DNA of 64,000 nucleotides from Bacillus sp. J37. Lineage in GTDB: Bacteria > Bacillota > Bacilli > Bacillales > Bacillaceae. This document shows positions 1-64,000 of this stretch, in pieces (position 1 is the stretch's first letter; each line of letters opens with the position of its first letter). The notes below the pieces were generated by a model, which worked only from the letters and a program-made list of their open reading frames with translations, did not search any database and had not been told where the DNA came from. The position numbers and the translations under genes are program-made. Location: contig NZ_JAEK01000001.1 of NCBI RefSeq assembly GCF_000518865.1, positions 62,001-126,000 of the forward strand. The letters run 5' to 3'.

Positions 1-1
1 T

Positions 2-1471
2 ATTTACCGAAAAATGGTTCTTCAAAATAAGCAATTTAATGAAATCTATGATTTACTAGCAGTTAGAATTGTTGTCAATAGCATTAAAGATTGTTATGCC
101 GTATTAGGTATTATTCACACTTGCTGGAAGCCGATGCCTGGTCGTTTTAAAGATTATATTGCCATGCCGAAACCGAATATGTATCAGTCTCTTCATACAA
201 CCGTGATCGGACCTAAGGGAGATCCGCTTGAGGTGCAAATTCGTACGTTTGAAATGCATCAAATCGCTGAGTATGGGATCGCAGCCCACTGGGCTTATAA
301 AGAGGGAAAAGATGTTGATGAAAAAACAACATTAGAAAAAAAGCTGTCCTGGTTCAGAGAAATATTAGAATTTCAAAATGATGTAACAAATGCAGAAGAA
401 TTCATGGAATCCCTAAAAATTGATTTGTTTTCAGATATGGTATTCATCTTCACACCAAAAGGCGATGTAATCGAGTTGCCGTCAGGGTCTGTTCCGATTG
501 ATTTTGCTTATCGTATTCATTCAGAAATTGGCAATAAAACCATCGGTGCAAAAATTAACGGTAAAATGGTGACCCTTGACTATAAGCTGAAAACAGGCGA
601 TATTATTGAGATTTTAACATCCAAGCACTCATATGGACCTAGTCAAGATTGGTTGAAACTTGCTCAAACTTCTCAAGCGAAAAACAAAATTCGCCAATTC
701 TTCAAAAAGCAACGTCGTGAAGAAAACGTTGAAAAAGGGAAAGAAATGGTTGAAACTGAAATAAAAAATTTAGATTTTAATGTCAAAGAAATTATGACAG
801 CTGATAATTTACAACGAGTAGCTGAGAAGTTCAACTTTTCTAATGAAGAGGATATGTATGCAGCTGTTGGATATAATGGTGTAACGGCACTACAAGTTGC
901 GAATCGTTTAACAGAAAAATGGCGTAAAAAACGTGATCAGGAAGAACAAGAAAAAAATATACAAGAGGTTATGAATGAGGCGAAACAAATCCCTGCCTCT
1001 ACAACTTCCAAGAAGCGTGATGCAGGTGTACAAGTTAAGGGAATTGATAATTTATTAATTCGTCTCTCAAAATGCTGTAATCCAGTTCCAGGTGATGAAA
1101 TAGTCGGTTTTATAACGAAAGGAAGAGGAGTATCTGTTCACCGTTCTGATTGTACAAATGTCCACACTGACGATGCAAAAGAACGGTTAATTGATGTTGA
1201 ATGGGAAAATCAGCCCTCATCAAGTCGAAAAGAATATAATGTTGAAATTGAAATCTTGGGCTATGATCGTCGAGGTTTGTTAAATGAAGTATTACAAGCA
1301 GTAAATGAGACAAAAACAAATATTTCGTCTGTTGCAGGTAAATCAGACCGTAACAAAGTTGCAACAATTAATATGGCTATTTCTATTTCAAATATTAATC
1401 ACTTACAAAAAGTTGTAGAAAGAATTAAACAGATTTCTGATATATATTCTGTTCGAAGAGTAATGAACTAA
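2..1471 (+). CDS. relA: Bifunctional (p)ppGpp synthetase/hydrolase RelA, 5' truncated by window edge
   Basis: This enzyme makes and hydrolyses the alarmone (p)ppGpp in the stringent response. The reading frame is open to the left edge, so the N-terminal HD hydrolase domain and the start of the synthetase domain lie outside; about 489 of roughly 730 residues are visible. In order one sees the rest of the synthetase domain (YQSLHTTV, then EVQIRT), a TGS domain starting near [14 protein letters not shown], a helical linker, a Cys-containing region ([15 protein letters not shown]) and a C-terminal ACT domain. The first ATG, at 14, is internal and not a true start. dtd follows 18 bases downstream, as in B. 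subtilis. Confidence 0.96.
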
Positions 1472-1489
1472 GGTAAGGTAGGTTTTATT

Positions 1490-1930
1490 GTGAAGGTAGT
1501 TGTACAACGTGCAGTTCAAGCGAAGGTTACTGTTGATGAAAAAGTAGTTGGGAAAATTGATAAAGGTGTTATGGTGCTTGTGGGGATTACACATGATGAC
1601 ACAGAAGCAGATGCTGAATACTTAGCTGAAAAAATTGCTCATCTAAGGATTTTTGAAGATGAAACAGGCAAAATGAATCATTCTATTCTTGATGTGGGTG
1701 GTCAGGTTTTATCTGTTTCTCAGTTTACCCTATATGGAGATTGCCGAAAGGGTAGAAGACCTAACTATATGAATGCTGCAAAACCTGATGTAGCAAATGA
1801 GCTTTATGAGTCTTTTAATCGTATGTTAAGAGAAAAAGGCTTGCAGGTTGAAACCGGGATTTTCGGAGCTATGATGGATGTTCAATTTACAAATGTAGGG
1901 CCAGTAACATTGATTATAGAAAGCAAATAA
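1490..1930 (+). CDS. dtd: D-aminoacyl-tRNA deacylase
   Basis: Dtd hydrolyses D-amino acids (and mischarged glycine) from tRNA in the cytoplasm and so protects translation. The 146-residue product has the normal family length and both signatures: SQFTLYGD near residues 77-84 and the cross-subunit GP motif in NVGPVT near 135-140. The start is GTG, preceded by a GGTAAGGTAGG stretch. It lies 18 bases after relA, probably in one transcript, and ends at a strong intrinsic terminator. Confidence 0.95.
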
Positions 1931-1976
1931 AAAGGTTATCCTTCTTCTGTATTTGAATGAAGGATAACCTTTTTAT
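1929..1976 (+). terminator. Intrinsic terminator after dtd
   Basis: A near-perfect inverted repeat (stem about 1929-1944 with 1959-1974, core AAGGTTATCCTTC) is followed by a T run. It closes the relA-dtd transcript; its A-rich left arm could also serve the opposing yrvJ transcript. Confidence 0.9.
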
Positions 1977-1980
1977 ATAT

Positions 1981-2111
1981 TATCTTGAGTTATTGTGACG
2001 TCGCGTTATTGACTGCCTTGAAGGTCTTTCCACAATGAATTGAAGACAAAGAACATCTTCTATTTATTTGTGTCTTATTTGTCATAGGCTGATCAAGGCG
2101 CTTTGTTCTTA
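1981..2111 (+). repeat. Dispersed repeat family A, copy A1 (5'-truncated)
   Basis: The segment shares blocks with copies at 19453-19573 and 31941-32120: TGACGTCGCG, GACTGCCT, AATGAATTGA-GACAAAGAAC, a TTCTAT-TATTTG-GTCTTATTTG block, and the tail GATCAAGGCGC...TTCTTA. It begins a few bases after the dtd terminator T run. Its last bases coincide with the stop codon of the minus-strand amidase gene (2109-2111). It lacks the 5' part found in the other two copies. Similar elements are, as I recall, common between genes in some Bacillus genomes. Confidence 0.75.
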
Positions 2112-3896
2112 CTTGAAATACTGTGCTAACCCATTAAAGATCCCCTGTGAAGCCCGTTCTTGATAGCTTGAAGCAGCTACGGTTAATTCTTCTGTCCGAT
2201 TACTTAAGAAGCCCAGCTCAAGCAATACGGCAGGAGCTTTATTTTCTCGAAGGACATGGAAATTCCCGAATTTTTGACCTCTGTTTCTCAGCTTGGTTTG
2301 TTTAACAAGTTCATTATTTACAGACTTTGCTAGAGAACCATCTTTTAACGAATGATAATAATACGTTGTTGTTCCTGAAACACTTCGATCTGCTGAGCTG
2401 TCAAAATGAATGCTAATAAATGCTTTTGCATTTCGATAATGTGATGTACTCACACGAGAATTTAAGCTAATATATGTATCATTTGATCTTGTCATAAAAA
2501 CATTAGCTCCAGCAGATTTAAGCTTATCATAAACTAATTTTGCTGTGGAAAGTGTTAAATTCTTCTCTAATGTACCAGATGCACCAACAGCACCACTGTC
2601 ACGTCCGCCATGTCCAGGGTCAATGACAATTGTCTTGTTTTTGATGTATTGTGACACCCCAGGCTTCGTAACCGGTGAACTGACTCCTGTTGTTTCAACT
2701 ACCCAACCGGCAATAAAACCAGTTTTATTACCTCCAAGACTGATCTTATACCAATCTCCTGTTTTTTCAATAATGCCATAACTCTCACCAGTACTTGCAC
2801 GTTTAATAATTGAATGAGAAGTAGATGTTCCTGAGCGGATATTTGTACCGTTATAAATAATTTTTACCTGTTGACTGCTATTGCTTGTATTAGTGTTTGT
2901 GGTTTGTGTAGTATCTTTTGCAATGTACCAGCCGGCAACCCAACCAACCTTATTTGAGCCGTAAGCAATCTTATACCAGTCATTTTTCACTTCAAGAATA
3001 TTTACCTTTGTTCCTTTCGTTATGGAACCTACAACACTTCCACTAAGTGAGCCGCTATTTCTTATATTTAATGATGTGGCTGTCACTTTTCCGCTACCTT
3101 TTGCAGCAGAACTTTGGTTTGATGTAGAAGATGTGTTTTCTTTTGAAGACGAATTGGACGAGTTTATCTTTAAATAATCACTATGTACCCAGCCTGAGAT
3201 ATTTTTTGTTTGGATTTGAGCCCATTTCCCTGATTCTTTTACAATTGAAACAGTGGCATTTTTCTTAAGGCTTCCAACAATACTGCCGGAAGTAGAGGCC
3301 GTTTTACGAACATTTAAGGATGATGCGGTCACAGTACCGTTTTTTCCGGACGATGTGCCAGTCGATCCTTGTGTTGATGAAGTATTTTTGACCTTTACAT
3401 AGCTAGAAGATACCCAGCCTGTTTTACCTGAATAGGAAATCTTGATCCATTCTCCGCTTTTCTCCAAATAGGAAGCTGTTTTCCCTTTTTCAAATACACC
3501 AATCACCCCGAATGAAGTTCCAGGCCCTGAACGAAACCTTAGTCCTGTTGCAGTGGACTCAACGATGGAACTCTTCGTAGTTGTAACAGCAGGTGTAGAA
3601 GAACTTGTTACTGCTTTTTTCTGGGAGACTAACCAATTTGCTACCCATCCAGAAGATCTAGCTGATAATTTAATCTTAATCCAATCATTTTTCTTTTCTA
3701 CCACATCATATGTTTGTCCTTTTTTTACTTTGGCAATGACGGAGTATGTTAGTCCTGCTCCGTTTCGCACATTCAGCACATCAACATTTATTGTGACTTG
3801 ATCAGCAGCCTTTGCAGTTGAAGGTGAAGTTTCGGTGAAAAAGGATAGTATCACTAATGTGATACATATTGATATGGTTATCATTTTGCGAATCAC
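2109..3896 (-). CDS. yrvJ: N-acetylmuramoyl-L-alanine amidase with five SH3 repeats (YrvJ-like)
   Basis: This is a secreted cell-wall hydrolase that cuts the amide bond between MurNAc and the peptide stem. A signal peptide (residues about 1-30, ending STAKA-AD) precedes five bacterial SH3 repeats, each with an N-[VIF]R-x-G-like core and a closing W/F-V/I-A/S turn. A Ser/Thr/Asn-rich linker separates several repeats. A C-terminal amidase_3 domain (about 419-595) has Zn ligands H429 (DPGHGG), E444 and H497, and catalytic E560 (LLELGF). All key residues are present. The start has an AAGGAGG site upstream. It is monocistronic and convergent with dtd. SH3 repeats in such enzymes bind wall material; the count of five is direct observation. 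Confidence 0.93.
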   Translation of the reverse strand: MIRKMITISICITLVILSFFTETSPSTAKAADQVTINVDVLNVRNGAGLTYSVIAKVKKGQTYDVVEKKNDWIKIKLSARSSGWVANWLVSQKKAVTSSSTPAVTTTKSSIVESTATGLRFRSGPGTSFGVIGVFEKGKTASYLEKSGEWIKISYSGKTGWVSSSYVKVKNTSSTQGSTGTSSGKNGTVTASSLNVRKTASTSGSIVGSLKKNATVSIVKESGKWAQIQTKNISGWVHSDYLKINSSNSSSKENTSSTSNQSSAAKGSGKVTATSLNIRNSGSLSGSVVGSITKGTKVNILEVKNDWYKIAYGSNKVGWVAGWYIAKDTTQTTNTNTSNSSQQVKIIYNGTNIRSGTSTSHSIIKRASTGESYGIIEKTGDWYKISLGGNKTGFIAGWVVETTGVSSPVTKPGVSQYIKNKTIVIDPGHGGRDSGAVGASGTLEKNLTLSTAKLVYDKLKSAGANVFMTRSNDTYISLNSRVSTSHYRNAKAFISIHFDSSADRSVSGTTTYYYHSLKDGSLAKSVNNELVKQTKLRNRGQKFGNFHVLRENKAPAVLLELGFLSNRTEELTVAASSYQERASQGIFNGLAQYFK

Positions 3897-4035
3897 GATA
3901 AACCTCCTTTTTATAAAAATTTGTTAAATAAAACATTTCTCTACTTATATCGACATTCCTTTAGAAATTTGAAATAAATTTTTCCAAAATAGGAAAAGAT
4001 AATAAAGACTATGACGAGATGAGGTGGAATGATCA

Positions 4036-4209
4036 ATGAGAAATAATGACAAAGGGGAATTAATGCACTCCAGACGTGATGTTTTCGGGGTGAACTTTCA
4101 TGATTTTATGACAAAAGAGCAAAATGACTCGTCTTTTGAACTTGCATCTGAATTTGGAATTTCCTTAAGAGAAGTAAAGAATTTAAAAAAACATTTAAAT
4201 CGGTCTTGA
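4036..4209 (+). CDS. yrzK: Small helix-turn-helix-like protein YrzK
   Basis: This 57-residue ORF lies just upstream of the hisS T-box, the position of B. subtilis yrzK. The start ATG has a GAGGTGG site eight bases upstream. Residues about 36-55 (ELASEFGISLREVKNLKKHL) have the pattern of a sigma region 4-type helix-turn-helix, but the protein has no other domain and its function is unknown. Its stop codon overlaps the -35 box of the hisS promoter. Confidence 0.8.
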   Translation: MRNNDKGELMHSRRDVFGVNFHDFMTKEQNDSSFELASEFGISLREVKNLKKHLNRS

Positions 4210-4235
4210 CAATATACTACAAAGATACGTATGAT
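4206..4235 (+). promoter_or_regulatory. Sigma-A promoter of hisS-aspS
   Basis: TTGACA (4206-4211), an 18-base spacer and TATGAT (4230-4235). It lies just upstream of the T-box leader and overlaps the end of yrzK. Confidence 0.8.
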
Positions 4236-4242
4236 AAGATAA

Positions 4243-4533
4243 AATTCGAAAGTATTATCTAAATACAACATATATAATTTTGTGAACCAATGAGGGAGAA
4301 CAGTAAATAAGATAACACATGAAAAGAGAGGAAATGTCTTAGGCTGAAAGCATTTCTGCATGATGACTTATTGAAAAACACTCCTTAGGTTTCTCTCTGA
4401 AAAACAGTAAGTCCAGTAGGAGTAGAACGTGACAGGCGTTAACTGATCGAGTGGAAATAGATGATTATTTCAACTAGGGTGGAACCACGGGTATAACTCT
4501 CGTCCCTACATTTTGTAGGGCGGGAGTTTTTTT
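4243..4533 (+). promoter_or_regulatory. T-box riboswitch controlling hisS-aspS
   Basis: This leader senses uncharged tRNA and switches between terminator and antiterminator. The conserved T-box core AGGGTGGAACCACGG is at 4476-4490. A terminator follows: CTCTCGTCCCTAC, then GTAGGGCGGGAG, then seven T. Stem I shows an AGTA motif near 4304 and a GAGAGGAAATG...CATTTC distal hairpin. By alignment with the alaS leader the likely specifier is CAC (His) at 4379-4381, after GAAAAA; the exact codon is inferred. Confidence 0.93.
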
Positions 4534-4559
4534 GTTGTATTTTTTAAGGGAGGTAAATT

Positions 4560-5831
4560 ATGTCATTCCAGATTCCTAGAGGTACTCAGGATATTTTACC
4601 TGGAGAGGTTGAGAAGTGGCAGTTTGTTGAGAATACTGCACGTGATTTATGTAAGAGATATCAATATAAGGAGATTCGTACACCTATTTTTGAACATACA
4701 GAGCTTTTTGCTCGTGGTGTCGGGGAAAGTACTGATATCGTTCAAAAGGAAATGTATACTTTTCAAGATCGGAAAGGAAGAAGTATTACCCTTCGTCCAG
4801 AGGGAACAGCTTCAACTGTTCGAGCTTTTGTAGAGAAAAAACTTTATGCAAATCCTTCACAGCCAACAAAATTGTATTATATTGGACCGATGTTCCGTTA
4901 TGAACGTCCTCAAACAGGTCGTTTCCGCCAATTTGTCCAATTTGGTATTGAGGCGCTTGGGAGCAATGATCCAGCCATTGATGCAGAAGTGATTTCACTA
5001 GCAATGAATTTATACCAAACACTTGGTTTGAAAAGCTTAAAGCTGGTGATTAATAGCTTAGGTGATAGCGAAAGTCGTAAGGCTCATCGTGAAGCTCTAA
5101 TTGCTCATTTTGAACCAAGGATTGGGGAATTTTGTTCTGATTGTCAAAAAAGATTACAACAAAATCCGTTAAGAATCTTGGATTGTAAAAAGGATCGAGA
5201 TCATGAATTGATGGAAATTGCTCCATCTATACTTGAATTCCTTAATGAAGATTCTACCCATTACTTTAACAAGGTTCAGCAGTATTTAACGGCTAATGGG
5301 ATTGAGTTTGAAGTTGATCCGGGACTTGTTAGAGGATTGGATTATTATAATCATACTGCATTTGAAATTATGAGCAATGCAGAAGGATTCGGAGCCATTA
5401 CGACACTTTGCGGTGGTGGACGATACAATGGCTTGGCACAGGAAATCGGTGGCCCGGAGACTCCTGGTATCGGATTCGCTCTAAGTATTGAGCGTTTATT
5501 AGCAGCACTTGAAGCAGAAGGTATTGAATTACCAATTTCAGCTGAAGTTGATTGTTATATCGTAACAATGGGAGACCAAGCAAAAGATCGTGCCGTATCA
5601 TTATTGAATGATATGAGAAATGCTGGTCTCGTTGCGGAGAAGGATTACGAAGATAAAAAGATGAAGGCTCAATTTAAAGCTGCAGATCGTCATCAAGCTA
5701 AATTTGTTGCGGTTTTAGGGGATGACGAATTAGCAAACAATGTGATTGCCATTAAAAATATGGAAACAGGCACACAAGAAGAAATTGCACTTGATCAAGT
5801 GATCTCATATTTAAAACAAAAAACAACGTAA
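4560..5831 (+). CDS. hisS: Histidyl-tRNA synthetase
   Basis: It charges tRNA-His as a cytoplasmic class II synthetase. The 423-residue protein is of normal length, with motif 2 near 111-125 ([15 protein letters not shown]), the histidine-specific RGLDYYNHT loop at about 258-266, and a C-terminal anticodon-binding domain from about residue 330. A GGGAGG site lies eight bases before the ATG. It is first in a two-gene operon with aspS (17 bases between) under the T-box. Confidence 0.98.
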
Positions 5832-5848
5832 TAAAAGGAGAGGGTTTC

Positions 5849-7615
5849 ATGTTTGGCCGTACGTATTACTGTGGCGAAGTTCCAGAGTCAGCAATTGGTG
5901 AAGAAGTCATTTTAAAAGGTTGGGTAGCGAAAAGACGTGATTTAGGCGGAGTTATTTTTATTGACCTTCGTGACCGTACAGGTGTTGTACAGGTTGTTTT
6001 TAACCCTGAAATTTCGGCTGAAGCATTAGCTATCGCAGAAAGAGTTCGTAGTGAATATGTGTTAGATATAACTGGTAAAGTTGTTAAGCGTGATGAAGAA
6101 ACAATCAATCCTAATGTTTCAACAGGGACAATAGAGGTTATTGTAGAGAAAGTGACAATTATCAATGCAGCAAAAAATCCGCCTTTCTTAATTGAGGATA
6201 AATCGGATGAAGTATCAGAAGATGTTCGTTTAAAGTACCGCTATTTAGATCTAAGAAGACCGGCTTTACAAACTACGCTTCAATTACGTCATCAAGTGAC
6301 AAGATCTATGAGAAATTTCTTGGATGAAAGTGGTTTCTTAGATATTGAAACACCGATATTAACAAAAAGCACGCCTGAAGGTGCTCGTGATTATCTAGTA
6401 CCAAGTCGTGTGCATGAGGGAGAATTTTATGCTCTACCACAATCACCTCAGATCTTTAAACAGTTATTGATGGTTTCTGGTTTTGATAAATATTATCAGA
6501 TTGCCCGTTGTTTCCGTGATGAAGACTTGCGTGCTGATCGTCAACCGGAATTTACCCAAATTGACATTGAAACTTCATTTATGAGTCAAGATGATATTAT
6601 GTCTATGACTGAACAGATGATGTCAATAATCATGAAAGAAACAAAAAATATCGAGATTGAACTACCATTACCTAGAATGACATATGATGAAGCTATGGGA
6701 CGGTATGGATCTGATAAGCCAGATACACGCTTCGGACTCGAGCTCGTGGATGTTGGTGAAATTGTTAAGGATAGTGGTTTAAAAGTATTTAACACTGTAA
6801 TCGCAAACGGCGGTCAAGTTAAATCGATAAACGTTAAAGGTGCAGCTGATAAATATTCTAGAAAAGATATGGATGCACTAGCTGAATTTGTTGCTCCATA
6901 CGGTGCCAAAGGGTTGGCATGGCTTAAGGTTGAAGAGGACGGCCTAAAAGGTCCTATTATCAAGTTCTTCACTGAAGAAGAGCAAAAAGGGCTGTTACAA
7001 ACATTAGAGGCTACTGTTGGTGATCTTCTCGTATTTGTGGCAGATAAAAAATCAGTTGTTGCAGATGCTCTAGGAGCACTTCGTTCCAAGCTTGGTAAGG
7101 ATCTGAACTTAATTGACGAAAGCAAATTTAACTTCCTATGGGTGGTTGATTGGCCGTTACTTGAGTATGATGAAGCAACAAAACGCTATTATGCAGCACA
7201 TCATCCTTTTACAATGCCTGCCCGCGAAGACATTGAATTGTTTGATACAGATCCGGCAAATATGAAAGCACAAGCTTATGATATTGTTCTTAACGGATAT
7301 GAATTAGGTGGAGGATCTATCCGTATTTTCGAAAAAGATATTCAGGAAAAAATGTTTAAGCTGTTAGGTTTCTCTGAAGAAGAGGCTAGAGAGCAATTCG
7401 GTTTCCTATTAGAAGCATTTGAATATGGAACACCACCACATGGAGGAATTGCTCTTGGATTGGATAGACTTGTTATGCTTTTAGCTGGTCGTTCAAATCT
7501 ACGGGACACAATTGCTTTCCCTAAAACAGCTAGTGCAAGTGACTTATTAACGAGTGCACCAAGTGCAGTTAGTGAAGCACAATTAGAAGAACTAAATCTT
7601 GAGATTCGTGACTAA
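5849..7615 (+). CDS. aspS: Aspartyl-tRNA synthetase
   Basis: It charges tRNA-Asp. The 588-residue bacterial-type enzyme has an N-terminal OB-fold anticodon-binding domain (about 1-110), class II motif 2 at about 222 ([16 protein letters not shown]), the bacterial GAD insertion in the middle and motif 3 near 534-544 ([12 protein letters not shown]). An AAAGGAGAGGG site precedes the ATG. It is cotranscribed with hisS and so shares the T-box control. Confidence 0.98.
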
Positions 7616-7624
7616 GTCAAGAAC

Positions 7625-7653
7625 TTGAAATGAAATTTTTCTTATGCTATTAT
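7625..7653 (+). promoter_or_regulatory. Promoter of 6S RNA
   Basis: TTGAAA (7625-7630), a 17-base spacer and TATTAT (7648-7653) predict a start near 7660, about 11 bases before the likely mature 5' end. A 5' extension is known for the B. subtilis 6S-1 precursor. Confidence 0.65.
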
Positions 7654-7670
7654 CTTTTTAAAGTAATATA

Positions 7671-7866
7671 TAAGAAAGTCCTGATGTGTTCGTTGTACAC
7701 CTAGTTTTGACCTAACATTTTTTATACGGGAGCTTGAAGTTTCCGGACAGAGTAAATGCCTCTCACTCGCATGAGGACTTACAAACCTCTGGAACAAAGC
7801 ACCCACCTGCTGAGTGCGGGATCAAAACGAGGGAAATGGCGACGGCACAATCGGGACTGCTACATA
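7671..7866 (+). ncRNA. bsrA: 6S RNA (BsrA type)
   Basis: 6S RNA binds the sigma-A holoenzyme as an open-promoter mimic and represses transcription in stationary phase. The position between aspS and tcdA is that of B. subtilis bsrA, and the sequence is highly similar to what I recall of that RNA (GTTTTGACCTAACATTTTTTATACGG, cut here to its recognisable core). The ends pair: AGTCCTGA (7677-7684) with TCGGGACT (7851-7858). The exact 5' and 3' ends are estimates. Confidence 0.88.
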
Positions 7867-7877
7867 GAAGATAAAAC

Positions 7878-7921
7878 AGGGGCACCCCTTTCACCAACTG
7901 TGAAATGAGGTGTCCTTTTTT
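7878..7921 (+). terminator. Intrinsic terminator after 6S RNA
   Basis: AGGGGCACCCCTTTCAC and GTGAAATGAGGTGTCCT form a stem, followed by seven T. It ends the 6S RNA transcript; repeat copy B1 begins at the end of its T tract. Confidence 0.85.
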
Positions 7922-8002
7922 ATACTATCAGAAAGTATATAAATTTTATGGATGATAGTAAGGCTTTCGCCATAAGGGCGATAAGCCAAGTTTTTCTAAT
8001 AA
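7921..8002 (+). repeat. Dispersed repeat family B, copy B1
   Basis: It has two hairpins: ACTATCA...TGATAGT around an AGTATATAAATTTTAT core, then GGCTTTCGCC-ATAA-GGGCGATAAGCC, and the tail AAGTTTTTCTAAT. The same plan occurs at 42220-42314 and 58068-58161, with partial copies at 18015-18073 and 31911-31935. It is directly fused to the 6S RNA terminator. Confidence 0.75.
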
Positions 8003-8107
8003 TAGGGGCTTACTTTTTAAGTGATGTATGGTATATTCTTTTTCAGGTAAAAATACTGTCATTATGACATGATTAGAAATTTTAGGTTATCAATTGGAGT
8101 GAGTTAG

Positions 8108-8875
8108 TTGCTACATCAATTTTCGCGTAATGAATTGGCAATAGGTAAAGAAGGGTTAACTATTTTAAAAAACAGCACTGTCGCTGTTTTAGGAATTGGA
8201 GGAGTAGGCTCTTTCTCGGCAGAAGCATTAGCAAGGTCAGGTGTCGGCCGCTTAGTACTAGTAGATAAAGATGATGTAGATATTACAAATGTAAATCGTC
8301 AAATTCATGCATTGGTATCAACTGTAGGTCAGCCGAAAGTAGACTTGATGGCTGATCGTATTAAAGACATTAATCCTAATTGTGAAGTCATTTCTTTAAA
8401 GATGTTCTACACTGAAGAAACGTATGAACAATTCTTTGCTCATAATCTTGATTATGTTGTGGATGCATCTGATACAATTTCCTATAAGATTCATTTAATG
8501 AAAGAATGTATAAAAAGAAACATTCCGATTATCTCCAGTATGGGTGCAGCGAATAAAATGGACCCGACGAGATTTCAGGTCGCTGATATTTCAAAAACAC
8601 ATACAGATCCGATTGCAAAGGTCATTCGAACTCGCTTACGTAAAGAAGGAATTCATAAAGGCATAAAAGTCGTATTTTCAGATGAAAGCCCGATTGTGAT
8701 TCGTGAAGAAGTACGGAAAGAAGTTGGAAATGATGCGGCGCCAATAAGAAAAGCAAAAATGCCGCCTTCATCAAATGCATTTGTTCCATCTGTTGCAGGG
8801 TTAATTATGGGTGGATATGTCATTACAGAGCTACTGAAGGATATTAAGATTACTCGTGTGAAGGATGAAAAGTAA
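8108..8875 (+). CDS. tcdA: tRNA threonylcarbamoyladenosine dehydratase (TcdA/YrvM)
   Basis: TcdA is an E1-like enzyme that uses ATP to dehydrate t6A37 of tRNA to cyclic ct6A. The 255-residue ThiF-family protein has the nucleotide motif GIGGVGSFSAEALARSG near residues 30-46, the acidic VDKDDVD strand end and the NVNRQIHA segment. The start is TTG at 8108, with a TTGGAGTGAG site upstream. It follows 6S RNA and a family B repeat, and its 3' end is convergent with the rsfA-like gene. Confidence 0.93.
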   Translation: MLHQFSRNELAIGKEGLTILKNSTVAVLGIGGVGSFSAEALARSGVGRLVLVDKDDVDITNVNRQIHALVSTVGQPKVDLMADRIKDINPNCEVISLKMFYTEETYEQFFAHNLDYVVDASDTISYKIHLMKECIKRNIPIISSMGAANKMDPTRFQVADISKTHTDPIAKVIRTRLRKEGIHKGIKVVFSDESPIVIREEVRKEVGNDAAPIRKAKMPPSSNAFVPSVAGLIMGGYVITELLKDIKITRVKDEK

Positions 8876-8894
8876 AGTGGTTTCTTTTATTGGG

Positions 8895-8932
8895 AGAGGA
8901 AAAGCATTAATGATAGAGTAGCTTTTCCTCCT
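8895..8932. other. Inverted repeat between convergent tcdA and rsfA-like genes
   Basis: GAGGAAAAGC and GCTTTTCCTC flank a 14-15 base loop and overlap the last codons of the rsfA-like gene. Neither strand has a clear T run after the stem, so it may be a weak terminator or only an mRNA end-stabilising hairpin. Confidence 0.45.
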
Positions 8933-9440
8933 CAATTAATTGGACCTCGTTAATAAGACGAAATAAAGCCTTATACCTATGATCTATCTTTTGTTTATGG
9001 TTAGTAAGTTGCTCATACTTGTTCAAAAGAGTTTGTTTTTTCTCATACAGCTTTTTATTCTCTTCAGTTAATCGTGCATTTTCATCAAGAATGTGAGTGT
9101 GTTTCTCTTTGCTTCGAACTTGAGATAAATAGTGAATGCATTCGTCTATTGTCAGCTGTATCATTTCACCATGTTGTAAAACCTGTTGATTATTATGGGC
9201 TTCCTTTTTGTTAAGAGAAATTTCTTTTCCTCTCATTTTGGCTTGTTCAAACTCTTTTGTGTAATTATTGCGTAGTACCGCATTCCACCTGTATCCACAT
9301 GCTGCTGCTGTACGATTCAATCGATTTCCGATATCCTTAAAAGCAGCTGACTGAGTACGGCCGTTTTGAACATATGATAGAACCGCTTCTGCTAGAAGTT
9401 GATCATTTTCTAATGTCCACGCATCATGTCTAGTTTTCAC
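8907..9440 (-). CDS. RsfA-family (prespore-type) transcription regulator
   Basis: The 177-residue protein starts with a Myb/SANT-like DNA-binding domain (WTLENDQLLAEAVL...RTAAACGYRWNAVL, about residues 8-57) as in RsfA and YlbO of B. subtilis. A charged coiled coil follows (about 115-170, with LTEENKKLYEKKQTLLNKYEQ-like heptads). RsfA modulates the sigma-F regulon in the forespore; this paralog's targets are unknown. In B. subtilis no such gene sits between tcdA and rarA, so it is an extra gene here. The ATG has an AGGGAGG-like site upstream. Confidence 0.82.
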   Translation of the reverse strand: MKTRHDAWTLENDQLLAEAVLSYVQNGRTQSAAFKDIGNRLNRTAAACGYRWNAVLRNNYTKEFEQAKMRGKEISLNKKEAHNNQQVLQHGEMIQLTIDECIHYLSQVRSKEKHTHILDENARLTEENKKLYEKKQTLLNKYEQLTNHKQKIDHRYKALFRLINEVQLIEEEKLLYH

Positions 9441-9605
9441 GACAACCTCCCTGGCTTCTCCTTTTTTACCTTACAAACAAGTTAGTCATTTTTTATCCTT
9501 TCCGAATAATCTATGTTTATTCCTGATGTTTTCCAAGCTCCATCAATTACAATGTTTCGTTACTCGGTTTATAATGTATGTTAGAAATGAACAGGAGGTA
9601 TGAAT

Positions 9606-10895
9606 GTGAACGGAGAACCACTTGCTTTCCGAATGAGGCCTTCAACAATTGATGAGATTGTTGGGCAAAAAGAGGTGATAGGAGAAGAAACAAGCCTTTA
9701 TAAGATGATAAAAAATGGGTATGTCCCTTCTATGCTTCTGTACGGTGAGCCGGGTATTGGAAAAACGTCGATCGCTTTTGCCATAGCAGGCACGACAAAT
9801 ATCCCCTTTATTGCACTGAATGCAACAACTGCAGGAAAGAAAGATGTAGAAGCAGTTGTTGATGAAACGAGAATTACAGGAAAAGTCATTTTGTTTTTAG
9901 ATGAAATTCATCGTTTTAACAAAGCCCAGCAAGATTACTTGTTGCCACATGTTGAACGGGGAGACATCATCTTAATTGGAGCAACAACAGAGAACCCGTT
10001 TCATGATGTAAATCCGGCAATTAGAAGTCGATGTGGACAGATAAAACAGTTAACGAGACTAACTGTTGAAGATATCGAGGTACTTCTTCATCGTGCCCTG
10101 CAGGATGAAAGAAAAGGGTTGGGTATGGTTAAGATTGATATTTCAGAGGAACAAGTGAAAATGATTGCTTTTGGGTCCAATGGAGACGCTCGAAAATCCT
10201 TAACTTTATTGGAATCAATTGTTTATTCATCATCAAAGGTAAATGATACATATATTGTTGATGATAAAATAGTAAATGATATGGTAGAAAATGTTGGAGT
10301 ATATGGCGATAAGAAAGGAACCCATTTTTATAATCTTCTTTCAAGTTTACAAAAAAGTATTAGAGGCAGTGACGTAGATGCGGCACTATATTATCTCGCC
10401 CATTTATTAGAAACAGGTGACCTTGTTGCAGTTAATCGAAGATTGGTAGTGATCGCATATGAAGATATCGGCTTAGCGAACACTGCTGTAGGTAATAATG
10501 TTTTAGCCGCTGTCACTGCAAGTGAGCGTTTAGGGCTACCGGAAGCACGTATTCCGTTGTCTGTGGCAGTTGTTGAAATGTGTCTTTCTTCAAAGTCCAA
10601 TTCAGCTTATAAGGCTTTAGACTTGGCAATTCAGGATGTTCGGTCTGGAAAAGTAGGAAACATTCCAATGCACCTTCGAGACGGTCATTACGCAGGTGCA
10701 AAAGTGTTAGGACATGTTGGATATAAATATCCCCATGACTTTCCGATTGGAACATTTGGAGGTTGGGTTAACCAAGATTATTTACCTGAGAATTTAATTG
10801 GAACAAAATATTACCAGCCATTGGATGCCGGTGATGAAAAAAGGCTTGCGGCCATCTATGAAAAGTTAGAGCAGTTTAGAAAACATAAAAAGTAG
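9606..10895 (+). CDS. rarA: Replication-associated recombination AAA ATPase RarA (YrvN, MgsA)
   Basis: RarA acts at stalled replication forks. The AAA core is clear: Walker A GEPGIGKTS near residue 45, Walker B LFLDEIHRFNKAQQ, sensor 1 GATTENP, then helical lid and the tetramerisation domain. I prefer the GTG start at 9606 (429 residues) because AGGAGG at 9593-9598 is seven bases away; the in-frame ATG at 9600 is only one base from it. It is divergent from the rsfA-like gene. Confidence 0.95.
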   Translation: MNGEPLAFRMRPSTIDEIVGQKEVIGEETSLYKMIKNGYVPSMLLYGEPGIGKTSIAFAIAGTTNIPFIALNATTAGKKDVEAVVDETRITGKVILFLDEIHRFNKAQQDYLLPHVERGDIILIGATTENPFHDVNPAIRSRCGQIKQLTRLTVEDIEVLLHRALQDERKGLGMVKIDISEEQVKMIAFGSNGDARKSLTLLESIVYSSSKVNDTYIVDDKIVNDMVENVGVYGDKKGTHFYNLLSSLQKSIRGSDVDAALYYLAHLLETGDLVAVNRRLVVIAYEDIGLANTAVGNNVLAAVTASERLGLPEARIPLSVAVVEMCLSSKSNSAYKALDLAIQDVRSGKVGNIPMHLRDGHYAGAKVLGHVGYKYPHDFPIGTFGGWVNQDYLPENLIGTKYYQPLDAGDEKRLAAIYEKLEQFRKHKK

Positions 10896-11196
10896 TATTG
10901 TATTTATGTTGAATGATTTGACCATGTACCATAGTGGTTTAAGTGCTTAATACGATAAGTTTATGCTATAATGGCTAGTGTTCAAAAGTATATAGACTAG
11001 TAATACATTGGAAAAAGGGTTTCGTTCTGAAAAGAGATGGTTTATCTCTTTTGAAATACTTATTTTTAAAACTCCTGAATCTTTTATCAGATAGTAGATC
11101 ATGCTGATGATGGAAAAAGATTTATAATATTGAAACAGTTTATATATTTTAAAAGGTTAACTACCTATATTAATTCCTGGCGTAAGGGGGAAAACA
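10896..11196 (+). promoter_or_regulatory. cymR promoter and long 5' leader
   Basis: An extended -10 promoter (TGCTATAAT; TATAAT at 10967-10972, weak -35) is followed by an untranslated stretch of about 218 bases before cymR. The leader contains a 9-bp hairpin AAAAGAGAT-GGTT-ATCTCTTTT (about 11030-11053) followed by a T-containing, imperfect run. No known riboswitch class is recognisable and no coding ORF is visible. Confidence 0.45.
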
Positions 11197-11616
11197 ATGA
11201 AAATATCTACAAAAGGCCGTTACGGACTAACAATTATGATCGAGCTCGCTAGAAAACATGGTGAAGGTCCTACCTCTTTAAAGAGTATTGCTCAGGCTCA
11301 TGATTTGTCAGAACACTATTTAGAACAGTTAATTGCACCTTTGCGAAACGCACGCTTGGTGAAAAGTATTAGAGGAGCATATGGCGGTTATATTTTAGGT
11401 GATGAACCTGCAAATATCACATCAGGAGATATCATTCGTGTTTTAGAGGGACCTTTAAGTCCTGTAGAAGTATTGGATGATGAAGAGCCTGCGAAAAGAC
11501 AACTATGGATCAGAATTCGTGATGCGGTAAAAGATGTTTTAGACAATACGACATTAGAAGATCTTGCTAATTACAACGGAGATGGAGACCAGGAACCCTA
11601 CATGTTCTACATCTAA
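11197..11616 (+). CDS. cymR: Rrf2-family cysteine metabolism repressor CymR
   Basis: CymR represses sulfur uptake and cysteine synthesis genes together with CysK. The 139-residue protein is nearly identical in plan to B. subtilis CymR: winged HTH with SLKSIAQAHDLSEHYLEQLI (about 28-47) and the wing SIRGAYGGYIL, then a dimerisation helix. It lacks the three-cysteine Fe-S cluster of IscR, as expected. An AAGGGGG site lies before the ATG. The cysteine desulfurase gene follows 37 bases downstream. Confidence 0.96.
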   Translation: MKISTKGRYGLTIMIELARKHGEGPTSLKSIAQAHDLSEHYLEQLIAPLRNARLVKSIRGAYGGYILGDEPANITSGDIIRVLEGPLSPVEVLDDEEPAKRQLWIRIRDAVKDVLDNTTLEDLANYNGDGDQEPYMFYI

Positions 11617-11653
11617 AAATATAACAAATAAAGTAGAAAGGAGGGTATTCAGA

Positions 11654-12793
11654 ATGAGAAGAATTTATTTAGACCATGCAGCAACTTCGCCACTTCACCC
11701 TGAAGTTGCTGAAAAAATGATGAATAAAATGATTGAAAACTTTGGAAATCCATCAAGTATTCATTCTTTTGGCCGAGAAGCACGTCGAACTCTTGATGAG
11801 TCTAGAAGAAGTTTAGCGAACACAATTGGAGCCAAACCTGGTGAGATTATATTTACTAGCGGCGGAACAGAAGCAGACAACTTAGCTGTTATTGGAACAG
11901 TTTTGGCGAATAACCAAATTGGAAAACATATTATTACAACACAGGTTGAGCATCATGCTGTATTACATGCGTGTAAGTATTTGGAAAAACAAGGTTATGA
12001 GGTAACTTATTTACCTGTTGATGAACAGGGACTTATATCATTAAATGATGTTAAAAAGCATGTAACAAATCAAACGGTACTTGTCTCTGTAATGTTCGGA
12101 AATAACGAAGTTGGTACCATTCAGCCAATACGTGAGATCGGTGAATATTTAAAAGATTCCCCTGCTTTTTTTCATACAGATGCTGTTCAAGCATTCGGGA
12201 TGGAACCTATTGATGTACAGGAGCTCGGGGTGGATTTATTAACGGTTTCTGCACATAAAATTAATGGACCGAAGGGTGTCGGTTTTTTATATGCAAAAGC
12301 CGGTATTAAACTTCAGCCTGCTTTATATGGCGGTGAACAAGAACTAAAACGCAGAGCAGGTACCGAAAATGTAGCTGGAATAAGCGGATTTAGCCATGCA
12401 GCAAAGCTATCAATCGAAGAGAGGGAGCAAAAAAAAGAGCAATATATTGGATTTAAAAAGGAAATGATGAGGATTTTTGAAGAAAACAACATTTCATTTC
12501 ATTTAAATGGCTCTTTAAATGGTCTTCCACATGTTCTCAATTTATATTTTCCTAAAACACATATAGAATCACTTTTAGTTAATTTAGATTTAGCAGGTAT
12601 TGCAGCTTCAAGTGGATCTGCGTGTACAGCAGGATCTGTTGACCCTTCACATGTGCTGGTGGCGATGTATGGAAAAGAATCAGATCGTATCTTGTCTTCC
12701 ATACGTTTTAGTTTTGGACTTGGGACAAACATGGATGATATTCAATATGCTGCACAAGAGATTGTAAAAGTGATTAAGCGAATAACAGCTTAG
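11654..12793 (+). CDS. yrvO: Cysteine desulfurase (YrvO), sulfur donor for MnmA
   Basis: This PLP enzyme removes sulfur from cysteine and passes it on as persulfide. The 379-residue protein has the PLP lysine K202 (VSAHKINGPKG) and catalytic cysteine C324 (SSGSACTAGS). A strong AGGAGGG site at about 11639-11645 supports the ATG at 11654 rather than an upstream in-frame start. It sits immediately before mnmA, and in B. subtilis YrvO is the dedicated sulfur donor for MnmA. Confidence 0.95.
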   Translation: MRRIYLDHAATSPLHPEVAEKMMNKMIENFGNPSSIHSFGREARRTLDESRRSLANTIGAKPGEIIFTSGGTEADNLAVIGTVLANNQIGKHIITTQVEHHAVLHACKYLEKQGYEVTYLPVDEQGLISLNDVKKHVTNQTVLVSVMFGNNEVGTIQPIREIGEYLKDSPAFFHTDAVQAFGMEPIDVQELGVDLLTVSAHKINGPKGVGFLYAKAGIKLQPALYGGEQELKRRAGTENVAGISGFSHAAKLSIEEREQKKEQYIGFKKEMMRIFEENNISFHLNGSLNGLPHVLNLYFPKTHIESLLVNLDLAGIAASSGSACTAGSVDPSHVLVAMYGKESDRILSSIRFSFGLGTNMDDIQYAAQEIVKVIKRITA

Positions 12794-12809
12794 AAAGACA
12801 CGGAGGTGA

Positions 12810-13928
<1,119 letters not shown>

Positions 13929-13981
13929 AATGATTTTATCGTTTGTTCTTCCATTAGGGACATTTTTTTTGATAAGATGAG

Positions 13982-14014
13982 AGGGGTTGGCACACAAAGA
14001 GTCAACCCCTTTTC
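13982..14014 (+). terminator. Intrinsic terminator after mnmA
   Basis: GGGGTTG and CAACCCC with a 13-base loop, followed by TTTTCTT. Confidence 0.8.
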
Positions 14015-14056
14015 TTCGTAAAGAAACGAGTAATGAAAATAAAGGCAGGTATAAAG

Positions 14057-14713
14057 ATGGACACAAATCAACGTGGAATTGAAGCGATGCAAAAAGGAAA
14101 TTTTGAAGAAGCAGCAACTATTTTTTCAGAAGCAATTGAAGCTAATCCAAATAATCCGATAAGCTATATAAATTTTGGTAATCTTTTATCAGCAGTCAAT
14201 GAATTAGAAAAAGCACTTAAATTTTATGAAAAGGCAATTGCAATAGATTCGAATGCAGCTACAGCATATTATGGGGCAGGTAATGTATATTTTAATCAGG
14301 AAAACTTTGATGAAGCTAAAAAAATGTATGAAAAGGCATTACAAAATGGGCTTGATGAAGGTGACCTCCATTTTATGCTAGGGATGTCACTCTTTAATCT
14401 TGGTCAAAACCGTTTAGCACTCCCATATTTTCAGCGTTCAGTTGAATTAAATAAAAAGGATAGTGACGCCAAATTTCAATATGGATTATGCTTGGCACAG
14501 CTGGAACTTATTGATGATGCAGTAAAGCAATTTGAGGCTGTGATACAATTAGATGAGGATCATGCAGATGCATATTATAATCTTGGTGTTGCATTTGCTT
14601 TTAAGGAAAAGGCAGATAAAGCGATCGAAATGCTGGAAAAAGCGTTGGATATTCAGCCGAACCATATGCTGGCAGGACACGCACTAAAAATTATGAATGG
14701 TCAATCTAATTAA
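14057..14713 (+). CDS. yrrB: TPR-repeat protein YrrB
   Basis: The product is almost entirely tetratricopeptide repeats, about six units, e.g. AMQKGNFEEAATIFSEAIEANPNN and AYYNLGVAFAFKEKADKAIE (given in part). TPRs bind protein partners; no partner can be inferred, although its position between mnmA and recD2 is conserved in Bacillus. I take the ATG at 14057 (218 residues), which follows AAAGGCAGG, over an upstream in-frame ATG at 14033. It is soluble with no signal peptide. Its end lies 28 bases before the recD2 start. Confidence 0.88.
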   Translation: MDTNQRGIEAMQKGNFEEAATIFSEAIEANPNNPISYINFGNLLSAVNELEKALKFYEKAIAIDSNAATAYYGAGNVYFNQENFDEAKKMYEKALQNGLDEGDLHFMLGMSLFNLGQNRLALPYFQRSVELNKKDSDAKFQYGLCLAQLELIDDAVKQFEAVIQLDEDHADAYYNLGVAFAFKEKADKAIEMLEKALDIQPNHMLAGHALKIMNGQSN

Positions 14714-14741
14714 AGATCTATCTGTGAAGGGAGAGTCGTTC

Positions 14742-17123
14742 ATGCAGGAGAGTGCCGATTTATTTAGTGAAAATGAACGTTATGTGAAAGGTCTTGTTAA
14801 AGTTGTGATCTTTCACAATGATCAAAATTTATATTCTGTTTTAAAAGTAAGAGTTCATGAAACAAGTGAAAACATTGAAGATAAAGAAATAACGGTTACA
14901 GGTTACTTTCCACTCCTGCATGAAGATGATCTTTATACGTTTTATGGCACACTAACAAATCATCCTAAATTTGGTTTGCAATTTCAAACAGAGCATTTTC
15001 GTAAAGAAATACCTCAAACGAAAGAAGGAATTATTCAATACCTTTCAAGTGATCTTTTTAAGGGTATTGGGAAAAAAACGGCAGAGGCGATCGTTGAGAA
15101 ATTAGGGGAATCTGCCATCTCCAAAATACTGCAAAACCCTTCGGTTTTAGATGATATCCCCAAGGTAAATAAAGAAAAAGCAAAACAATTAGTCGATGCT
15201 TTAGTTTCTCATCAGGGGCTTGAACAAATTATGATCGCATTAAATCAGTTTGGTTTTGGACCTCAATTAGCCATGAAGATTTATCAAACATATAAAGATG
15301 AAACATTATCAATTGTTCAAAATAACCCTTATCAGCTTGTGCAGGATATTGAGGGGATTGGTTTTGTAAGGGCCGATGAGCTCGGTAAACAGCTGGGTAT
15401 ATCAGGAAAAGATTCTGAAAGAATAAAAGCAGCGTGTCATTACATTATTGAGCAATTATGTGTACAAGATGGTCATGTTTACATAACACTTGAACAACTA
15501 ATAGTAAAAGCAAAGGAATTGCTTGATCATACGAAGCAAGCCATTATTCATGAGACAGACATTGCGACGGAAATTATTGCATTAGGAGAAGAAGGCAAGC
15601 TGATTGTAGAAGAAGAACGGGTATATATACCCTCTCTTTATTTTGCTGAGCAAGGATTAGTCAAGAACGTTAAAAAAGTTCTGGAGCAAACCGAGTATGA
15701 TGAATTGTTCCCTGAGTCTGAGTTTTTATTATCACTTGGTAAACTGGAAGAAAGAATGAAGGTTCAATATGCACCTTCTCAAAAGGATGCTATTCAAAAA
15801 GCATTAATGTCACCAATGCTTTTATTGACTGGAGGACCTGGAACAGGAAAAACAACCGTTATTAAAGGGATTGTTGAATTGTATTCTGATTTGCATGGCT
15901 GTTCTCTTGAACCAAAAGACTATAAAAAAGAAGAACCTTTTCCAATCTTGCTTGTTGCTCCAACAGGTCGAGCTGCTAAACGAATGAGTGAAGCGACAGG
16001 TATGCCTGCAGTTACGATTCACCGCTTGTTGAAATGGAATGGAGCAGACGGTTTTGAACATGATGAAGATAATCCAATATCAGGAAAACTGCTCATTGTT
16101 GATGAGGTTTCAATGGTTGACATATGGATAGCCAACCAATTATTCAAAGCGCTGCCTAAGGAAATACAAGTCATCATGGTTGGAGACGAAGATCAGCTTC
16201 CATCGGTTGGACCTGGACAAGTCCTGCGTGATTTATTGTCTTCTAAAATGATTCCAACTGTTCAGTTAACAGATATCTATCGTCAAGCTGAAGGCTCATC
16301 CATTATTGAGCTCGCCCATGAAATGAAAACAGGAAATTTACCGCAAAATATCGCCAAACCAACATCAGATCGTTCTTTTATTCGCTGTTCACAAGCACAA
16401 ATGAAGGAAGTAATTGAAAGAATTATTCAAAGTGCAATAAGTAAAGGCTATACCGCAAAGGATATTCAAGTATTAGCACCTATGTACCGAGGCGCAGCAG
16501 GTATAGACCAATTGAATAAATTACTTCAAGAACTGTTTAATCCTAAAACTCCCGGAAAAAGAGAAATGAAATTTGGTGAAGTTGTCTATCGTAATGGAGA
16601 CAAAGTCCTTCAACTGGTCAATCAACCAGACAGCAATGTATTTAATGGCGATATTGGAGAAATTGTTTCAATCTTTTATGCTAAAGAAAATACGGAGAAA
16701 GAGGATATGATTGTCATTTCTTTTGATGGAAATGAAGTTACCTACACCAAGCAAGATTTCAACCAATTTACACATGCATTTTGCTGCTCCATACATAAGT
16801 CTCAGGGAAGCGAATTTCCAATTGTTGTGTTACCCATTGTAAAAGGTTATTACCGGATGTTAAGACGGAATTTAATTTATACAGCAGTAACCAGAAGTAA
16901 ACGATCGCTTGTGATATGTGGTGAGTTAGAAGCTCTTCAATGGGGAGTGTCAAATAATGACAGTTCAGACCGGCAGACAAGTTTAAGGCAAAAATTAAGC
17001 GGCATGCATTCTGACTCAGAAATGGATGAACTTCAAAAGGAATTGCCTTTTCCCGTTAGTGATGCAAATATTGGCATGGAAAACCTTTCACCGTATGACT
17101 TCATGGAGCCAAGTGAAACATAA
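14742..17123 (+). CDS. recD2: RecD2-type DNA helicase (YrrC)
   Basis: RecD2 is a 5'-3' SF1B helicase of bacteria lacking RecBC and acts in DNA repair and replication-fork progress. The 793-residue product has the N-terminal OB-like and HhH regions typical of RecD2, Walker A GGPGTGKT at about 364-371, Walker B LLIVDEVSMVD, motif III GDEDQLPSVGPGQV and motif VI YTAVTRSK. I choose the ATG at 14742 with a GGGAGAG site rather than an in-frame start inside yrrB. Confidence 0.96.
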   Translation: MQESADLFSENERYVKGLVKVVIFHNDQNLYSVLKVRVHETSENIEDKEITVTGYFPLLHEDDLYTFYGTLTNHPKFGLQFQTEHFRKEIPQTKEGIIQYLSSDLFKGIGKKTAEAIVEKLGESAISKILQNPSVLDDIPKVNKEKAKQLVDALVSHQGLEQIMIALNQFGFGPQLAMKIYQTYKDETLSIVQNNPYQLVQDIEGIGFVRADELGKQLGISGKDSERIKAACHYIIEQLCVQDGHVYITLEQLIVKAKELLDHTKQAIIHETDIATEIIALGEEGKLIVEEERVYIPSLYFAEQGLVKNVKKVLEQTEYDELFPESEFLLSLGKLEERMKVQYAPSQKDAIQKALMSPMLLLTGGPGTGKTTVIKGIVELYSDLHGCSLEPKDYKKEEPFPILLVAPTGRAAKRMSEATGMPAVTIHRLLKWNGADGFEHDEDNPISGKLLIVDEVSMVDIWIANQLFKALPKEIQVIMVGDEDQLPSVGPGQVLRDLLSSKMIPTVQLTDIYRQAEGSSIIELAHEMKTGNLPQNIAKPTSDRSFIRCSQAQMKEVIERIIQSAISKGYTAKDIQVLAPMYRGAAGIDQLNKLLQELFNPKTPGKREMKFGEVVYRNGDKVLQLVNQPDSNVFNGDIGEIVSIFYAKENTEKEDMIVISFDGNEVTYTKQDFNQFTHAFCCSIHKSQGSEFPIVVLPIVKGYYRMLRRNLIYTAVTRSKRSLVICGELEALQWGVSNNDSSDRQTSLRQKLSGMHSDSEMDELQKELPFPVSDANIGMENLSPYDFMEPSET

Positions 17124-17149
17124 GAATGTTCGGAAAGGTGGAGAAGACT

Positions 17150-17626
17150 TTGCGGACATTCTCAAAACTCAAAGGGCTACCTGTATACTGTTGCCATAAT
17201 GCAGCCATTTTAGGACATATAACGAATTTATGCTTATCTTCCAAAGGCTTTATTTTTGGGCTAATGATGGAAGGAAAGGGTTTTTTTCATCGTGATAAAT
17301 TTATTCCAATTCATTCAATTTATTCGATTGGAGAAAATGGAGTCATGGTTGAACAAATTGAAACCCTTTTATCCATTCAGGACATGAAGAAACAATATAC
17401 GTATAATACCTATCATGACCTTGAAAATAAAGCAGTCTTAACAAAAGAGGGAAACAAATTAGGGTTGTTAGAAGACGTATATTTTTCTGAAAAATTGGGC
17501 ACAATTGAGGCATACGAATTGACGGACGGATTTTTTGCAGACATCGCTGAAGGAAAAAAAGTGGTTAAAGCTTCCGGAGAACCATTTTCGATAAGCAAAG
17601 ATGCGATCGTCATTGATTTAATGTGA
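17150..17626 (+). CDS. yrrD: PRC-barrel domain protein YrrD
   Basis: The protein has two PRC-barrel-like halves, with strand patterns KGLPVYC...ILGHITNLCLSS at the start and ENKAVLTKEGNKLGLLEDVYF near the middle. PRC barrels mediate protein or RNA contacts; the exact role is unknown. The start is ambiguous: TTG at 17150 (158 residues, beginning [M]RTFSKLKG) fits the AAAGGTGGAG site at 17135-17143, while an ATG at 17126 adds eight residues but has no good ribosome site. Confidence 0.85.
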   Translation: MRTFSKLKGLPVYCCHNAAILGHITNLCLSSKGFIFGLMMEGKGFFHRDKFIPIHSIYSIGENGVMVEQIETLLSIQDMKKQYTYNTYHDLENKAVLTKEGNKLGLLEDVYFSEKLGTIEAYELTDGFFADIAEGKKVVKASGEPFSISKDAIVIDLM

Positions 17627-17641
17627 ATGAGGTGTGCCTAA

Positions 17642-17833
17642 TTGTTTTCATGTCCTAATTGTAGAAGTAAAGATCTTGGAAAGATAGGTGTAAATCAATA
17701 TTACTGCTGGGGTTGCTTTATTGAGCTTTCAGTATCAAAAGGAAAAATATTAACCCATCAAGTGGAAGAAGATGGAACGTTAAGTTCACTCGATGATTTA
17801 TTTTCAGAAGATGAACGATCAATAAGCATGTAA
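17642..17833 (+). CDS. yrzR: Small zinc-ribbon protein YrzR
   Basis: A 63-residue protein with two CxxC knuckles (CPNC at 4-7 and CWGC at 22-25), forming a probable zinc ribbon, then an acidic tail (SLDDLFSEDER). The start is TTG with GAGGTG eight bases upstream. It is the conserved neighbour of yrrD and yrzQ in Bacillus. Function unknown. Confidence 0.8.
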   Translation: MFSCPNCRSKDLGKIGVNQYYCWGCFIELSVSKGKILTHQVEEDGTLSSLDDLFSEDERSISM

Positions 17834-17846
17834 AGGGGAGATCATT

Positions 17847-17978
17847 TTGAACCGTACTTTAACATCACTAGTATCTCTTGGTCTTGGTGCAGTTGCTTAT
17901 CATTATGCACGAAATACAAACATGACAAATAATCGTTCGATGAAGAAAATGAGAAAAAGAGTAATGAAAATGTTTTAG
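17847..17978 (+). CDS. yrzQ: Small basic protein YrzQ (DUF3918 type)
   Basis: A 43-residue ORF starts with TTG at 17847 after AAGGGGAGA. The N-terminus is hydrophobic with alternating Gly/Ala (SLVSLGLGAVAYHYA), and the C-terminus is strongly basic (NNRSMKKMRKRVMKMF), as in the short DUF3918 family. It may associate with membrane or nucleic acid; nothing more can be said. A strong terminator follows. Confidence 0.8.
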   Translation: MNRTLTSLVSLGLGAVAYHYARNTNMTNNRSMKKMRKRVMKMF

Positions 17979-17983
17979 TAAAG

Positions 17984-18013
17984 AAGGAGCTGATCTGTTC
18001 AGCTCCTTTTTAG
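17984..18013 (+). terminator. Intrinsic terminator after yrzQ
   Basis: AAGGAGCTGA and TCAGCTCCTT form a perfect 10-bp stem with a five-base loop, then TTTT. Repeat copy B4 begins at once after it. Confidence 0.9.
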
Positions 18014-18014
18014 A

Positions 18015-18073
18015 TTTTACTATCAGAACGTATAAGATTTTATTTGATAACAGTTATGATTTCGTTTTCTAAG
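18015..18073 (+). repeat. Dispersed repeat family B, partial copy B4
   Basis: TTTACTATCAGAACGTATAAGATTTTAT matches the first half of copies B1 and B2. The second hairpin is decayed (GATTTCGTTTTCTAAG). It abuts the yrzQ terminator. Confidence 0.6.
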
Positions 18074-18150
18074 CTTATTTCTTATATATTGGAAATTGAT
18101 GTATAAAAATGATAATACCTCCAAACAACTATATAGTAAGGAGGAGTTAA

Positions 18151-19212
18151 ATGAGAGAAAAGCATATTAAGTGGCTGCTGCAAATAACGATATTATTATT
18201 AGCCTTATTATCCGTGTATGTATTTTTAAAACTTTACTCCGTATGGGCTCCTTTTTTAGTCATGTTTAAAGCTGTAATTATACCATTTTTAATAAGTGCG
18301 TTTATAACATATTTACTTCATCCGGTAGTTGAAAAGCTTCATCGTAAGGGCTTGCCCAGGTCAATCTCCATTCTTATTATATATTTCCTGTTTTTTGGGT
18401 TAATAGGATACGGCTTTTATAGGGGAATCCCTGTCTTAATAAGTCAGCTTAGAGATTTATCTGAAAACTTTCCACAGTTTACTATGATTTATAATCAATG
18501 GATGGATTCCATTCATGATCACACAGATACATGGCCTGTAGGAATTCACGACCGGATTGATCAAATGTTTAGTAAAACAGAAGAATGGCTTGCTGTTACA
18601 ATTGAAAAAGCTATTAATAGCTTAAAAGGTATTTTTGATTATATGCTCTTACTTGCGATAATACCGTTTCTTGTCTTTTATATGTTAAAAGATTATGAGC
18701 AAATCAAAAAGGCTGCATGGTATTTGACTCCCCGCAAATGGAGAAGTGGTTCCATTCAGTTTTTGAAAGACATTGATCATTCTCTGGGAAATTATATTCG
18801 GGGTCAATTGTTTGTCTGTCTTATAATTGGATCATTAGCTTTTTTAGCTTTGTGGTTTTTCCATGTTAAATACCCTTTAATTCTTGGTCTTTTAATTGGA
18901 ACCACAAATATTATTCCTTATTTCGGACCTGTCATCGGTGCCGTGCCTGCATTAATTATTGCTGCGACAATGTCGACAAAAACAGTCATCATCGTTATTG
19001 TTCTTATTGCAAGCCTGCAATTTATAGAAGGAAATATATTGGGGCCATTAATTGTAGGGAAGAGCCTTCATATGCACCCTATTGTTATTATGCTTGCATT
19101 ACTCGCAGGAGGGGAAATTGGAGGAGTGATTGGGTTAATGTTAGCGGTACCTGTTATCGTGATTTTAAAAGTTATGATTGTTCATCTTGCCCTTTTAAGA
19201 AGACAACATTGA
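18151..19212 (+). CDS. yrrI: AI-2E family transporter / permease YrrI
   Basis: A 353-residue polytopic membrane protein of the AI-2E transporter (UPF0118) family. About seven to eight hydrophobic segments are visible: two near the N-terminus (about 9-30 and 33-55), one at 65-85, a long extracytoplasmic stretch, then a C-terminal cluster including GLLIGTTNIIPYFGPVIGAVPA. The substrate cannot be predicted; family members include exporters and Na+/H+ antiporters. An AGGAGG site precedes the ATG. Its stop codon overlaps the alaS promoter -35 box. Confidence 0.88.
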   Translation: MREKHIKWLLQITILLLALLSVYVFLKLYSVWAPFLVMFKAVIIPFLISAFITYLLHPVVEKLHRKGLPRSISILIIYFLFFGLIGYGFYRGIPVLISQLRDLSENFPQFTMIYNQWMDSIHDHTDTWPVGIHDRIDQMFSKTEEWLAVTIEKAINSLKGIFDYMLLLAIIPFLVFYMLKDYEQIKKAAWYLTPRKWRSGSIQFLKDIDHSLGNYIRGQLFVCLIIGSLAFLALWFFHVKYPLILGLLIGTTNIIPYFGPVIGAVPALIIAATMSTKTVIIVIVLIASLQFIEGNILGPLIVGKSLHMHPIVIMLALLAGGEIGGVIGLMLAVPVIVILKVMIVHLALLRRQH

Positions 19213-19238
19213 CATTTAGAAAACGCTTGGTCTATAAT
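19209..19238 (+). promoter_or_regulatory. Sigma-A promoter of alaS
   Basis: TTGACA (19209-19214), an 18-base spacer and TATAAT (19233-19238), both perfect hexamers. It overlaps the stop codon of yrrI. Confidence 0.88.
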
Positions 19239-19244
19239 TCTAGG

Positions 19245-19660
19245 GTAGAATAAGGAAAAACGATGATGGAATAAAGTATGCTGATACCGCTTTTAAGAGA
19301 GGAATTTTCATGGCTGAGAAAAATTCTAAAGTCAGGGCAGCAGAAAGCTAATCCTAAGTGCAGAAAAACCTGCCGTATTGAACCACGTTACGGTTTTAAT
19401 AAAGGTGACGGACTGGTGGAGGTTCAAAGATTTGCTATTTAACTTTGTCTTACTGTCTAGCTAAAGGCGTCATCGGCAAAGCACTTGAAGTGCAAGTGCA
19501 GTCATGGCGATTGACGTCGCGTCTAAGACTGCCTCGAGGTCATAAGCCGATAAATAGACGCCTGCCGCTTTTCAATGTCCGTAATCAGGGTGGTACCGCG
19601 AGTTAACTCTCGTCCCTGTGTTAAGAGAATTCTTTTCACAGTGATGAGGGTTTTTTGTTT
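19245..19660 (+). promoter_or_regulatory. T-box riboswitch controlling alaS, carrying an inserted repeat
   Basis: The T-box core AGGGTGGTACCGCG is at 19587-19600. The terminator pairs CTCTCGTCCCTGTG with CACAGTGATGAGGG and is followed by six T. The likely specifier is GCT (Ala) at 19347-19349, after GAAA. A short stem III candidate pairs ACGGAC (19408-19413) with GTCCGT (19577-19582). A 121-base copy of repeat family A (19453-19573) lies within that loop, which makes the leader about 415 bases, longer than usual. Confidence 0.93.
19453..19573 (+). repeat. Dispersed repeat family A, copy A2, inside the alaS T-box
   Basis: The copy begins CTGTCTAGCT and ends GACGCCTGCCGCTTTTC. Its termini pair: GGCGTC-ATCGGC (19466-19477) with GCCGAT (19546-19551) and GACGCC (19557-19562). 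It shares AGTGCAAGTGCAGT, GATTGACGTC and GACTGCCTC with the other copies, but lacks the internal block of about 60 bases seen in A1 and A3. Confidence 0.8.
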
Positions 19661-19692
19661 ACTATTTATTAAAGAAGATATGGAGGATACAT

Positions 19693-22332
19693 ATGAGAAA
19701 TTTACAATCTGCAGAAGTTCGTCAAATGTTTTTGGATTTCTTTAAAGAAAAAGGTCATGATGTTGAACCGAGTGCATCACTCGTTCCTCATGAAGATCCA
19801 ACATTACTTTGGATTAATAGCGGGGTAGCAACATTAAAGAAATACTTTGATGGACGTGTCATTCCAGCAAACCCTAGAATTTGTAATGCACAAAAGTCCA
19901 TTAGAACAAATGATATTGAAAATGTCGGTAAAACAGCAAGACATCACACATTCTTTGAAATGTTAGGAAACTTTTCTATTGGTGATTATTTTAAAGGTGA
20001 AGCAATCGAATGGGCGTGGGAGTTTCTTACAGATGCAAAATGGATTGGATTCGATCCTGAGAAACTTTCTGTTACGATCCACCCTGAAGATCATGAGGCA
20101 TTTGATATTTGGAAAGATAAAATTGGCATTCCAGAAGAGCGCATTATCCGTTTAGAAGGGAACTTCTGGGACATCGGGGAAGGACCAAGTGGACCAAATA
20201 CAGAAATTTTCTATGATCGTGGCGAAGAGTATGGGAATGATCTAAGCGATCCTGAATTATATCCTGGTGGAGAAAATGAACGATATTTAGAAGTATGGAA
20301 CCTTGTATTTTCTCAATTTAATCATAATCCGGATGGAACATATACGCCGCTTCCGAAGAAAAATATCGATACCGGAATGGGATTGGAACGAATGGTATCT
20401 GTCATTCAAAATGTCCCAACAAACTTTGATACAGATCTTTTCATCCCGATTATTAGAGCAACTGAGCAAATCTCTGACGAACAGTACCGTAAGGATCAAG
20501 AAAAGGATGTTGCTTTTAAAGTAATTGCCGATCACGTTCGTACAGTAAGCTTTGCTATTAGTGATGGCGCTCTTCCATCAAATGAAGGTCGTGGATATGT
20601 ACTGCGACGTTTATTAAGAAGAGCTGTTCGGTATGCTAAACAAATTAATATCAACCGTCCATTCATGTTTGAATTGGTTCCTGTTGTCGCTGAAGTTATG
20701 GTTGATTTTTATCCCGAAGTTAAAGCAAAGACAGACTTCATTCAAAAAGTGATTAAAAATGAAGAAGAACGCTTCCATGAGACATTAAATGAAGGCTTAA
20801 CAATTTTAAGTGAAGTGATGAAAACTCAAAAAGGAAACGGCAATGATGTCATTCCTGGAGAGGATGTTTTCCGTTTATACGATACATACGGATTCCCAGT
20901 CGAATTAACGGAAGAGTATGCAGAAGAAGAAGGCATGAAAATTGACCATGAAGGCTTTGATAGAGAAATGGAAGCACAACGTGATCGTGCACGTGCTGCT
21001 ATGCAGAAGGTTGATTCAATGCAAGTCCAAGGTGGCATGTTAGGCGAGATTAAGCTTGAAAGCAAATTTGTAGGATATGACCAATTTGTTGTAGAAAATG
21101 CGACAGCGGTTGTTATTGTGAAAAATGGAGATGTCATTCAAGAAGCTCATGAAGGGGAAGAAGTACAACTAATTCTAGATCAGACTCCTTTCTACGCTGA
21201 AAGTGGTGGACAAATTGCGGATATTGGTACTCTTTCAAGTGAAAAAGCTGTTCTAAAGGTAAAAGATGTTCAAAAAGCTCCAAATGGTCAAAATCTGCAT
21301 AATGTAATTGTAGAAAGTGGCACAATTCAAACAGGTGATCAACTAACTGCAAGGGTTTTAGAAGAAAACAGAAGTGGTATTGTAAAAAATCACACGGCAA
21401 CACACTTGTTACATCAAGCCTTAAAAGATGTGTTAGGAACACATGTAAATCAAGCAGGATCATTAGTAACGTCAGATCGCTTAAGGTTTGATTTTTCTCA
21501 TTTTGGTCAAGTTACACAAGATGAGTTAGTTCGAATCGAACAAATTGTAAATGAACAAATTTGGAAAAGCATTGACGTTCAAATTGATTATAAGTCGCTG
21601 ACAGAAGCAAAAGAGATGGGGGCTATGGCCCTGTTCGGAGAAAAGTATGGTAATATCGTCCGTGTTGTTCAGGTTGGTGGCTACAGCTTAGAACTGTGTG
21701 GCGGTTGTCACGTACAAAATACTTCTTCAATTGGTATTTTCAAAATTATTACAGAAACAGGAATTGGAGCAGGTACAAGACGAATTGAGGCTGTTACAGG
21801 CAAAGCGGCATATGAGCTAACAAATGAACAATATGGTAGACTTCAAGAAGCTGCAGAACTATTAAAATCCAACCCTAGAGATATCGTGTCAAGAATAACC
21901 GGCCTTTTACAGGATTACCGTGCCCTACAGCGTGAAAATGAGTCTTTGACAACAAAGCTTGGAAATTTAGAAGCAGGTAATATCGTTGATCAAGCTGTCA
22001 CAATAAATGGTGTAACTGTATTGGCTGCAAAAGTGAATGCAAAAGACATGAATAGTCTTCGAGGTATGATGGATGACTTGAAAAATAAATTGCAATCAGC
22101 TATTGTTGTTCTCGGAGCTAGTGAAGATGGAAAAGTGAATCTTGTAGCGGGTGTGACAAAAGATCTAGTCGATAAAGGCTACCATGCTGGAAAGTTAATA
22201 AAAGAAGTGGCAGAACGCTGTGGTGGAAAAGGTGGCGGTCGTCCTGAAATGGCTCAAGCAGGTGCGAAACAACCTGAAAAGTTGACAGAAGCACTTAAAT
22301 ATGTCGAAGAATGGGTTGAATCCGTTTTATAA
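19693..22332 (+). CDS. alaS: Alanyl-tRNA synthetase
   Basis: It charges tRNA-Ala, recognising the G3:U70 pair. The 879-residue protein has the class II catalytic core ([20 protein letters not shown] near 80-100), the editing domain with zinc ligands H567, H571 (HTATH), C669 and H673 (CGGCH), a coiled coil near 705-745 and the C-Ala domain ending with [22 protein letters not shown] site precedes the ATG. It is transcribed from the T-box-controlled promoter. Confidence 0.98.
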
Positions 22333-22410
22333 TTAGGAAAAGTAGTGTAAAATGTAGGTAAGATAGGACAAGCAGATTCCAATTATGAATCTGAGAAAGA
22401 GGTGCGAACG

Positions 22411-22677
22411 GTGAGTTCATTTGATAAAACAATGAAATTCAACTTTTCTGATGAAACGGTCGAAACGAATGTAAACGAAGTTCTTTATACTGTATACGAT
22501 GCGTTACAGGAAAAAGGGTATAATCCTATAAACCAAATTGTAGGATATTTACTTTCTGGTGATCCTGCCTACATTCCAAGACATCGTGATGCCCGGAATT
22601 TAATTCGCAAGCTTGAGAGAGATGAATTAATTGAGGAGCTAGTTAAGTCTTACTTACAAAAAAACCGAGAGGCATAA
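22411..22677 (+). CDS. yrzL: IreB-family regulatory phosphoprotein (YrzL, UPF0297)
   Basis: The 88-residue protein starts [13 protein letters not shown] and keeps the family core [21 protein letters not shown]. In Enterococcus the homologue IreB is phosphorylated by the PASTA kinase IreK and affects cephalosporin resistance; a similar role here is inference. I choose GTG at 22411, with AAAGAGGTG upstream, over the in-frame GTG at 22402, because the former gives the family N-terminus. It is one base from ruvX (operon). Confidence 0.93.
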
Positions 22678-22678
22678 T

Positions 22679-23095
22679 ATGCGAATACTAGGATTAGATT
22701 TAGGCTCCAAAACACTTGGAGTCGCAGTGAGTGATGAACTGGGCTGGACTGCTCAGGGAATTGAAACGATTAAAATTAATGAGGAAAGCCGAGACTATCA
22801 ATTAGGAAGGCTTTCTGATATTATCGAACAGCACAGTGTAGAGAAAATTGTACTCGGTATGCCCAAAAATATGAATGGAACCATAGGCCCGAGAGCTGAA
22901 GCAAGTCAAAGGTTTTCTGAAATATTAACAAAAAAGTTTAATCTTCCTGTAATTTTATGGGACGAACGCTTAACCACAATGGCAGCCGAGAAAATGCTGA
23001 TTTCTGCTGATGTTAGCCGAAAAAAAAGAAAGCAAGTCATTGATAAGATGGCAGCAGTGATGATCTTGCAGGGCTATTTAGATAGTCTAAACTAG
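22679..23095 (+). CDS. ruvX: RuvX/YqgF-type putative Holliday junction resolvase (YrrK)
   Basis: A 138-residue RNase H-fold protein: [16 protein letters not shown] at the N-terminus with the first catalytic Asp (D6-D7 region), [13 protein letters not shown] in the middle and the WDERLTT motif near 100-106. Family members are proposed to act in 16S rRNA 5' maturation or as junction nucleases. It lies in the conserved yrzL-ruvX-yrzB operon. Confidence 0.92.
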
Positions 23096-23124
23096 AAATA
23101 CAAAATAAATCTTGAGGTGAAAAC

Positions 23125-23409
23125 ATGGATCACGGAGAAAAACAAATTACAGTTATCGATGAAAACGGAAATGAACAATTATGTGAAGTCTTATTCACTT
23201 TTGAATCTGAAGAATTCAAAAAATCATATGTACTGTATTACCCGGTTGGAGCAGATGAAGATGATAATGAAGAAATTGAAATTCATGCTTCAAGCTTTAA
23301 TCCACACGCGAATGGTGAAGATGGAGAATTAGAGCCGGTTGAAACAGATGAAGAGTGGGATTTAATTGAAGAAATGTTAAATACATTTCTTGACGAAGAG
23401 GAAGAATAA
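23125..23409 (+). CDS. yrzB: DUF1292 protein YrzB
   Basis: A 94-residue very acidic protein ([14 protein letters not shown], ending FLDEEEE) of the DUF1292/UPF0473 family. The N-terminal pattern [20 protein letters not shown] is family-typical. Function unknown; the position after ruvX is conserved. A CTTGAGGTG site precedes the ATG. A strong terminator follows directly. Confidence 0.9.
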
Positions 23410-23414
23410 GAACG

Positions 23415-23453
23415 AAAAGGTGCAAAGGAGAACATCTCCTTTGCACCTTTTTT
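23415..23453 (+). terminator. Intrinsic terminator after yrzB
   Basis: AAAGGTGCAAAGGAGA and TCTCCTTTGCACCTTT form a near-perfect stem with a very short loop, followed by T. It ends the alaS/yrzL-ruvX-yrzB unit. Confidence 0.93.
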
Positions 23454-23500
23454 CCTTTCCGGTGCAAAGTAAGTGTGATTTCCATAAATCATGTAATTTA

Positions 23501-23532
23501 TTGCCGAATCGTCCAGAACATTGTAGTATAAT
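23501..23532 (+). promoter_or_regulatory. Probable mltG promoter
   Basis: TTGCCG (23501-23506) with TAGTAT (23524-23529, 17-base spacer) or TATAAT (23527-23532, 20-base spacer). The start would lie just upstream of mltG. Confidence 0.5.
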
Positions 23533-23555
23533 AATGGGGTGAAAGGGGGATATAC

Positions 23556-24680
23556 ATGTCTGAAGATCCGAAAAAGGATACATTCCGTAAAAACCTAATG
23601 CAAAAACAAAGTGAGGCAAAGGTAGTTAGAAGAATTGTATTAACCGTTTTTATTATTCTTATTATTGCTTTTTCAGGAATAATCGGAGGCGGTTATCTAT
23701 ATATAAAATCTTCTCTAGAACCAGTAGATCCTAATGATCAGACAGCAATAGAAGTCACAATACCAATTGGTTCATCTGTATCAACTATCTCAAGAATTCT
23801 GGAAGAGCATGACATTATTAAGGATGACCGGATATTTAAGTATTATATAAAGTTTAAAAATGAGTCAGGCTTCCAAGCTGGAGATTATAAATTAAACAAA
23901 TCTATGACTTTTAAGGATATTATTACAAGTCTTAAAGAAGGAAAATTGCTAAGTGAAGCAGCCTTTCAGATTACAATCCCAGAAGGTAGACAATTAACCG
24001 AGATAGCATCTATTATTGCAAATCATACTGATTTTGAGGAAACAGAGATTCTTGCAACATTAACAGATAAAGAATTTATTAACTCGATGAAAGCAAAATA
24101 CCCTGATCTTTTAACAGATGATATTTATGGAGAAAATGTGAAATATGCTCTTGAGGGATATTTGTTTCCGGCAACTTATCCATATTACAAAGAAAAACCA
24201 ACCATTGAAGAAGTGATAGAACCAATGGTGAAAAAAACAAGTGAGATTGTAGCAAAGTACATTCCAAAGCTTCAGGAACAAAAAATGAGTGTCCATGAAT
24301 TTGTTACAATGGCTTCGCTTATTGAAGAAGAAGCAACAGAAAAAGCAGATCGCGAAAAGATCTCAAGTGTCTTTTATAACCGAATCGACGTAAACATGCC
24401 TTTACAAACAGATCCAACCGTATTATATGCGTTGGGAGAACACAAAGATCGAGTATTATATGAAGATCTTGAAGTGAAATCTCCGTATAATACGTATCAA
24501 AATAAGGGACTTCCACCAGGACCGATTGCTAATGCAGGTGAAGTTTCATTTGTGGCAGCTCTAACTCCTGAAGATACAGATTTCTTATATTTCCTTGCAA
24601 CAGGTGAGGGAGAAGTTATCTTTACAAAAACACTCGAGGAACATAATAAAGCTAAAAGTAAATATATTACAAACAACTAA
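23556..24680 (+). CDS. mltG: Endolytic transglycosylase MltG (YrrL)
   Basis: MltG is a membrane-anchored lytic transglycosylase that cuts nascent peptidoglycan strands. The 374-residue protein has a short cytoplasmic N-terminus, one membrane segment (about 27-50, TVFIILIIAFSGIIGGGYLYI in part), a LysM-like region (IPIGSSVSTISRILEE) and the YceG catalytic domain with the ASLIEEEA segment near 253-260. SPYNTYQNKGLPPGPIANAG near the end is family-typical. An AAAGGGGG site precedes the ATG. Confidence 0.94.
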   Translation: MSEDPKKDTFRKNLMQKQSEAKVVRRIVLTVFIILIIAFSGIIGGGYLYIKSSLEPVDPNDQTAIEVTIPIGSSVSTISRILEEHDIIKDDRIFKYYIKFKNESGFQAGDYKLNKSMTFKDIITSLKEGKLLSEAAFQITIPEGRQLTEIASIIANHTDFEETEILATLTDKEFINSMKAKYPDLLTDDIYGENVKYALEGYLFPATYPYYKEKPTIEEVIEPMVKKTSEIVAKYIPKLQEQKMSVHEFVTMASLIEEEATEKADREKISSVFYNRIDVNMPLQTDPTVLYALGEHKDRVLYEDLEVKSPYNTYQNKGLPPGPIANAGEVSFVAALTPEDTDFLYFLATGEGEVIFTKTLEEHNKAKSKYITNN

Positions 24681-24697
24681 ATGTCGTTTTTAGAAAT

Positions 24698-24740
24698 AAG
24701 AAAGGGAACGCAGTTATTCTATTCGCATTCCCTTTCTTGT
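24698..24740 (+). terminator. Intrinsic terminator after mltG
   Basis: AAGAAAGGGAA and TTCCCTTTCTT with an inner loop; the trailing sequence is TGTTGTGG, so the T tract is within the stem arm. Confidence 0.75.
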
Positions 24741-24759
24741 TGTGGTAAAATATATCGAG

Positions 24760-24787
24760 TTGTTAGTTGGACGACGATTTTTATAAT
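24760..24787 (+). promoter_or_regulatory. Promoter of the trmR-trhP1-trhP2-udk operon
   Basis: TTGTTA (24760-24765), a 16-base spacer and TATAAT (24782-24787). The predicted start is near 24794. Confidence 0.6.
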
Positions 24788-24795
24788 TTTTGAAC

Positions 24796-24827
24796 AAGAG
24801 TTCTCTATGTATGAGGCTCTTCTTTTT
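24796..24827 (+). terminator. Terminator-like hairpin in the trmR leader
   Basis: AAGAG-TT-CTC-TATGTAT-GAG-G-CTCTT forms an interrupted 8-bp stem followed by CTTTTT. It lies directly after the predicted transcription start and about 80 bases before trmR, so it could attenuate the operon. Confidence 0.45.
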
Positions 24828-24906
24828 AGTGTTTACCATTTGTGACGAATGTTAGCAAAAAAGAAACTTAGGTTTATGATTGCAATACATGAACAGGAGG
24901 GCAATC

Positions 24907-25554
24907 ATGTTAGATCAAGATGTTATTACGTATGTAGAAAATTTAATACCGAATTCATCACCCTACGTTAAGCAAATGGAAGAGTTTGCGAAACAACATG
25001 AAGTGCCAATAATGGAGAAAGTTGGTATTGAGGTTTTGCTTTTACTTTTATCCATGCAGCAGCCAAGGAGAATTTTTGAAATTGGAACAGCGATTGGTTA
25101 TTCAGCCATTAGAATGGCGACACATTTGCCCCAAACCCAAATTGTTACGGTTGAGCTTGATGAGGAACGGTATCACCAAGCGAACAAACATATCCATGAA
25201 TTAGGTTTAGAAAACCGAATTAAAACCTTTTTAGGAGATGCTCTGTCTATTTCAGAAGAAGTTAAACAATATGGACCATTTGACGCATTATTTATAGATG
25301 CTACAAAAGCAAAATACAAGAAATTTTTTACATTATATGAACCGATGTTAGCTGAAGATGGCATTATCTATTCAGATAACGTGTTATTTAAAGGAACTGT
25401 TGCCCGAGATCGTTCAGAACTTAAAACGAGAAGGCAGCGTACTCTTGTTCGAAAGCTGGATGAGTATAATCAAATGCTTTCAACTCTAGAAGGATATCAT
25501 ACAACGATTATACCTGTTGGCGATGGAATTGCAGTAACAAAGAAAATGAAATAA
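24907..25554 (+). CDS. trmR: tRNA 5-hydroxyuridine methyltransferase TrmR (YrrM)
   Basis: TrmR methylates ho5U34 to mo5U34 in tRNAs with SAM, extending wobble decoding. The product is a 215-residue class I methyltransferase of the O-methyltransferase family 3: motif I IGTAIGYSA at about 59-67, the acidic end TVELDEERY and the LFIDATKAKYKKFF motif. An AGGAGGG site supports the ATG at 24907. The neighbours trhP1 and trhP2 produce its ho5U substrate, so the pathway is complete in one operon. Confidence 0.92.
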   Translation: MLDQDVITYVENLIPNSSPYVKQMEEFAKQHEVPIMEKVGIEVLLLLLSMQQPRRIFEIGTAIGYSAIRMATHLPQTQIVTVELDEERYHQANKHIHELGLENRIKTFLGDALSISEEVKQYGPFDALFIDATKAKYKKFFTLYEPMLAEDGIIYSDNVLFKGTVARDRSELKTRRQRTLVRKLDEYNQMLSTLEGYHTTIIPVGDGIAVTKKMK

Positions 25555-25568
25555 AAGAGGTGTGAAAA

Positions 25569-26501
25569 ATGCAAAAACCAGAATTATTAGTTACACCTAA
25601 ATCAGTAAACGATGTTCTTCCATTAATTGAAGCTGGTGCAGATGCGTTTATGATTGGAGAACAAAGATTTGGGCTGCGCCTTGCAGGGGAATTCTCAAGA
25701 GACCAAGTGAAACAAGCAATAGAAATTGCTCATCATCATAATAAAAAAGTATATGTTGCCATGAATGCTATTTTCCATAACGAAGCAATCGAAGATATAG
25801 AAAACTATTTATCCTTTTTAACAGAGGTAAGTCCTGACGCAGTTGTGTTTGGTGATCCGGCTGTTTTAATGGCAGCAAATGAAGTGGCACCCGATTTAAA
25901 CCTTCATTGGAACACTGAAACAACAGCAACAAACTGGTATACATGTAATTATTGGGGGAGAAAAGGTGCAAAGCGTGCGGTACTTGCACGTGAATTAAGT
26001 ATGGATGCCATTATTGAAACAAAAGAACATGCAGAGGTTGAGATTGAGGTACAGGTGCACGGGATGACGTGTATGTTCCAATCAAAACGTACACTTTTGG
26101 GCAATTATTTTGAGTATCAAGGTAAGGCATTAAAAGTGGAAAACCGTACAGATACCAAGGAAATGATGTTTTTATTTGATCCTGAAAGGGATAATAAATA
26201 TCCAATCTTTGAAGATGTGAATGGAACACATATTATGAGTCCAAATGATATCTGTATCATTGATGAGCTTGGAGACATGATTGACGCAGGAATTGACTCC
26301 TTCAAGATTGATGGAGTATTACAAACTTCAGACTATATTATAGAGGTCACAAAAAAGTACAGAAAAGCAATTGATCTTTATGTTGAAGACAATGCGAAGT
26401 ACGAAGAAGCAAAAGATGTACTTTTAGAAGAAATTGAAAACATACAGGCGAAGAACCGCTCATTAGATACAGGCTTTTTCTTTAAAGAAACCGTTTATTA
26501 A
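25569..26501 (+). CDS. trhP1: tRNA hydroxylation protein TrhP1 (YrrN, U32 peptidase family)
   Basis: The 310-residue U32-family protein works with its paralog in prephenate-dependent hydroxylation of U34 in tRNA (known for B. subtilis YrrN/YrrO). Visible family marks are ELLVTPKSVNDVLPLIEAGADAFMIG at the N-terminus (given in part) and VQVHGMTCMFQSKRTLLGNY near 160-180, which aligns with the cysteine-bearing region of its paralog but with fewer cysteines. The start codon follows AAAGAGGTG. Confidence 0.92.
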   Translation: MQKPELLVTPKSVNDVLPLIEAGADAFMIGEQRFGLRLAGEFSRDQVKQAIEIAHHHNKKVYVAMNAIFHNEAIEDIENYLSFLTEVSPDAVVFGDPAVLMAANEVAPDLNLHWNTETTATNWYTCNYWGRKGAKRAVLARELSMDAIIETKEHAEVEIEVQVHGMTCMFQSKRTLLGNYFEYQGKALKVENRTDTKEMMFLFDPERDNKYPIFEDVNGTHIMSPNDICIIDELGDMIDAGIDSFKIDGVLQTSDYIIEVTKKYRKAIDLYVEDNAKYEEAKDVLLEEIENIQAKNRSLDTGFFFKETVY

Positions 26502-26537
26502 TTTGAATAGTTTTAGTGCAAAAAGGGAGTGAAAAAA

Positions 26538-27806
26538 GTGACGACAGTTATAGATAAAATATCTACAATCATCGATGGAAAACGTGTAATAACGAAGAAG
26601 CCAGAGTTATTAGCTCCAGCAGGAAATTTAGAAAAGTTAAAAATTGCCGTTCATTATGGTGCGGATGCTGTATTTATTGGAGGTCAGGAATATGGTCTTC
26701 GTTCAAATGCCGGTAATTTTTCTTTAGAGGAAATGGCAGAAGGTGTACAGTTCGCTGATAAATATGGAGCGAAAATCTATGTTACAACTAATATTTTTGC
26801 ACATAATGAAAACATGGACGGACTTGATGAATATTTAATAGGATTACAGAATGCAGGTGTAACAGGAATTATTGTTGCTGACCCGCTTATCATCGAAACA
26901 TGCCGTCGTGTGGCACCGAAACTTGAAGTTCATTTAAGTACACAGCAATCTCTTTCAAACTGGAAAGCTGTCCAGTTTTGGAAGGAAGAAGGATTAGAGC
27001 GTGTCGTTTTAGCTCGTGAAACAAGTGCTGAGGAAATAAAGGAAATGAAAGAAAAGGTTGATATTGAGATTGAAGCCTTTATCCATGGTGCAATGTGTAT
27101 TGCTTATTCCGGACGCTGTACATTAAGTAACCATATGACTGCACGTGACTCAAACCGCGGCGGTTGCTGTCAGTCATGTCGTTGGGACTATGACTTGTTT
27201 AAGCTTGAAAACAATCAAGAAGTGGCTTTATTCAATGAAGATGATGCATCGTTTGCAATGAGTCCAATGGATTTAAATTTAATTGAATCTATTCCTAAAA
27301 TGATTGAACTTGGAATTGACAGTTTAAAGATTGAAGGAAGAATGAAATCAATTCACTATATTGCTACAGTTGTGAGTGTCTATCGTAAAGTCATTGATGC
27401 TTACTGTGCTGATCCTGAGAACTTTGAGATAAACCCTGAATGGTTAAAAGAACTTAGTAAATGTGCTAACCGAGAAACAGCTTCTGCCTTCTTTGAAGGA
27501 GTTCCCGGCTATAAACAACAAATGTTTGGCGAGCATAGTAAGAAAACCGAGTATGATTTTGCCGGACTTGTATTAGATTATAACAAAGATACACAATTGG
27601 TTACCCTGCAGCAACGTAACCACTTTAAAATAGGTGAAACAGTTGAATTCTTTGGTCCGGAAATCGAAAACTTTACACAAACAATTGAGAAGATTTGGGA
27701 TGAAGATGGAAAAGAGCTAGATGCAGCTCGCCATCCACTACAAATTGTGACTTTTAAAGTAGATAAACCCGTCTTCGTAAACAACATGATGCGAAAGGGG
27801 TTCTAA
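26538..27806 (+). CDS. trhP2: tRNA hydroxylation protein TrhP2 (YrrO, U32 peptidase family)
   Basis: The 422-residue paralog of TrhP1 carries the conserved cysteines of the U32 family: [14 protein letters not shown] near 180-195 and [11 protein letters not shown] shortly after, which may hold an Fe-S cluster as proposed for TrhP. The GTG at 26538 is preferred over the GTG at 26529 because GGGAG is eight bases before it and it gives the B. subtilis length. It is cotranscribed with trmR, trhP1 and udk. Confidence 0.92.
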
Positions 27807-27811
27807 AAATA

Positions 27812-28447
27812 ATGGCGAAGAATCCGGTTGTAATAGGAGTTGCTGGAGGTTCAGGCTCAGGAAAAACAAGCGTGACAAAGGCAATTTACGAGCATTTTAA
27901 AGGTCATTCAATCTTAATGCTGGAACAGGATTTTTATTATAAAGATCAAAGTCATCTGCCATTTGAGCAGAGGTTAAATACAAATTATGACCACCCCCTT
28001 GCATTTGATAATGATTTATTAATTGAACATTTAAATGCATTAATGAATCATAATTCAATTGAAAAACCAGTTTATGATTATACATTGCATACTAGATCTG
28101 AAGATGTTATTATCGTGGAACCAAAAGATGTTATTATTCTTGAAGGTATCCTCATCTTAGAGGACGAGCGCTTACGCGAATTAATGGATATCAAACTATT
28201 TGTTGATACAGATGCTGATTTACGAATTATTCGTAGAATTCTTCGTGATATCAAAGAAAGAGGCCGTTCAATTGATTCGGTTATTGAACAATACATTTCA
28301 GTTGTAAGGCCAATGCATAACCAATTTATCGAGCCGACAAAGAGATATGCTGATATCATTATCCCTGAAGGTGGGCAAAATCACGTTGCAATTGACTTAA
28401 TGGTAACAAAAATTCAAACAATTCTTGAACTAAATGCAATTTTGTAA
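27812..28447 (+). CDS. udk: Uridine kinase
   Basis: It phosphorylates uridine and cytidine with ATP or GTP in pyrimidine salvage. The 211-residue protein has the P-loop GGSGSGKTS at about 11-19, YDHPLAFD and the IIEGILIL...LRELMD region typical of Udk, and [12 protein letters not shown]. An AAAGGGG site overlaps the end of trhP2; the gap is only five bases. Confidence 0.96.
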
Positions 28448-28542
28448 TAACATAGCATAGATAAAGTCTACTGTGATCATATTATGTATAAGTAATAAAA
28501 ATTATCTAGCTTTCTTTAAAAGCATCGTTTATATAAAATAGC

Positions 28543-28569
28543 GGGGCACATTGTTGCCCTTACTTTTTA
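28543..28569 (+). terminator. Possible weak terminator after udk
   Basis: GGGGCA and TGCCC form a short stem, followed by TTACTTTTTA. The rest of the 270-base gap before greA is AT-rich and without a clear gene; a promoter for greA is likely in it but not resolved. Confidence 0.35.
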
Positions 28570-28717
28570 CATACTGTGATAAACGATAAAGGGTTTAAAG
28601 CTTAAAAATTTTTTACTTAATCATGTAAATGTTTAGTTAATACATAAGCAAAAGGGTAAAGAATAGCATGAATGACTCAGTACGACCGGGAAGTCTACTA
28701 GAAGGAGTGGAATAAAC

Positions 28718-29191
28718 ATGGCACAAGAAAAAGTTTTTCCAATGACTAGAGAAGGTAAAGAAAAGCTCGAACAGGAGCTTGAATATTTGAAAACGGTTAA
28801 ACGTAAAGAAGTTGTAGAGAGAATAAAAATCGCTCGTAGCTTCGGAGATCTATCTGAGAACTCTGAGTATGATTCAGCGAAAGAAGAACAAGCATTTGTT
28901 GAAGGGCGTATTACAACTTTAGAAAATATGATTCGTAATGCAAAAATAATTGAGGGTGAAGCTGATACAAGTTCAGTATCACTTGGGCGTACAGTTACTT
29001 TTACTGAGCTTCCAGATGGCGATGAGGAAACATACACAATTGTAGGTAGTGCAGAGGCAGATCCATTTGAAGGTAAAATCTCGAATGATTCTCCAATTGC
29101 TAAAAGCTTACTTGGTAAAAAAGTAGGAGATGAAGTAACAGTTCAAACACCTGGTGGAGAAATGCTTGTGAAAATTGTGAATATTAGTTAA
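28718..29191 (+). CDS. greA: Transcription elongation factor GreA
   Basis: GreA rescues backtracked RNA polymerase by stimulating RNA cleavage. The 157-residue protein has the N-terminal coiled coil with the acidic tip ([16 protein letters not shown], about 44-59) and the C-terminal FKBP-like domain ([20 protein letters not shown]). A GAAGGAGTGG site precedes the ATG. It has its own terminator. Confidence 0.97.
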
Positions 29192-29206
29192 TAAAATGTT
29201 TATATC

Positions 29207-29248
29207 AGAAACACCTCGTCAAAAATGATGACGAGGTGTTTCTTTTTT
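29207..29248 (+). terminator. Intrinsic terminator after greA
   Basis: AGAAACACCTCGTCA and TGACGAGGTGTTTCT form a perfect stem, then TTTTT. Confidence 0.93.
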
Positions 29249-29302
29249 ATTCCTCTTTTCGATGAATAATAAGGGAAAGATCGGGCCTCAATGGAGGGAA
29301 CG

Positions 29303-31063
29303 ATGTTACAAAATAAGAGATTTATTTTCTTTGGTATTATGTATTTAGTGGTATTAACATTCTTTTTATATCGCTTAGCAGATATTCAATTAATAAATAC
29401 AGAATCTTTTTCTAAAAAAGGAGTTAATCTTGTGCAGGAGAGTGTTAATCAGAGAACACAAGAAGTGATGATTGATGATGGACGGGGGCGTTTTGTTGAT
29501 AAAAATGGAGATCCGCTTCAAAAACAGGCAGAACCCTCATTAGTTCTTTTTCCTTTTTTAAAGGAGACGAAGTGGCCTTCTGAGGACCTTTCAAGAATTG
29601 TTGGTATTCCCAGTAATAAATTACAAGGATTAGTTAGTGACACGAAAGAGCCGATCGTGTTATCAAGTAAAGATGGTGTTTCTTTAACAGCATCAGAACT
29701 TGAAAAAATTAATGAACTTGAAATTCCTGGCGTTTTCGGTATTTATCAGCAAACAAAGTTAGACGAGACAATAGGAGAACATATCATTGGGATCGTTGGT
29801 GAAAATGCAGAGGCACTGAGAGTGAAATACCCTGACCGCACAGACTTATCCTACAAAACAAAAATTGGTGTGACCGGGCTTGAAGAAGCATTTGATGAAT
29901 TTTTGTTACCAGATGCAGAAACAAAGCTGCTTTATCATGTAGATGGAGACGGCCATCCTCTATTTGGTATTAACGTCAAATATATTGCTGACTCAAATCC
30001 ATTTTATCCTGTAACAGTTGAAACAACAATTGATAAGGAAGTACAGACAATGGCTGAAGATGTGTTAGAACAACAAAATATTGAGAAAGGGGGACTTGTT
30101 TTACTTGATATAGAAAATAATGAAGTATTAGCAATGGCTAGTAAACCAAGTTTAAATCGATCTGATTCAAGAACACTTTCAAATCAAATGCTTCAACCCC
30201 TTTTTCCAGGTTCTATTTTTAAAACTGTCATTTCTGCTGCAGCTATCGAATATGGTTTAGATGATCCCACAAGACAGTTTAACTGCAGTTTGAACTTACA
30301 CGGTGAAGCAGATGGCGGACAAGAAGATGGACAACTTACCTTTGAAAGAAGCTTTGCGAAAAGCTGTAATTACACATTTACAACGTTAGCTAGAGAATTA
30401 ATGGAGAAAGATCAACATGTTATTGAAGATACAGCAAGCAAAATGGGATTAATTAATCCGGTCGGATGGACTGGTGAAGTATTCCATTATGAAAACTTTA
30501 AGCAATTTCCTGATGAAAAAACAGGTAATATTTGGAGTGATGATAAAGATAAACATGTCCCTAGAGCGATTGATCAAACCGCTATTGGGCAAAAAGATGT
30601 AAAAGTTACCCCGCTTTCCATTGCAAATATGATGGCAACCATAGCAAGAGGCGGACAGAAACAACAAGTGAAAATCGTAAAAAATATATTATATAAAAAT
30701 GGAACCAAAATGTATTCATTTACGTCTAATTCTTTAGAAGGAGAAACTATATCTCCTATGACAGCTGCTAAGCTTCAAAAGCTGCTCAGATTGGTTGTGA
30801 CAGATTCTGAGGGGACAGGAAGAAGGTTTCAAACATCCCCTATGGAGGTATCAGGTAAATCTGGGACTGCTCAAACAGGTAAATCAAATGAAAATGATCA
30901 AACGTTGTATAATAAGTGGTTTGCTGGTTATTTTCCATCAGATCAACCAAAATATGCATTAGTAGTTGTGGAGATGGATACAACCAGTGCTGAGGCTGGT
31001 ACTAATGCCGCTTTTTATGATATTGTAAATGAAATGTCTAAAATTGACGAACGAAAAAACTAG
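29303..31063 (+). CDS. pbpI: Class B penicillin-binding protein PbpI (YrrR)
   Basis: This is a membrane-anchored D,D-transpeptidase, monofunctional, of the PBP2/FtsI-like group. One N-terminal membrane segment (about 5-24) is followed by a dimerisation region and the transpeptidase domain with S304-x-x-K307 (PGSIFKT), S354-C-N356 and K519-S-G-T522. The ATG at 29303 follows GGAGGG; the upstream in-frame ATG at 29291 overlaps that site and is unlikely. It is followed by yrrS, as in B. subtilis. Confidence 0.93.
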   Translation: MLQNKRFIFFGIMYLVVLTFFLYRLADIQLINTESFSKKGVNLVQESVNQRTQEVMIDDGRGRFVDKNGDPLQKQAEPSLVLFPFLKETKWPSEDLSRIVGIPSNKLQGLVSDTKEPIVLSSKDGVSLTASELEKINELEIPGVFGIYQQTKLDETIGEHIIGIVGENAEALRVKYPDRTDLSYKTKIGVTGLEEAFDEFLLPDAETKLLYHVDGDGHPLFGINVKYIADSNPFYPVTVETTIDKEVQTMAEDVLEQQNIEKGGLVLLDIENNEVLAMASKPSLNRSDSRTLSNQMLQPLFPGSIFKTVISAAAIEYGLDDPTRQFNCSLNLHGEADGGQEDGQLTFERSFAKSCNYTFTTLARELMEKDQHVIEDTASKMGLINPVGWTGEVFHYENFKQFPDEKTGNIWSDDKDKHVPRAIDQTAIGQKDVKVTPLSIANMMATIARGGQKQQVKIVKNILYKNGTKMYSFTSNSLEGETISPMTAAKLQKLLRLVVTDSEGTGRRFQTSPMEVSGKSGTAQTGKSNENDQTLYNKWFAGYFPSDQPKYALVVVEMDTTSAEAGTNAAFYDIVNEMSKIDERKN

Positions 31064-31173
31064 TTTAGGAGTAGTAATCTTTTCAATTAGGATTTATGAT
31101 ACGACTAGATAGAAAATCTTCGAAATGCTAGAATGTAGACTGAAGGTAAAGGGACAAAAAGGAGTGTAGGGCA

Positions 31174-31860
31174 TTGAGTAATAATCAATTTAGCACCTCT
31201 CGTTATGAAAAAAGAGATAAAAAAAGAAAAACGAATATTGTGTTAAACACATTAATAGGGATTGTGCTGGTTCTAATATTTGTGATAGGATCACAACTTA
31301 TCCTTGGGGCAAATCAATCTGAAAAAACAGCTAAATATAATGAACAGCCTGATATAAAACTTGCAAGTGATGAAGAAAGTTCCAAAGAACCTGCAGCTGA
31401 AACCGATGAAAATGAGGAAGCAGAAGTAGAGGATCCTGAAGCATCTGAAGACCAAGGGGAAGAAGGTTCCGAGGAAACAGAGAACACTGATACCGCTGAG
31501 AAAGAAAGTACAGAAGATCCTTTTGAGCAAGCAACGATTACTGAAGGAGAGCCTGGTTCAGGTGTTGCAGAAACAATTGAAAATCCCGCATGGGAGCCTG
31601 TAGGTACCTCACAATCTGAGCCTCATTCAGCAAAATATGATAAGAATTCACAGGATTGGAAGGAAATGACAAAAGCGCTTAGTTATGCAACCGGAATTCC
31701 TGAAGCAGAAATGATTATTTGGCGCCTTGAAAACAATGGTAGCCCGAATGATGCAGTAGGTACGATCTCGCCTAAAGATCAATCTGCAAAATATAAAGTT
31801 TATATTACCTGGGTTGAAAATAAAGGTTGGATGCCAACGAAGATTGAAAAACAAAGTTAA
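31174..31860 (+). CDS. yrrS: DUF1510 membrane-anchored protein YrrS
   Basis: A 228-residue protein with a basic N-terminus (RYEKRDKKRKTN), one membrane segment (about 24-46, IVLNTLIGIVLVLIFVIGSQL in part), a long very acidic low-complexity linker (EEAEVEDPEASEDQGEEGSEE) and a C-terminal DUF1510 domain (about 150-228, DWKEMTKALSYATGI). The start is TTG with AAGGAGTG upstream. It probably works near the wall with PbpI, judged by conserved linkage only. Confidence 0.9.
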   Translation: MSNNQFSTSRYEKRDKKRKTNIVLNTLIGIVLVLIFVIGSQLILGANQSEKTAKYNEQPDIKLASDEESSKEPAAETDENEEAEVEDPEASEDQGEEGSEETENTDTAEKESTEDPFEQATITEGEPGSGVAETIENPAWEPVGTSQSEPHSAKYDKNSQDWKEMTKALSYATGIPEAEMIIWRLENNGSPNDAVGTISPKDQSAKYKVYITWVENKGWMPTKIEKQS

Positions 31861-31866
31861 ATAAGC

Positions 31867-31906
31867 TAGGAGCTTTTACGTTTAATACGTAGAAGCTCCT
31901 TTTTTA
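31867..31906 (+). terminator. Intrinsic terminator after yrrS
   Basis: AGGAGCTT-TTACGT and ACGTAGAAGCTCCT form a stem, then TTTTT. A family B repeat fragment follows immediately. Confidence 0.9.
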
Positions 31907-31910
31907 AGGT

Positions 31911-31935
31911 AAGAAAGTATAAAATTTTATACGTA
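31911..31935 (+). repeat. Family B repeat fragment B5
   Basis: AAGAAAGTATAAAATTTTATA matches the core of copies B1 and B2 (CAGAAAGTATAAAATTTTAT). It is followed directly by a family A copy. Confidence 0.5.
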
Positions 31936-31940
31936 GTTTT

Positions 31941-32120
31941 AGTCCAGCTCCACAGCCTTGCCCCGAAGCACAGGATGTGCAAGTGCAGTTGTGGAGATTG
32001 ACGTCACGGTTTTAAACTGCCTCTAGGATCTAGCCACAAATGAATTGAGACAAAGAACGTCTTCTATTCATTTGCGTCTTATTTGCCTTAGGCAGATCAA
32101 GATGCCTGTGCTTTTCTTAT
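31941..32120 (+). repeat. Dispersed repeat family A, copy A3 (longest copy)
   Basis: It begins AGTCCAGCTCCACAG and ends GCCTGTGCTTTTCTTAT. It shares GTGCAAGTGCAGT and GATTGACGTC with A2, and the block AATGAATTGAGACAAAGAAC with A1. It ends four bases before the yrzA stop codon on the minus strand. Confidence 0.8.
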
Positions 32121-32123
32121 GTT

Positions 32124-32330
32124 CTAGATTTTGGCTTTAAAGTGAACGACAGCACTATATATTCTTTTGCCTTCTTCCGTAACAAACATCTGATGGGAAA
32201 CAGAATGCACATGTAACAAAATAGCCTGGTTATTTACGATTTGATCATTTATCTTTTTTTCTAGGTCTTTAATAGATGTTGCTTCAAAAAATTCAACTTT
32301 GTCTTTTAATAAGTCCAATTGAAAATCCAT
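32124..32330 (-). CDS. yrzA: DUF2536 small protein YrzA
   Basis: A 68-residue protein (MDFQLDLLKDKVEFFEA... YSAVVHFKAKI) of the DUF2536 family; function unknown. The ATG at 32330 has GAGGTG seven bases upstream on the minus strand, so the 20 extra in-frame residues upstream are not used. It is divergent from mtnN and convergent with yrrS. Confidence 0.85.
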   Translation of the reverse strand: MDFQLDLLKDKVEFFEATSIKDLEKKINDQIVNNQAILLHVHSVSHQMFVTEEGKRIYSAVVHFKAKI

Positions 32331-32489
32331 GTTCGACACCTCAATATCTTTTTCTTTATTAAATACTAACAAAACATACATGTAAGTCAATTAACCTTGC
32401 GTTGAACAAATGAAATAGGTAAACTTCTATGTGGAGATAGAAAGAGATAACTTGAATGTACAAAGATACATATGAAAGGATTGAGTAAG

Positions 32490-33182
32490 ATGAAAATTGC
32501 CATTATTGGAGCAATGGAAGAGGAAGTAACAATCTTAAGAGATAAATTGGATAATCGGGAGCAAGAAATAATTGCTGGAAGTGAATTTACTACTGGTATA
32601 TATAATGGAGTTGACATCATCCTCCTTAAATCTGGTATTGGAAAGGTTAATGCTGCTCTTAGTTCCACATTATTATTAGACCGCTATAAACCTGACTACG
32701 TAATTAACACCGGTTCTGCTGGTGGATTCCATTCGTCACTGAATGTAGGTGATGTTGTTATTAGCTCTGAAGTACGCCACAATGATGTGGATGTAACAGC
32801 ATTTGGCTATGAATATGGACAAGTACCGGGATTACCTGCAGCCTTTACTCCAGATCAAAAGCTTGTGGAAATTGCTGTGAGAAAAGCTGAAGAAATTACC
32901 GATATTCAAGTAGCTAAAGGGTTAATCGTGACAGGTGATTCATTTTTAAATGATCCTGTTAAAGTAGATTTTATACGAAGTAAGTTTCAAGACCTTTATG
33001 CAGGTGAAATGGAAGCAGCAGCAATTGCACAAGTTTGTCATCAATTTGAAGTACCATTTGTGATCATTAGAGCGTTATCAGACATCGCTGGTAAAGAATC
33101 AAATGTTTCATTTGATCAATTTTTAGACCAAGCAGCTAAACATTCAGCTGACTTAGTTTTGAAAATTGTTGAAGCGATCTAA
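32490..33182 (+). CDS. mtnN: 5'-methylthioadenosine/S-adenosylhomocysteine nucleosidase
   Basis: MtnN splits MTA and SAH to adenine and the thio-sugar, in methionine salvage and SAM recycling. The 230-residue protein has the phosphorylase fold: [13 protein letters not shown] start, [21 protein letters not shown], the substrate-binding GEMEAAAIA with the key Glu residues, and the RALSDIAG motif with the catalytic Asp. ATG at 32490 follows AAAGGATTGAG. In B. subtilis it is flanked by yrrT and mccAB; here those are absent. Confidence 0.95.
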
Positions 33183-33188
33183 ATTTTC

Positions 33189-33236
33189 AAAATGACTTAA
33201 ATCGTTGAGCAAGCTCTCAAACATTTGAGTCATTAT
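33189..33236 (+). other. Long hairpin between mtnN and yrhC
   Basis: AATGACTTAAAT and ATTTGAGTCATT pair, with an inner TTGAG/CTCAA stem. No T run follows, so it is not a standard terminator; it may stabilise the mtnN mRNA end. Confidence 0.4.
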
Positions 33237-33331
33237 GTAAAAAATTATTCCACCATTGGGTTAATTTACTTGGTTAATAGTCTGCTAGGCTGTGTTATTG
33301 TTTATATATAACACATTTAGTAGGTGATTAT

Positions 33332-33565
33332 ATGAATAAAAAAGCATTACAAGCGTTGGTAACAGATTTTAAAAATTATGCATTTGTTCTTTTAGCAGCA
33401 AGCGTATTTTTATATATAGGTGTCGTTTTGCCGGATCAAGGAAAGCATGCTATGTATGATATTGTTTTAATGATTACGACTATACTATTTTTAATTGGAG
33501 CTTTTGGAAGCTTCAGAATGTCGTTAAAATATAAGAAACAATTAAATGAAGCAGAAAACAAATAA
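33332..33565 (+). CDS. yrhC: YrhC-family small membrane protein
   Basis: A 77-residue protein with two membrane segments (about 15-34, YAFVLLAASVFLYIGVVL, and 42-61, DIVLMITTILFLIGAFGSF) and a basic tail. The family is usually linked to mtnN or mccAB in Bacillus. Function unknown. A TAGGTG site precedes the ATG. Confidence 0.88.
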   Translation: MNKKALQALVTDFKNYAFVLLAASVFLYIGVVLPDQGKHAMYDIVLMITTILFLIGAFGSFRMSLKYKKQLNEAENK

Positions 33566-33571
33566 ATATTC

Positions 33572-33610
33572 GAAAAAGCCAATTTCATTTATATGAGATT
33601 GGTTTTTTTA
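33572..33610 (+). terminator. Intrinsic terminator after yrhC
   Basis: AAAAAGCCAAT and ATTGGTTTTTTT with a 15-base loop. Confidence 0.85.
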
Positions 33611-33662
33611 TTGATATAAAGCTAATCTCAATTATCTGAATATATAAACTTTTTATTGCTTA

Positions 33663-33691
33663 TTTACATAAATGGAAATTGTGGATATAAT
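33663..33691 (+). promoter_or_regulatory. Sigma-A promoter of the yrzI-region small-ORF cluster
   Basis: TTTACA (33663-33668), a 17-base spacer and TATAAT (33686-33691) predict a start near 33698. Confidence 0.75.
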
Positions 33692-33731
33692 TACCATTGT
33701 GATAGTGAATAATAAGAGGAGGTCGAAGGAC

Positions 33732-33806
33732 ATGAACATGAAAATGCAAACAAATTCACATAACAACAACTTAATCATTCTTATCGACCGAAATGGTGTA
33801 TCTTAA
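33732..33806 (+). CDS. Candidate 24-residue peptide upstream of yrzI
   Basis: ATG at 33732 follows a strong GAGGAGGTCGAAGG site, near the predicted transcript start. The peptide begins MNMKMQTNSHNNN and ends LIILIDRNGVS. It is not long enough for family assignment, but promoter, ribosome site and downstream hairpins argue that it is translated. It could be a leader peptide or small toxin-like peptide; I do not assign a function. Confidence 0.55.
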   Translation: MNMKMQTNSHNNNLIILIDRNGVS

Positions 33807-33842
33807 TTTATTTACTTAATTGATTGCAATATGATCAGCAAA

Positions 33843-33880
33843 ATACACGCCTCGGGATGATTTGAATCCTTGTGGCGTAT
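33843..33880 (+). other. Hairpin between the 24-residue ORF and yrzI
   Basis: ATAC-CGCC and GGCG-TAT flank an inner GGAT/ATCC stem. It has no T run; the next hairpin, 14 bases downstream, does. The two hairpins share related CACGC/GCGTG arms. Confidence 0.5.
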
Positions 33881-33893
33881 TATATGGTTATTT

Positions 33894-33932
33894 AAACACG
33901 CTGCAGGTTGCCCTGTGGCGTGTTTTATTTTT
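33894..33932 (+). terminator. Terminator-like hairpin upstream of yrzI
   Basis: AAACACGC and GCGTGTTT form an 8-bp stem, followed by TTTTATTTTTA. It would end the transcript of the 24-residue ORF or attenuate yrzI. Confidence 0.75.
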
Positions 33933-34030
33933 AGTCATTAAGAGAGATCACATCACAAAGATTATTCATGAATCCTCTAAGGATTTGGCAGCCTGTTAAG
34001 GTGTTAAATAGCTTAAAGGAGGTGATACAC

Positions 34031-34177
34031 ATGACAATTAACTTATTCTTTATTACGCTGACACTTTCTATTTCTAAAAAAAAGAAAACCAAAATTGATA
34101 TTCAACATGATCAAGAGATCCAAAAAAGAATGGAAGAAGTAAAAACAAAGCAATTTGAGAACTTTCACAACATGTAA
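34031..34177 (+). CDS. yrzI: YrzI-family small protein
   Basis: A 48-residue peptide: hydrophobic start (TINLFFITLTLSI), basic stretch (SKKKKTK) and an amphipathic helix (DQEIQKRMEEVKTKQFENF). This plan matches the YrzI family. A very strong AAAGGAGGTGAT site precedes the ATG at 34031; the longer frame from 33968 runs through that site and is not used. In B. subtilis the yrzI transcript is the model target of the ribosome-linked nuclease Rae1. Confidence 0.82.
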   Translation: MTINLFFITLTLSISKKKKTKIDIQHDQEIQKRMEEVKTKQFENFHNM

Positions 34178-34207
34178 ATGATGTTAAATTTAAAAATACC
34201 GGAGGCG

Positions 34208-34267
34208 ATGAATATGTTAAAAATCGAATTACTGCTACATTTAATTGTTGAGAAGGACACTGCCTAG
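34208..34267 (+). CDS. Candidate 19-residue peptide downstream of yrzI
   Basis: The ATG at 34208 and a second in-frame ATG at 34214 follow CCGGAGGCG. The peptide MNMLKIELLLHLIVEKDTA is short and hydrophobic. The GAG-AAG codon pair (34250-34255) near its end resembles the context in which Rae1 cuts, immediately before a lysine codon. It fits the tiny cleaved ORF of the B. subtilis yrzI operon by position; this is inference. Confidence 0.55.
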   Translation: MNMLKIELLLHLIVEKDTA

Positions 34268-34302
34268 CCAGGTTCAATAGAAGAATGAAATGCAAGAAAA
34301 GT

Positions 34303-34340
34303 GGAAGAAGGACACAATTGAATGTGTCCTTCTTCTATCT
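34303..34340 (+). terminator. Terminator between the yrzI cluster and sigK
   Basis: GGAAGAAGGACACA and TGTGTCCTTCTTC form a 13-bp stem with a six-base loop. Tails are T-rich on both strands (TATCT... and CACTTTTC), so it may serve both convergent transcripts. Confidence 0.75.
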
Positions 34341-34345
34341 AAGTA

Positions 34346-35071
34346 TTATTTTTCTTTTAACCGATTTCGCTTTTCCTTTTCTGCACGATAAAACTCATGA
34401 AACATTTTCATTAAGGCGCGTTTTTCAATTCTAGATACATAGCTTCTTGAAATACCGAGTTCTTTTGCGATCTCACGCTGTGTCTTTTCTTTCTTTAAAT
34501 CTAGTCCAAATCTTCCGACAATGACTTCTTTTTCCCTACCATCCAGTATATCAATGTATTCCTTAACCTTTTCCAATTCCATGTTTAACTGAATAGTGTC
34601 AATCACATCTTCGTTTTCAGATTTTAGAACATCTATTAAACTGATTTCATTTCCTTCTTTATCTTGACCGATGGGGTCATGTAAAGAAACATCCTTTTTA
34701 GTCTTTTTTAAGGCACGTAAATGCATAAGGATTTCATTTTCGATACAACGGGCAGCATAAGTAGCAAGTTTTGTTCCTTTACCTTGTGAATAGCTTTCAA
34801 TCGCTTTAATTAACCCGATTGTTCCAATCGATATTAAGTCCTCAGAATCTTCACCGGTATTTTCAAACTTTTTTACAATATGAGCAACGAGTCGCAAGTT
34901 ATGTTCAATTAGCAAGTTCCTAGCATACTCATCACCTTCAGACATTTTTTGTAGATATTTCTTTTCGTCTGTAGCAGACAAAGGCTGTGGAAAGGCATTG
35001 TTCTTTACATAAGATACTAAGAACACTAATTCTTTTACAAAGAAGCCTAGTGCTGTTATGAGCCCTGTCAT
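34346..35071 (-). CDS. sigK: RNA polymerase sigma-K factor, uninterrupted
   Basis: Sigma-K drives late mother-cell transcription in sporulation. The 241-residue product includes the pro-sequence (about 20 residues, [22 protein letters not shown] in part) removed by SpoIVFB, region 2 ([16 protein letters not shown] and [14 protein letters not shown]) and region 4 with the HTH ([22 protein letters not shown]). The frame is complete in one piece, unlike strain 168 where the skin element splits it. A GGAGGTGGGG site precedes the ATG. Confidence 0.97.
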
Positions 35072-35299
35072 ACCCCCACCTCCACTAAAAACATAATCTA
35101 GGCGCGTGCCTATAAGTCATGTGTATGTTGATGGAAGCTTGTTTGTGTCTGTACCAATGAAAGTTATTCAGATTCTTTTCTTACAATTTTATATTCTCAC
35201 CTTTATGAGTTTTTTGGACGATGTAGGGTAACAGCCTACGCTTTTATTAGGTTACATACATAGTAATATAAAAAAGGGACTATTAAAGGAGGAAAACAG

Positions 35300-35455
35300 A
35301 TGTATGGTTATTCACCATATGGACCAGCGCCATACCCGTATTACCCTGCAGCTGGTACGGCAGGGTATGGATATTGGTATGCGTTTATTGTAGTTTTGTT
35401 AATTTTGTTGCTTGTTATTGGTGGAGGTTATTATTATTACAATCACTTTCGTTAA
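35300..35455 (+). CDS. 51-residue Tyr/Pro-rich single-span membrane peptide (YjcZ-like)
   Basis: An AAAGGAGGA site precedes the ATG. The N-terminus is rich in Tyr, Pro and Gly (MYGYSPYGPAPYPYY), followed by a membrane segment (FIVVLLILLLVIGGG) and a YYYYNHFR tail. The plan resembles short YjcZ/SscA-type sporulation peptides, but the match is by style only. CATACATA at 35255-35262 could be a sigma-E/K -10 box. It lies between sigK and sda and has its own terminator. Confidence 0.68.
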   Translation: MYGYSPYGPAPYPYYPAAGTAGYGYWYAFIVVLLILLLVIGGGYYYYNHFR

Positions 35456-35472
35456 ATAAAAAATAACATGAT

Positions 35473-35503
35473 AAAGCCTTCAAGAAGTTGCTGAAGGCTT
35501 TTA
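35473..35503 (+). terminator. Intrinsic terminator after the 51-residue ORF
   Basis: AAAGCCTTCA and TGAAGGCTTTT with a nine-base loop. Confidence 0.88.
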
Positions 35504-35655
35504 CACTAAAGTTGATTGCTGTTAATTTCTCCTGTCTGTAAGGAATTAAAGATAGTGGTGCTACACAACAAATGGTATAATAACATTCACAAATTAGATC
35601 TTACATATAAAGCTAAAAGAGTAGTGTAAAAACAGAATGGACAAAGTATAAAGAA

Positions 35656-35683
35656 TGAAAAAAAAAGCCGTCTGGCGACAGTG
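35656..35683 (-). terminator. Terminator of sda
   Basis: On the minus strand CTGTC-GCCA-GACGG is followed by CTTTTTTTTT, eight bases after the sda stop. Confidence 0.65.
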
Positions 35684-35690
35684 TTAAGCT

Positions 35691-35831
35691 TTAAGAAGAA
35701 GCTTTTAACACATGTCCCAAAGAACGGCGTTTAATTTCAATCATAATTAATTCTATAAAATCATCATTTAGTTTCATTTCAATCGCTTTAAAGTAAGATT
35801 CAATTAGTAGTTCGTCAGAAAGTTTACGCAT
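35691..35831 (-). CDS. sda: Sporulation histidine kinase inhibitor Sda
   Basis: Sda is a 46-residue antiparallel helical hairpin that binds KinA/KinB and blocks sporulation when replication is disturbed. The sequence [16 protein letters not shown]...[18 protein letters not shown] is the family signature. The AGGAGGTGGAG site lies 22 or more bases before this ATG, with a palindrome between (35839-35852). A TTG at 35843 could be an alternative start giving a 50-residue form. DnaA boxes lie upstream, as in B. subtilis. Confidence 0.95.
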
Positions 35832-35838
35832 ATGAATG

Positions 35839-35852
35839 GCCAAGTACTTGGC
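35839..35852. other. Perfect 14-bp palindrome between sda ribosome site and start
   Basis: GCCAAGTACTTGGC can fold in the mRNA as a 5-bp stem with a GUAC loop. Folding would reduce the distance from GTGGAG to ATG from 22 to about eight bases. Confidence 0.7.
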
Positions 35853-35981
35853 TCTCCACCTCCTAACATTTTTGTTATGATTCTTATACATGTTGATCCC
35901 GGATATAAGACATTAAAAAAATGTTATATTTTGTTATTAACTTAAATCTAACAGAAATCAAAAGTGAGAACAACCGTTCTG

Positions 35982-36080
35982 TTATCCACAATTAACAGTG
36001 GATAAATTGTGGGTATATTGTTTATAAGGTGATAAAAATGAGGTATTACAAGGTGGATATTGTGTATAATATTATCCACA
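35982..36080. promoter_or_regulatory. DnaA box cluster between sda and yqeG
   Basis: Three perfect TTATNCACA boxes: TTATCCACA at 35982-35990 and 36072-36080, and TGTGTATAA (reverse) at 36061-36069. Two 8/9 matches (reverse) lie at 35997-36005 and 36019-36027. In B. subtilis DnaA binds upstream of sda and activates it. Confidence 0.85.
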
Positions 36081-36158
36081 AGTGTTGAAGGTGGTCGGAA
36101 ATTGTCGAAAAGTTTTTGTGATTTTTTGTGTTGAATTTTCATATACTTTATTTTTGTT

Positions 36159-36187
36159 TTGAAAGAATGAAATAAATCCGATATGAT
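36159..36187 (+). promoter_or_regulatory. Promoter of the yqeG operon
   Basis: TTGAAA (36159-36164), a 17-base spacer and TATGAT (36182-36187), 40 bases before yqeG. Confidence 0.78.
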
Positions 36188-36227
36188 GTAAGTTGGCAAA
36201 AAAATGATAATGAGGTGTTAACAACTC

Positions 36228-36743
36228 ATGCTACAGTTATTTTTACCTGGAGATTATGTAAAAAGTATTTTTCATATATCTCCTATGAAATTAAAGGAAA
36301 GCGGAATAAAGGGTATTATTACAGATTTAGATAACACTCTTGTTGAATGGGATCGACCAGATGCTACCCCACAACTGATTGATTGGTTTAAAGAAGTGAA
36401 GGACCTTGATATGAAAATAACCATTGTATCTAATAATAATGAATTACGTGTAAAAGCATTTTCAGAACCTCATAATATTCCTTTTATCTATAAGGCTAGA
36501 AAGCCAATGGGTAGAGCATTTTTAAAAGCTGTTAAAAATATGAACTTGAAAAAAGAAGAGGTTGTTGTAATTGGAGATCAGCTTTTAACAGATGTATTAG
36601 GTGGAAATCGTAATGGATTTCAGACCATTTTGGTCGTTCCAGTTGCTTCTACAGATGGTTTTTTCACTAGAATAAACCGCAGAATTGAACGCAAGATAAT
36701 GGCTAATTTGAAACGTAAAGGTATGATTCAATGGGAGGAATAA
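36228..36743 (+). CDS. yqeG: HAD-superfamily phosphatase YqeG
   Basis: A 171-residue HAD phosphatase of subfamily IIIA: motif I DLDNTLVEW (about 35-43), motif II IVSNNNE, conserved Lys in KARKPMGRAF and motif III GDQLLTDVLGGNR. Substrate unknown; plant and yeast relatives dephosphorylate phosphatidylglycerophosphate. A GAGGTG site precedes the ATG. First gene of a long operon whose members overlap or nearly touch. Confidence 0.92.
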   Translation: MLQLFLPGDYVKSIFHISPMKLKESGIKGIITDLDNTLVEWDRPDATPQLIDWFKEVKDLDMKITIVSNNNELRVKAFSEPHNIPFIYKARKPMGRAFLKAVKNMNLKKEEVVVIGDQLLTDVLGGNRNGFQTILVVPVASTDGFFTRINRRIERKIMANLKRKGMIQWEE

Positions 36744-36746
36744 AAC

Positions 36747-37853
36747 GTGTCTGAACAGCAATTTTCATGTATAGGGTGTGGTGTTTCGATTCAAACACAA
36801 GATCCTGACAAGCTTGGATATGCTCCAGTAAGTGCTTTAGAAAAAGAGGATATTATCTGTCAAAGGTGTTTCCGTTTAAAAAATTATAATGAAATTCAGG
36901 ATGTTTCACTAACAGATGATGACTTTTTAAAGATTTTACATGGTATTGGTGAAACAAAAGGATTAATTGTAAAAATTGTAGATATCTTTGATTTCAGTGG
37001 TAGTTGGTTACAGGGAATTCAACGATTTGTAAAAGGAAATCCAATTTTACTGATAGGGAATAAAAGCGATATTTTACCTAAATCAGTAAAAAGACAAAAG
37101 CTGATTAACTGGATGAAGAGAGAAGCAAAAGAGCTAGGGTTAAAACCGATTGATGTTTGTTTAGTAAGCTCAGCAAAAGGACATGGGATAAAAGAAGTGG
37201 CCGAATTAATTGATGAATATCGAAATGGACAAGATGTTTATGTTGTGGGTTGTACAAATGTAGGGAAATCAACATTTATAAATCGAATGATTAAAGAAGT
37301 TGCAGGCGTTAATGATGTTATTACAACATCACATTATCCGGGAACAACATTAGACTTAATTGAAATACCACTGGACAATGGAGCTTCCTTGTATGACACA
37401 CCTGGTATTATTAATCACCATCAGATGGCACACTTTGTTGATAAACGCGACCTAAAGCTATTAAGTCCTAAAAAGGAAATTAAACCAAAAATATTCCAAT
37501 TAAATGAACAACAAACCCTATATTTTGGCGGCTTGGCAAGATTGGATTATGTATCAGGTGGAAGAGAAGCACTCGTATGTTATATTCCAACTGAGCTGGT
37601 GATTCACAGAACTAAGCTGGAGAATGCTGATTCCCTTTATGAAAAACATGTCGGAGAACTTTTAACACCTCCAAGAAAAGATGATGTAGAATCGTTTCCG
37701 GAGTTAGTTCCTCATGAATTAACGATTCATGAAGGAAAAACAGATGTTGTCTTTTCAGGTTTAGGATGGGTTACAGTCAATAATCCTGGTAAAAAAATCG
37801 TTGCTTATGCACCAAAAGGAGTAAATGTTACACTGAGAAAATCGCTAATTTAA
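36747..37853 (+). CDS. yqeH: Ribosome biogenesis GTPase YqeH
   Basis: YqeH is a circularly permuted GTPase needed for 30S subunit assembly. The 368-residue protein begins with a treble-clef zinc finger (CIGCG at 8-12, CQRC near 38), then G motifs in permuted order: NKSD (G4), SSAKG (G5), GCTNVGKST (G1), and DTPG (G3). A C-terminal RNA-binding region follows. The start is GTG, three bases after yqeG. Confidence 0.96.
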   Translation: MSEQQFSCIGCGVSIQTQDPDKLGYAPVSALEKEDIICQRCFRLKNYNEIQDVSLTDDDFLKILHGIGETKGLIVKIVDIFDFSGSWLQGIQRFVKGNPILLIGNKSDILPKSVKRQKLINWMKREAKELGLKPIDVCLVSSAKGHGIKEVAELIDEYRNGQDVYVVGCTNVGKSTFINRMIKEVAGVNDVITTSHYPGTTLDLIEIPLDNGASLYDTPGIINHHQMAHFVDKRDLKLLSPKKEIKPKIFQLNEQQTLYFGGLARLDYVSGGREALVCYIPTELVIHRTKLENADSLYEKHVGELLTPPRKDDVESFPELVPHELTIHEGKTDVVFSGLGWVTVNNPGKKIVAYAPKGVNVTLRKSLI

Positions 37854-37869
37854 TTAGGGAGAGTTGAGG

Positions 37870-38712
37870 ATGGGGAATTTATATGGACTGATTGGATGTC
37901 CGGTAGAGCATTCAATGTCACCGGCAATCCATAATGATGCTTTTAAAGAAAAAAACATGGAACATCATTACCATGCTTTTCATGTTGAACCCGAAGATTT
38001 AAAAGAATCTGTTAAAGCCCTAAAGTTATTAGGGGTTAAAGGATTTAATGTTACGATTCCACATAAGATTTCTATTATTCCATTCTTAGATGAACTGCAT
38101 GAAACAGCAAAGATAGCAGGGGCAGTGAATACTGTAGTGAATGACAATGGGCGATTAATTGGACACAATACAGACGGAAATGGATATGTTGAATCTCTAA
38201 AAGAAATGATAAATAAACCGATCTCAGATCATAAAATTCTAATTATTGGCGCTGGGGGTGCAGCAAGAGGGATATTTCTTGCTCTTATTCACCAAGGGTG
38301 TCGGGATATTGATATTTCTAACCGTACAATTTCAAAAGCAGAAGAGCTCATTCAAGAGTGTCCTTTTACAAATAATAGCAATGCGTTAACCATACAGGAA
38401 GCGGAGGATGTTATTGAAAACTACGACATTATTATTCAAACAACTGCTGTCGGATTACATCCTCATATCGATCAGAAACCTTTATCACTAAAAAATGCAA
38501 AAAAGACTGCAATTGTTAGTGATATCATTTATAACCCAATTTATACTGCTTTATTGGTAGAAGCGGAGGAGCTTGGGTTAACTGTTCATACTGGTGTTGG
38601 TATGTTCGTACATCAAGCAGCACTAGCTTTCAAGATATGGACAAAGCAAGCTCCATCAATCGAAAAAATGACAAAAGTTGTATATAACCAACTAGGAGGT
38701 ACATCATGTTAA
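37870..38712 (+). CDS. aroE: Shikimate dehydrogenase
   Basis: It reduces 3-dehydroshikimate with NADPH in aromatic amino acid synthesis. The 280-residue protein has SMSPAIHN in the substrate site, the catalytic Lys in VTIPHK, NTDGNGY, and the nucleotide motif GAGGAARG. I choose the ATG at 37870 with GGGAG at eight bases; the in-frame TTG at 37864 is too close to it. It overlaps yqeI by seven bases. Confidence 0.96.
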   Translation: MGNLYGLIGCPVEHSMSPAIHNDAFKEKNMEHHYHAFHVEPEDLKESVKALKLLGVKGFNVTIPHKISIIPFLDELHETAKIAGAVNTVVNDNGRLIGHNTDGNGYVESLKEMINKPISDHKILIIGAGGAARGIFLALIHQGCRDIDISNRTISKAEELIQECPFTNNSNALTIQEAEDVIENYDIIIQTTAVGLHPHIDQKPLSLKNAKKTAIVSDIIYNPIYTALLVEAEELGLTVHTGVGMFVHQAALAFKIWTKQAPSIEKMTKVVYNQLGGTSC

Positions 38713-38999
38713 CAGGAAAACAAAAACGCTTTTTGCGTTCTGAAGCTCATCACTTAAATCCAATTTTTCAGGTGGGTAAAGGTGGAGTCAATGAAAATAT
38801 GATTAAGCAATTATCAGAGGCGCTTGAAGCAAGAGAGCTTTTTAAAGTGTCTGTGTTGCAAAATTGTGAAGATGATAAAAATACGGTGGCTGAAGAAATT
38901 GTTAATGGAACAGGTGCAGATCTTGTTCAAATTATTGGAAACACGATTGTAATATATAAAGAATCCAAAGAAAATAAACAAATTCGACTACCTAATTAA
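38706..38999 (+). CDS. yqeI: CRM-domain RNA-binding protein YqeI (YhbY family)
   Basis: A 97-residue CRS1-YhbY domain protein: KQKRFLRSEAHHLNPIFQVGKGG at the start (in part) with the GxxG loop GKGG, ending in QIIGNTIVIYKES. E. coli YhbY binds pre-50S particles; a ribosome assembly role is likely. It starts inside the end of aroE. Confidence 0.94.
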   Translation: MLTGKQKRFLRSEAHHLNPIFQVGKGGVNENMIKQLSEALEARELFKVSVLQNCEDDKNTVAEEIVNGTGADLVQIIGNTIVIYKESKENKQIRLPN

Positions 39000-39018
39000 C
39001 AAATAGGGGGGTATGAGG

Positions 39019-39591
39019 ATGTCAAAAAAAATAGGTATTTTAGGTGGTACCTTTGATCCACCTCATCTTGGCCACCTATTAATTGCCAGTGAAGTACAGC
39101 ATGCTCTTGCGCTTTCAGAAATATGGTTTATTCCGAATCAAATTCCTCCTCATAAACAACTGGATCATTTTACTAACAGTGATCATCGGCTTAATATGAT
39201 AAAAATTGCTGTAAAGGATCACGCGGACTTTTCAGTTAATACAATTGAATTAGAACGGGAAGGTCCATCTTATACATATGATACAATAAGATTGCTCCGT
39301 GAAGAATTTCCTGAACATACGTTTTATTTTATCATTGGAGCAGATATGATTGAGTATTTGCCAAACTGGCATAAAATCGATGAAGTGATCAAATTGGTCA
39401 CCTTTGTCGGTGTGAAGAGAAGTGGGTATCAAACAAACACACCTTATCCAGTAATGGAGGTTGAAATTCCTCAGTTTGAGGTGTCTTCAACAATGTTAAG
39501 AGAACGATTCAGAAAAGGTGGAAATACAGAATTTCTTATTCAGGATGATGTGAGAAGATATATTGAGGAGAATCAATTATATGGAACGTGA
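39019..39591 (+). CDS. nadD: Nicotinate-nucleotide adenylyltransferase
   Basis: NadD converts nicotinate mononucleotide and ATP to deamido-NAD. The 190-residue protein has the nucleotidyltransferase [11 protein letters not shown] (about 8-18) and SSTMLRER near the C-terminus. The ATG at 39019 is preferred over that at 39013 because of its spacing of eight bases to the GGGGGG site. Its end overlaps yqeK by 11 bases. Confidence 0.95.
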
Positions 39592-40153
39592 AGAAGCCTT
39601 AAAAATTGTAGCTGAACAATTAACAGAGCATCGATATGTTCATACACTAGGTGTGATGGAGACGGCTATCCGGCTTGCAAAAACATATGGCGGAGACGTC
39701 AAAAAGGCGGAACTGGCAGCCATATTTCATGATTACGCTAAATTTAGACCGAAAGCAGAAATGGAAAAAATCATAAAAGAACAGGACATGCCCGCAATTT
39801 TATTAAAACATAATAGTGAGCTTTGGCACGCACCAGTTGGGGCATATCTAGTTAATAAAGAAGTAGGGATAAAGGATAAGGAAGTTTTACAGGCCATAAA
39901 ATATCATACTTCCGGTCGGCCAAATATGAAAATGCTTGAAAAAATCATTTATGTGGCAGACTATATAGAACCGGGAAGACATTTTCCAGGGGTAGAAGAA
40001 GTGAGAGAACTTGCAGAGACCAACTTAAATCAAGCTCTTTTAAAGTCTCTACAAAATACAATGATATTTTTACTGAAAAAAAATCAAGCCATATATCCGG
40101 ACACAATAGAGACATATAATTCGTTAGTATTAAAAGGAGGAAAAACAAGTTAA
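39581..40153 (+). CDS. yqeK: HD-domain diadenosine tetraphosphatase YqeK
   Basis: YqeK-type proteins are symmetrical Ap4A hydrolases. The 190-residue protein has the HD-domain metal ligands: H in [11 protein letters not shown] in AIFHDYAK, H in LWHAPVGA and D in [17 protein letters not shown] site in the end of nadD serves the ATG at 39581. The stop codon overlaps the start of rsfS by one base. Confidence 0.92.
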
Positions 40154-40509
40154 TGACAGGCAGAGATATTTTAACAATCGTAGCAAAAGCAGCTGATAAT
40201 AAACGTGCAGAGGATCTGGTTGCACTCAATATGGATGGGATATCTTTAATTGCAGATTATTTTCTTATTTGTCATGGTAACTCAGACAAACAAGTACAGG
40301 CCATTGCAAGAGAAATGAAAGAACAAGCTGAAGAAAACGGAATTCATGTAAGAAGACTTGAAGGGTTTGATGAGGCACGTTGGATATTAATCGACTTAGG
40401 TGATGTGGTGGCACATGTGTTTCATAAAGATGAGAGAAGTTACTATAATTTAGAACGTCTATGGGGAGATGCTCCTATTGAAGATCTTGTAAGTGAGCTT
40501 GAGCAATGA
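40153..40509 (+). CDS. rsfS: Ribosome silencing factor RsfS (YqeL)
   Basis: RsfS binds L14 on the 50S subunit and blocks subunit joining under nutrient limitation. The 118-residue protein has the Iojap/DUF143 core: DYFLICHGNSDKQVQAIAR and the GDVVAHVFHKDERSYYNLERLWGDA segment (given in parts). AAAGGAGG lies nine bases before the ATG. It overlaps yqeM by four bases. Confidence 0.96.
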   Translation: MTGRDILTIVAKAADNKRAEDLVALNMDGISLIADYFLICHGNSDKQVQAIAREMKEQAEENGIHVRRLEGFDEARWILIDLGDVVAHVFHKDERSYYNLERLWGDAPIEDLVSELEQ

Positions 40510-41252
40510 TCTATCAAGGCTTCGCCTATATTTATGATCAGTTAATGAAGGATGCTCCCTATGAACAGTGGGTAAATATTATTGAAGAATCGATTTCGCT
40601 CTATCACCCGGGGGCATCAACCTTATTAGATGTAGGTTGTGGAACAGGAGAAATTGCGGTTTTATTAGCAAATAAACAGCTGTCAGTAACAGGTGTTGAT
40701 CTTAGCGAGGATATGTTAGCTGTCGCGCAGTCAAAAGCGGAAAAGAACAAAGCAAACATTTTATTTCTTCAGCAGGACATGCGACATTTAACGGATTTCC
40801 CTACCCCCTATGATGTCATCACAATTTGTTGTGATTCCCTTAATTATTTAGAGACAGAACTGGATGTACAAGCAACGTTTGAAGCTGTACATTCACAGCT
40901 TCAAAATGATGGATTATTTATTTTTGATATCCATTCACTACATAAAATTCACAATGTATTCGCAAATGCAACATTTACTGATCAAGATGAAGAGGTAAGT
41001 TTTATTTGGAATTCTTTTTTAGGTGAAGAACCGAATAGTATTGAACATGATATGACTTTTTTTGTGAAAAGAGATGAATATTATGAACGCTATGATGAGC
41101 TTCACTATCAGCGTACCTTTTCTATCGAACAATATTCACTTTGGTTAAAAGGGGCCTCTTTTGAAATAGTAAACATTTGTGGAGACTTCGAATTAAATAA
41201 AGAGCCTAATGATATGACGGAGAGAGTATTTTTCATTTGTAAAAAAAGGTGA
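40506..41252 (+). CDS. yqeM: Class I SAM-dependent methyltransferase YqeM
   Basis: A 248-residue methyltransferase with motif I LLDVGCGTGEIA (about 40-51), acidic GVDLSEDML and motif IV-like TICCDSLNYL. Substrate unknown. Linked by ATGA overlap to rsfS, it is the last gene of the operon; its stop codon lies in the terminator stem. Confidence 0.9.
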   Translation: MIYQGFAYIYDQLMKDAPYEQWVNIIEESISLYHPGASTLLDVGCGTGEIAVLLANKQLSVTGVDLSEDMLAVAQSKAEKNKANILFLQQDMRHLTDFPTPYDVITICCDSLNYLETELDVQATFEAVHSQLQNDGLFIFDIHSLHKIHNVFANATFTDQDEEVSFIWNSFLGEEPNSIEHDMTFFVKRDEYYERYDELHYQRTFSIEQYSLWLKGASFEIVNICGDFELNKEPNDMTERVFFICKKR

Positions 41253-41281
41253 ACTCATTTTAAGTGAGTTCACCTTTTTTA
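41241..41281 (+). terminator. Intrinsic terminator of the yqeG-yqeM operon
   Basis: AAAAAAGGTGAACTCA and TGAGTTCACCTTTTTT form a near-perfect stem which includes the yqeM stop codon. Symmetric A and T tails could allow use from both sides against comER. Confidence 0.92.
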
Positions 41282-41325
41282 AAAAATGTTAAATAAATAA
41301 AGGAGTTTATCATTCCTAAGTAGAA

Positions 41326-42159
41326 TTACTTATTTGGTATTTTACTAAACTGCTCTGAAACTTCTACAAGATCTTCAGCGAATTTCTTATGTGTTGCTTG
41401 AAAAATTTTCTCAAACATATCTCCAACATTTGCTTCAAGTACCTCTATTCCTTTTCCTGTTACTCCACCTTTTACACATACTTTCTCTTGTAAGGTAGGT
41501 AATGTGTATAATTCTGTTTCAAGTAATTTACCCATTCCAATAATCATTTCACTTGCTAATACAACTGCTTGATCTTTTGAAATATTCGTTTCTGCTACAG
41601 CCCCATCAACAAAACGTTGAAGAAGATAACTGAAAAATGCTGGGCCACAGCTAACAATATCAGATGAAACCCTTGTAATTTCATCTTCAATTTGAACAGG
41701 ATTTGAAATTTGTTCAAAAAGCTCCTCGATCGTTCTTTGTGACTCTTTATGGCATGAGTTACCAAATGTGAGTAGGGAAACTCCTGCGAAAGCTCGATTT
41801 GTAATGCTAGGAATAGCACGGGCTACTTGACAATGAACAAGAGACTCTAACTGCTCAACACTTAATGGACTTGTAATTGATAAGATACACTTGTTTGGTG
41901 TTAAAAGATGGTCCAGTTTTTTTAATAGGGGGTGTATATCCAATGGTTTAACACAAATAAAAACTAAATCAGACCTTTTCACAACTTCCTCAGCTGTTTC
42001 CATCACATTTGCCTTTGGATATATTTCTTTTATCACCTCTGCCTTTGTGATTGTTCGATTTGTCATATAAATGAATGAGGGCCTAATTGCACCCGACTCA
42101 ACGAATGATTCAATAAGTATTCTCCCCATGTTCCCTGTTCCAACAAAACCTACATTCAA
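41326..42159 (-). CDS. comER: ComER, pyrroline-5-carboxylate reductase family
   Basis: The 277-residue protein has the N-terminal Rossmann motif GFVGTGNMGRIL and the ProC-like C-terminal helical domain (VTGKGIEVLEA aligned with the ProC signature). It is divergent from comEA, as in B. subtilis, where comER is dispensable for transformation but affects sporulation and biofilm. Its enzymatic substrate is uncertain. A GGAGGGG site precedes the ATG. Confidence 0.92.
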   Translation of the reverse strand: MNVGFVGTGNMGRILIESFVESGAIRPSFIYMTNRTITKAEVIKEIYPKANVMETAEEVVKRSDLVFICVKPLDIHPLLKKLDHLLTPNKCILSITSPLSVEQLESLVHCQVARAIPSITNRAFAGVSLLTFGNSCHKESQRTIEELFEQISNPVQIEDEITRVSSDIVSCGPAFFSYLLQRFVDGAVAETNISKDQAVVLASEMIIGMGKLLETELYTLPTLQEKVCVKGGVTGKGIEVLEANVGDMFEKIFQATHKKFAEDLVEVSEQFSKIPNK

Positions 42160-42219
42160 AGTATATCCCCTCCTTAGAATGCAATTCTCTCCTACACGAT
42201 ATGATATGAAATGTTATTT

Positions 42220-42314
42220 TATACTATCAGAAGTATAAAATTTTATTGATGATAGTATAAGAAAAACGAAGTCTTCACCATTAGGGCTTGAAAATACAGA
42301 AAAATTTTCTAATG
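42220..42314 (+). repeat. Dispersed repeat family B, copy B2
   Basis: ATACTATCA (42221-42229) and TGATAGTAT (42250-42258 region) pair perfectly around AGTATAAAATTTTAT. The second part CACCATTAGGGCTTG...TTTTCTAAT matches B1. It lies in the comER-comEA divergent gap, not after a terminator. Confidence 0.75.
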
Positions 42315-42339
42315 ATTATTTAATAAGGAGTTTAAAATC

Positions 42340-42969
42340 GTGAATTTACAGATAAACAAAAAATGGATGATAATCATTTGTGTAAGTGTGTTAATTGTTT
42401 GTTGTTTTTATTATTTTTACGCTATGGAACCTATGAAATCTGAAGTAGTTAAGATAGAAGAAATGGACATGAATGAATTTGAAGAAACCATTTCCTCAAA
42501 TGAAAAGGAACCCGTTGATAATGGAGAGGAACGTACTTCAATTGTTATTGATGTAAAGGGAGCAGTACTAAAACCGGGCGTTTATGAGGTTCCTCAGGAT
42601 GCCAGAGTGTATGAGGCTATTCAAGAGGCGGGAGGATTAAGTGAAAAAGCTGATGAATTATCTGTTAATTTAGCTTCATCCCTACAGGATGGAATGGTGG
42701 TTTATATTCCTATTAAAGGAGAAACAAAAGAAAATCCCTTTATCTCACAAAATGTTGCTGAAGACCCCTCTCAAAAAAAAGTGAATATTAATCTTGCAAC
42801 TAGTGAGGAACTTCAAACACTTACAGGAATAGGTCCTTCTAAAGCAGAGTCAATTATCTCTTATCGCGAGGAACAAGGGCCTTTCACAAAGATTGAAGAT
42901 CTTCTCGAAGTAACTGGAATTGGAGACAAATCTTTTGAGAAATTACGTGAAGAAATTACGGTAAAATGA
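42340..42969 (+). CDS. comEA: Competence DNA receptor ComEA
   Basis: ComEA binds incoming double-stranded DNA at the membrane. The 209-residue protein has one N-terminal membrane segment (about 9-27, IIICVSVLIVCCFYYFYAM), an acidic linker, an SLBB-like domain (VIDVKGAVLKPGVYEVP, about 67-120) and two C-terminal helix-hairpin-helix motifs (LQTLTGIGPSKAESII and LLEVTGIGDKSFEKL). The start is GTG after AAGGAG. Confidence 0.95.
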   Translation: MNLQINKKWMIIICVSVLIVCCFYYFYAMEPMKSEVVKIEEMDMNEFEETISSNEKEPVDNGEERTSIVIDVKGAVLKPGVYEVPQDARVYEAIQEAGGLSEKADELSVNLASSLQDGMVVYIPIKGETKENPFISQNVAEDPSQKKVNINLATSEELQTLTGIGPSKAESIISYREEQGPFTKIEDLLEVTGIGDKSFEKLREEITVK

Positions 42970-43053
42970 TTTATTTAGGAAGTTTAAATTGACGAATATT
43001 TAGTATTGCAGATACACTATAGAAAGAAAAATGTCGAGTAGGGGGATAACATC

Positions 43054-43611
43054 ATGGGCCGTATTTCATGGGATCAATATTTTATGTCTCAAAGCCATCT
43101 TTTGGCAATGAGAAGCACTTGTACACGATTAGCTGTTGGAGCAACAATTGTTAGAGATAAACGTATTATTGCTGGAGGATATAATGGGTCAATTGCAGGA
43201 GGCGTACACTGTTCAGATGAGGGCTGTTATGTGATTGAGAATCATTGTGTAAGAACAATTCATGCAGAAATGAATGCTCTTTTGCAATGTGCGAAATTCG
43301 GAGTGCCTACTGCAGGCGCTGAAATTTATGTCACTCATTTTCCCTGCTTACAATGTTGTAAAGCACTAATTCAAGCAGGTATAAAAACCGTTTATTATGC
43401 GACTGATTATAAAAACCATCCTTATGCTATTGAACTTTTTGAACAAGCGGATGTCAAAATAGAATTTGTCAAATTTGAAAAAACAATAAGTGAGGCTGAT
43501 AAGGATAAAGATGAACTAATCTTAAACTTACTTAATAAGCTATCTGAATCGAATACAGATAATGATGTAGTACAAGCTCTTCGAAACAAGGCTGATCAAT
43601 TACTTTCATAA
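43054..43611 (+). CDS. comEB: dCMP deaminase family protein ComEB
   Basis: A 185-residue zinc deaminase: HAEMNALLQ (zinc His and catalytic Glu, about 70-78) and PCLQCCK (zinc cysteines, about 97-103). It probably makes dUMP from dCMP; in B. subtilis it is cotranscribed with comEA but is not needed for DNA uptake itself. An AGGGGGA site precedes the ATG. Confidence 0.94.
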   Translation: MGRISWDQYFMSQSHLLAMRSTCTRLAVGATIVRDKRIIAGGYNGSIAGGVHCSDEGCYVIENHCVRTIHAEMNALLQCAKFGVPTAGAEIYVTHFPCLQCCKALIQAGIKTVYYATDYKNHPYAIELFEQADVKIEFVKFEKTISEADKDKDELILNLLNKLSESNTDNDVVQALRNKADQLLS

Positions 43612-43620
43612 AGTAATTAA

Positions 43621-43664
43621 AGGTCAAGTGGAGATGGAGTGTTAGTCCTCCTTCTCTACTTGAC
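43621..43664 (+). other. Long hairpin between comEB and comEC
   Basis: GTCAAGTGGAGATGGAG and CTCCTTCTCTACTTGAC pair over about 16 positions with few mismatches. No T run follows, so it is not a typical terminator. Confidence 0.55.
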
Positions 43665-43692
43665 GTAAACTTAACATGAAAATATTGTAGAG

Positions 43693-46020
43693 GTGTTGCA
43701 TATTAAAGGTCAGTTACTTTTCTTCGCAATTTCTGCTTCCTTATCACTATCATTATGCCGTTTACAATTTCATCCGTTTTCTTTATGTCTCACTCTATTA
43801 TTCCTACTTTATATTCTACTTAAATTCAAACCTATTCACGTAATTCTTCATATTTTAACCATTCTTTTCTTTATTTTTCTTTATACAGTTACAGAAAAAC
43901 ATAATCAATCAAGTCTGACTGAAGGGGAGTATTTTACACTAGGTGAAATAATTTCCATTCCAAGTGTTGATGGAAATCAACTAAAGGGATTGGTGAAAAA
44001 TGAGGACAAAGAAAAGCTAACATTTCGATATACGATAGAATCAATAGAGCAAAAAAAAGTGGTGAAAAAACTAAAGCCGGGTGATCAATGCGTTTTTAAA
44101 GGAGAGCTGCATAAACCAAAAGCAGCAACCATGCCAAACGCATTTGATTATAAGCAATACCTTCAGGACCAACATATTCATTGGCAATATAAAATCGAAA
44201 AAATTGAGAGATGTTATTCACCAAGTCAGTTAAAAGTGGATACTTTTTTATTACACATTCGATTGAAGGGGTTGGAACTAATTGAACTTCATTTTCCACC
44301 TTCATCAGAGGGAATTGTTCAAGCATTATTATTTGGTGAAAGGCAATTAATTGATGAGGAGGTTGAAAAAGGGTACCAAGCCTTAGGTATTGTCCATTTA
44401 CTTGCCATTTCCGGCCTTCATGTAGCTATATTAGTAGGTGGAGTATATTATGTTATTATTTATTGTGGAGTTACGCATGAAAGAGCAAGATTGATCTTCC
44501 TTGTATTATTGCCAATATATATGGTCATAACGGGTGGATCTCCCTCTGTTATTCGTGCATCTTTTATGGTAATACTTTATTTTCTTATTAAGATCTTCCG
44601 TTTAAAGATCCCGGCTATTGATATCATAAGCTTTACTTGCTTATTTTTACTTATTTTTAATCCGTATTATCTATTTCAGGTGGGATTCCAATTATCTTAT
44701 GTTGTTAGTCTGGGTTTATTACTCTCTGCAAAGTTAATCAGTCAATATAAAAGCTTTATAGCTGTATTAACCATCGTCTCATCCGTCGCACAACTTTGCT
44801 CAATACCACTTTTGCTATTCCATTTTTTTGAAGTTTCACTAATTAGTTTACCTTTAAATATGATGTTTGTTCCATTCTATTCATACCTTATTTTACCACT
44901 GTCAATTGCCGCTACTTTTTTTATCGTTGTTTTTCCTCCTTTCGGTACTATCTTTGTTTCGTTACTTGATAGTATTCTTTCATATTCACATCAATTTGTA
45001 TTGTATGTGTTGCAATTGCCTTTTTCAACACTGGTAACTGGGAGACCGTCTATTATTTTTATCTTCTTATATTGTCTTGGAACATATTTTCTTCTTCTTA
45101 GAATAGAACAAAGAGTTACAATACATAAATTCTGTCATTCTGTAGGATTTTTAGTATTGTTATTTATTTTTCAAGTTACTTCATCTCATGTTAATCCATA
45201 TGGGAAGGTTATGTTTATCGACGTAGGACAAGGTGATTCAGTGTTCATACAATTGCCGTTTAATAAGGGGGTTTTCATGATTGACACAGGTGGGAGAATT
45301 TCTTTTCCGCAAGAAGAATGGGAAAAAACAAAAAGCACATATTCTCTTGTAGAAAACATAACAATACCGTATTTAAAATCAATCGGGATAACCAAAATAG
45401 ATGGTCTATTTCTAACCCATGGTGATGTTGACCATATTGGTGAGGCGGTTGAACTCATAAATCAAATAAAGATTGAAGACCTGATTGTCCCGGAAGGGTT
45501 TGTAAGAGGTGATGTTGAAAAAAAGGTGATAGATATAGCGAATGAAAACAATATGAATGTGGAGGTTGTGCGTACCGGTGATCAGTTGATGTTTAATGAT
45601 TTTCCTTTTTATATCGTATCCCCCCAGGAGCTAACTAACAGCAAAAATGATGATTCTCTTGTTTTGTGGACTGAGTTAGGAGGAGTGGAGTGGTTATTTA
45701 CAGGTGATGCTGAACATGATAGTGAAGAAAAACTTCTTAGAAAATACCCGGACATACAAGCTGATGTTCTAAAAGTTGGTCATCACGGGAGTAAGGGTTC
45801 AACATCTGAACAGTTTCTAGATGCTTTATCACCCTCTGTTGCTGTTATTTCTGCAGGATATAACAACAGATATCAACATCCTCATCTTGAGGTAATTGAA
45901 AAATTAAGAAGTCGAGGTATTAAAATATTTAGGACTGATTTACATGGAGGAATTTTATATGAATTTAATGGAACAAGTGGAACCTTTTCAATTCATCCTC
46001 CATATGATGAAGTAAAATAA
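43693..46020 (+). CDS. comEC: Competence DNA channel protein ComEC
   Basis: ComEC forms the membrane channel for single-stranded DNA uptake. The 775-residue protein has two N-terminal hydrophobic segments, an extracytoplasmic DUF4131/OB region (about 70-180), the multi-span competence domain (about 215-490, LLAISGLHVAILVGG) and a C-terminal metallo-beta-lactamase domain (DVGQGDS, HGDVDHIGE at about 576-584, GHHGSKGS). The start is uncertain: GTG at 43693 or TTG at 43696, both close to TAGAGG. Confidence 0.95.
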   Translation: MLHIKGQLLFFAISASLSLSLCRLQFHPFSLCLTLLFLLYILLKFKPIHVILHILTILFFIFLYTVTEKHNQSSLTEGEYFTLGEIISIPSVDGNQLKGLVKNEDKEKLTFRYTIESIEQKKVVKKLKPGDQCVFKGELHKPKAATMPNAFDYKQYLQDQHIHWQYKIEKIERCYSPSQLKVDTFLLHIRLKGLELIELHFPPSSEGIVQALLFGERQLIDEEVEKGYQALGIVHLLAISGLHVAILVGGVYYVIIYCGVTHERARLIFLVLLPIYMVITGGSPSVIRASFMVILYFLIKIFRLKIPAIDIISFTCLFLLIFNPYYLFQVGFQLSYVVSLGLLLSAKLISQYKSFIAVLTIVSSVAQLCSIPLLLFHFFEVSLISLPLNMMFVPFYSYLILPLSIAATFFIVVFPPFGTIFVSLLDSILSYSHQFVLYVLQLPFSTLVTGRPSIIFIFLYCLGTYFLLLRIEQRVTIHKFCHSVGFLVLLFIFQVTSSHVNPYGKVMFIDVGQGDSVFIQLPFNKGVFMIDTGGRISFPQEEWEKTKSTYSLVENITIPYLKSIGITKIDGLFLTHGDVDHIGEAVELINQIKIEDLIVPEGFVRGDVEKKVIDIANENNMNVEVVRTGDQLMFNDFPFYIVSPQELTNSKNDDSLVLWTELGGVEWLFTGDAEHDSEEKLLRKYPDIQADVLKVGHHGSKGSTSEQFLDALSPSVAVISAGYNNRYQHPHLEVIEKLRSRGIKIFRTDLHGGILYEFNGTSGTFSIHPPYDEVK

Positions 46021-46027
46021 AAAGAAA

Positions 46028-46056
46028 AAAGAGACTGCACGGAGCAGTCTCTTATG
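46028..46056 (+). terminator. Terminator after comEC
   Basis: GAGACTGC-ACG-GAGCAGTCTC follows an A-rich tract, giving a T tract on the minus strand (CAGTCTC-TTTTTTCTTT), so it likely serves yqzM too. Confidence 0.8.
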
Positions 46057-46069
46057 TAGTCATTCATAG

Positions 46070-46204
46070 TTATGTAGCAATTAGTTTTACAACAGTAGCA
46101 ATAATGAAAATTATCGCGAAGAATCCAAATGAGGCAACAAATCCTACACCTGAATCGACAGCATCATTACGCTTACTTTGGACGTTCTTTTCAAATTCGT
46201 TCAC
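46070..46204 (-). CDS. yqzM: Small membrane protein YqzM
   Basis: A 44-residue ORF starts with GTG after AGGAGGGG. The N-terminus is charged (NEFEKNVQSKRNDAVDSG) and followed by one membrane segment (VASFGFFAIIFIIATVV). It matches YqzM of Bacillus in length and position between comEC and holA. Function unknown. Confidence 0.85.
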   Translation of the reverse strand: MNEFEKNVQSKRNDAVDSGVGFVASFGFFAIIFIIATVVKLIAT

Positions 46205-46329
46205 GTTTACCCCTCCTATATCATATTTAGTATAAGCGATTACACTAAAAAAATCTACATTATCTTCTACTTAACAAAGGCTATTTCTTTCCAGTGTTGC
46301 CTTGATTACTCACAAATAATTTTAAATTG

Positions 46330-46448
46330 AATGGCTACACTATAGATAACATTGGGGCATCGTTTTGTATTCAGGTTACCTAGGCCCTGGATCGGAACGT
46401 TCATATAGATGAAAGGGGATCTGAGCAGCAATCTCAGGTCCCTTACAC
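46330..46448 (+). ncRNA. Candidate small RNA or orphan terminator between yqzM and holA
   Basis: The gap 46205-46564 has no ORF with a ribosome site, but ends in a strong hairpin AGGGGATCTGAG-CAGCAAT-CTCAGGTCCCT (about 46415-46443), followed by TACACTTATTTT. A smaller TTCATATAGATGAA hairpin precedes it, and TATAGAT near 46341 could be a -10 box (the -35 is weak). The relatively G-rich segment 46350-46445 contrasts with its surroundings. Confidence 0.35.
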
Positions 46449-46564
46449 TTATTTTATAAAAAAAAGCCTGGTAAATGCAAATAGAGTTTCCTTTTCATAC
46501 TTGCCAAAGTGATGGTTTCATTTTACGATAAGTGAAGTGAAATGAACGATTGGAGAAAATAAAG

Positions 46565-47587
46565 ATGATTTTTGATGTATGGAAGGATATCCAGAATAAG
46601 AAATTAAACCCCGTATATTTGCTTTTAGGAGAAGAGGCTTTTTTAATGCAAGAAACATTACGCTATATAGTACAAGCTTCTTTACTTGAGGAGGAAAAAG
46701 ATTTTAATTTATCTATGTATGACATGGAGGATACGGCAATTGAAACAGCCATTGAGGATGCAGAAACTCTGCCCTTTATGGGAGAGCGCCGTGTTGTGAT
46801 AATAAAAAATCCTGTATTTTTAACAAGTGAAAAAAAGAAGGAAAAAGTGGAACACCGTATTGAAAAACTTGAACAATACTTGCATTCACCTGCGCCATAT
46901 ACAGTTGTCGTATTTGTTGCTCCATACGAAAAGTTGGATGAGCGGAAAAAGATTACAAAGCTGTTAAAAAAGCAAGCGACAGTACTTGAAATGAAGTCAC
47001 TATCAGATGCGGATACAAAAAAGTGGATGGTAAATGTTGTTAGGGAAACACATGTTGAACTAGATGAGGATGCTGTTAATCAGCTGCTTTTATTAACAGC
47101 TGGGGACCTAATGGTCATTCATCAAGAGTTACAAAAACTCAGTACATATGTTGGAGAAGGGGGAATCGTTACAGTTGATACGGTTAATCTTCTTGTCGCC
47201 AGGACACTTGAGCAAAATATATTTGACTTAATTGATCATGTGATTCATAAAAGAAGCAAACATGCTTTGCAGATATTCTATGACCTTTTAAAAAACAATG
47301 AAGAACCAATTAAAATTCTATCTCTATTAGTTAATCAGTTTCGCCTGATTTTACAGGTCAAGGAATTGTCTACTGTAGGATATGGTCAGCAGCAGATTGC
47401 AACGACTGTAAAAGTACACCCTTTTAGAGTCAAGCTTGCCTTACAACAAGCCAGGCTATTTCAAACGGAAGAATTGGCCAAGATATTAATGGAGTTGGCT
47501 GAAGCAGATTACGAAATGAAGACAGGGAAAAAAGATAAACAGCTACTATTGGAGCTATTTTTATTAAAGTTGTTTAATGAAAAATAA
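46565..47587 (+). CDS. holA: DNA polymerase III delta subunit HolA (YqeN)
   Basis: The delta subunit opens the sliding clamp in the clamp loader. The 340-residue protein has the family start MIFDVWKDIQNKKLNPVYLLLGEE (in part), MGERRVVIIKNP, APYEKLDERKKITK and the C-terminal ILSLLVNQFRLILQVKEL. ATG at 46565 follows TTGGAGAAA; the TTG at 46550 overlaps that site. A terminator follows directly. Confidence 0.95.
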   Translation: MIFDVWKDIQNKKLNPVYLLLGEEAFLMQETLRYIVQASLLEEEKDFNLSMYDMEDTAIETAIEDAETLPFMGERRVVIIKNPVFLTSEKKKEKVEHRIEKLEQYLHSPAPYTVVVFVAPYEKLDERKKITKLLKKQATVLEMKSLSDADTKKWMVNVVRETHVELDEDAVNQLLLLTAGDLMVIHQELQKLSTYVGEGGIVTVDTVNLLVARTLEQNIFDLIDHVIHKRSKHALQIFYDLLKNNEEPIKILSLLVNQFRLILQVKELSTVGYGQQQIATTVKVHPFRVKLALQQARLFQTEELAKILMELAEADYEMKTGKKDKQLLLELFLLKLFNEK

Positions 47588-47617
47588 AAAAACGATCCAA
47601 ACCGGATCGTTTTTTTG
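47588..47617 (+). terminator. Intrinsic terminator after holA
   Basis: AAACGATCC and GGATCGTTTTTTT with an AAACC loop. Confidence 0.92.
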
Positions 47618-47674
47618 TTTGAGAAGGATTTGATAGCAGGGACTTTAAAGCTCCTACGTATTTTTCTCTTAAAA

Positions 47675-47941
47675 TTATGCAGTTAATCCGTTAACACTTT
47701 TTGCTAGACGTGATTTGTAACGAGCAGCAGTGTTTTTGTGTACTAAACCGCTTTGTGCAGCTTTATCAATTTTGCTGTTTGCTTCAACTAGTGCAGTTTT
47801 TGCATTATCAGCATCATTGTTTAAAACTAGTGCATCTACTTTTTTAATAGCAGAACGCATTGCTGATTTGATAGCAGAGTTATGTGCATTACGCTCATTG
47901 TTAGTTTTTACGCGTTTGATTGCAGATTTAATATTTGGCAT
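47675..47941 (-). CDS. rpsT: Ribosomal protein S20
   Basis: S20 is a primary binder of 16S rRNA. The 88-residue basic, Ala-rich protein starts [20 protein letters not shown] and ends [13 protein letters not shown], as expected. The ATG at 47941 follows GAGGTGAAAG on the minus strand. It is monocistronic, divergent from gpr and convergent with holA. Confidence 0.97.
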
Positions 47942-48199
47942 ATCTTTCACCTCCTAAGAAGTAAATCGAGATCTATATTACTCGATCATTTCCTTTACAT
48001 GAACAAAAGATATTCTATCAAACAGCTACCTATATTGCAATACTAATGTAAAGGAAAATACATTGAAAGCCATTAAAATTTATTTGTTTTGGATTAAAAT
48101 GGAATTGATCCTTCCATTTTGAACAAAAATTAGAGAATGTTTCCGTGTATAAATGGCAAGGCTAAAAAGTAGGAATAATGAAATGGGAGGTATTGAAAA

Positions 48200-49309
48200 A
48201 TGGATAAGTCACTTGATTTAAGTAAATATTCGGTTCGTACAGACTTGGCAGTTGAAGCGAGGGCGATGGCACTTGAGCAGACAGAGGTTGAAAATACATC
48301 CAATATTAGTGGAGTTATTATAAAAGAGTGGGAGGAAGAGGGAGTAGGTCTTTCATCATTGGAGATAGATGAACAGGGTTCTGAAATTGTTGGAAAAAAA
48401 GCAGGGAAATACTTAACGCTTGAAGTTCAAGGGATAAGACAAAAGGACACAGAGCTTCAAGAAAAAGTCATTGAAGTTTTTGCAAAACATTTCAGTCAGT
48501 TTATATCTGATTTAAATATACCTAAAGATGCAAGCTGTTTAGTCGTTGGACTCGGTAATTGGAATGTAACACCAGATGCTCTTGGTCCTCTTGCGGTAGA
48601 AAACCTTCTAATTACAAGACATTTATTTAAGCTTCAACCCGAGAATGTTGAAGAAGGGTTCCGGCCGGTTAGTGCTATAGCGCCAGGTGTTATGGGATTA
48701 ACAGGTATTGAAACAAGTGACATTATTTCCGGTGTAATCGAGCAGTCAAAACCCGATTTTGTTATCGCTATTGATGCGTTGGCTGCCAGATCAATAGAAC
48801 GTGTGAATACGACTATTCAAATCTCAGATACAGGTATCCACCCCGGGTCAGGGGTTGGGAATAAACGAAAGGCATTAAGCAAAGAAACTTTTGGCATCCC
48901 TGTCATTGCAATCGGTATCCCGACAGTAGTAGACGCTGTATCAATAACAAGTGATACGATCGATTATATCTTAAAGCATTTCGGTCGAGAAATGAACGAA
49001 GGTAACAGGCCGTCAAGATCATTAACACCGGCAGGAATGAATTTTGGCGAACGGCGTGTGTTAACAGATGAGGATTTACCAAGTGATGAACATCGCCAAC
49101 AATTTTTAGGTATTGTCGGGGGCTTGGAGGATGATGAGAAGCGTAAGCTCATTCATGAAGTACTTGCACCTCTGGGACATAATTTAATGGTAACACCTAA
49201 AGAGGTGGATACATTTATCGATGACATGGCAAATGTTATCGCAAGTGGCTTAAACACAGCCCTTCATCAACAAGTGGATCAAAGTAATTCAGGCGGTTAT
49301 ACTCATTAA
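48200..49309 (+). CDS. gpr: Germination protease GPR
   Basis: GPR degrades small acid-soluble spore proteins during germination. The 369-residue zymogen has an N-terminal propeptide (about 15 residues) followed by [10 protein letters not shown], and the core [17 protein letters not shown] and [23 protein letters not shown] site precedes the ATG. It is expected to be made under sigma-G; TGAACA...GTGTATAA at about 48120-48150 is a weak candidate promoter. spoIIP follows. Confidence 0.96.
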
Positions 49310-49375
49310 TACGTTGTTCTACTTCCTTATGCTTGGACATACATTTTAGTAGACAAGCATAAGGAGGATTTAAGA

Positions 49376-50575
49376 ATGAAGCGTACTACTACTAGTCGCA
49401 ATATGATTGTTACCTTAAATGGGACAAGCATAAAAAAGGGAATCGTCATAAGCTTCATTGTTTTGGTCATAATCTTTTTACTTTCAGGTATTTTAACATC
49501 TTTAAAGCCGGAATACCGATTAACCTCTTCATCCATTCATGATTTAACAAAACACATTGATAGTGAGGCATTCTTGCAATTGTTAGGAGCGGAAAACCGC
49601 TATTTTGTTTCCGCTATGCCCGAAAAAGCCGAGCCAATAAAACTATCCTCAATTATGTTTAAAGTGGCAACAAGCATTAACCCAGATGATCCGCGAAGCC
49701 TTTTAGGACGGGAGTTACCGGGTTTTTCTCTCTTTGACAGTGAAATTGTTGTTGCCGGAGATGGGACAAACTATACAAATATGCCATATGAATCACCACC
49801 ACCAACAGAAGTACTACTTCAAGAAAGAGAAGCGTCAATTGATAAAAATGATGTTGTCAATGCAGATGATGGTGAACCTAAAACTCCTCCGGCATTAACA
49901 ACAGGGGACAAAAAAGTAGTGTATATTTACAACACGCATAATACGGAGTCATACCTTCCTCTGTTAGAGGGTGAAGACGATCCAAATCGTGCCATTCATT
50001 CCAAGGCTAATGTAACAATGGTTAGTGAACTATTAGGAAAAGCCCTTAAAGAAGAAGGAATCGGAAGTCAAGTGGAAACAACCGATATTCAAGACAATTT
50101 GAAACAAAAAGGTTGGAACTATGCCAAGTCTTATACAGCTTCTCGTCCAGTAGTTCAAAGTGCTATGGCAAGTAATCAGGACCTAACGTATATGATTGAC
50201 ATTCACCGTGATTCACAAAGGAAGGGTGTCACAACCATAAAAATTGGGGACAAATCGTACGCGAAGCTTGCATTTGTGATAGGTGGAGACAATCCAACAG
50301 CGGAAAAAAATGAACAGCTGGCAAAAGATCTACATGATTTACTACAAGAAAAATATCCAGGTTTAAGTAGAGGTATTTTTGAACAAGGTGGTAAAGGCTA
50401 CAACGGAGTTTATAATCAAGATTTATCAAATAATGCCATGCTCCTTGAATTTGGCGGTGTAGATAATAACCTTGACGAATTGAAAAATACAATTGCAGCA
50501 GTTGCAGATATTTTTAGTGAGTACTATTGGCAAGCAGAAAAGGTGAATGGGGAAACTTCTTCTGAAAAAAAGTAA
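49376..50575 (+). CDS. spoIIP: Stage II sporulation protein P
   Basis: SpoIIP is an amidase and endopeptidase of the engulfment machinery (with SpoIID and SpoIIM). The 399-residue protein has a basic N-terminus, one membrane segment (about 22-42, GIVISFIVLVIIFLLSGIL in part) and a C-terminal amidase domain with IYNTHNTESY (H188) and DIHRDSQRK (H277), and AMLLEFGGVDN near the end. An AAGGAGG site precedes the ATG. Confidence 0.95.
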   Translation: MKRTTTSRNMIVTLNGTSIKKGIVISFIVLVIIFLLSGILTSLKPEYRLTSSSIHDLTKHIDSEAFLQLLGAENRYFVSAMPEKAEPIKLSSIMFKVATSINPDDPRSLLGRELPGFSLFDSEIVVAGDGTNYTNMPYESPPPTEVLLQEREASIDKNDVVNADDGEPKTPPALTTGDKKVVYIYNTHNTESYLPLLEGEDDPNRAIHSKANVTMVSELLGKALKEEGIGSQVETTDIQDNLKQKGWNYAKSYTASRPVVQSAMASNQDLTYMIDIHRDSQRKGVTTIKIGDKSYAKLAFVIGGDNPTAEKNEQLAKDLHDLLQEKYPGLSRGIFEQGGKGYNGVYNQDLSNNAMLLEFGGVDNNLDELKNTIAAVADIFSEYYWQAEKVNGETSSEKK

Positions 50576-50596
50576 ACTTATTGTGAGGGAAGCAAG

Positions 50597-50938
50597 ATGG
50601 TGAAATTTATGTTAAAATGCATTGTTCTTTGTTCTGTTCTACTTTTTGGGGTACTTATAGGGATGCAACAAGCTAATCAAGGGATGATTAAAATGAAGGG
50701 CTACAATGATCCTGATTTTCAAGGTGCTTTCCAAATTGATAGTAATGAGACTGGTGACGTAGAAGCTTCAATCCTGGGGAATGAGGTTACAAGCCAAGAC
50801 CTTCAAAAAAAACAAGAACAGTTAGAACAAATAGAAGCTTTTAATATGTTCTCTCAATTAGGTAAACAATTTGCCAATATTGTTAGCAGTGGTGTATCAT
50901 CTTTGCTTAAAACAGTAACAGAATTAATGGATGGATGA
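50597..50938 (+). CDS. yqxA: YqxA family protein (DUF3679)
   Basis: A 113-residue protein with an N-terminal membrane segment or signal (about 4-24, FMLKCIVLCSVLLFGVLIGM), then MIKMKGYNDPDF and a helical C-terminus. It follows spoIIP by 21 bases, as in B. subtilis. Function unknown; coexpression with spoIIP suggests a role in sporulation. Confidence 0.85.
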   Translation: MVKFMLKCIVLCSVLLFGVLIGMQQANQGMIKMKGYNDPDFQGAFQIDSNETGDVEASILGNEVTSQDLQKKQEQLEQIEAFNMFSQLGKQFANIVSSGVSSLLKTVTELMDG

Positions 50939-50970
50939 ATGAATCACAAAAGCAAAAATTAATGAAAAAG

Positions 50971-51016
50971 CTGTCAAAAGAGTACATTATATATTGTATC
51001 TTTTGACAGTTTTTTA
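50971..51016 (+). terminator. Intrinsic terminator after yqxA
   Basis: CTGTCAAAAGA and TCTTTTGACAG with a long AT-rich loop (itself partly paired, GTACATTATATATTGTA), then TTTTTTATT. The remaining gap to lepA (51017-51177) holds no gene that I can see. Confidence 0.9.
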
Positions 51017-51177
51017 TTGTTGGAACTCAATATCCTTTCTTAACTACTGTAAATAGTCGCTTTAAATGGTCTGTTTGCCTCGATTTTTCTTGCAACTTTC
51101 CCAGCTTTTTTGCAACCATTATATACAGAATCAATTCTTAATGGAATAAACTTTGTTCAATGCATGTTTATTATCCA

Positions 51178-51206
51178 TTGAATGTTGATTTCCCAGTTGA
51201 TATAAT
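51178..51206 (+). promoter_or_regulatory. lepA promoter
   Basis: TTGAAT (51178-51183), a 17-base spacer and TATAAT (51201-51206), 45 bases upstream of the lepA ATG. Confidence 0.78.
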
Positions 51207-51250
51207 GAGAAATAGTGTATTTGTAAGCTATGTAGGAGTGAAGTCATAAT

Positions 51251-53074
51251 ATGAACAGAGAAGAAAAATTAAATAGGCAATCGAAAATACGGAATTTTTC
51301 GATCATTGCCCATATTGATCATGGTAAATCAACTCTAGCAGATCGTATTTTAGAAAAAACATCTGCATTAACTCAGCGTGAAATGAAGAATCAATTATTA
51401 GATTCTATGGATTTGGAAAGAGAACGTGGAATTACAATAAAATTAAATGCTGTTCAATTGAAATATAAAGCCAAAGATGGAGAGGAATACACTTTCCATT
51501 TAATCGATACACCAGGACACGTCGACTTTACATACGAGGTTTCACGAAGCCTTGCAGCATGTGAAGGAGCGATCCTTGTTGTAGATGCAGCTCAAGGAAT
51601 TGAAGCACAAACACTGGCAAACGTGTATTTAGCTCTTGATAATGATTTAGAAATATTACCTGTTATTAATAAAATCGATCTACCAAGTGCTGATCCAGAA
51701 CGTGTTCGTCAAGAGGTTGAGGATGTTATCGGCCTAGACGCTTCAGAAGCAGTATTAGCTTCTGCTAAAGCTGGCATTGGAATTGAAGAGATTCTGGAGC
51801 AAGTAGTTGAGAAAGTTCCTGCACCACAGGGGGATCCTGAAGGTCCGTTAAAAGCATTGATTTTTGACTCCTTATATGATGCTTACCGCGGAGTGGTTGC
51901 CTATATCCGTGTCGTAGAAGGATCGGTTAAAGTGGGTCAAAAGATCAAAATGATGGCTACAGGTAAAGAATTTGAAGTAACTGAAGTAGGGGTATTTAAT
52001 CCAAAGCCTGTACAGTTAAAAGAATTAAATGTCGGGGACGTTGGGTTTTTAACAGCAGCTATTAAAAATGTCGGGGATACTCGTGTCGGTGATACAATTA
52101 CAAATGCAAAAAATGGTGCAACTGAGGCACTCCCGGGTTATCGTAAGCTTAATCCAATGGTTTTCTGTGGTCTATATCCAATCGATACGGCAAAATATAA
52201 TGATTTACGTGAAGCTTTAGAAAAGCTTGAGTTAAACGATTCTTCTCTTCAATTTGAGCCAGAGACATCACAAGCGTTAGGGTTTGGGTTCCGTTGCGGG
52301 TTCCTGGGATTATTACACATGGAAATTATCCAGGAGCGAATTGAACGTGAATTCAAAATTGACTTAATTACAACTGCTCCGAGTGTTATCTATGATGTTC
52401 ATTTAACAGATGGAGAGACAATTAGAGTAGATAACCCTTCTAACATGCCAGACCCTCAAAAAATAGATCGTATTGAAGAGCCTTATGTAAAGGCGGCAAT
52501 TATGGTTCCGAACGATTATGTTGGAGCAGTTATGGAACTTTGCCAGAAAAAACGCGGGAACTTTATAGACATGCAATACTTGGATGAAAATCGTGTGAGC
52601 ATAAATTACGAGATTCCGTTGTCTGAAATTGTGTATGATTTCTTTGATCAATTAAAATCAAACACGAAGGGGTATGCTTCATTTGATTATGAATTAATAG
52701 GGTATAAGACATCAACATTGGTGAAGATGGATATTCTGTTAAATGCTGAAAAAATAGATGCTCTTTCATTTATTGTTCATCGTGATTCTGCATACGACCG
52801 TGGAAAGATGATTGTTGAAAAACTAAAGGAACTAATTCCACGTCAACAATTCGAAGTACCAATTCAAGCAGCAATTGGTCAAAAAATTGTAGCTAGGTCC
52901 ACAATAAAAGCTATGCGCAAAAACGTACTTGCCAAATGTTACGGTGGAGATATTTCCCGTAAACGTAAGCTCCTAGAAAAGCAAAAAGAAGGTAAAAAAC
53001 GTATGAAGCAAGTCGGTTCAGTAGAAGTGCCGCAGGAAGCATTTATGGCAGTACTACGAATGGATGAAAGCTGA
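51251..53074 (+). CDS. lepA: Elongation factor 4 (LepA)
   Basis: LepA is a ribosome-bound GTPase involved in 30S maturation and translation under stress. The 607-residue protein has G1 AHIDHGKST (about 20-28), the ERGITIK switch region, G3 DTPGHVDF, G4 NKID, EF-G-like domains II, III and V, and the C-terminal LepA domain ([22 protein letters not shown] in part). An AGGAGTG site precedes the ATG. Confidence 0.98.
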
Positions 53075-53134
53075 TCTTTTTCATCAAAAAGTAGCCTGTG
53101 CTATACTTAATACCATTAAATTGAAATAAACTGA

Positions 53135-53162
53135 TGCCGCAGAGATGTCTGCGGCTTCTTAA
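53135..53162 (+). terminator. Probable terminator between lepA and hemW
   Basis: GCCGCAG-AGATGT-CTGCGGC then TTCTTAATT. The T run is imperfect, so hemW may be read through. Confidence 0.6.
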
Positions 53163-53177
53163 TTAGAAGGTGAAATA

Positions 53178-54317
53178 ATGATTCAATCAGCTTACATTCA
53201 CATCCCCTTTTGTCATCATATATGTCACTATTGTGACTTTAATAAAGTATTCTTTAAACAACAGCCTGTTGATGAATATATTGAAATGGTCATTAAAGAG
53301 ATGCATCATAGAAGTGAAATTAGCCTGGAACACCCTCTTAAGACTATATTTATAGGTGGAGGAACACCAACTGCGTTATCAGCAAAACAGTTAGATCGGC
53401 TATTTGAGGGAATTACGAATGAATTACTTCCTGGCAATCAGCTTGTAGAGTTTGCAGTTGAAGCGAATCCCGGAGAGCTAACAGAAGATAAGCTGTCCGT
53501 ATTAAAAAATGCCGGTGTAAATCGTTTAAGTATAGGAGTTCAAAGCTTTGATGATGAGTTATTAAAGAAAATTGGGCGTGTTCATCGAAAAGAAGATGTG
53601 TTTAGAACGGTCCATCAGGCTGAAAAGGCAGGGTTTGATAATATAAGCTTAGATCTCATGTATGCTCTTCCTGGCCAAACCGTAGAGCAATTTAAGAAAA
53701 CTCTTGAAACAGCTTTTACATTAAATGTTAAACATTATTCAGCTTATTCATTAATTATTGAACCTAAAACTGTATTCTATAATCTCATGCAAAAGGGGAG
53801 ATTATCATTGCCGCCTCAAGAGCAGGAAGCGATAATGTACGAGCTGGCAATGGAAGAAATGGAGAAACAGGGATTCAAACAATATGAAATTAGTAATTAT
53901 GCGATTTCGGGCTATGAAAGTAACCACAATATCACATATTGGAATAATGAGTACTATTATGGTTTTGGAGCCGGCGCACATGGCTATGAAGATGGAATTA
54001 GAACATCAAATATCGGACCTATTAAGAAATATATGGAAAATGTGCTTGAACTAGGATATGCTTTTCAATCTCAACATCAAGTGAGCATTGAAGAGGCAAT
54101 GGAAGAGGAAATGTTTTTAGGACTCCGCAAAGTTGAAGGTGTTTATAAGGAAAGGTTTTTTGAAAAATTTGATGTAACATTAGAAAGTAAGTTTGGAGAA
54201 CAAATTAAGCAACTAGTTCATAAAGGATTATTAGTTGATGATGAAAAGTCTATTTTCTTAACACGAAAAGGTAAATTATTGGGTAATGAAGTATTTCAAG
54301 AGTTCTTGATCTCTTAA
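53178..54317 (+). CDS. hemW: Radical SAM heme chaperone HemW
   Basis: The 379-residue protein has the radical SAM cluster cysteines C12, C16, C19 (CHHICHYC) and the GGGTPTAL and SIGVQSF motifs of the HemN/HemW group. Its lack of the HemN N-terminal extension and its place next to lepA mark it as HemW, which delivers heme to proteins rather than acting as a coproporphyrinogen oxidase. A GAAGGTGA site precedes the ATG. Confidence 0.93.
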   Translation: MIQSAYIHIPFCHHICHYCDFNKVFFKQQPVDEYIEMVIKEMHHRSEISLEHPLKTIFIGGGTPTALSAKQLDRLFEGITNELLPGNQLVEFAVEANPGELTEDKLSVLKNAGVNRLSIGVQSFDDELLKKIGRVHRKEDVFRTVHQAEKAGFDNISLDLMYALPGQTVEQFKKTLETAFTLNVKHYSAYSLIIEPKTVFYNLMQKGRLSLPPQEQEAIMYELAMEEMEKQGFKQYEISNYAISGYESNHNITYWNNEYYYGFGAGAHGYEDGIRTSNIGPIKKYMENVLELGYAFQSQHQVSIEEAMEEEMFLGLRKVEGVYKERFFEKFDVTLESKFGEQIKQLVHKGLLVDDEKSIFLTRKGKLLGNEVFQEFLIS

Positions 54318-54346
54318 ATCTGGATAAAAATTCATGTATTTATTAA

Positions 54347-54375
54347 TTGACAATTTATTTTGGTTTTGATAACTT
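54347..54375 (+). promoter_or_regulatory. Probable promoter of hrcA-grpE-dnaK
   Basis: TTGACA (54347-54352) with a poorly matching -10 (TAACTT at 54370-54375, 17-base spacer). AT-rich alternatives lie closer to CIRCE, so the -10 is uncertain. Confidence 0.5.
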
Positions 54376-54388
54376 TTTATATATATAT

Positions 54389-54415
54389 TTAGCACTCACT
54401 TATAAAGAGTGCTAA
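54389..54415 (+). promoter_or_regulatory. CIRCE operator (HrcA binding site)
   Basis: TTAGCACTC-N9-GAGTGCTAA is a perfect match to the CIRCE consensus. HrcA binds it and represses the operon; GroEL controls HrcA activity. It lies between promoter and hrcA. Confidence 0.98.
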
Positions 54416-54430
54416 CAGAGGTGATGAATA

Positions 54431-55462
54431 ATGCTTACAGATCGCCAATTGTTAATCCTTCAAGTAATAATTGATGATTTTATTCATTCAGCTCAGCCTG
54501 TAGGTTCTCGATCATTAGCGAAAAAAGACGATATAACGTTTAGCTCGGCTACTATTAGGAACGAGATGGCTGACTTAGAGGACCTTGGATTTATTGAAAA
54601 AACCCATAGTTCTTCTGGACGTGTTCCTTCTGAGAAAGGATATCGCTACTATGTGGACCATTTATTATCTCCACAGAGATTAACGAAAACAGAAGTATCA
54701 CAAATTAAATCAATCTATGCTGAGAAAATATTTGAACTAGAAAAGGTTGTTCAAAAATCAGCACAAATTTTGTCGGAATTGACAAATTATACATCGATTG
54801 TACTCGGGCCCAAAGTGAATGAGAATCGCTTGAAAAGGTTACAAATAGTCCCGATAAATCATGATACAGCGGTAGCTATCATTGTGACAAATACCGGTCA
54901 TGTTGAAAATCGAACCATTACATTTCCAGGATCACTAGACCCTGGTGATATCGAAAAAATGGTAAATATTTTAAATGAAAGATTAGTCGGGGTTCCTCTA
55001 GTTGAGCTGCAGAATAAAATTTTCAAGGAAGTTGTCACAGTTCTTAAAGATCATATTGAAAATTATGATATGCTATTAAGGATTATGGCTGGTTCATTAA
55101 AGTTAGACTCAACTGAAAAGATTTATTTTGGCGGTAAGACTAATATGCTAAGCCAACCGGAGTTTTCAGATATTGGCAGAATCAGGTCATTATTAACGAT
55201 GATTGAACATGAAAAAGAAATATATGGTCTATTAAAAAGCAACAACACGGGAATTACAATTAAAATCGGTAAAGAGAATGATAATTCCGCAATGGAAAAT
55301 TGTAGCTTAATTACAGCTACATACTCTCTAGGGGAAAATCAATTCGGTACAATTGCTGTATTAGGTCCAACAAGAATGGAGTATTCACGAGTGATCAGCT
55401 TATTAACAAGAATGACCCGTGACCTTTCCAAAACCCTTACCGAATTGTATCACGAAAGATAA
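54431..55462 (+). CDS. hrcA: Heat-inducible transcription repressor HrcA
   Basis: HrcA represses class I heat-shock genes through CIRCE. The 343-residue protein has an N-terminal winged HTH ([17 protein letters not shown]...[20 protein letters not shown], given in part, about 1-60), the [16 protein letters not shown] wing and the C-terminal HrcA dimerisation domain ending [16 protein letters not shown]. The CIRCE site is immediately upstream, so the gene is autoregulated. Confidence 0.97.
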
Positions 55463-55565
55463 GCTTGGTTATATTGATATATGGATGGGATATACTCTAT
55501 TCCATCCGATTCCTATGCATATAAATCATATGATATAACGATTTCTTTAAGGGAGGTGAAACATC

Positions 55566-58009
<2,444 letters not shown>

Positions 58010-58023
58010 GTCAATCTAAGGTG

Positions 58024-58065
58024 AAAAGTCAAAGTCAGGGTGCGTCTTGACTTTGACTTTTTTTT
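58024..58065 (+). terminator. Intrinsic terminator after dnaK
   Basis: AAAAGTCAAAGTCA and TGACTTTGACTTTT pair perfectly, followed by TTTTT. It separates hrcA-grpE-dnaK from dnaJ, at least partly. Confidence 0.92.
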
Positions 58066-58067
58066 GC

Positions 58068-58161
58068 ACGATCAGAAAATATAAAAATAGTATGGCTGAT
58101 CGTATATGAAATACTAGGATTTCCCCATTAAGACCTGGTGACAAGCCGAATTTTTTTATTA
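58068..58161 (+). repeat. Dispersed repeat family B, copy B3
   Basis: ACGATCAGAAAATATAAAAATAGTATGGCTGATCGTAT shows the first hairpin with compensating changes (ACGATCA/TGATCGT in place of ACTATCA/TGATAGT). The second part has CCCATTAAGACCTGG and the AAGCCGAATTTTTTTATTAA tail. It follows the dnaK terminator at once. Confidence 0.7.
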
Positions 58162-58194
58162 ACATGAAAAGCATGATATGGATAGATAATTATG

Positions 58195-58224
58195 TTGCTT
58201 TTCATCTCTTTTGAGTGATACAAT
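58195..58224 (+). promoter_or_regulatory. Probable dnaJ promoter
   Basis: TTGCTT (58195-58200), an 18-base spacer and TACAAT (58219-58224). It would give dnaJ-prmA-rsmE-mtaB a CIRCE-independent start. Confidence 0.6.
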
Positions 58225-58258
58225 TTACCTTATGTGAGAAAATCGGGAGTGAGAAATT

Positions 58259-59380
58259 ATGAGCAAGCGTGATTACTATGAAGTCCTCGGGTTAAGTAAG
58301 AACGCGAGTAAGGATGAGATAAAAAAAGCTTATCGAAAGCTTTCAAAAACCTATCATCCGGACATTAACAAAGAAGCTGATGCTGATGCAAAATTCAAAG
58401 AAATTACGGAAGCTTATGAAACATTAAGTGATGATCAAAAGAAAGCTCATTATGATCAATTCGGTCATACTGATCCGAACCAAGGTTTTGGTGGCGGTGC
58501 TGGATTTGGTGGAGACGGCTTTGGATTTGAAGATATTTTCAGCTCAATCTTTGGTGGCGGAACTCGTAGAAGAGACCCAAATGCACCAAGACAAGGTGCG
58601 GACCTGCAATATACAATGACGTTGGATTTTGATGAGGCTGTATTCGGTAAAGAAACAACAATTGAAATTCCTAGAGAAGAAACTTGTGAAACATGTGATG
58701 GATCAGGCGCGCAAAAGGGAACAAAACCGGAAACATGTACACATTGTGGTGGTAGCGGGCAACAAAGTGTTGAACAAAATACACCATTTGGCCGTATTGT
58801 AAATCGCCGTGTTTGTCACCATTGTGAAGGTACAGGGAAAATGATCAAACATAAATGTGGAACTTGCCGTGGAACCGGTAAGGTGAAAAAACGCAAGAAA
58901 ATTTCGGTGAAAATTCCTGCAGGTGTTGATGATGGTCAGCAATTACGTGTTTCTGCTCAGGGAGAACCAGGAGTAAATGGTGGACCTCCAGGTGATCTTT
59001 ATGTCGTGTTCAACGTAAGAGATCATGAATTCTTTGAAAGAGATGGCGATGATATCTATTGTGAAATGCCATTAACGTTTGCGCAGGCAGCACTTGGGGA
59101 TGAAATCCAAGTACCGACATTGCATGGAAAAGTAAAATTAAAAGTACCAGCAGGAACACAGACTGGTAAGAAATTCCGTTTGTCTGGGAAAGGTGTTCCG
59201 AATGTAAGAGGGTACGGTCAGGGAGATCAATACGTTATTTTACGTGTATTAACGCCGACAAACTTAACTGAAAAGCAAAAAGATCTTTTAAGAGAATTTG
59301 CTGACATAAGCGGTTCAAAGCCTGATGAACATGAAGAAAGTTTTTTTGATAAAGTAAAAAGAGCCTTTAAAGGTGATTAA
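58259..59380 (+). CDS. dnaJ: Chaperone DnaJ (Hsp40)
   Basis: The 373-residue type I J-protein has the J domain with HPD at 33-35, a Gly/Phe region ([19 protein letters not shown]), four zinc-finger repeats ([32 protein letters not shown]) and the C-terminal substrate-binding domains. It stimulates DnaK ATPase. A CGGGAGTGAG site precedes the ATG. Confidence 0.98.
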
Positions 59381-59422
59381 ATTACGAAATTTTTTAATGG
59401 TTTAGGATTGGAGTTGGTAGAT

Positions 59423-60361
59423 ATGAAGTGGTCAGAATTAAGTGTTCATACAACACAAGAAGCAGTTGAACCTATTTCAAATATCCTGCATGAGGCTGGA
59501 GCGAGTGGTGTAGTCATTGAGGACCTTGCAGATTTAATGAAAGAACGCAGTACCGTACTAGGTGAAATCTACCAACTCGATCCAACCGATTATCCCGAAG
59601 AGGGCGTTGTTGTCAAAGCCTATTTACCCGTGAATAGCTTTCTTGGGGAAACAGTTGATGCAATTAAAGCTGGTATCAACAATCTATTGTTATATGATAT
59701 TGATCTGGGAAGAAATCATATTACCATAAGTGAGGTAAATGAAGAGGAATGGGCGACGGCATGGAAAAAATATTATCATCCCGTTAAGATTTCTGAAAAG
59801 TTTACCATTGTTCCAACATGGGAAATATACGAGCCGGTAAGTTCTGATGAACTGATCATTGAACTTGATCCAGGAATGGCATTCGGTACAGGAACACATC
59901 CTACAACAGTTTTATGTATTCAAGCATTAGAACGTACCGTACAAAAGGAAGATACGATCATTGATGTCGGTACAGGGTCTGGTGTGTTAAGTATTGCAGC
60001 TGGATTATTAGGTGCTAAACAAATTGAAGCCTTTGATTTAGATCAAGTAGCTGTTGAGAGCGCAAAGCTGAATGTGAAGCTAAATAAGGTTCAAAACGTT
60101 GTAAATGTTTCGCAAAAAAACTTACTAGATGGTGTTGAAGGACCAGTTGACTTAGTTGTGTCAAATATATTAGCTGAAATTATTGTTCGTTTCATAGACA
60201 AAGCTTATGACGTACTAAAGGATAACGGAACGTTCATCACGTCCGGAATTATTCAAAATAAAAAACAGGAAGTAAAAGAAGCCCTCATACATGCAGGTTT
60301 TGTCATTGAAGAAACAATGGTTATGGAAGACTGGGTAGCGTTTATAGCAAAAAAGAAGTAA
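59423..60361 (+). CDS. prmA: Ribosomal protein L11 methyltransferase PrmA
   Basis: PrmA trimethylates ribosomal protein L11 with SAM. The 312-residue protein has the N-terminal substrate domain ([19 protein letters not shown]) and the methyltransferase motif [16 protein letters not shown], plus [14 protein letters not shown] and VSNILAEII (NPPY-like NILA). ATG at 59423 follows GGAG by nine bases; TTG at 59408 overlaps that site. Confidence 0.95.
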
Positions 60362-60379
60362 AGAAAGAAGGCGTTACTT

Positions 60380-61135
60380 TTGCAACGGTACTTTATTAAA
60401 GAAGATAAAACTAATATTGAGACAACCATCTATGTTAATGGTGATGATGTCCATCATATTTCCCGGGTCTTGCGTATGCAAGCAGGCGATAAGATTACAT
60501 GCTGTACGAAGGATGGTTTTGAAGCTCTCTGTGAAATTGTTGAAATTACCAATGACCAGGTTCAATGTTTTGTATTAGAATGGATGACAGTGAATCGTGA
60601 ATTACCTGTATCTATATCCATTGCGAGCGGGTTGCCTAAAGGGGATAAGCTTGAATGGATCATTCAGAAAGGCACCGAATTAGGTGCTTCTTCATTTATC
60701 CCTTTTAATGCTGCTCGTTCCATAGTGAAGCTTGAAGCAAAGAAAATCGGGAAAAAGCTTGAGCGTTGGAATAAGATTGCAAAGGAAGCTTCTGAACAGT
60801 CATACCGCAATAAAATACCTGAGGTTTTGGAGCCTTGTGATTTTCAACATATAATAGAGTTAGCAAAAAGCTATGATGTGAAGGTCGTAGCTTATGAAGA
60901 ATCGGCAAAACAAGGTGAAAAGAAAAATCTGGCTAAAGCTTTCGAAAAATTAGAAGAAGGCAGTTCACTTCTGGTTGTATTTGGACCTGAAGGCGGGCTA
61001 ACAGAGAAGGAAATTGAAAGATTAGAACAAACTGGTTTTTATATCTGCAGTTTTGGACCAAGAATTTTAAGAACGGAAACAGCGCCATTATATTTATTAT
61101 CTGCTGTTTCTTATTATGTCGAACTATCGAGGTGA
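60380..61135 (+). CDS. rsmE: 16S rRNA m3U1498 methyltransferase RsmE (YqeU)
   Basis: RsmE methylates N3 of U1498 in 16S rRNA. The 251-residue SPOUT-fold protein has an N-terminal PUA-like domain (DDVHHISRVLRMQAGD), then GLPKGDKLEWIIQKGTELG and the knot region VFGPEGGLTEKEI and GPRILRTETAPLYLLS. The start is TTG with AAGAAGGCG upstream. It lies six bases before mtaB. Confidence 0.95.
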   Translation: MQRYFIKEDKTNIETTIYVNGDDVHHISRVLRMQAGDKITCCTKDGFEALCEIVEITNDQVQCFVLEWMTVNRELPVSISIASGLPKGDKLEWIIQKGTELGASSFIPFNAARSIVKLEAKKIGKKLERWNKIAKEASEQSYRNKIPEVLEPCDFQHIIELAKSYDVKVVAYEESAKQGEKKNLAKAFEKLEEGSSLLVVFGPEGGLTEKEIERLEQTGFYICSFGPRILRTETAPLYLLSAVSYYVELSR

Positions 61136-61141
61136 TAAATA

Positions 61142-62503
61142 ATGCCTACAGTAGCATTTCATACATTAGGTTGCAAGGTAAATCATTATGAAACAGAAGC
61201 CATTTGGCAGCTTTTTAAAGAAGCTGGCTATGAGCGGACAGAATACGAACGAGTTGCGGATGTATATGTCATTAATACGTGTACAGTAACAAATACAGGT
61301 GATAAAAAAAGTCGACAAGTTATTCGACGTGCAATTAGAAAAAATCCTGATGGTGTTATTTGCGTAACAGGATGCTATGCCCAGACTTCACCTGCTGAAA
61401 TTATGGCAATACCAGGTGTAGATATTGTTGTAGGTACTCAAGATCGTGTGAAAATGCTTGAGTATATAGAACAATTTAAAAAAGAAAGACAGCCGATTAA
61501 CGGTGTTAGAAATATCATGAAGACACGTGTATATGAAGAACTCGATGTACCATCTTTTACTGATCGTACAAGAGCTTCATTAAAGATTCAGGAAGGATGT
61601 AATAATTTTTGTACTTTCTGTATTATTCCGTGGGCTCGTGGGTTAATGCGTTCACGTGATCCTAAAGAGGTTGTTGCACAAGCTCAGCAATTAGTTAACG
61701 CTGGATATAAAGAGATCGTACTAACAGGAATTCATACTGGTGGCTATGGTGAAGATTTAAAAGATTATAATCTTGCTATGCTATTAAGAGATTTAGATGA
61801 ACAAGTAGAAGGATTAAAACGTATTCGTATTTCTTCTATTGAAGCGAGTCAAATTTCAGATGAAGTTATTGAGGTCCTTAAGAAATCAGACAAAGTTGTG
61901 CGTCATTTGCACATTCCAATTCAGTCTGGATCTGACACAGTATTAAAACGTATGCGCAGAAAATATACAATGGAGTTTTTTGCGGAACGTTTAGATCGCT
62001 TAAAAGAAGCATTGCCGGGCTTAGCCATAACATCTGATGTTATTGTTGGGTTTCCAGGTGAAACAGAAGAAGAATTTATGGAAACTTATAACTTCATTAA
62101 AAAATACAAGTTCTCTGAGCTCCATGTATTTCCTTATTCCAAACGTACAGGAACACCTGCTGCTCGTATGGATGATCAAATAGATGAAGAAATTAAAAAT
62201 AACCGTGTTCATCGATTAATTGAACTTTCAAATCAACTTGCGAAGGAATATTCTTCTCAATTTGAAAATGAAGTGTTAGAGGTTATTCCTGAAGAAAGAT
62301 ATAAAGAAGAGCAAAACGAAGATTTATATGTTGGTTATACAGATAACTACTTGAAGGTTGTATTACCTGCAAATGAAGAAATGGTTGGGAAAATTGTTAA
62401 AGTGAAAATTACAAAAGCCGGGTATCCCTACAATGAGGGGCAGTTTGTAAAAGTAATGGAAGACATTCATAAACCAACTGAAGAAGTTCGATTAACATCA
62501 TGA
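61142..62503 (+). CDS. mtaB: tRNA t6A37 methylthiotransferase MtaB (YqeV)
   Basis: MtaB converts t6A37 to ms2t6A37 in tRNA. The 453-residue protein has the three-domain plan: N-terminal UPF0004 domain with the auxiliary cluster cysteines (TLGCKVNHYE, NTCTVTN, GCYAQT), radical SAM CxxxCxxC at C153, C157, C160 (GCNNFCTFC) and a C-terminal TRAM domain. It belongs to the dnaJ-prmA-rsmE operon. A terminator follows. Confidence 0.96.
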   Translation: MPTVAFHTLGCKVNHYETEAIWQLFKEAGYERTEYERVADVYVINTCTVTNTGDKKSRQVIRRAIRKNPDGVICVTGCYAQTSPAEIMAIPGVDIVVGTQDRVKMLEYIEQFKKERQPINGVRNIMKTRVYEELDVPSFTDRTRASLKIQEGCNNFCTFCIIPWARGLMRSRDPKEVVAQAQQLVNAGYKEIVLTGIHTGGYGEDLKDYNLAMLLRDLDEQVEGLKRIRISSIEASQISDEVIEVLKKSDKVVRHLHIPIQSGSDTVLKRMRRKYTMEFFAERLDRLKEALPGLAITSDVIVGFPGETEEEFMETYNFIKKYKFSELHVFPYSKRTGTPAARMDDQIDEEIKNNRVHRLIELSNQLAKEYSSQFENEVLEVIPEERYKEEQNEDLYVGYTDNYLKVVLPANEEMVGKIVKVKITKAGYPYNEGQFVKVMEDIHKPTEEVRLTS

Positions 62504-62510
62504 TTTCAAA

Positions 62511-62542
62511 CAGGGTCAGCATAAAAAGTGCTGGCCCTTTTG
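62511..62542 (+). terminator. Intrinsic terminator after mtaB
   Basis: CAGGGTCAGCA and TGCTGGCCCTTTT with a short AT loop. Confidence 0.85.
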
Positions 62543-62668
62543 AATTATATAATGATAATGTGATAAAAAGCAGTGATGGAGTACAAATTAATTTTGTACT
62601 CGTTTTTATACAGAATAAATGTTAAGATGTAAGAGGTCGGACAACTATTAATAAGGAGACGATACATA

Positions 62669-63337
62669 ATGTCTAAAATAGCGAATATGATTGACCATAC
62701 AGCCTTGAAAGCAGATACAACCAGAGATGTTATTGAAAAGCTTTGTCAGGAAGCAACTGAGTACCAATTTGCATCCGTTTGCGTAAACCCTACATGGGTT
62801 GATACAGCTGCTCAGTTACTTAAGAATTCAGAAGTTAAGGTTTGCACAGTAATTGGATTTCCACTGGGGGCAAACACACCTGAAACAAAAGCGTTTGAAA
62901 CGAAGGATGCCATTGAAAAAGGTGCAACAGAAGTGGATATGGTCATTAATATCGGAGCACTAAAAGATAAAAACGATGATCTTATTCTAAAAGACATAAA
63001 GGCAGTTGTTGACGCTGCAAATGGGAAAGCGTTAACGAAGGTTATTATCGAAACTAGTTTGCTTACTGAAGAAGAAAAAGTTAGAGCTTGTGAACTTTCT
63101 GTAAAAGCAGGAGCAGACTTTGTGAAAACTTCTACAGGCTTTTCAACAGGAGGCGCTACTGTAGAGGATATTTCGCTTATGAGAAAAACAGTAGGTCCTA
63201 CAATAGGTGTAAAGGCTTCAGGGGGAGTTAGAGATACAGAAGGTGCAGAGGCACTTATAAAAGCTGGTGCAACACGAATAGGAGCAAGCTCTGGAGTAGC
63301 CATTATAAAAGGAGAAGCCTCAACATCAGATTACTAA
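62669..63337 (+). CDS. deoC: Deoxyribose-phosphate aldolase
   Basis: DeoC splits 2-deoxyribose-5-phosphate to acetaldehyde and glyceraldehyde-3-phosphate in deoxynucleoside catabolism. The 222-residue class I aldolase has IDHTALKAD, Schiff-base lysine K153 ([13 protein letters not shown]), the second lysine K182 ([10 protein letters not shown]) and [13 protein letters not shown]. An AAGGAGACG site precedes the ATG. In strain 168 it is in a nupC/pdp operon elsewhere, so its place here is a local difference. Confidence 0.96.
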
Positions 63338-63352
63338 TTTAAATCTGATGAC
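63326..63352 (+). other. Inverted repeat over the deoC stop codon
   Basis: CATCAGATT and AATCTGATG form a perfect 9-bp stem that spans the stop codon. No T run follows, so it could be an mRNA end hairpin. Confidence 0.5.
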
Positions 63353-63448
63353 ATCTGGTCAATTGGTACAATCAAACAATTTTAATCTGCATAAAATAAA
63401 CTTAACATTTAAACTTATTCATAAACCAAGATCTTTTTATGATATGAG

Positions 63449-63477
63449 TTGACCTGTATTATTCATTATATTATAAT
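63449..63477 (+). promoter_or_regulatory. rpsU promoter
   Basis: TTGACC (63449-63454), a 17-base spacer and TATAAT (63472-63477), about 79 bases before the rpsU start. Confidence 0.85.
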
Positions 63478-63555
63478 GTCAAAGTACATGTTTATCTATA
63501 GACATGTTTTATTTACAAGATGTCGATTGGTTGTATTCGGAGGGAGGGAAAGAGA

Positions 63556-63729
63556 ATGTCAAAAACGGTCGTTCGTAAAAACGAGTCGCTTGAAGATGCT
63601 CTTCGTCGTTTCAAACGTACTGTATCAAAAAGTGGTACAATACAAGAAGCTAGAAAGCGCGAATTCTATGAAAAGCCTAGCGTAAAGCGTAAGAAAAAGT
63701 CTGAAGCAGCTAGAAAGCGCAAATTCTAA
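63556..63729 (+). CDS. rpsU: Ribosomal protein S21
   Basis: S21 is a small basic 30S protein (57 residues): [20 protein letters not shown] and the basic tail [14 protein letters not shown]. The ATG at 63556 follows GGAGGGAGGG. The in-frame ATG at 63520 has no ribosome site and would add residues not found in the family. yqeY follows 14 bases downstream. Confidence 0.97.
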
Positions 63730-63743
63730 AAGAGGGTGTACGT

Positions 63744-64000
63744 ATGAGTCTTCTTGATCGGTTGAATCAAGACATGAAACAAGCGATGAAAAACAAAGAA
63801 AAAGACAAATTAGTTGTTATTCGTATGGTCAAGGCTGCTTTACAAAATGAAGCAATTAAACTTGGCAATAACGAATTGTCTGCGGAAGAAGAATTGACGG
63901 TTCTTTCTCGCGAGCTTAAACAACGAAAAGACTCCCTCCAGGAATTCAAAAATGCTGATCGTTTGGACTTAGTTGAAAAAACACAAGCAGAAATCGATAT
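63744..64000 (+). CDS. yqeY: GatB/YqeY domain protein YqeY, 3' end beyond the window
   Basis: About 85 codons are visible: [21 protein letters not shown] (in part), [17 protein letters not shown], and [21 protein letters not shown]. This is the N-terminal half of YqeY (about 148 residues in Bacillus), related to the tail of GatB and possibly acting on tRNA. AGAGGGTG precedes the ATG. Cotranscribed with rpsU. Confidence 0.93.

Follow-up and report, generated by a model that had tools for sequence, protein, structure and literature searches.

In the lineage of G000, the genome that holds the DNA examined here, the terminal loop of stem III in the alaS T-box leader has probably received a foldback repeat that is mobile in this Bacillaceae genus, and we put the probability of this reading at about 0.78. 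The window, the whole stretch of 64,000 nucleotides that was analysed, belongs to contig C87 of a 5.34-Mb draft of one strain in 96 contigs, and G000 was compared with 20 relatives, giving a genus sample of 21 genomes. All positions are those of the window; the alaS gene, its leader elements and both repeat copies given by coordinates are on the plus strand.

The gene alaS (19693..22332) is an open reading frame for an alanine-tRNA synthetase of 879 amino acids, whose first 269 residues were matched in 21 of 21 genus genomes. The leader promoter TTGACA-18-TATAAT (19209..19238) agrees with the consensus at 12 of 12 positions and was the sole promoter-like site called in 19150-19720. Its spacer is 18 nt in G000 as against 17 nt in G003, G005 and G006, and the one extra G might alter promoter strength. 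The leader matches the T-box family RF00230 at 19254-19620 (76.5 bits, E 7.9e-17, model positions 1-219 of 219), and the alignment places 155 unmodelled nt in the stem III loop. As in other Bacillaceae alaS T-box leaders, stem I with a GCU specifier, stem II, stem IIA/B, the stem III motif, the T-box sequence, the antiterminator and a terminator are found ahead of alaS; the G000 leader differs in a stem III loop of 163 nt that is mostly dispersed repeat, and in scoring 76.5 bits where the curated gathering score is 93. This cut-off says little about the G000 leader, since the insert-free alaS leader of G005 misses it too with 91.4 bits.

Stem I, stem II and stem IIA/B occupy 19254..19407 in the Rfam alignment, closing with the purine string AAAGGTG ahead of stem III. 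The putative specifier codon GCU (alanine) was read at 19347..19349 in GAAA-GCU-A, positioned via the Rfam consensus GAAauuca. Stem III is made up of ACGGAC (19408..19413) and GTCCGT (19577..19582), the latter being followed by the AA of the RRRxG-stem III-AA motif described in a 2020 review (PMC7583486). The T-box sequence AGGGUGGUACCGCG and the antiterminator were aligned by Rfam at 19587..19618, and AATCAGGGTGG of the T-box sequence showed no variation across 15 distinct leader sequences. A competing intrinsic terminator with a T run at its end (19651-19656) is predicted by the MFE fold at 19597..19656, its start being approximate, and was not called in a strict terminator scan of 19150-19720. 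The sequence-only reading had taken the T-box core and terminator to be undamaged, which is borne out: the inferred specifier, AGGTG-stem III-AA, AGGGTGGTACC and the fold-derived terminator with its T run are all present and kept as in the insert-free relatives.

The nearest relatives of G000 are G006 and G005, at 96.8% nucleotide identity. Except for a single indel of 159 nt, the G000 leader is nearly identical to the leaders of these two and closely resembles the G003 leader. The indel places the insert, composed of the dispersed repeat and its 5′ extension, at 19414..19575 with ends uncertain by a few nt. The stem III loop is thereby 163 nt in G000 and 4 nt in G006, G005 and G003, and the stem III region from CCACGTTACGG to GGGTGG measures 205 nt in G000, 46 nt in G006 and G005 and 47 nt in G003. 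A segment carried by all close relatives would have pointed to an ancestral leader part; the three aligned leaders, with their 4-nt loops, lack it. The repeat core (19453..19573), which matches 31 other genome places by blastn, is the 121-base segment that had been noticed from the letters as a dispersed repeat within the T-box leader. Its repeat nature (32 genome matches) and its place in the stem III loop stood, but its size did not: the insert is about 159 nt long, not 121, because the repeat family reaches about 40 nt further in the 5′ direction, and the left end had been set short. The right end of the core at 19573 agrees with the family end GCTTTTC.

Folding of the repeat on itself, also proposed earlier, was upheld for the closing stem, whose arms GGCGTC-ATCGGC (19466-19477) and GCCGAT-AAATA-GACGCC (19546-19551 and 19557-19562) are present and pair with a predicted probability of 0.83-0.94. 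The insert as a whole has, on the other hand, an ordinary folding energy (z = -1.0; 27 of 200 shuffles fold as well), and being not significant it was dropped as proof of structure. Module X (19478..19533; GAAGCAC..GTGCAAGTGCAGTC..GACTGCC in other copies) was recognised from copy listings, predicted hairpins and its presence or absence as a whole unit, while the second hairpin of other copies is lacking at alaS. No clean target-site duplication was seen at the insert, none of the listed open reading frames of at least 80 amino acids around alaS overlaps it, and no internal promoter or terminator was called in it by the scan of 19150-19720, which also missed the T-box terminator. The best-scoring other copy is just 86% identical to the alaS copy over 93 nt, too distant to identify a donor.

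That the flanks at 19408-19413 and 19577-19582 pair as stem III was confirmed in the letters and by covariation across the genus leaders. With 6 pairs in 15 distinct sequences, 90 of 90 cells were paired, 5 of the 6 pairs had changed on both sides, and the covariation score was reached by none of 500 shuffles. The strands were cut out and registered by hand, and the 15 sequences represent 19 genus leaders and one outgroup, G010 being excluded for its shifted stem and G008 being absent. Folding of the G000 leader (ViennaRNA), as had been advised, gave a stem III pair probability of about 0.32 with 19453-19573 and 0.87 without it, but this measure is a weak guide because it spans 0.06-0.98 among four insert-free leaders; it is 0.01 or less in G011 and G017. 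The pair probabilities were too erratic to serve as proof of harm or harmlessness and were dropped as such, and modelled folding neither proves nor disproves intact sensing with the insert.

With a 141-nt query around the segment, blastn found 32 matches in G000 at E ≤ 1e-3, the alaS place included; the count of repeat matches in G000 is 32 or 43 depending on the query, and a 175-nt query matched 14 of the 21 genus genomes. A chance repeat was ruled out, as none of 200 mononucleotide shuffles scored as well as the alaS segment against 54 other copies. Aligned copies have in common the ends TGTCTAGCTCC..GCGCTTTT[C/G], the closing stem, module X and the second hairpin, and those with both ends found (n = 24) are 60-206 nt long. 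A consensus fold of 14 G000 copies contains 44 pairs, 9 of them with changes on both sides. The second copy in the window (31935..32120, ends approximate), documented by a direct repeat, blastn, a terminator scan of its locus (L019) and comparison of the G005 and G006 sites, lies directly after a terminator-like hairpin. It has module X, whereas the orthologous sites of G005 and G006 hold copies without it, so modules are acquired or dropped by copies that are already in place.

The repeat family is mobile, as seen from empty orthologous sites. For 14 dispersed G000 copies the two flanks were joined and used as queries against G005 and G006, and one copy (L013) was dropped for its repetitive flank. 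Among the 13 callable copies, 4 sites were empty in both relatives, 7 in one, and 2 were occupied in both, which makes 11 of 13 empty in G005, G006 or both. Alignments displayed the missing stretch for nine copies with 13 empty loci and for one more copy, while L012 was called in G006 from the distance between its flanks (39 nt), with no alignment. At the L003 site, which counts as occupied, G006 holds a shortened copy reduced to its two ends. The copies could not be dated by divergence, since the best-scoring sampled neighbours of the four with doubly empty sites are just 83-93% identical. Repeat copies in G003 and G005 match G017 copies at 89-91% identity (L183 and L196; L204 and L205). Between G000 and G017 the genes are 77.5% identical, and in its genes G000 is close to G003 and G005; the high identity of the copies relative to the genes points to spread between species or strong constraint.

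Short T-rich direct repeats flank the copies at several, not all, sites. In a terminator scan, for which 25 of 29 copies were scannable, a terminator-like hairpin with a T run was found just upstream of 9 of the 25, compared with 1 of 25 on the other side of the copies and 33 of 1000 random window stretches. This one-sided position 3′ of terminator-like hairpins suggests a T-rich or hairpin target. Of 18 T-box loci in G000, 3 have a copy within the T-box or directly after it, two of them (L175 and L177, with genes taken by eye for proB and thrS) with the copy close behind the T-box terminator, and the same position was seen at two loci in G005 (L280 and L283) and one in G017 (L261). A Y1_Tnp search of the genome returned one match, in whose 3.2-kb locus the repeat matches no more than 26 nt (E 0.005) and 10 nt (E 0.81), and as the Y1 transposase gene is not flanked by the repeat, a RAYT/REP origin was unsupported. 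No match at E 1e-5 was found in a plasmid collection queried with a G003 copy or in a phage collection queried with a G000 copy, and the repeat was found in none of 80 named alaS loci outside the genus (blastn, E ≤ 0.01).

The lengths of leader segments were mapped in 19 of the 21 genus genomes, G014 lacking an anchor and the contig of G008 beginning within alaS. From the −35 element to CGTTA, covering stem I and stem II, the leaders measure 174-180 nt, and from AGGGTGG to the terminator T run 70-74 nt. The stem III region by comparison spans 40-249 nt and the post-terminator leader, from the T run to the ATG, 34-278 nt. The core segments thus differ by 4 to 6 nt and the other two by more than 200, which suggests that the stem III loop is one of two leader places where insertions may be tolerated. 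With G014 added, the stem III region exceeds 60 nt in 11 of 20 genus leaders; in the 35 of the 80 outside alaS loci that could be parsed it is 41-90 nt. In G009 and G013 (L118 and L123) long, differing stretches, repeat-like by eye, lie between the T-box terminator and the alaS start.

These observations are consistent with a course of events in which the repeat landed in the stem III terminal loop of the alaS leader in the G000 lineage, where, above stem III, it would form a branched hairpin of its own. The loop would be directed away from the working surface of the switch, and selection may purge insertions elsewhere in the core while sparing those in the loop, which would leave stem III and the post-terminator stretch as the two landing zones seen across the genus. 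According to the review, stem III lies in the discriminator that senses aminoacylation, and purines flanking it contact the antiterminator (PMC7583486); a hairpin at the loop end should on these grounds leave sensing intact, and judged by its conservation the switch presumably still senses tRNA and works.

The repeat family is also present in the alaS stem III loop of G011 and G017 (0 of 200 shuffles each), which makes insertion there recurrent or old. Weak remnants were seen in stem III of G009 and G013 (1 of 200 shuffles each) and G014 (5 of 200), and putative remnants in G020, G004, G001, G012 and G019 were indistinguishable from 200 shuffles. Either there were two or more hits on the loop, in G000 and in the common ancestor of G011 and G017, or a single old insertion was followed by many losses. 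In the latter case the repeat would have entered once in the genus ancestor, been kept in G000 and G011/G017, decayed in G009, G013 and G014, and disappeared precisely from G003, G005, G006 and others, or been regained in G000 by recombination. This is unlikely in our estimate. It demands three losses down to the same short loop in G003, G005 and G006. In a tree of 8,220 aligned nt from seven neighbouring genes, support is 94% for (G006,G000), 100% with G005 added and 100% with G003 added, and with G000 nested in this insert-free group one gain is simpler than three losses. The G000 copy moreover scores up to 110 bits against dispersed copies, and the alaS copies of G011 and G017 are outside its best eight. 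An old insertion is kept alive by three further observations: G000, G017 and G020 share the 3′ junction TTTCAATGTCC, from which G011 and G014 deviate little; clean absence is common elsewhere, five copies held by both G000 and G005 being empty in G006 although G006 is the tree sister; and a FastTree of the copies, with long branches and support values absent, puts the three alaS copies near one another. The shared junction is weak evidence, however, because few insertion positions exist in a loop of about 4 nt. An ATCGGC motif common to the alaS copies was dropped as a sign of a single insertion, the motif also occurring in dispersed copies. Parsimony among the near relatives and the closeness of the copy to dispersed copies favour what would be a separate gain in G000.

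The insert could have damaged the switch, with alaS mis-regulated in a transient state, locked off by extra structure or attenuated early; the drop of stem III pairing in one thermodynamic comparison and the single strain with a draft genome would allow this, but all core motifs are kept, the flanks are without decay, and in two other species a long loop bearing the repeat is retained between stem III strands that are complementary. Also speaking against damage are the essential role of alaS in bacteria and the lack of any terminator-like call in 19150-19720, albeit by a scan that missed the real terminator; damage is judged very unlikely. Recruitment is improbable to a slightly lesser degree. 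On this reading the insert, by adding about 159 nt to be transcribed and a large hairpin after tRNA anchoring and ahead of the terminator decision, would shift the response as a timer or contact surface. Recruitment would fit a loop that was occupied recurrently or long kept, the long stem III regions of 11 of 20 genus leaders, and what looks by eye like compensation in the closing stem, where the G000 copy has GGCGTC/GACGCC and many copies of its subfamily have GGCGCC/AGCGCC. Insert size and modules nevertheless vary between species, no conserved alaS-specific sequence was found, and tolerance by itself accounts for the pattern. A bolder version is speculative and rather doubtful: stem III of T-boxes in the genus may repeatedly recruit the mobile hairpin for use as an adjustable spacer, whose 160-210 additional nt would delay the terminator decision relative to tRNA anchoring and tune the alanine response, and the unexplained domain insertions in T-box stem III may have arisen in this way. 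An assembly or alignment artefact, which the 96-contig draft and the repetitive family could invite, has a negligible probability given that both flanks are collinear with G006, G005 and G003, that the alaS copy is unlike all others found (86% over 93 nt at best) and that it lies within a 385-kb contig.

A repeat joined to T-boxes is already known. In the pneumococcal trp leader a BOX element lies between two T-boxes, which the authors infer to be still working (PMC3049150). The two cases are alike in architecture only, a modular structured repeat being cotranscribed with T-box RNA in one leader; BOX stands between two T-boxes, while the G000 repeat is inside one, in a helix of the aminoacylation-sensing domain. 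No precedent for a mobile repeat inside a T-box helix was met in searches of open-access papers, where BOX in the trp leader was the one repeat found joined to T-boxes. Like bcr1 and other bacterial MITE-like repeats, compared here by their description (PMC3733652), the family is short, foldback, multi-copy and polymorphic for presence or absence at orthologous sites; it differs in having no tied transposase (Y1_Tnp alone was searched) and no regular target-site duplication. Its closing stem sits inside the 5′ extension, and the T-rich direct repeats occur at some sites only, none being seen at alaS. Insertions in T-box stem III and helix A2 likewise add sequence to stem III of the discriminator, and the 2020 review counts such domain insertions, of unknown structure and function, among the open questions (PMC7583486). 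For the insertion in G000 a source is identified, and the alaS locus names the mobile repeat as one concrete source of T-box domain insertions. The almost identical leaders of G000 and of G006 and G005 form natural plus/minus pairs, and the genus leaders together are a natural insertion-tolerance map of a large riboswitch.

Further T-box and RNA loci were noted alongside. In the window, a further T-box leader (4281-4510) and a 6S RNA (7675-7861) score above their Rfam cut-offs. The stretch G005:C1:56439-57217 contains three tandem T-box matches, and in G022, of the same family and another genus, the stem III region is the same as in a Metabacillus lacus record.
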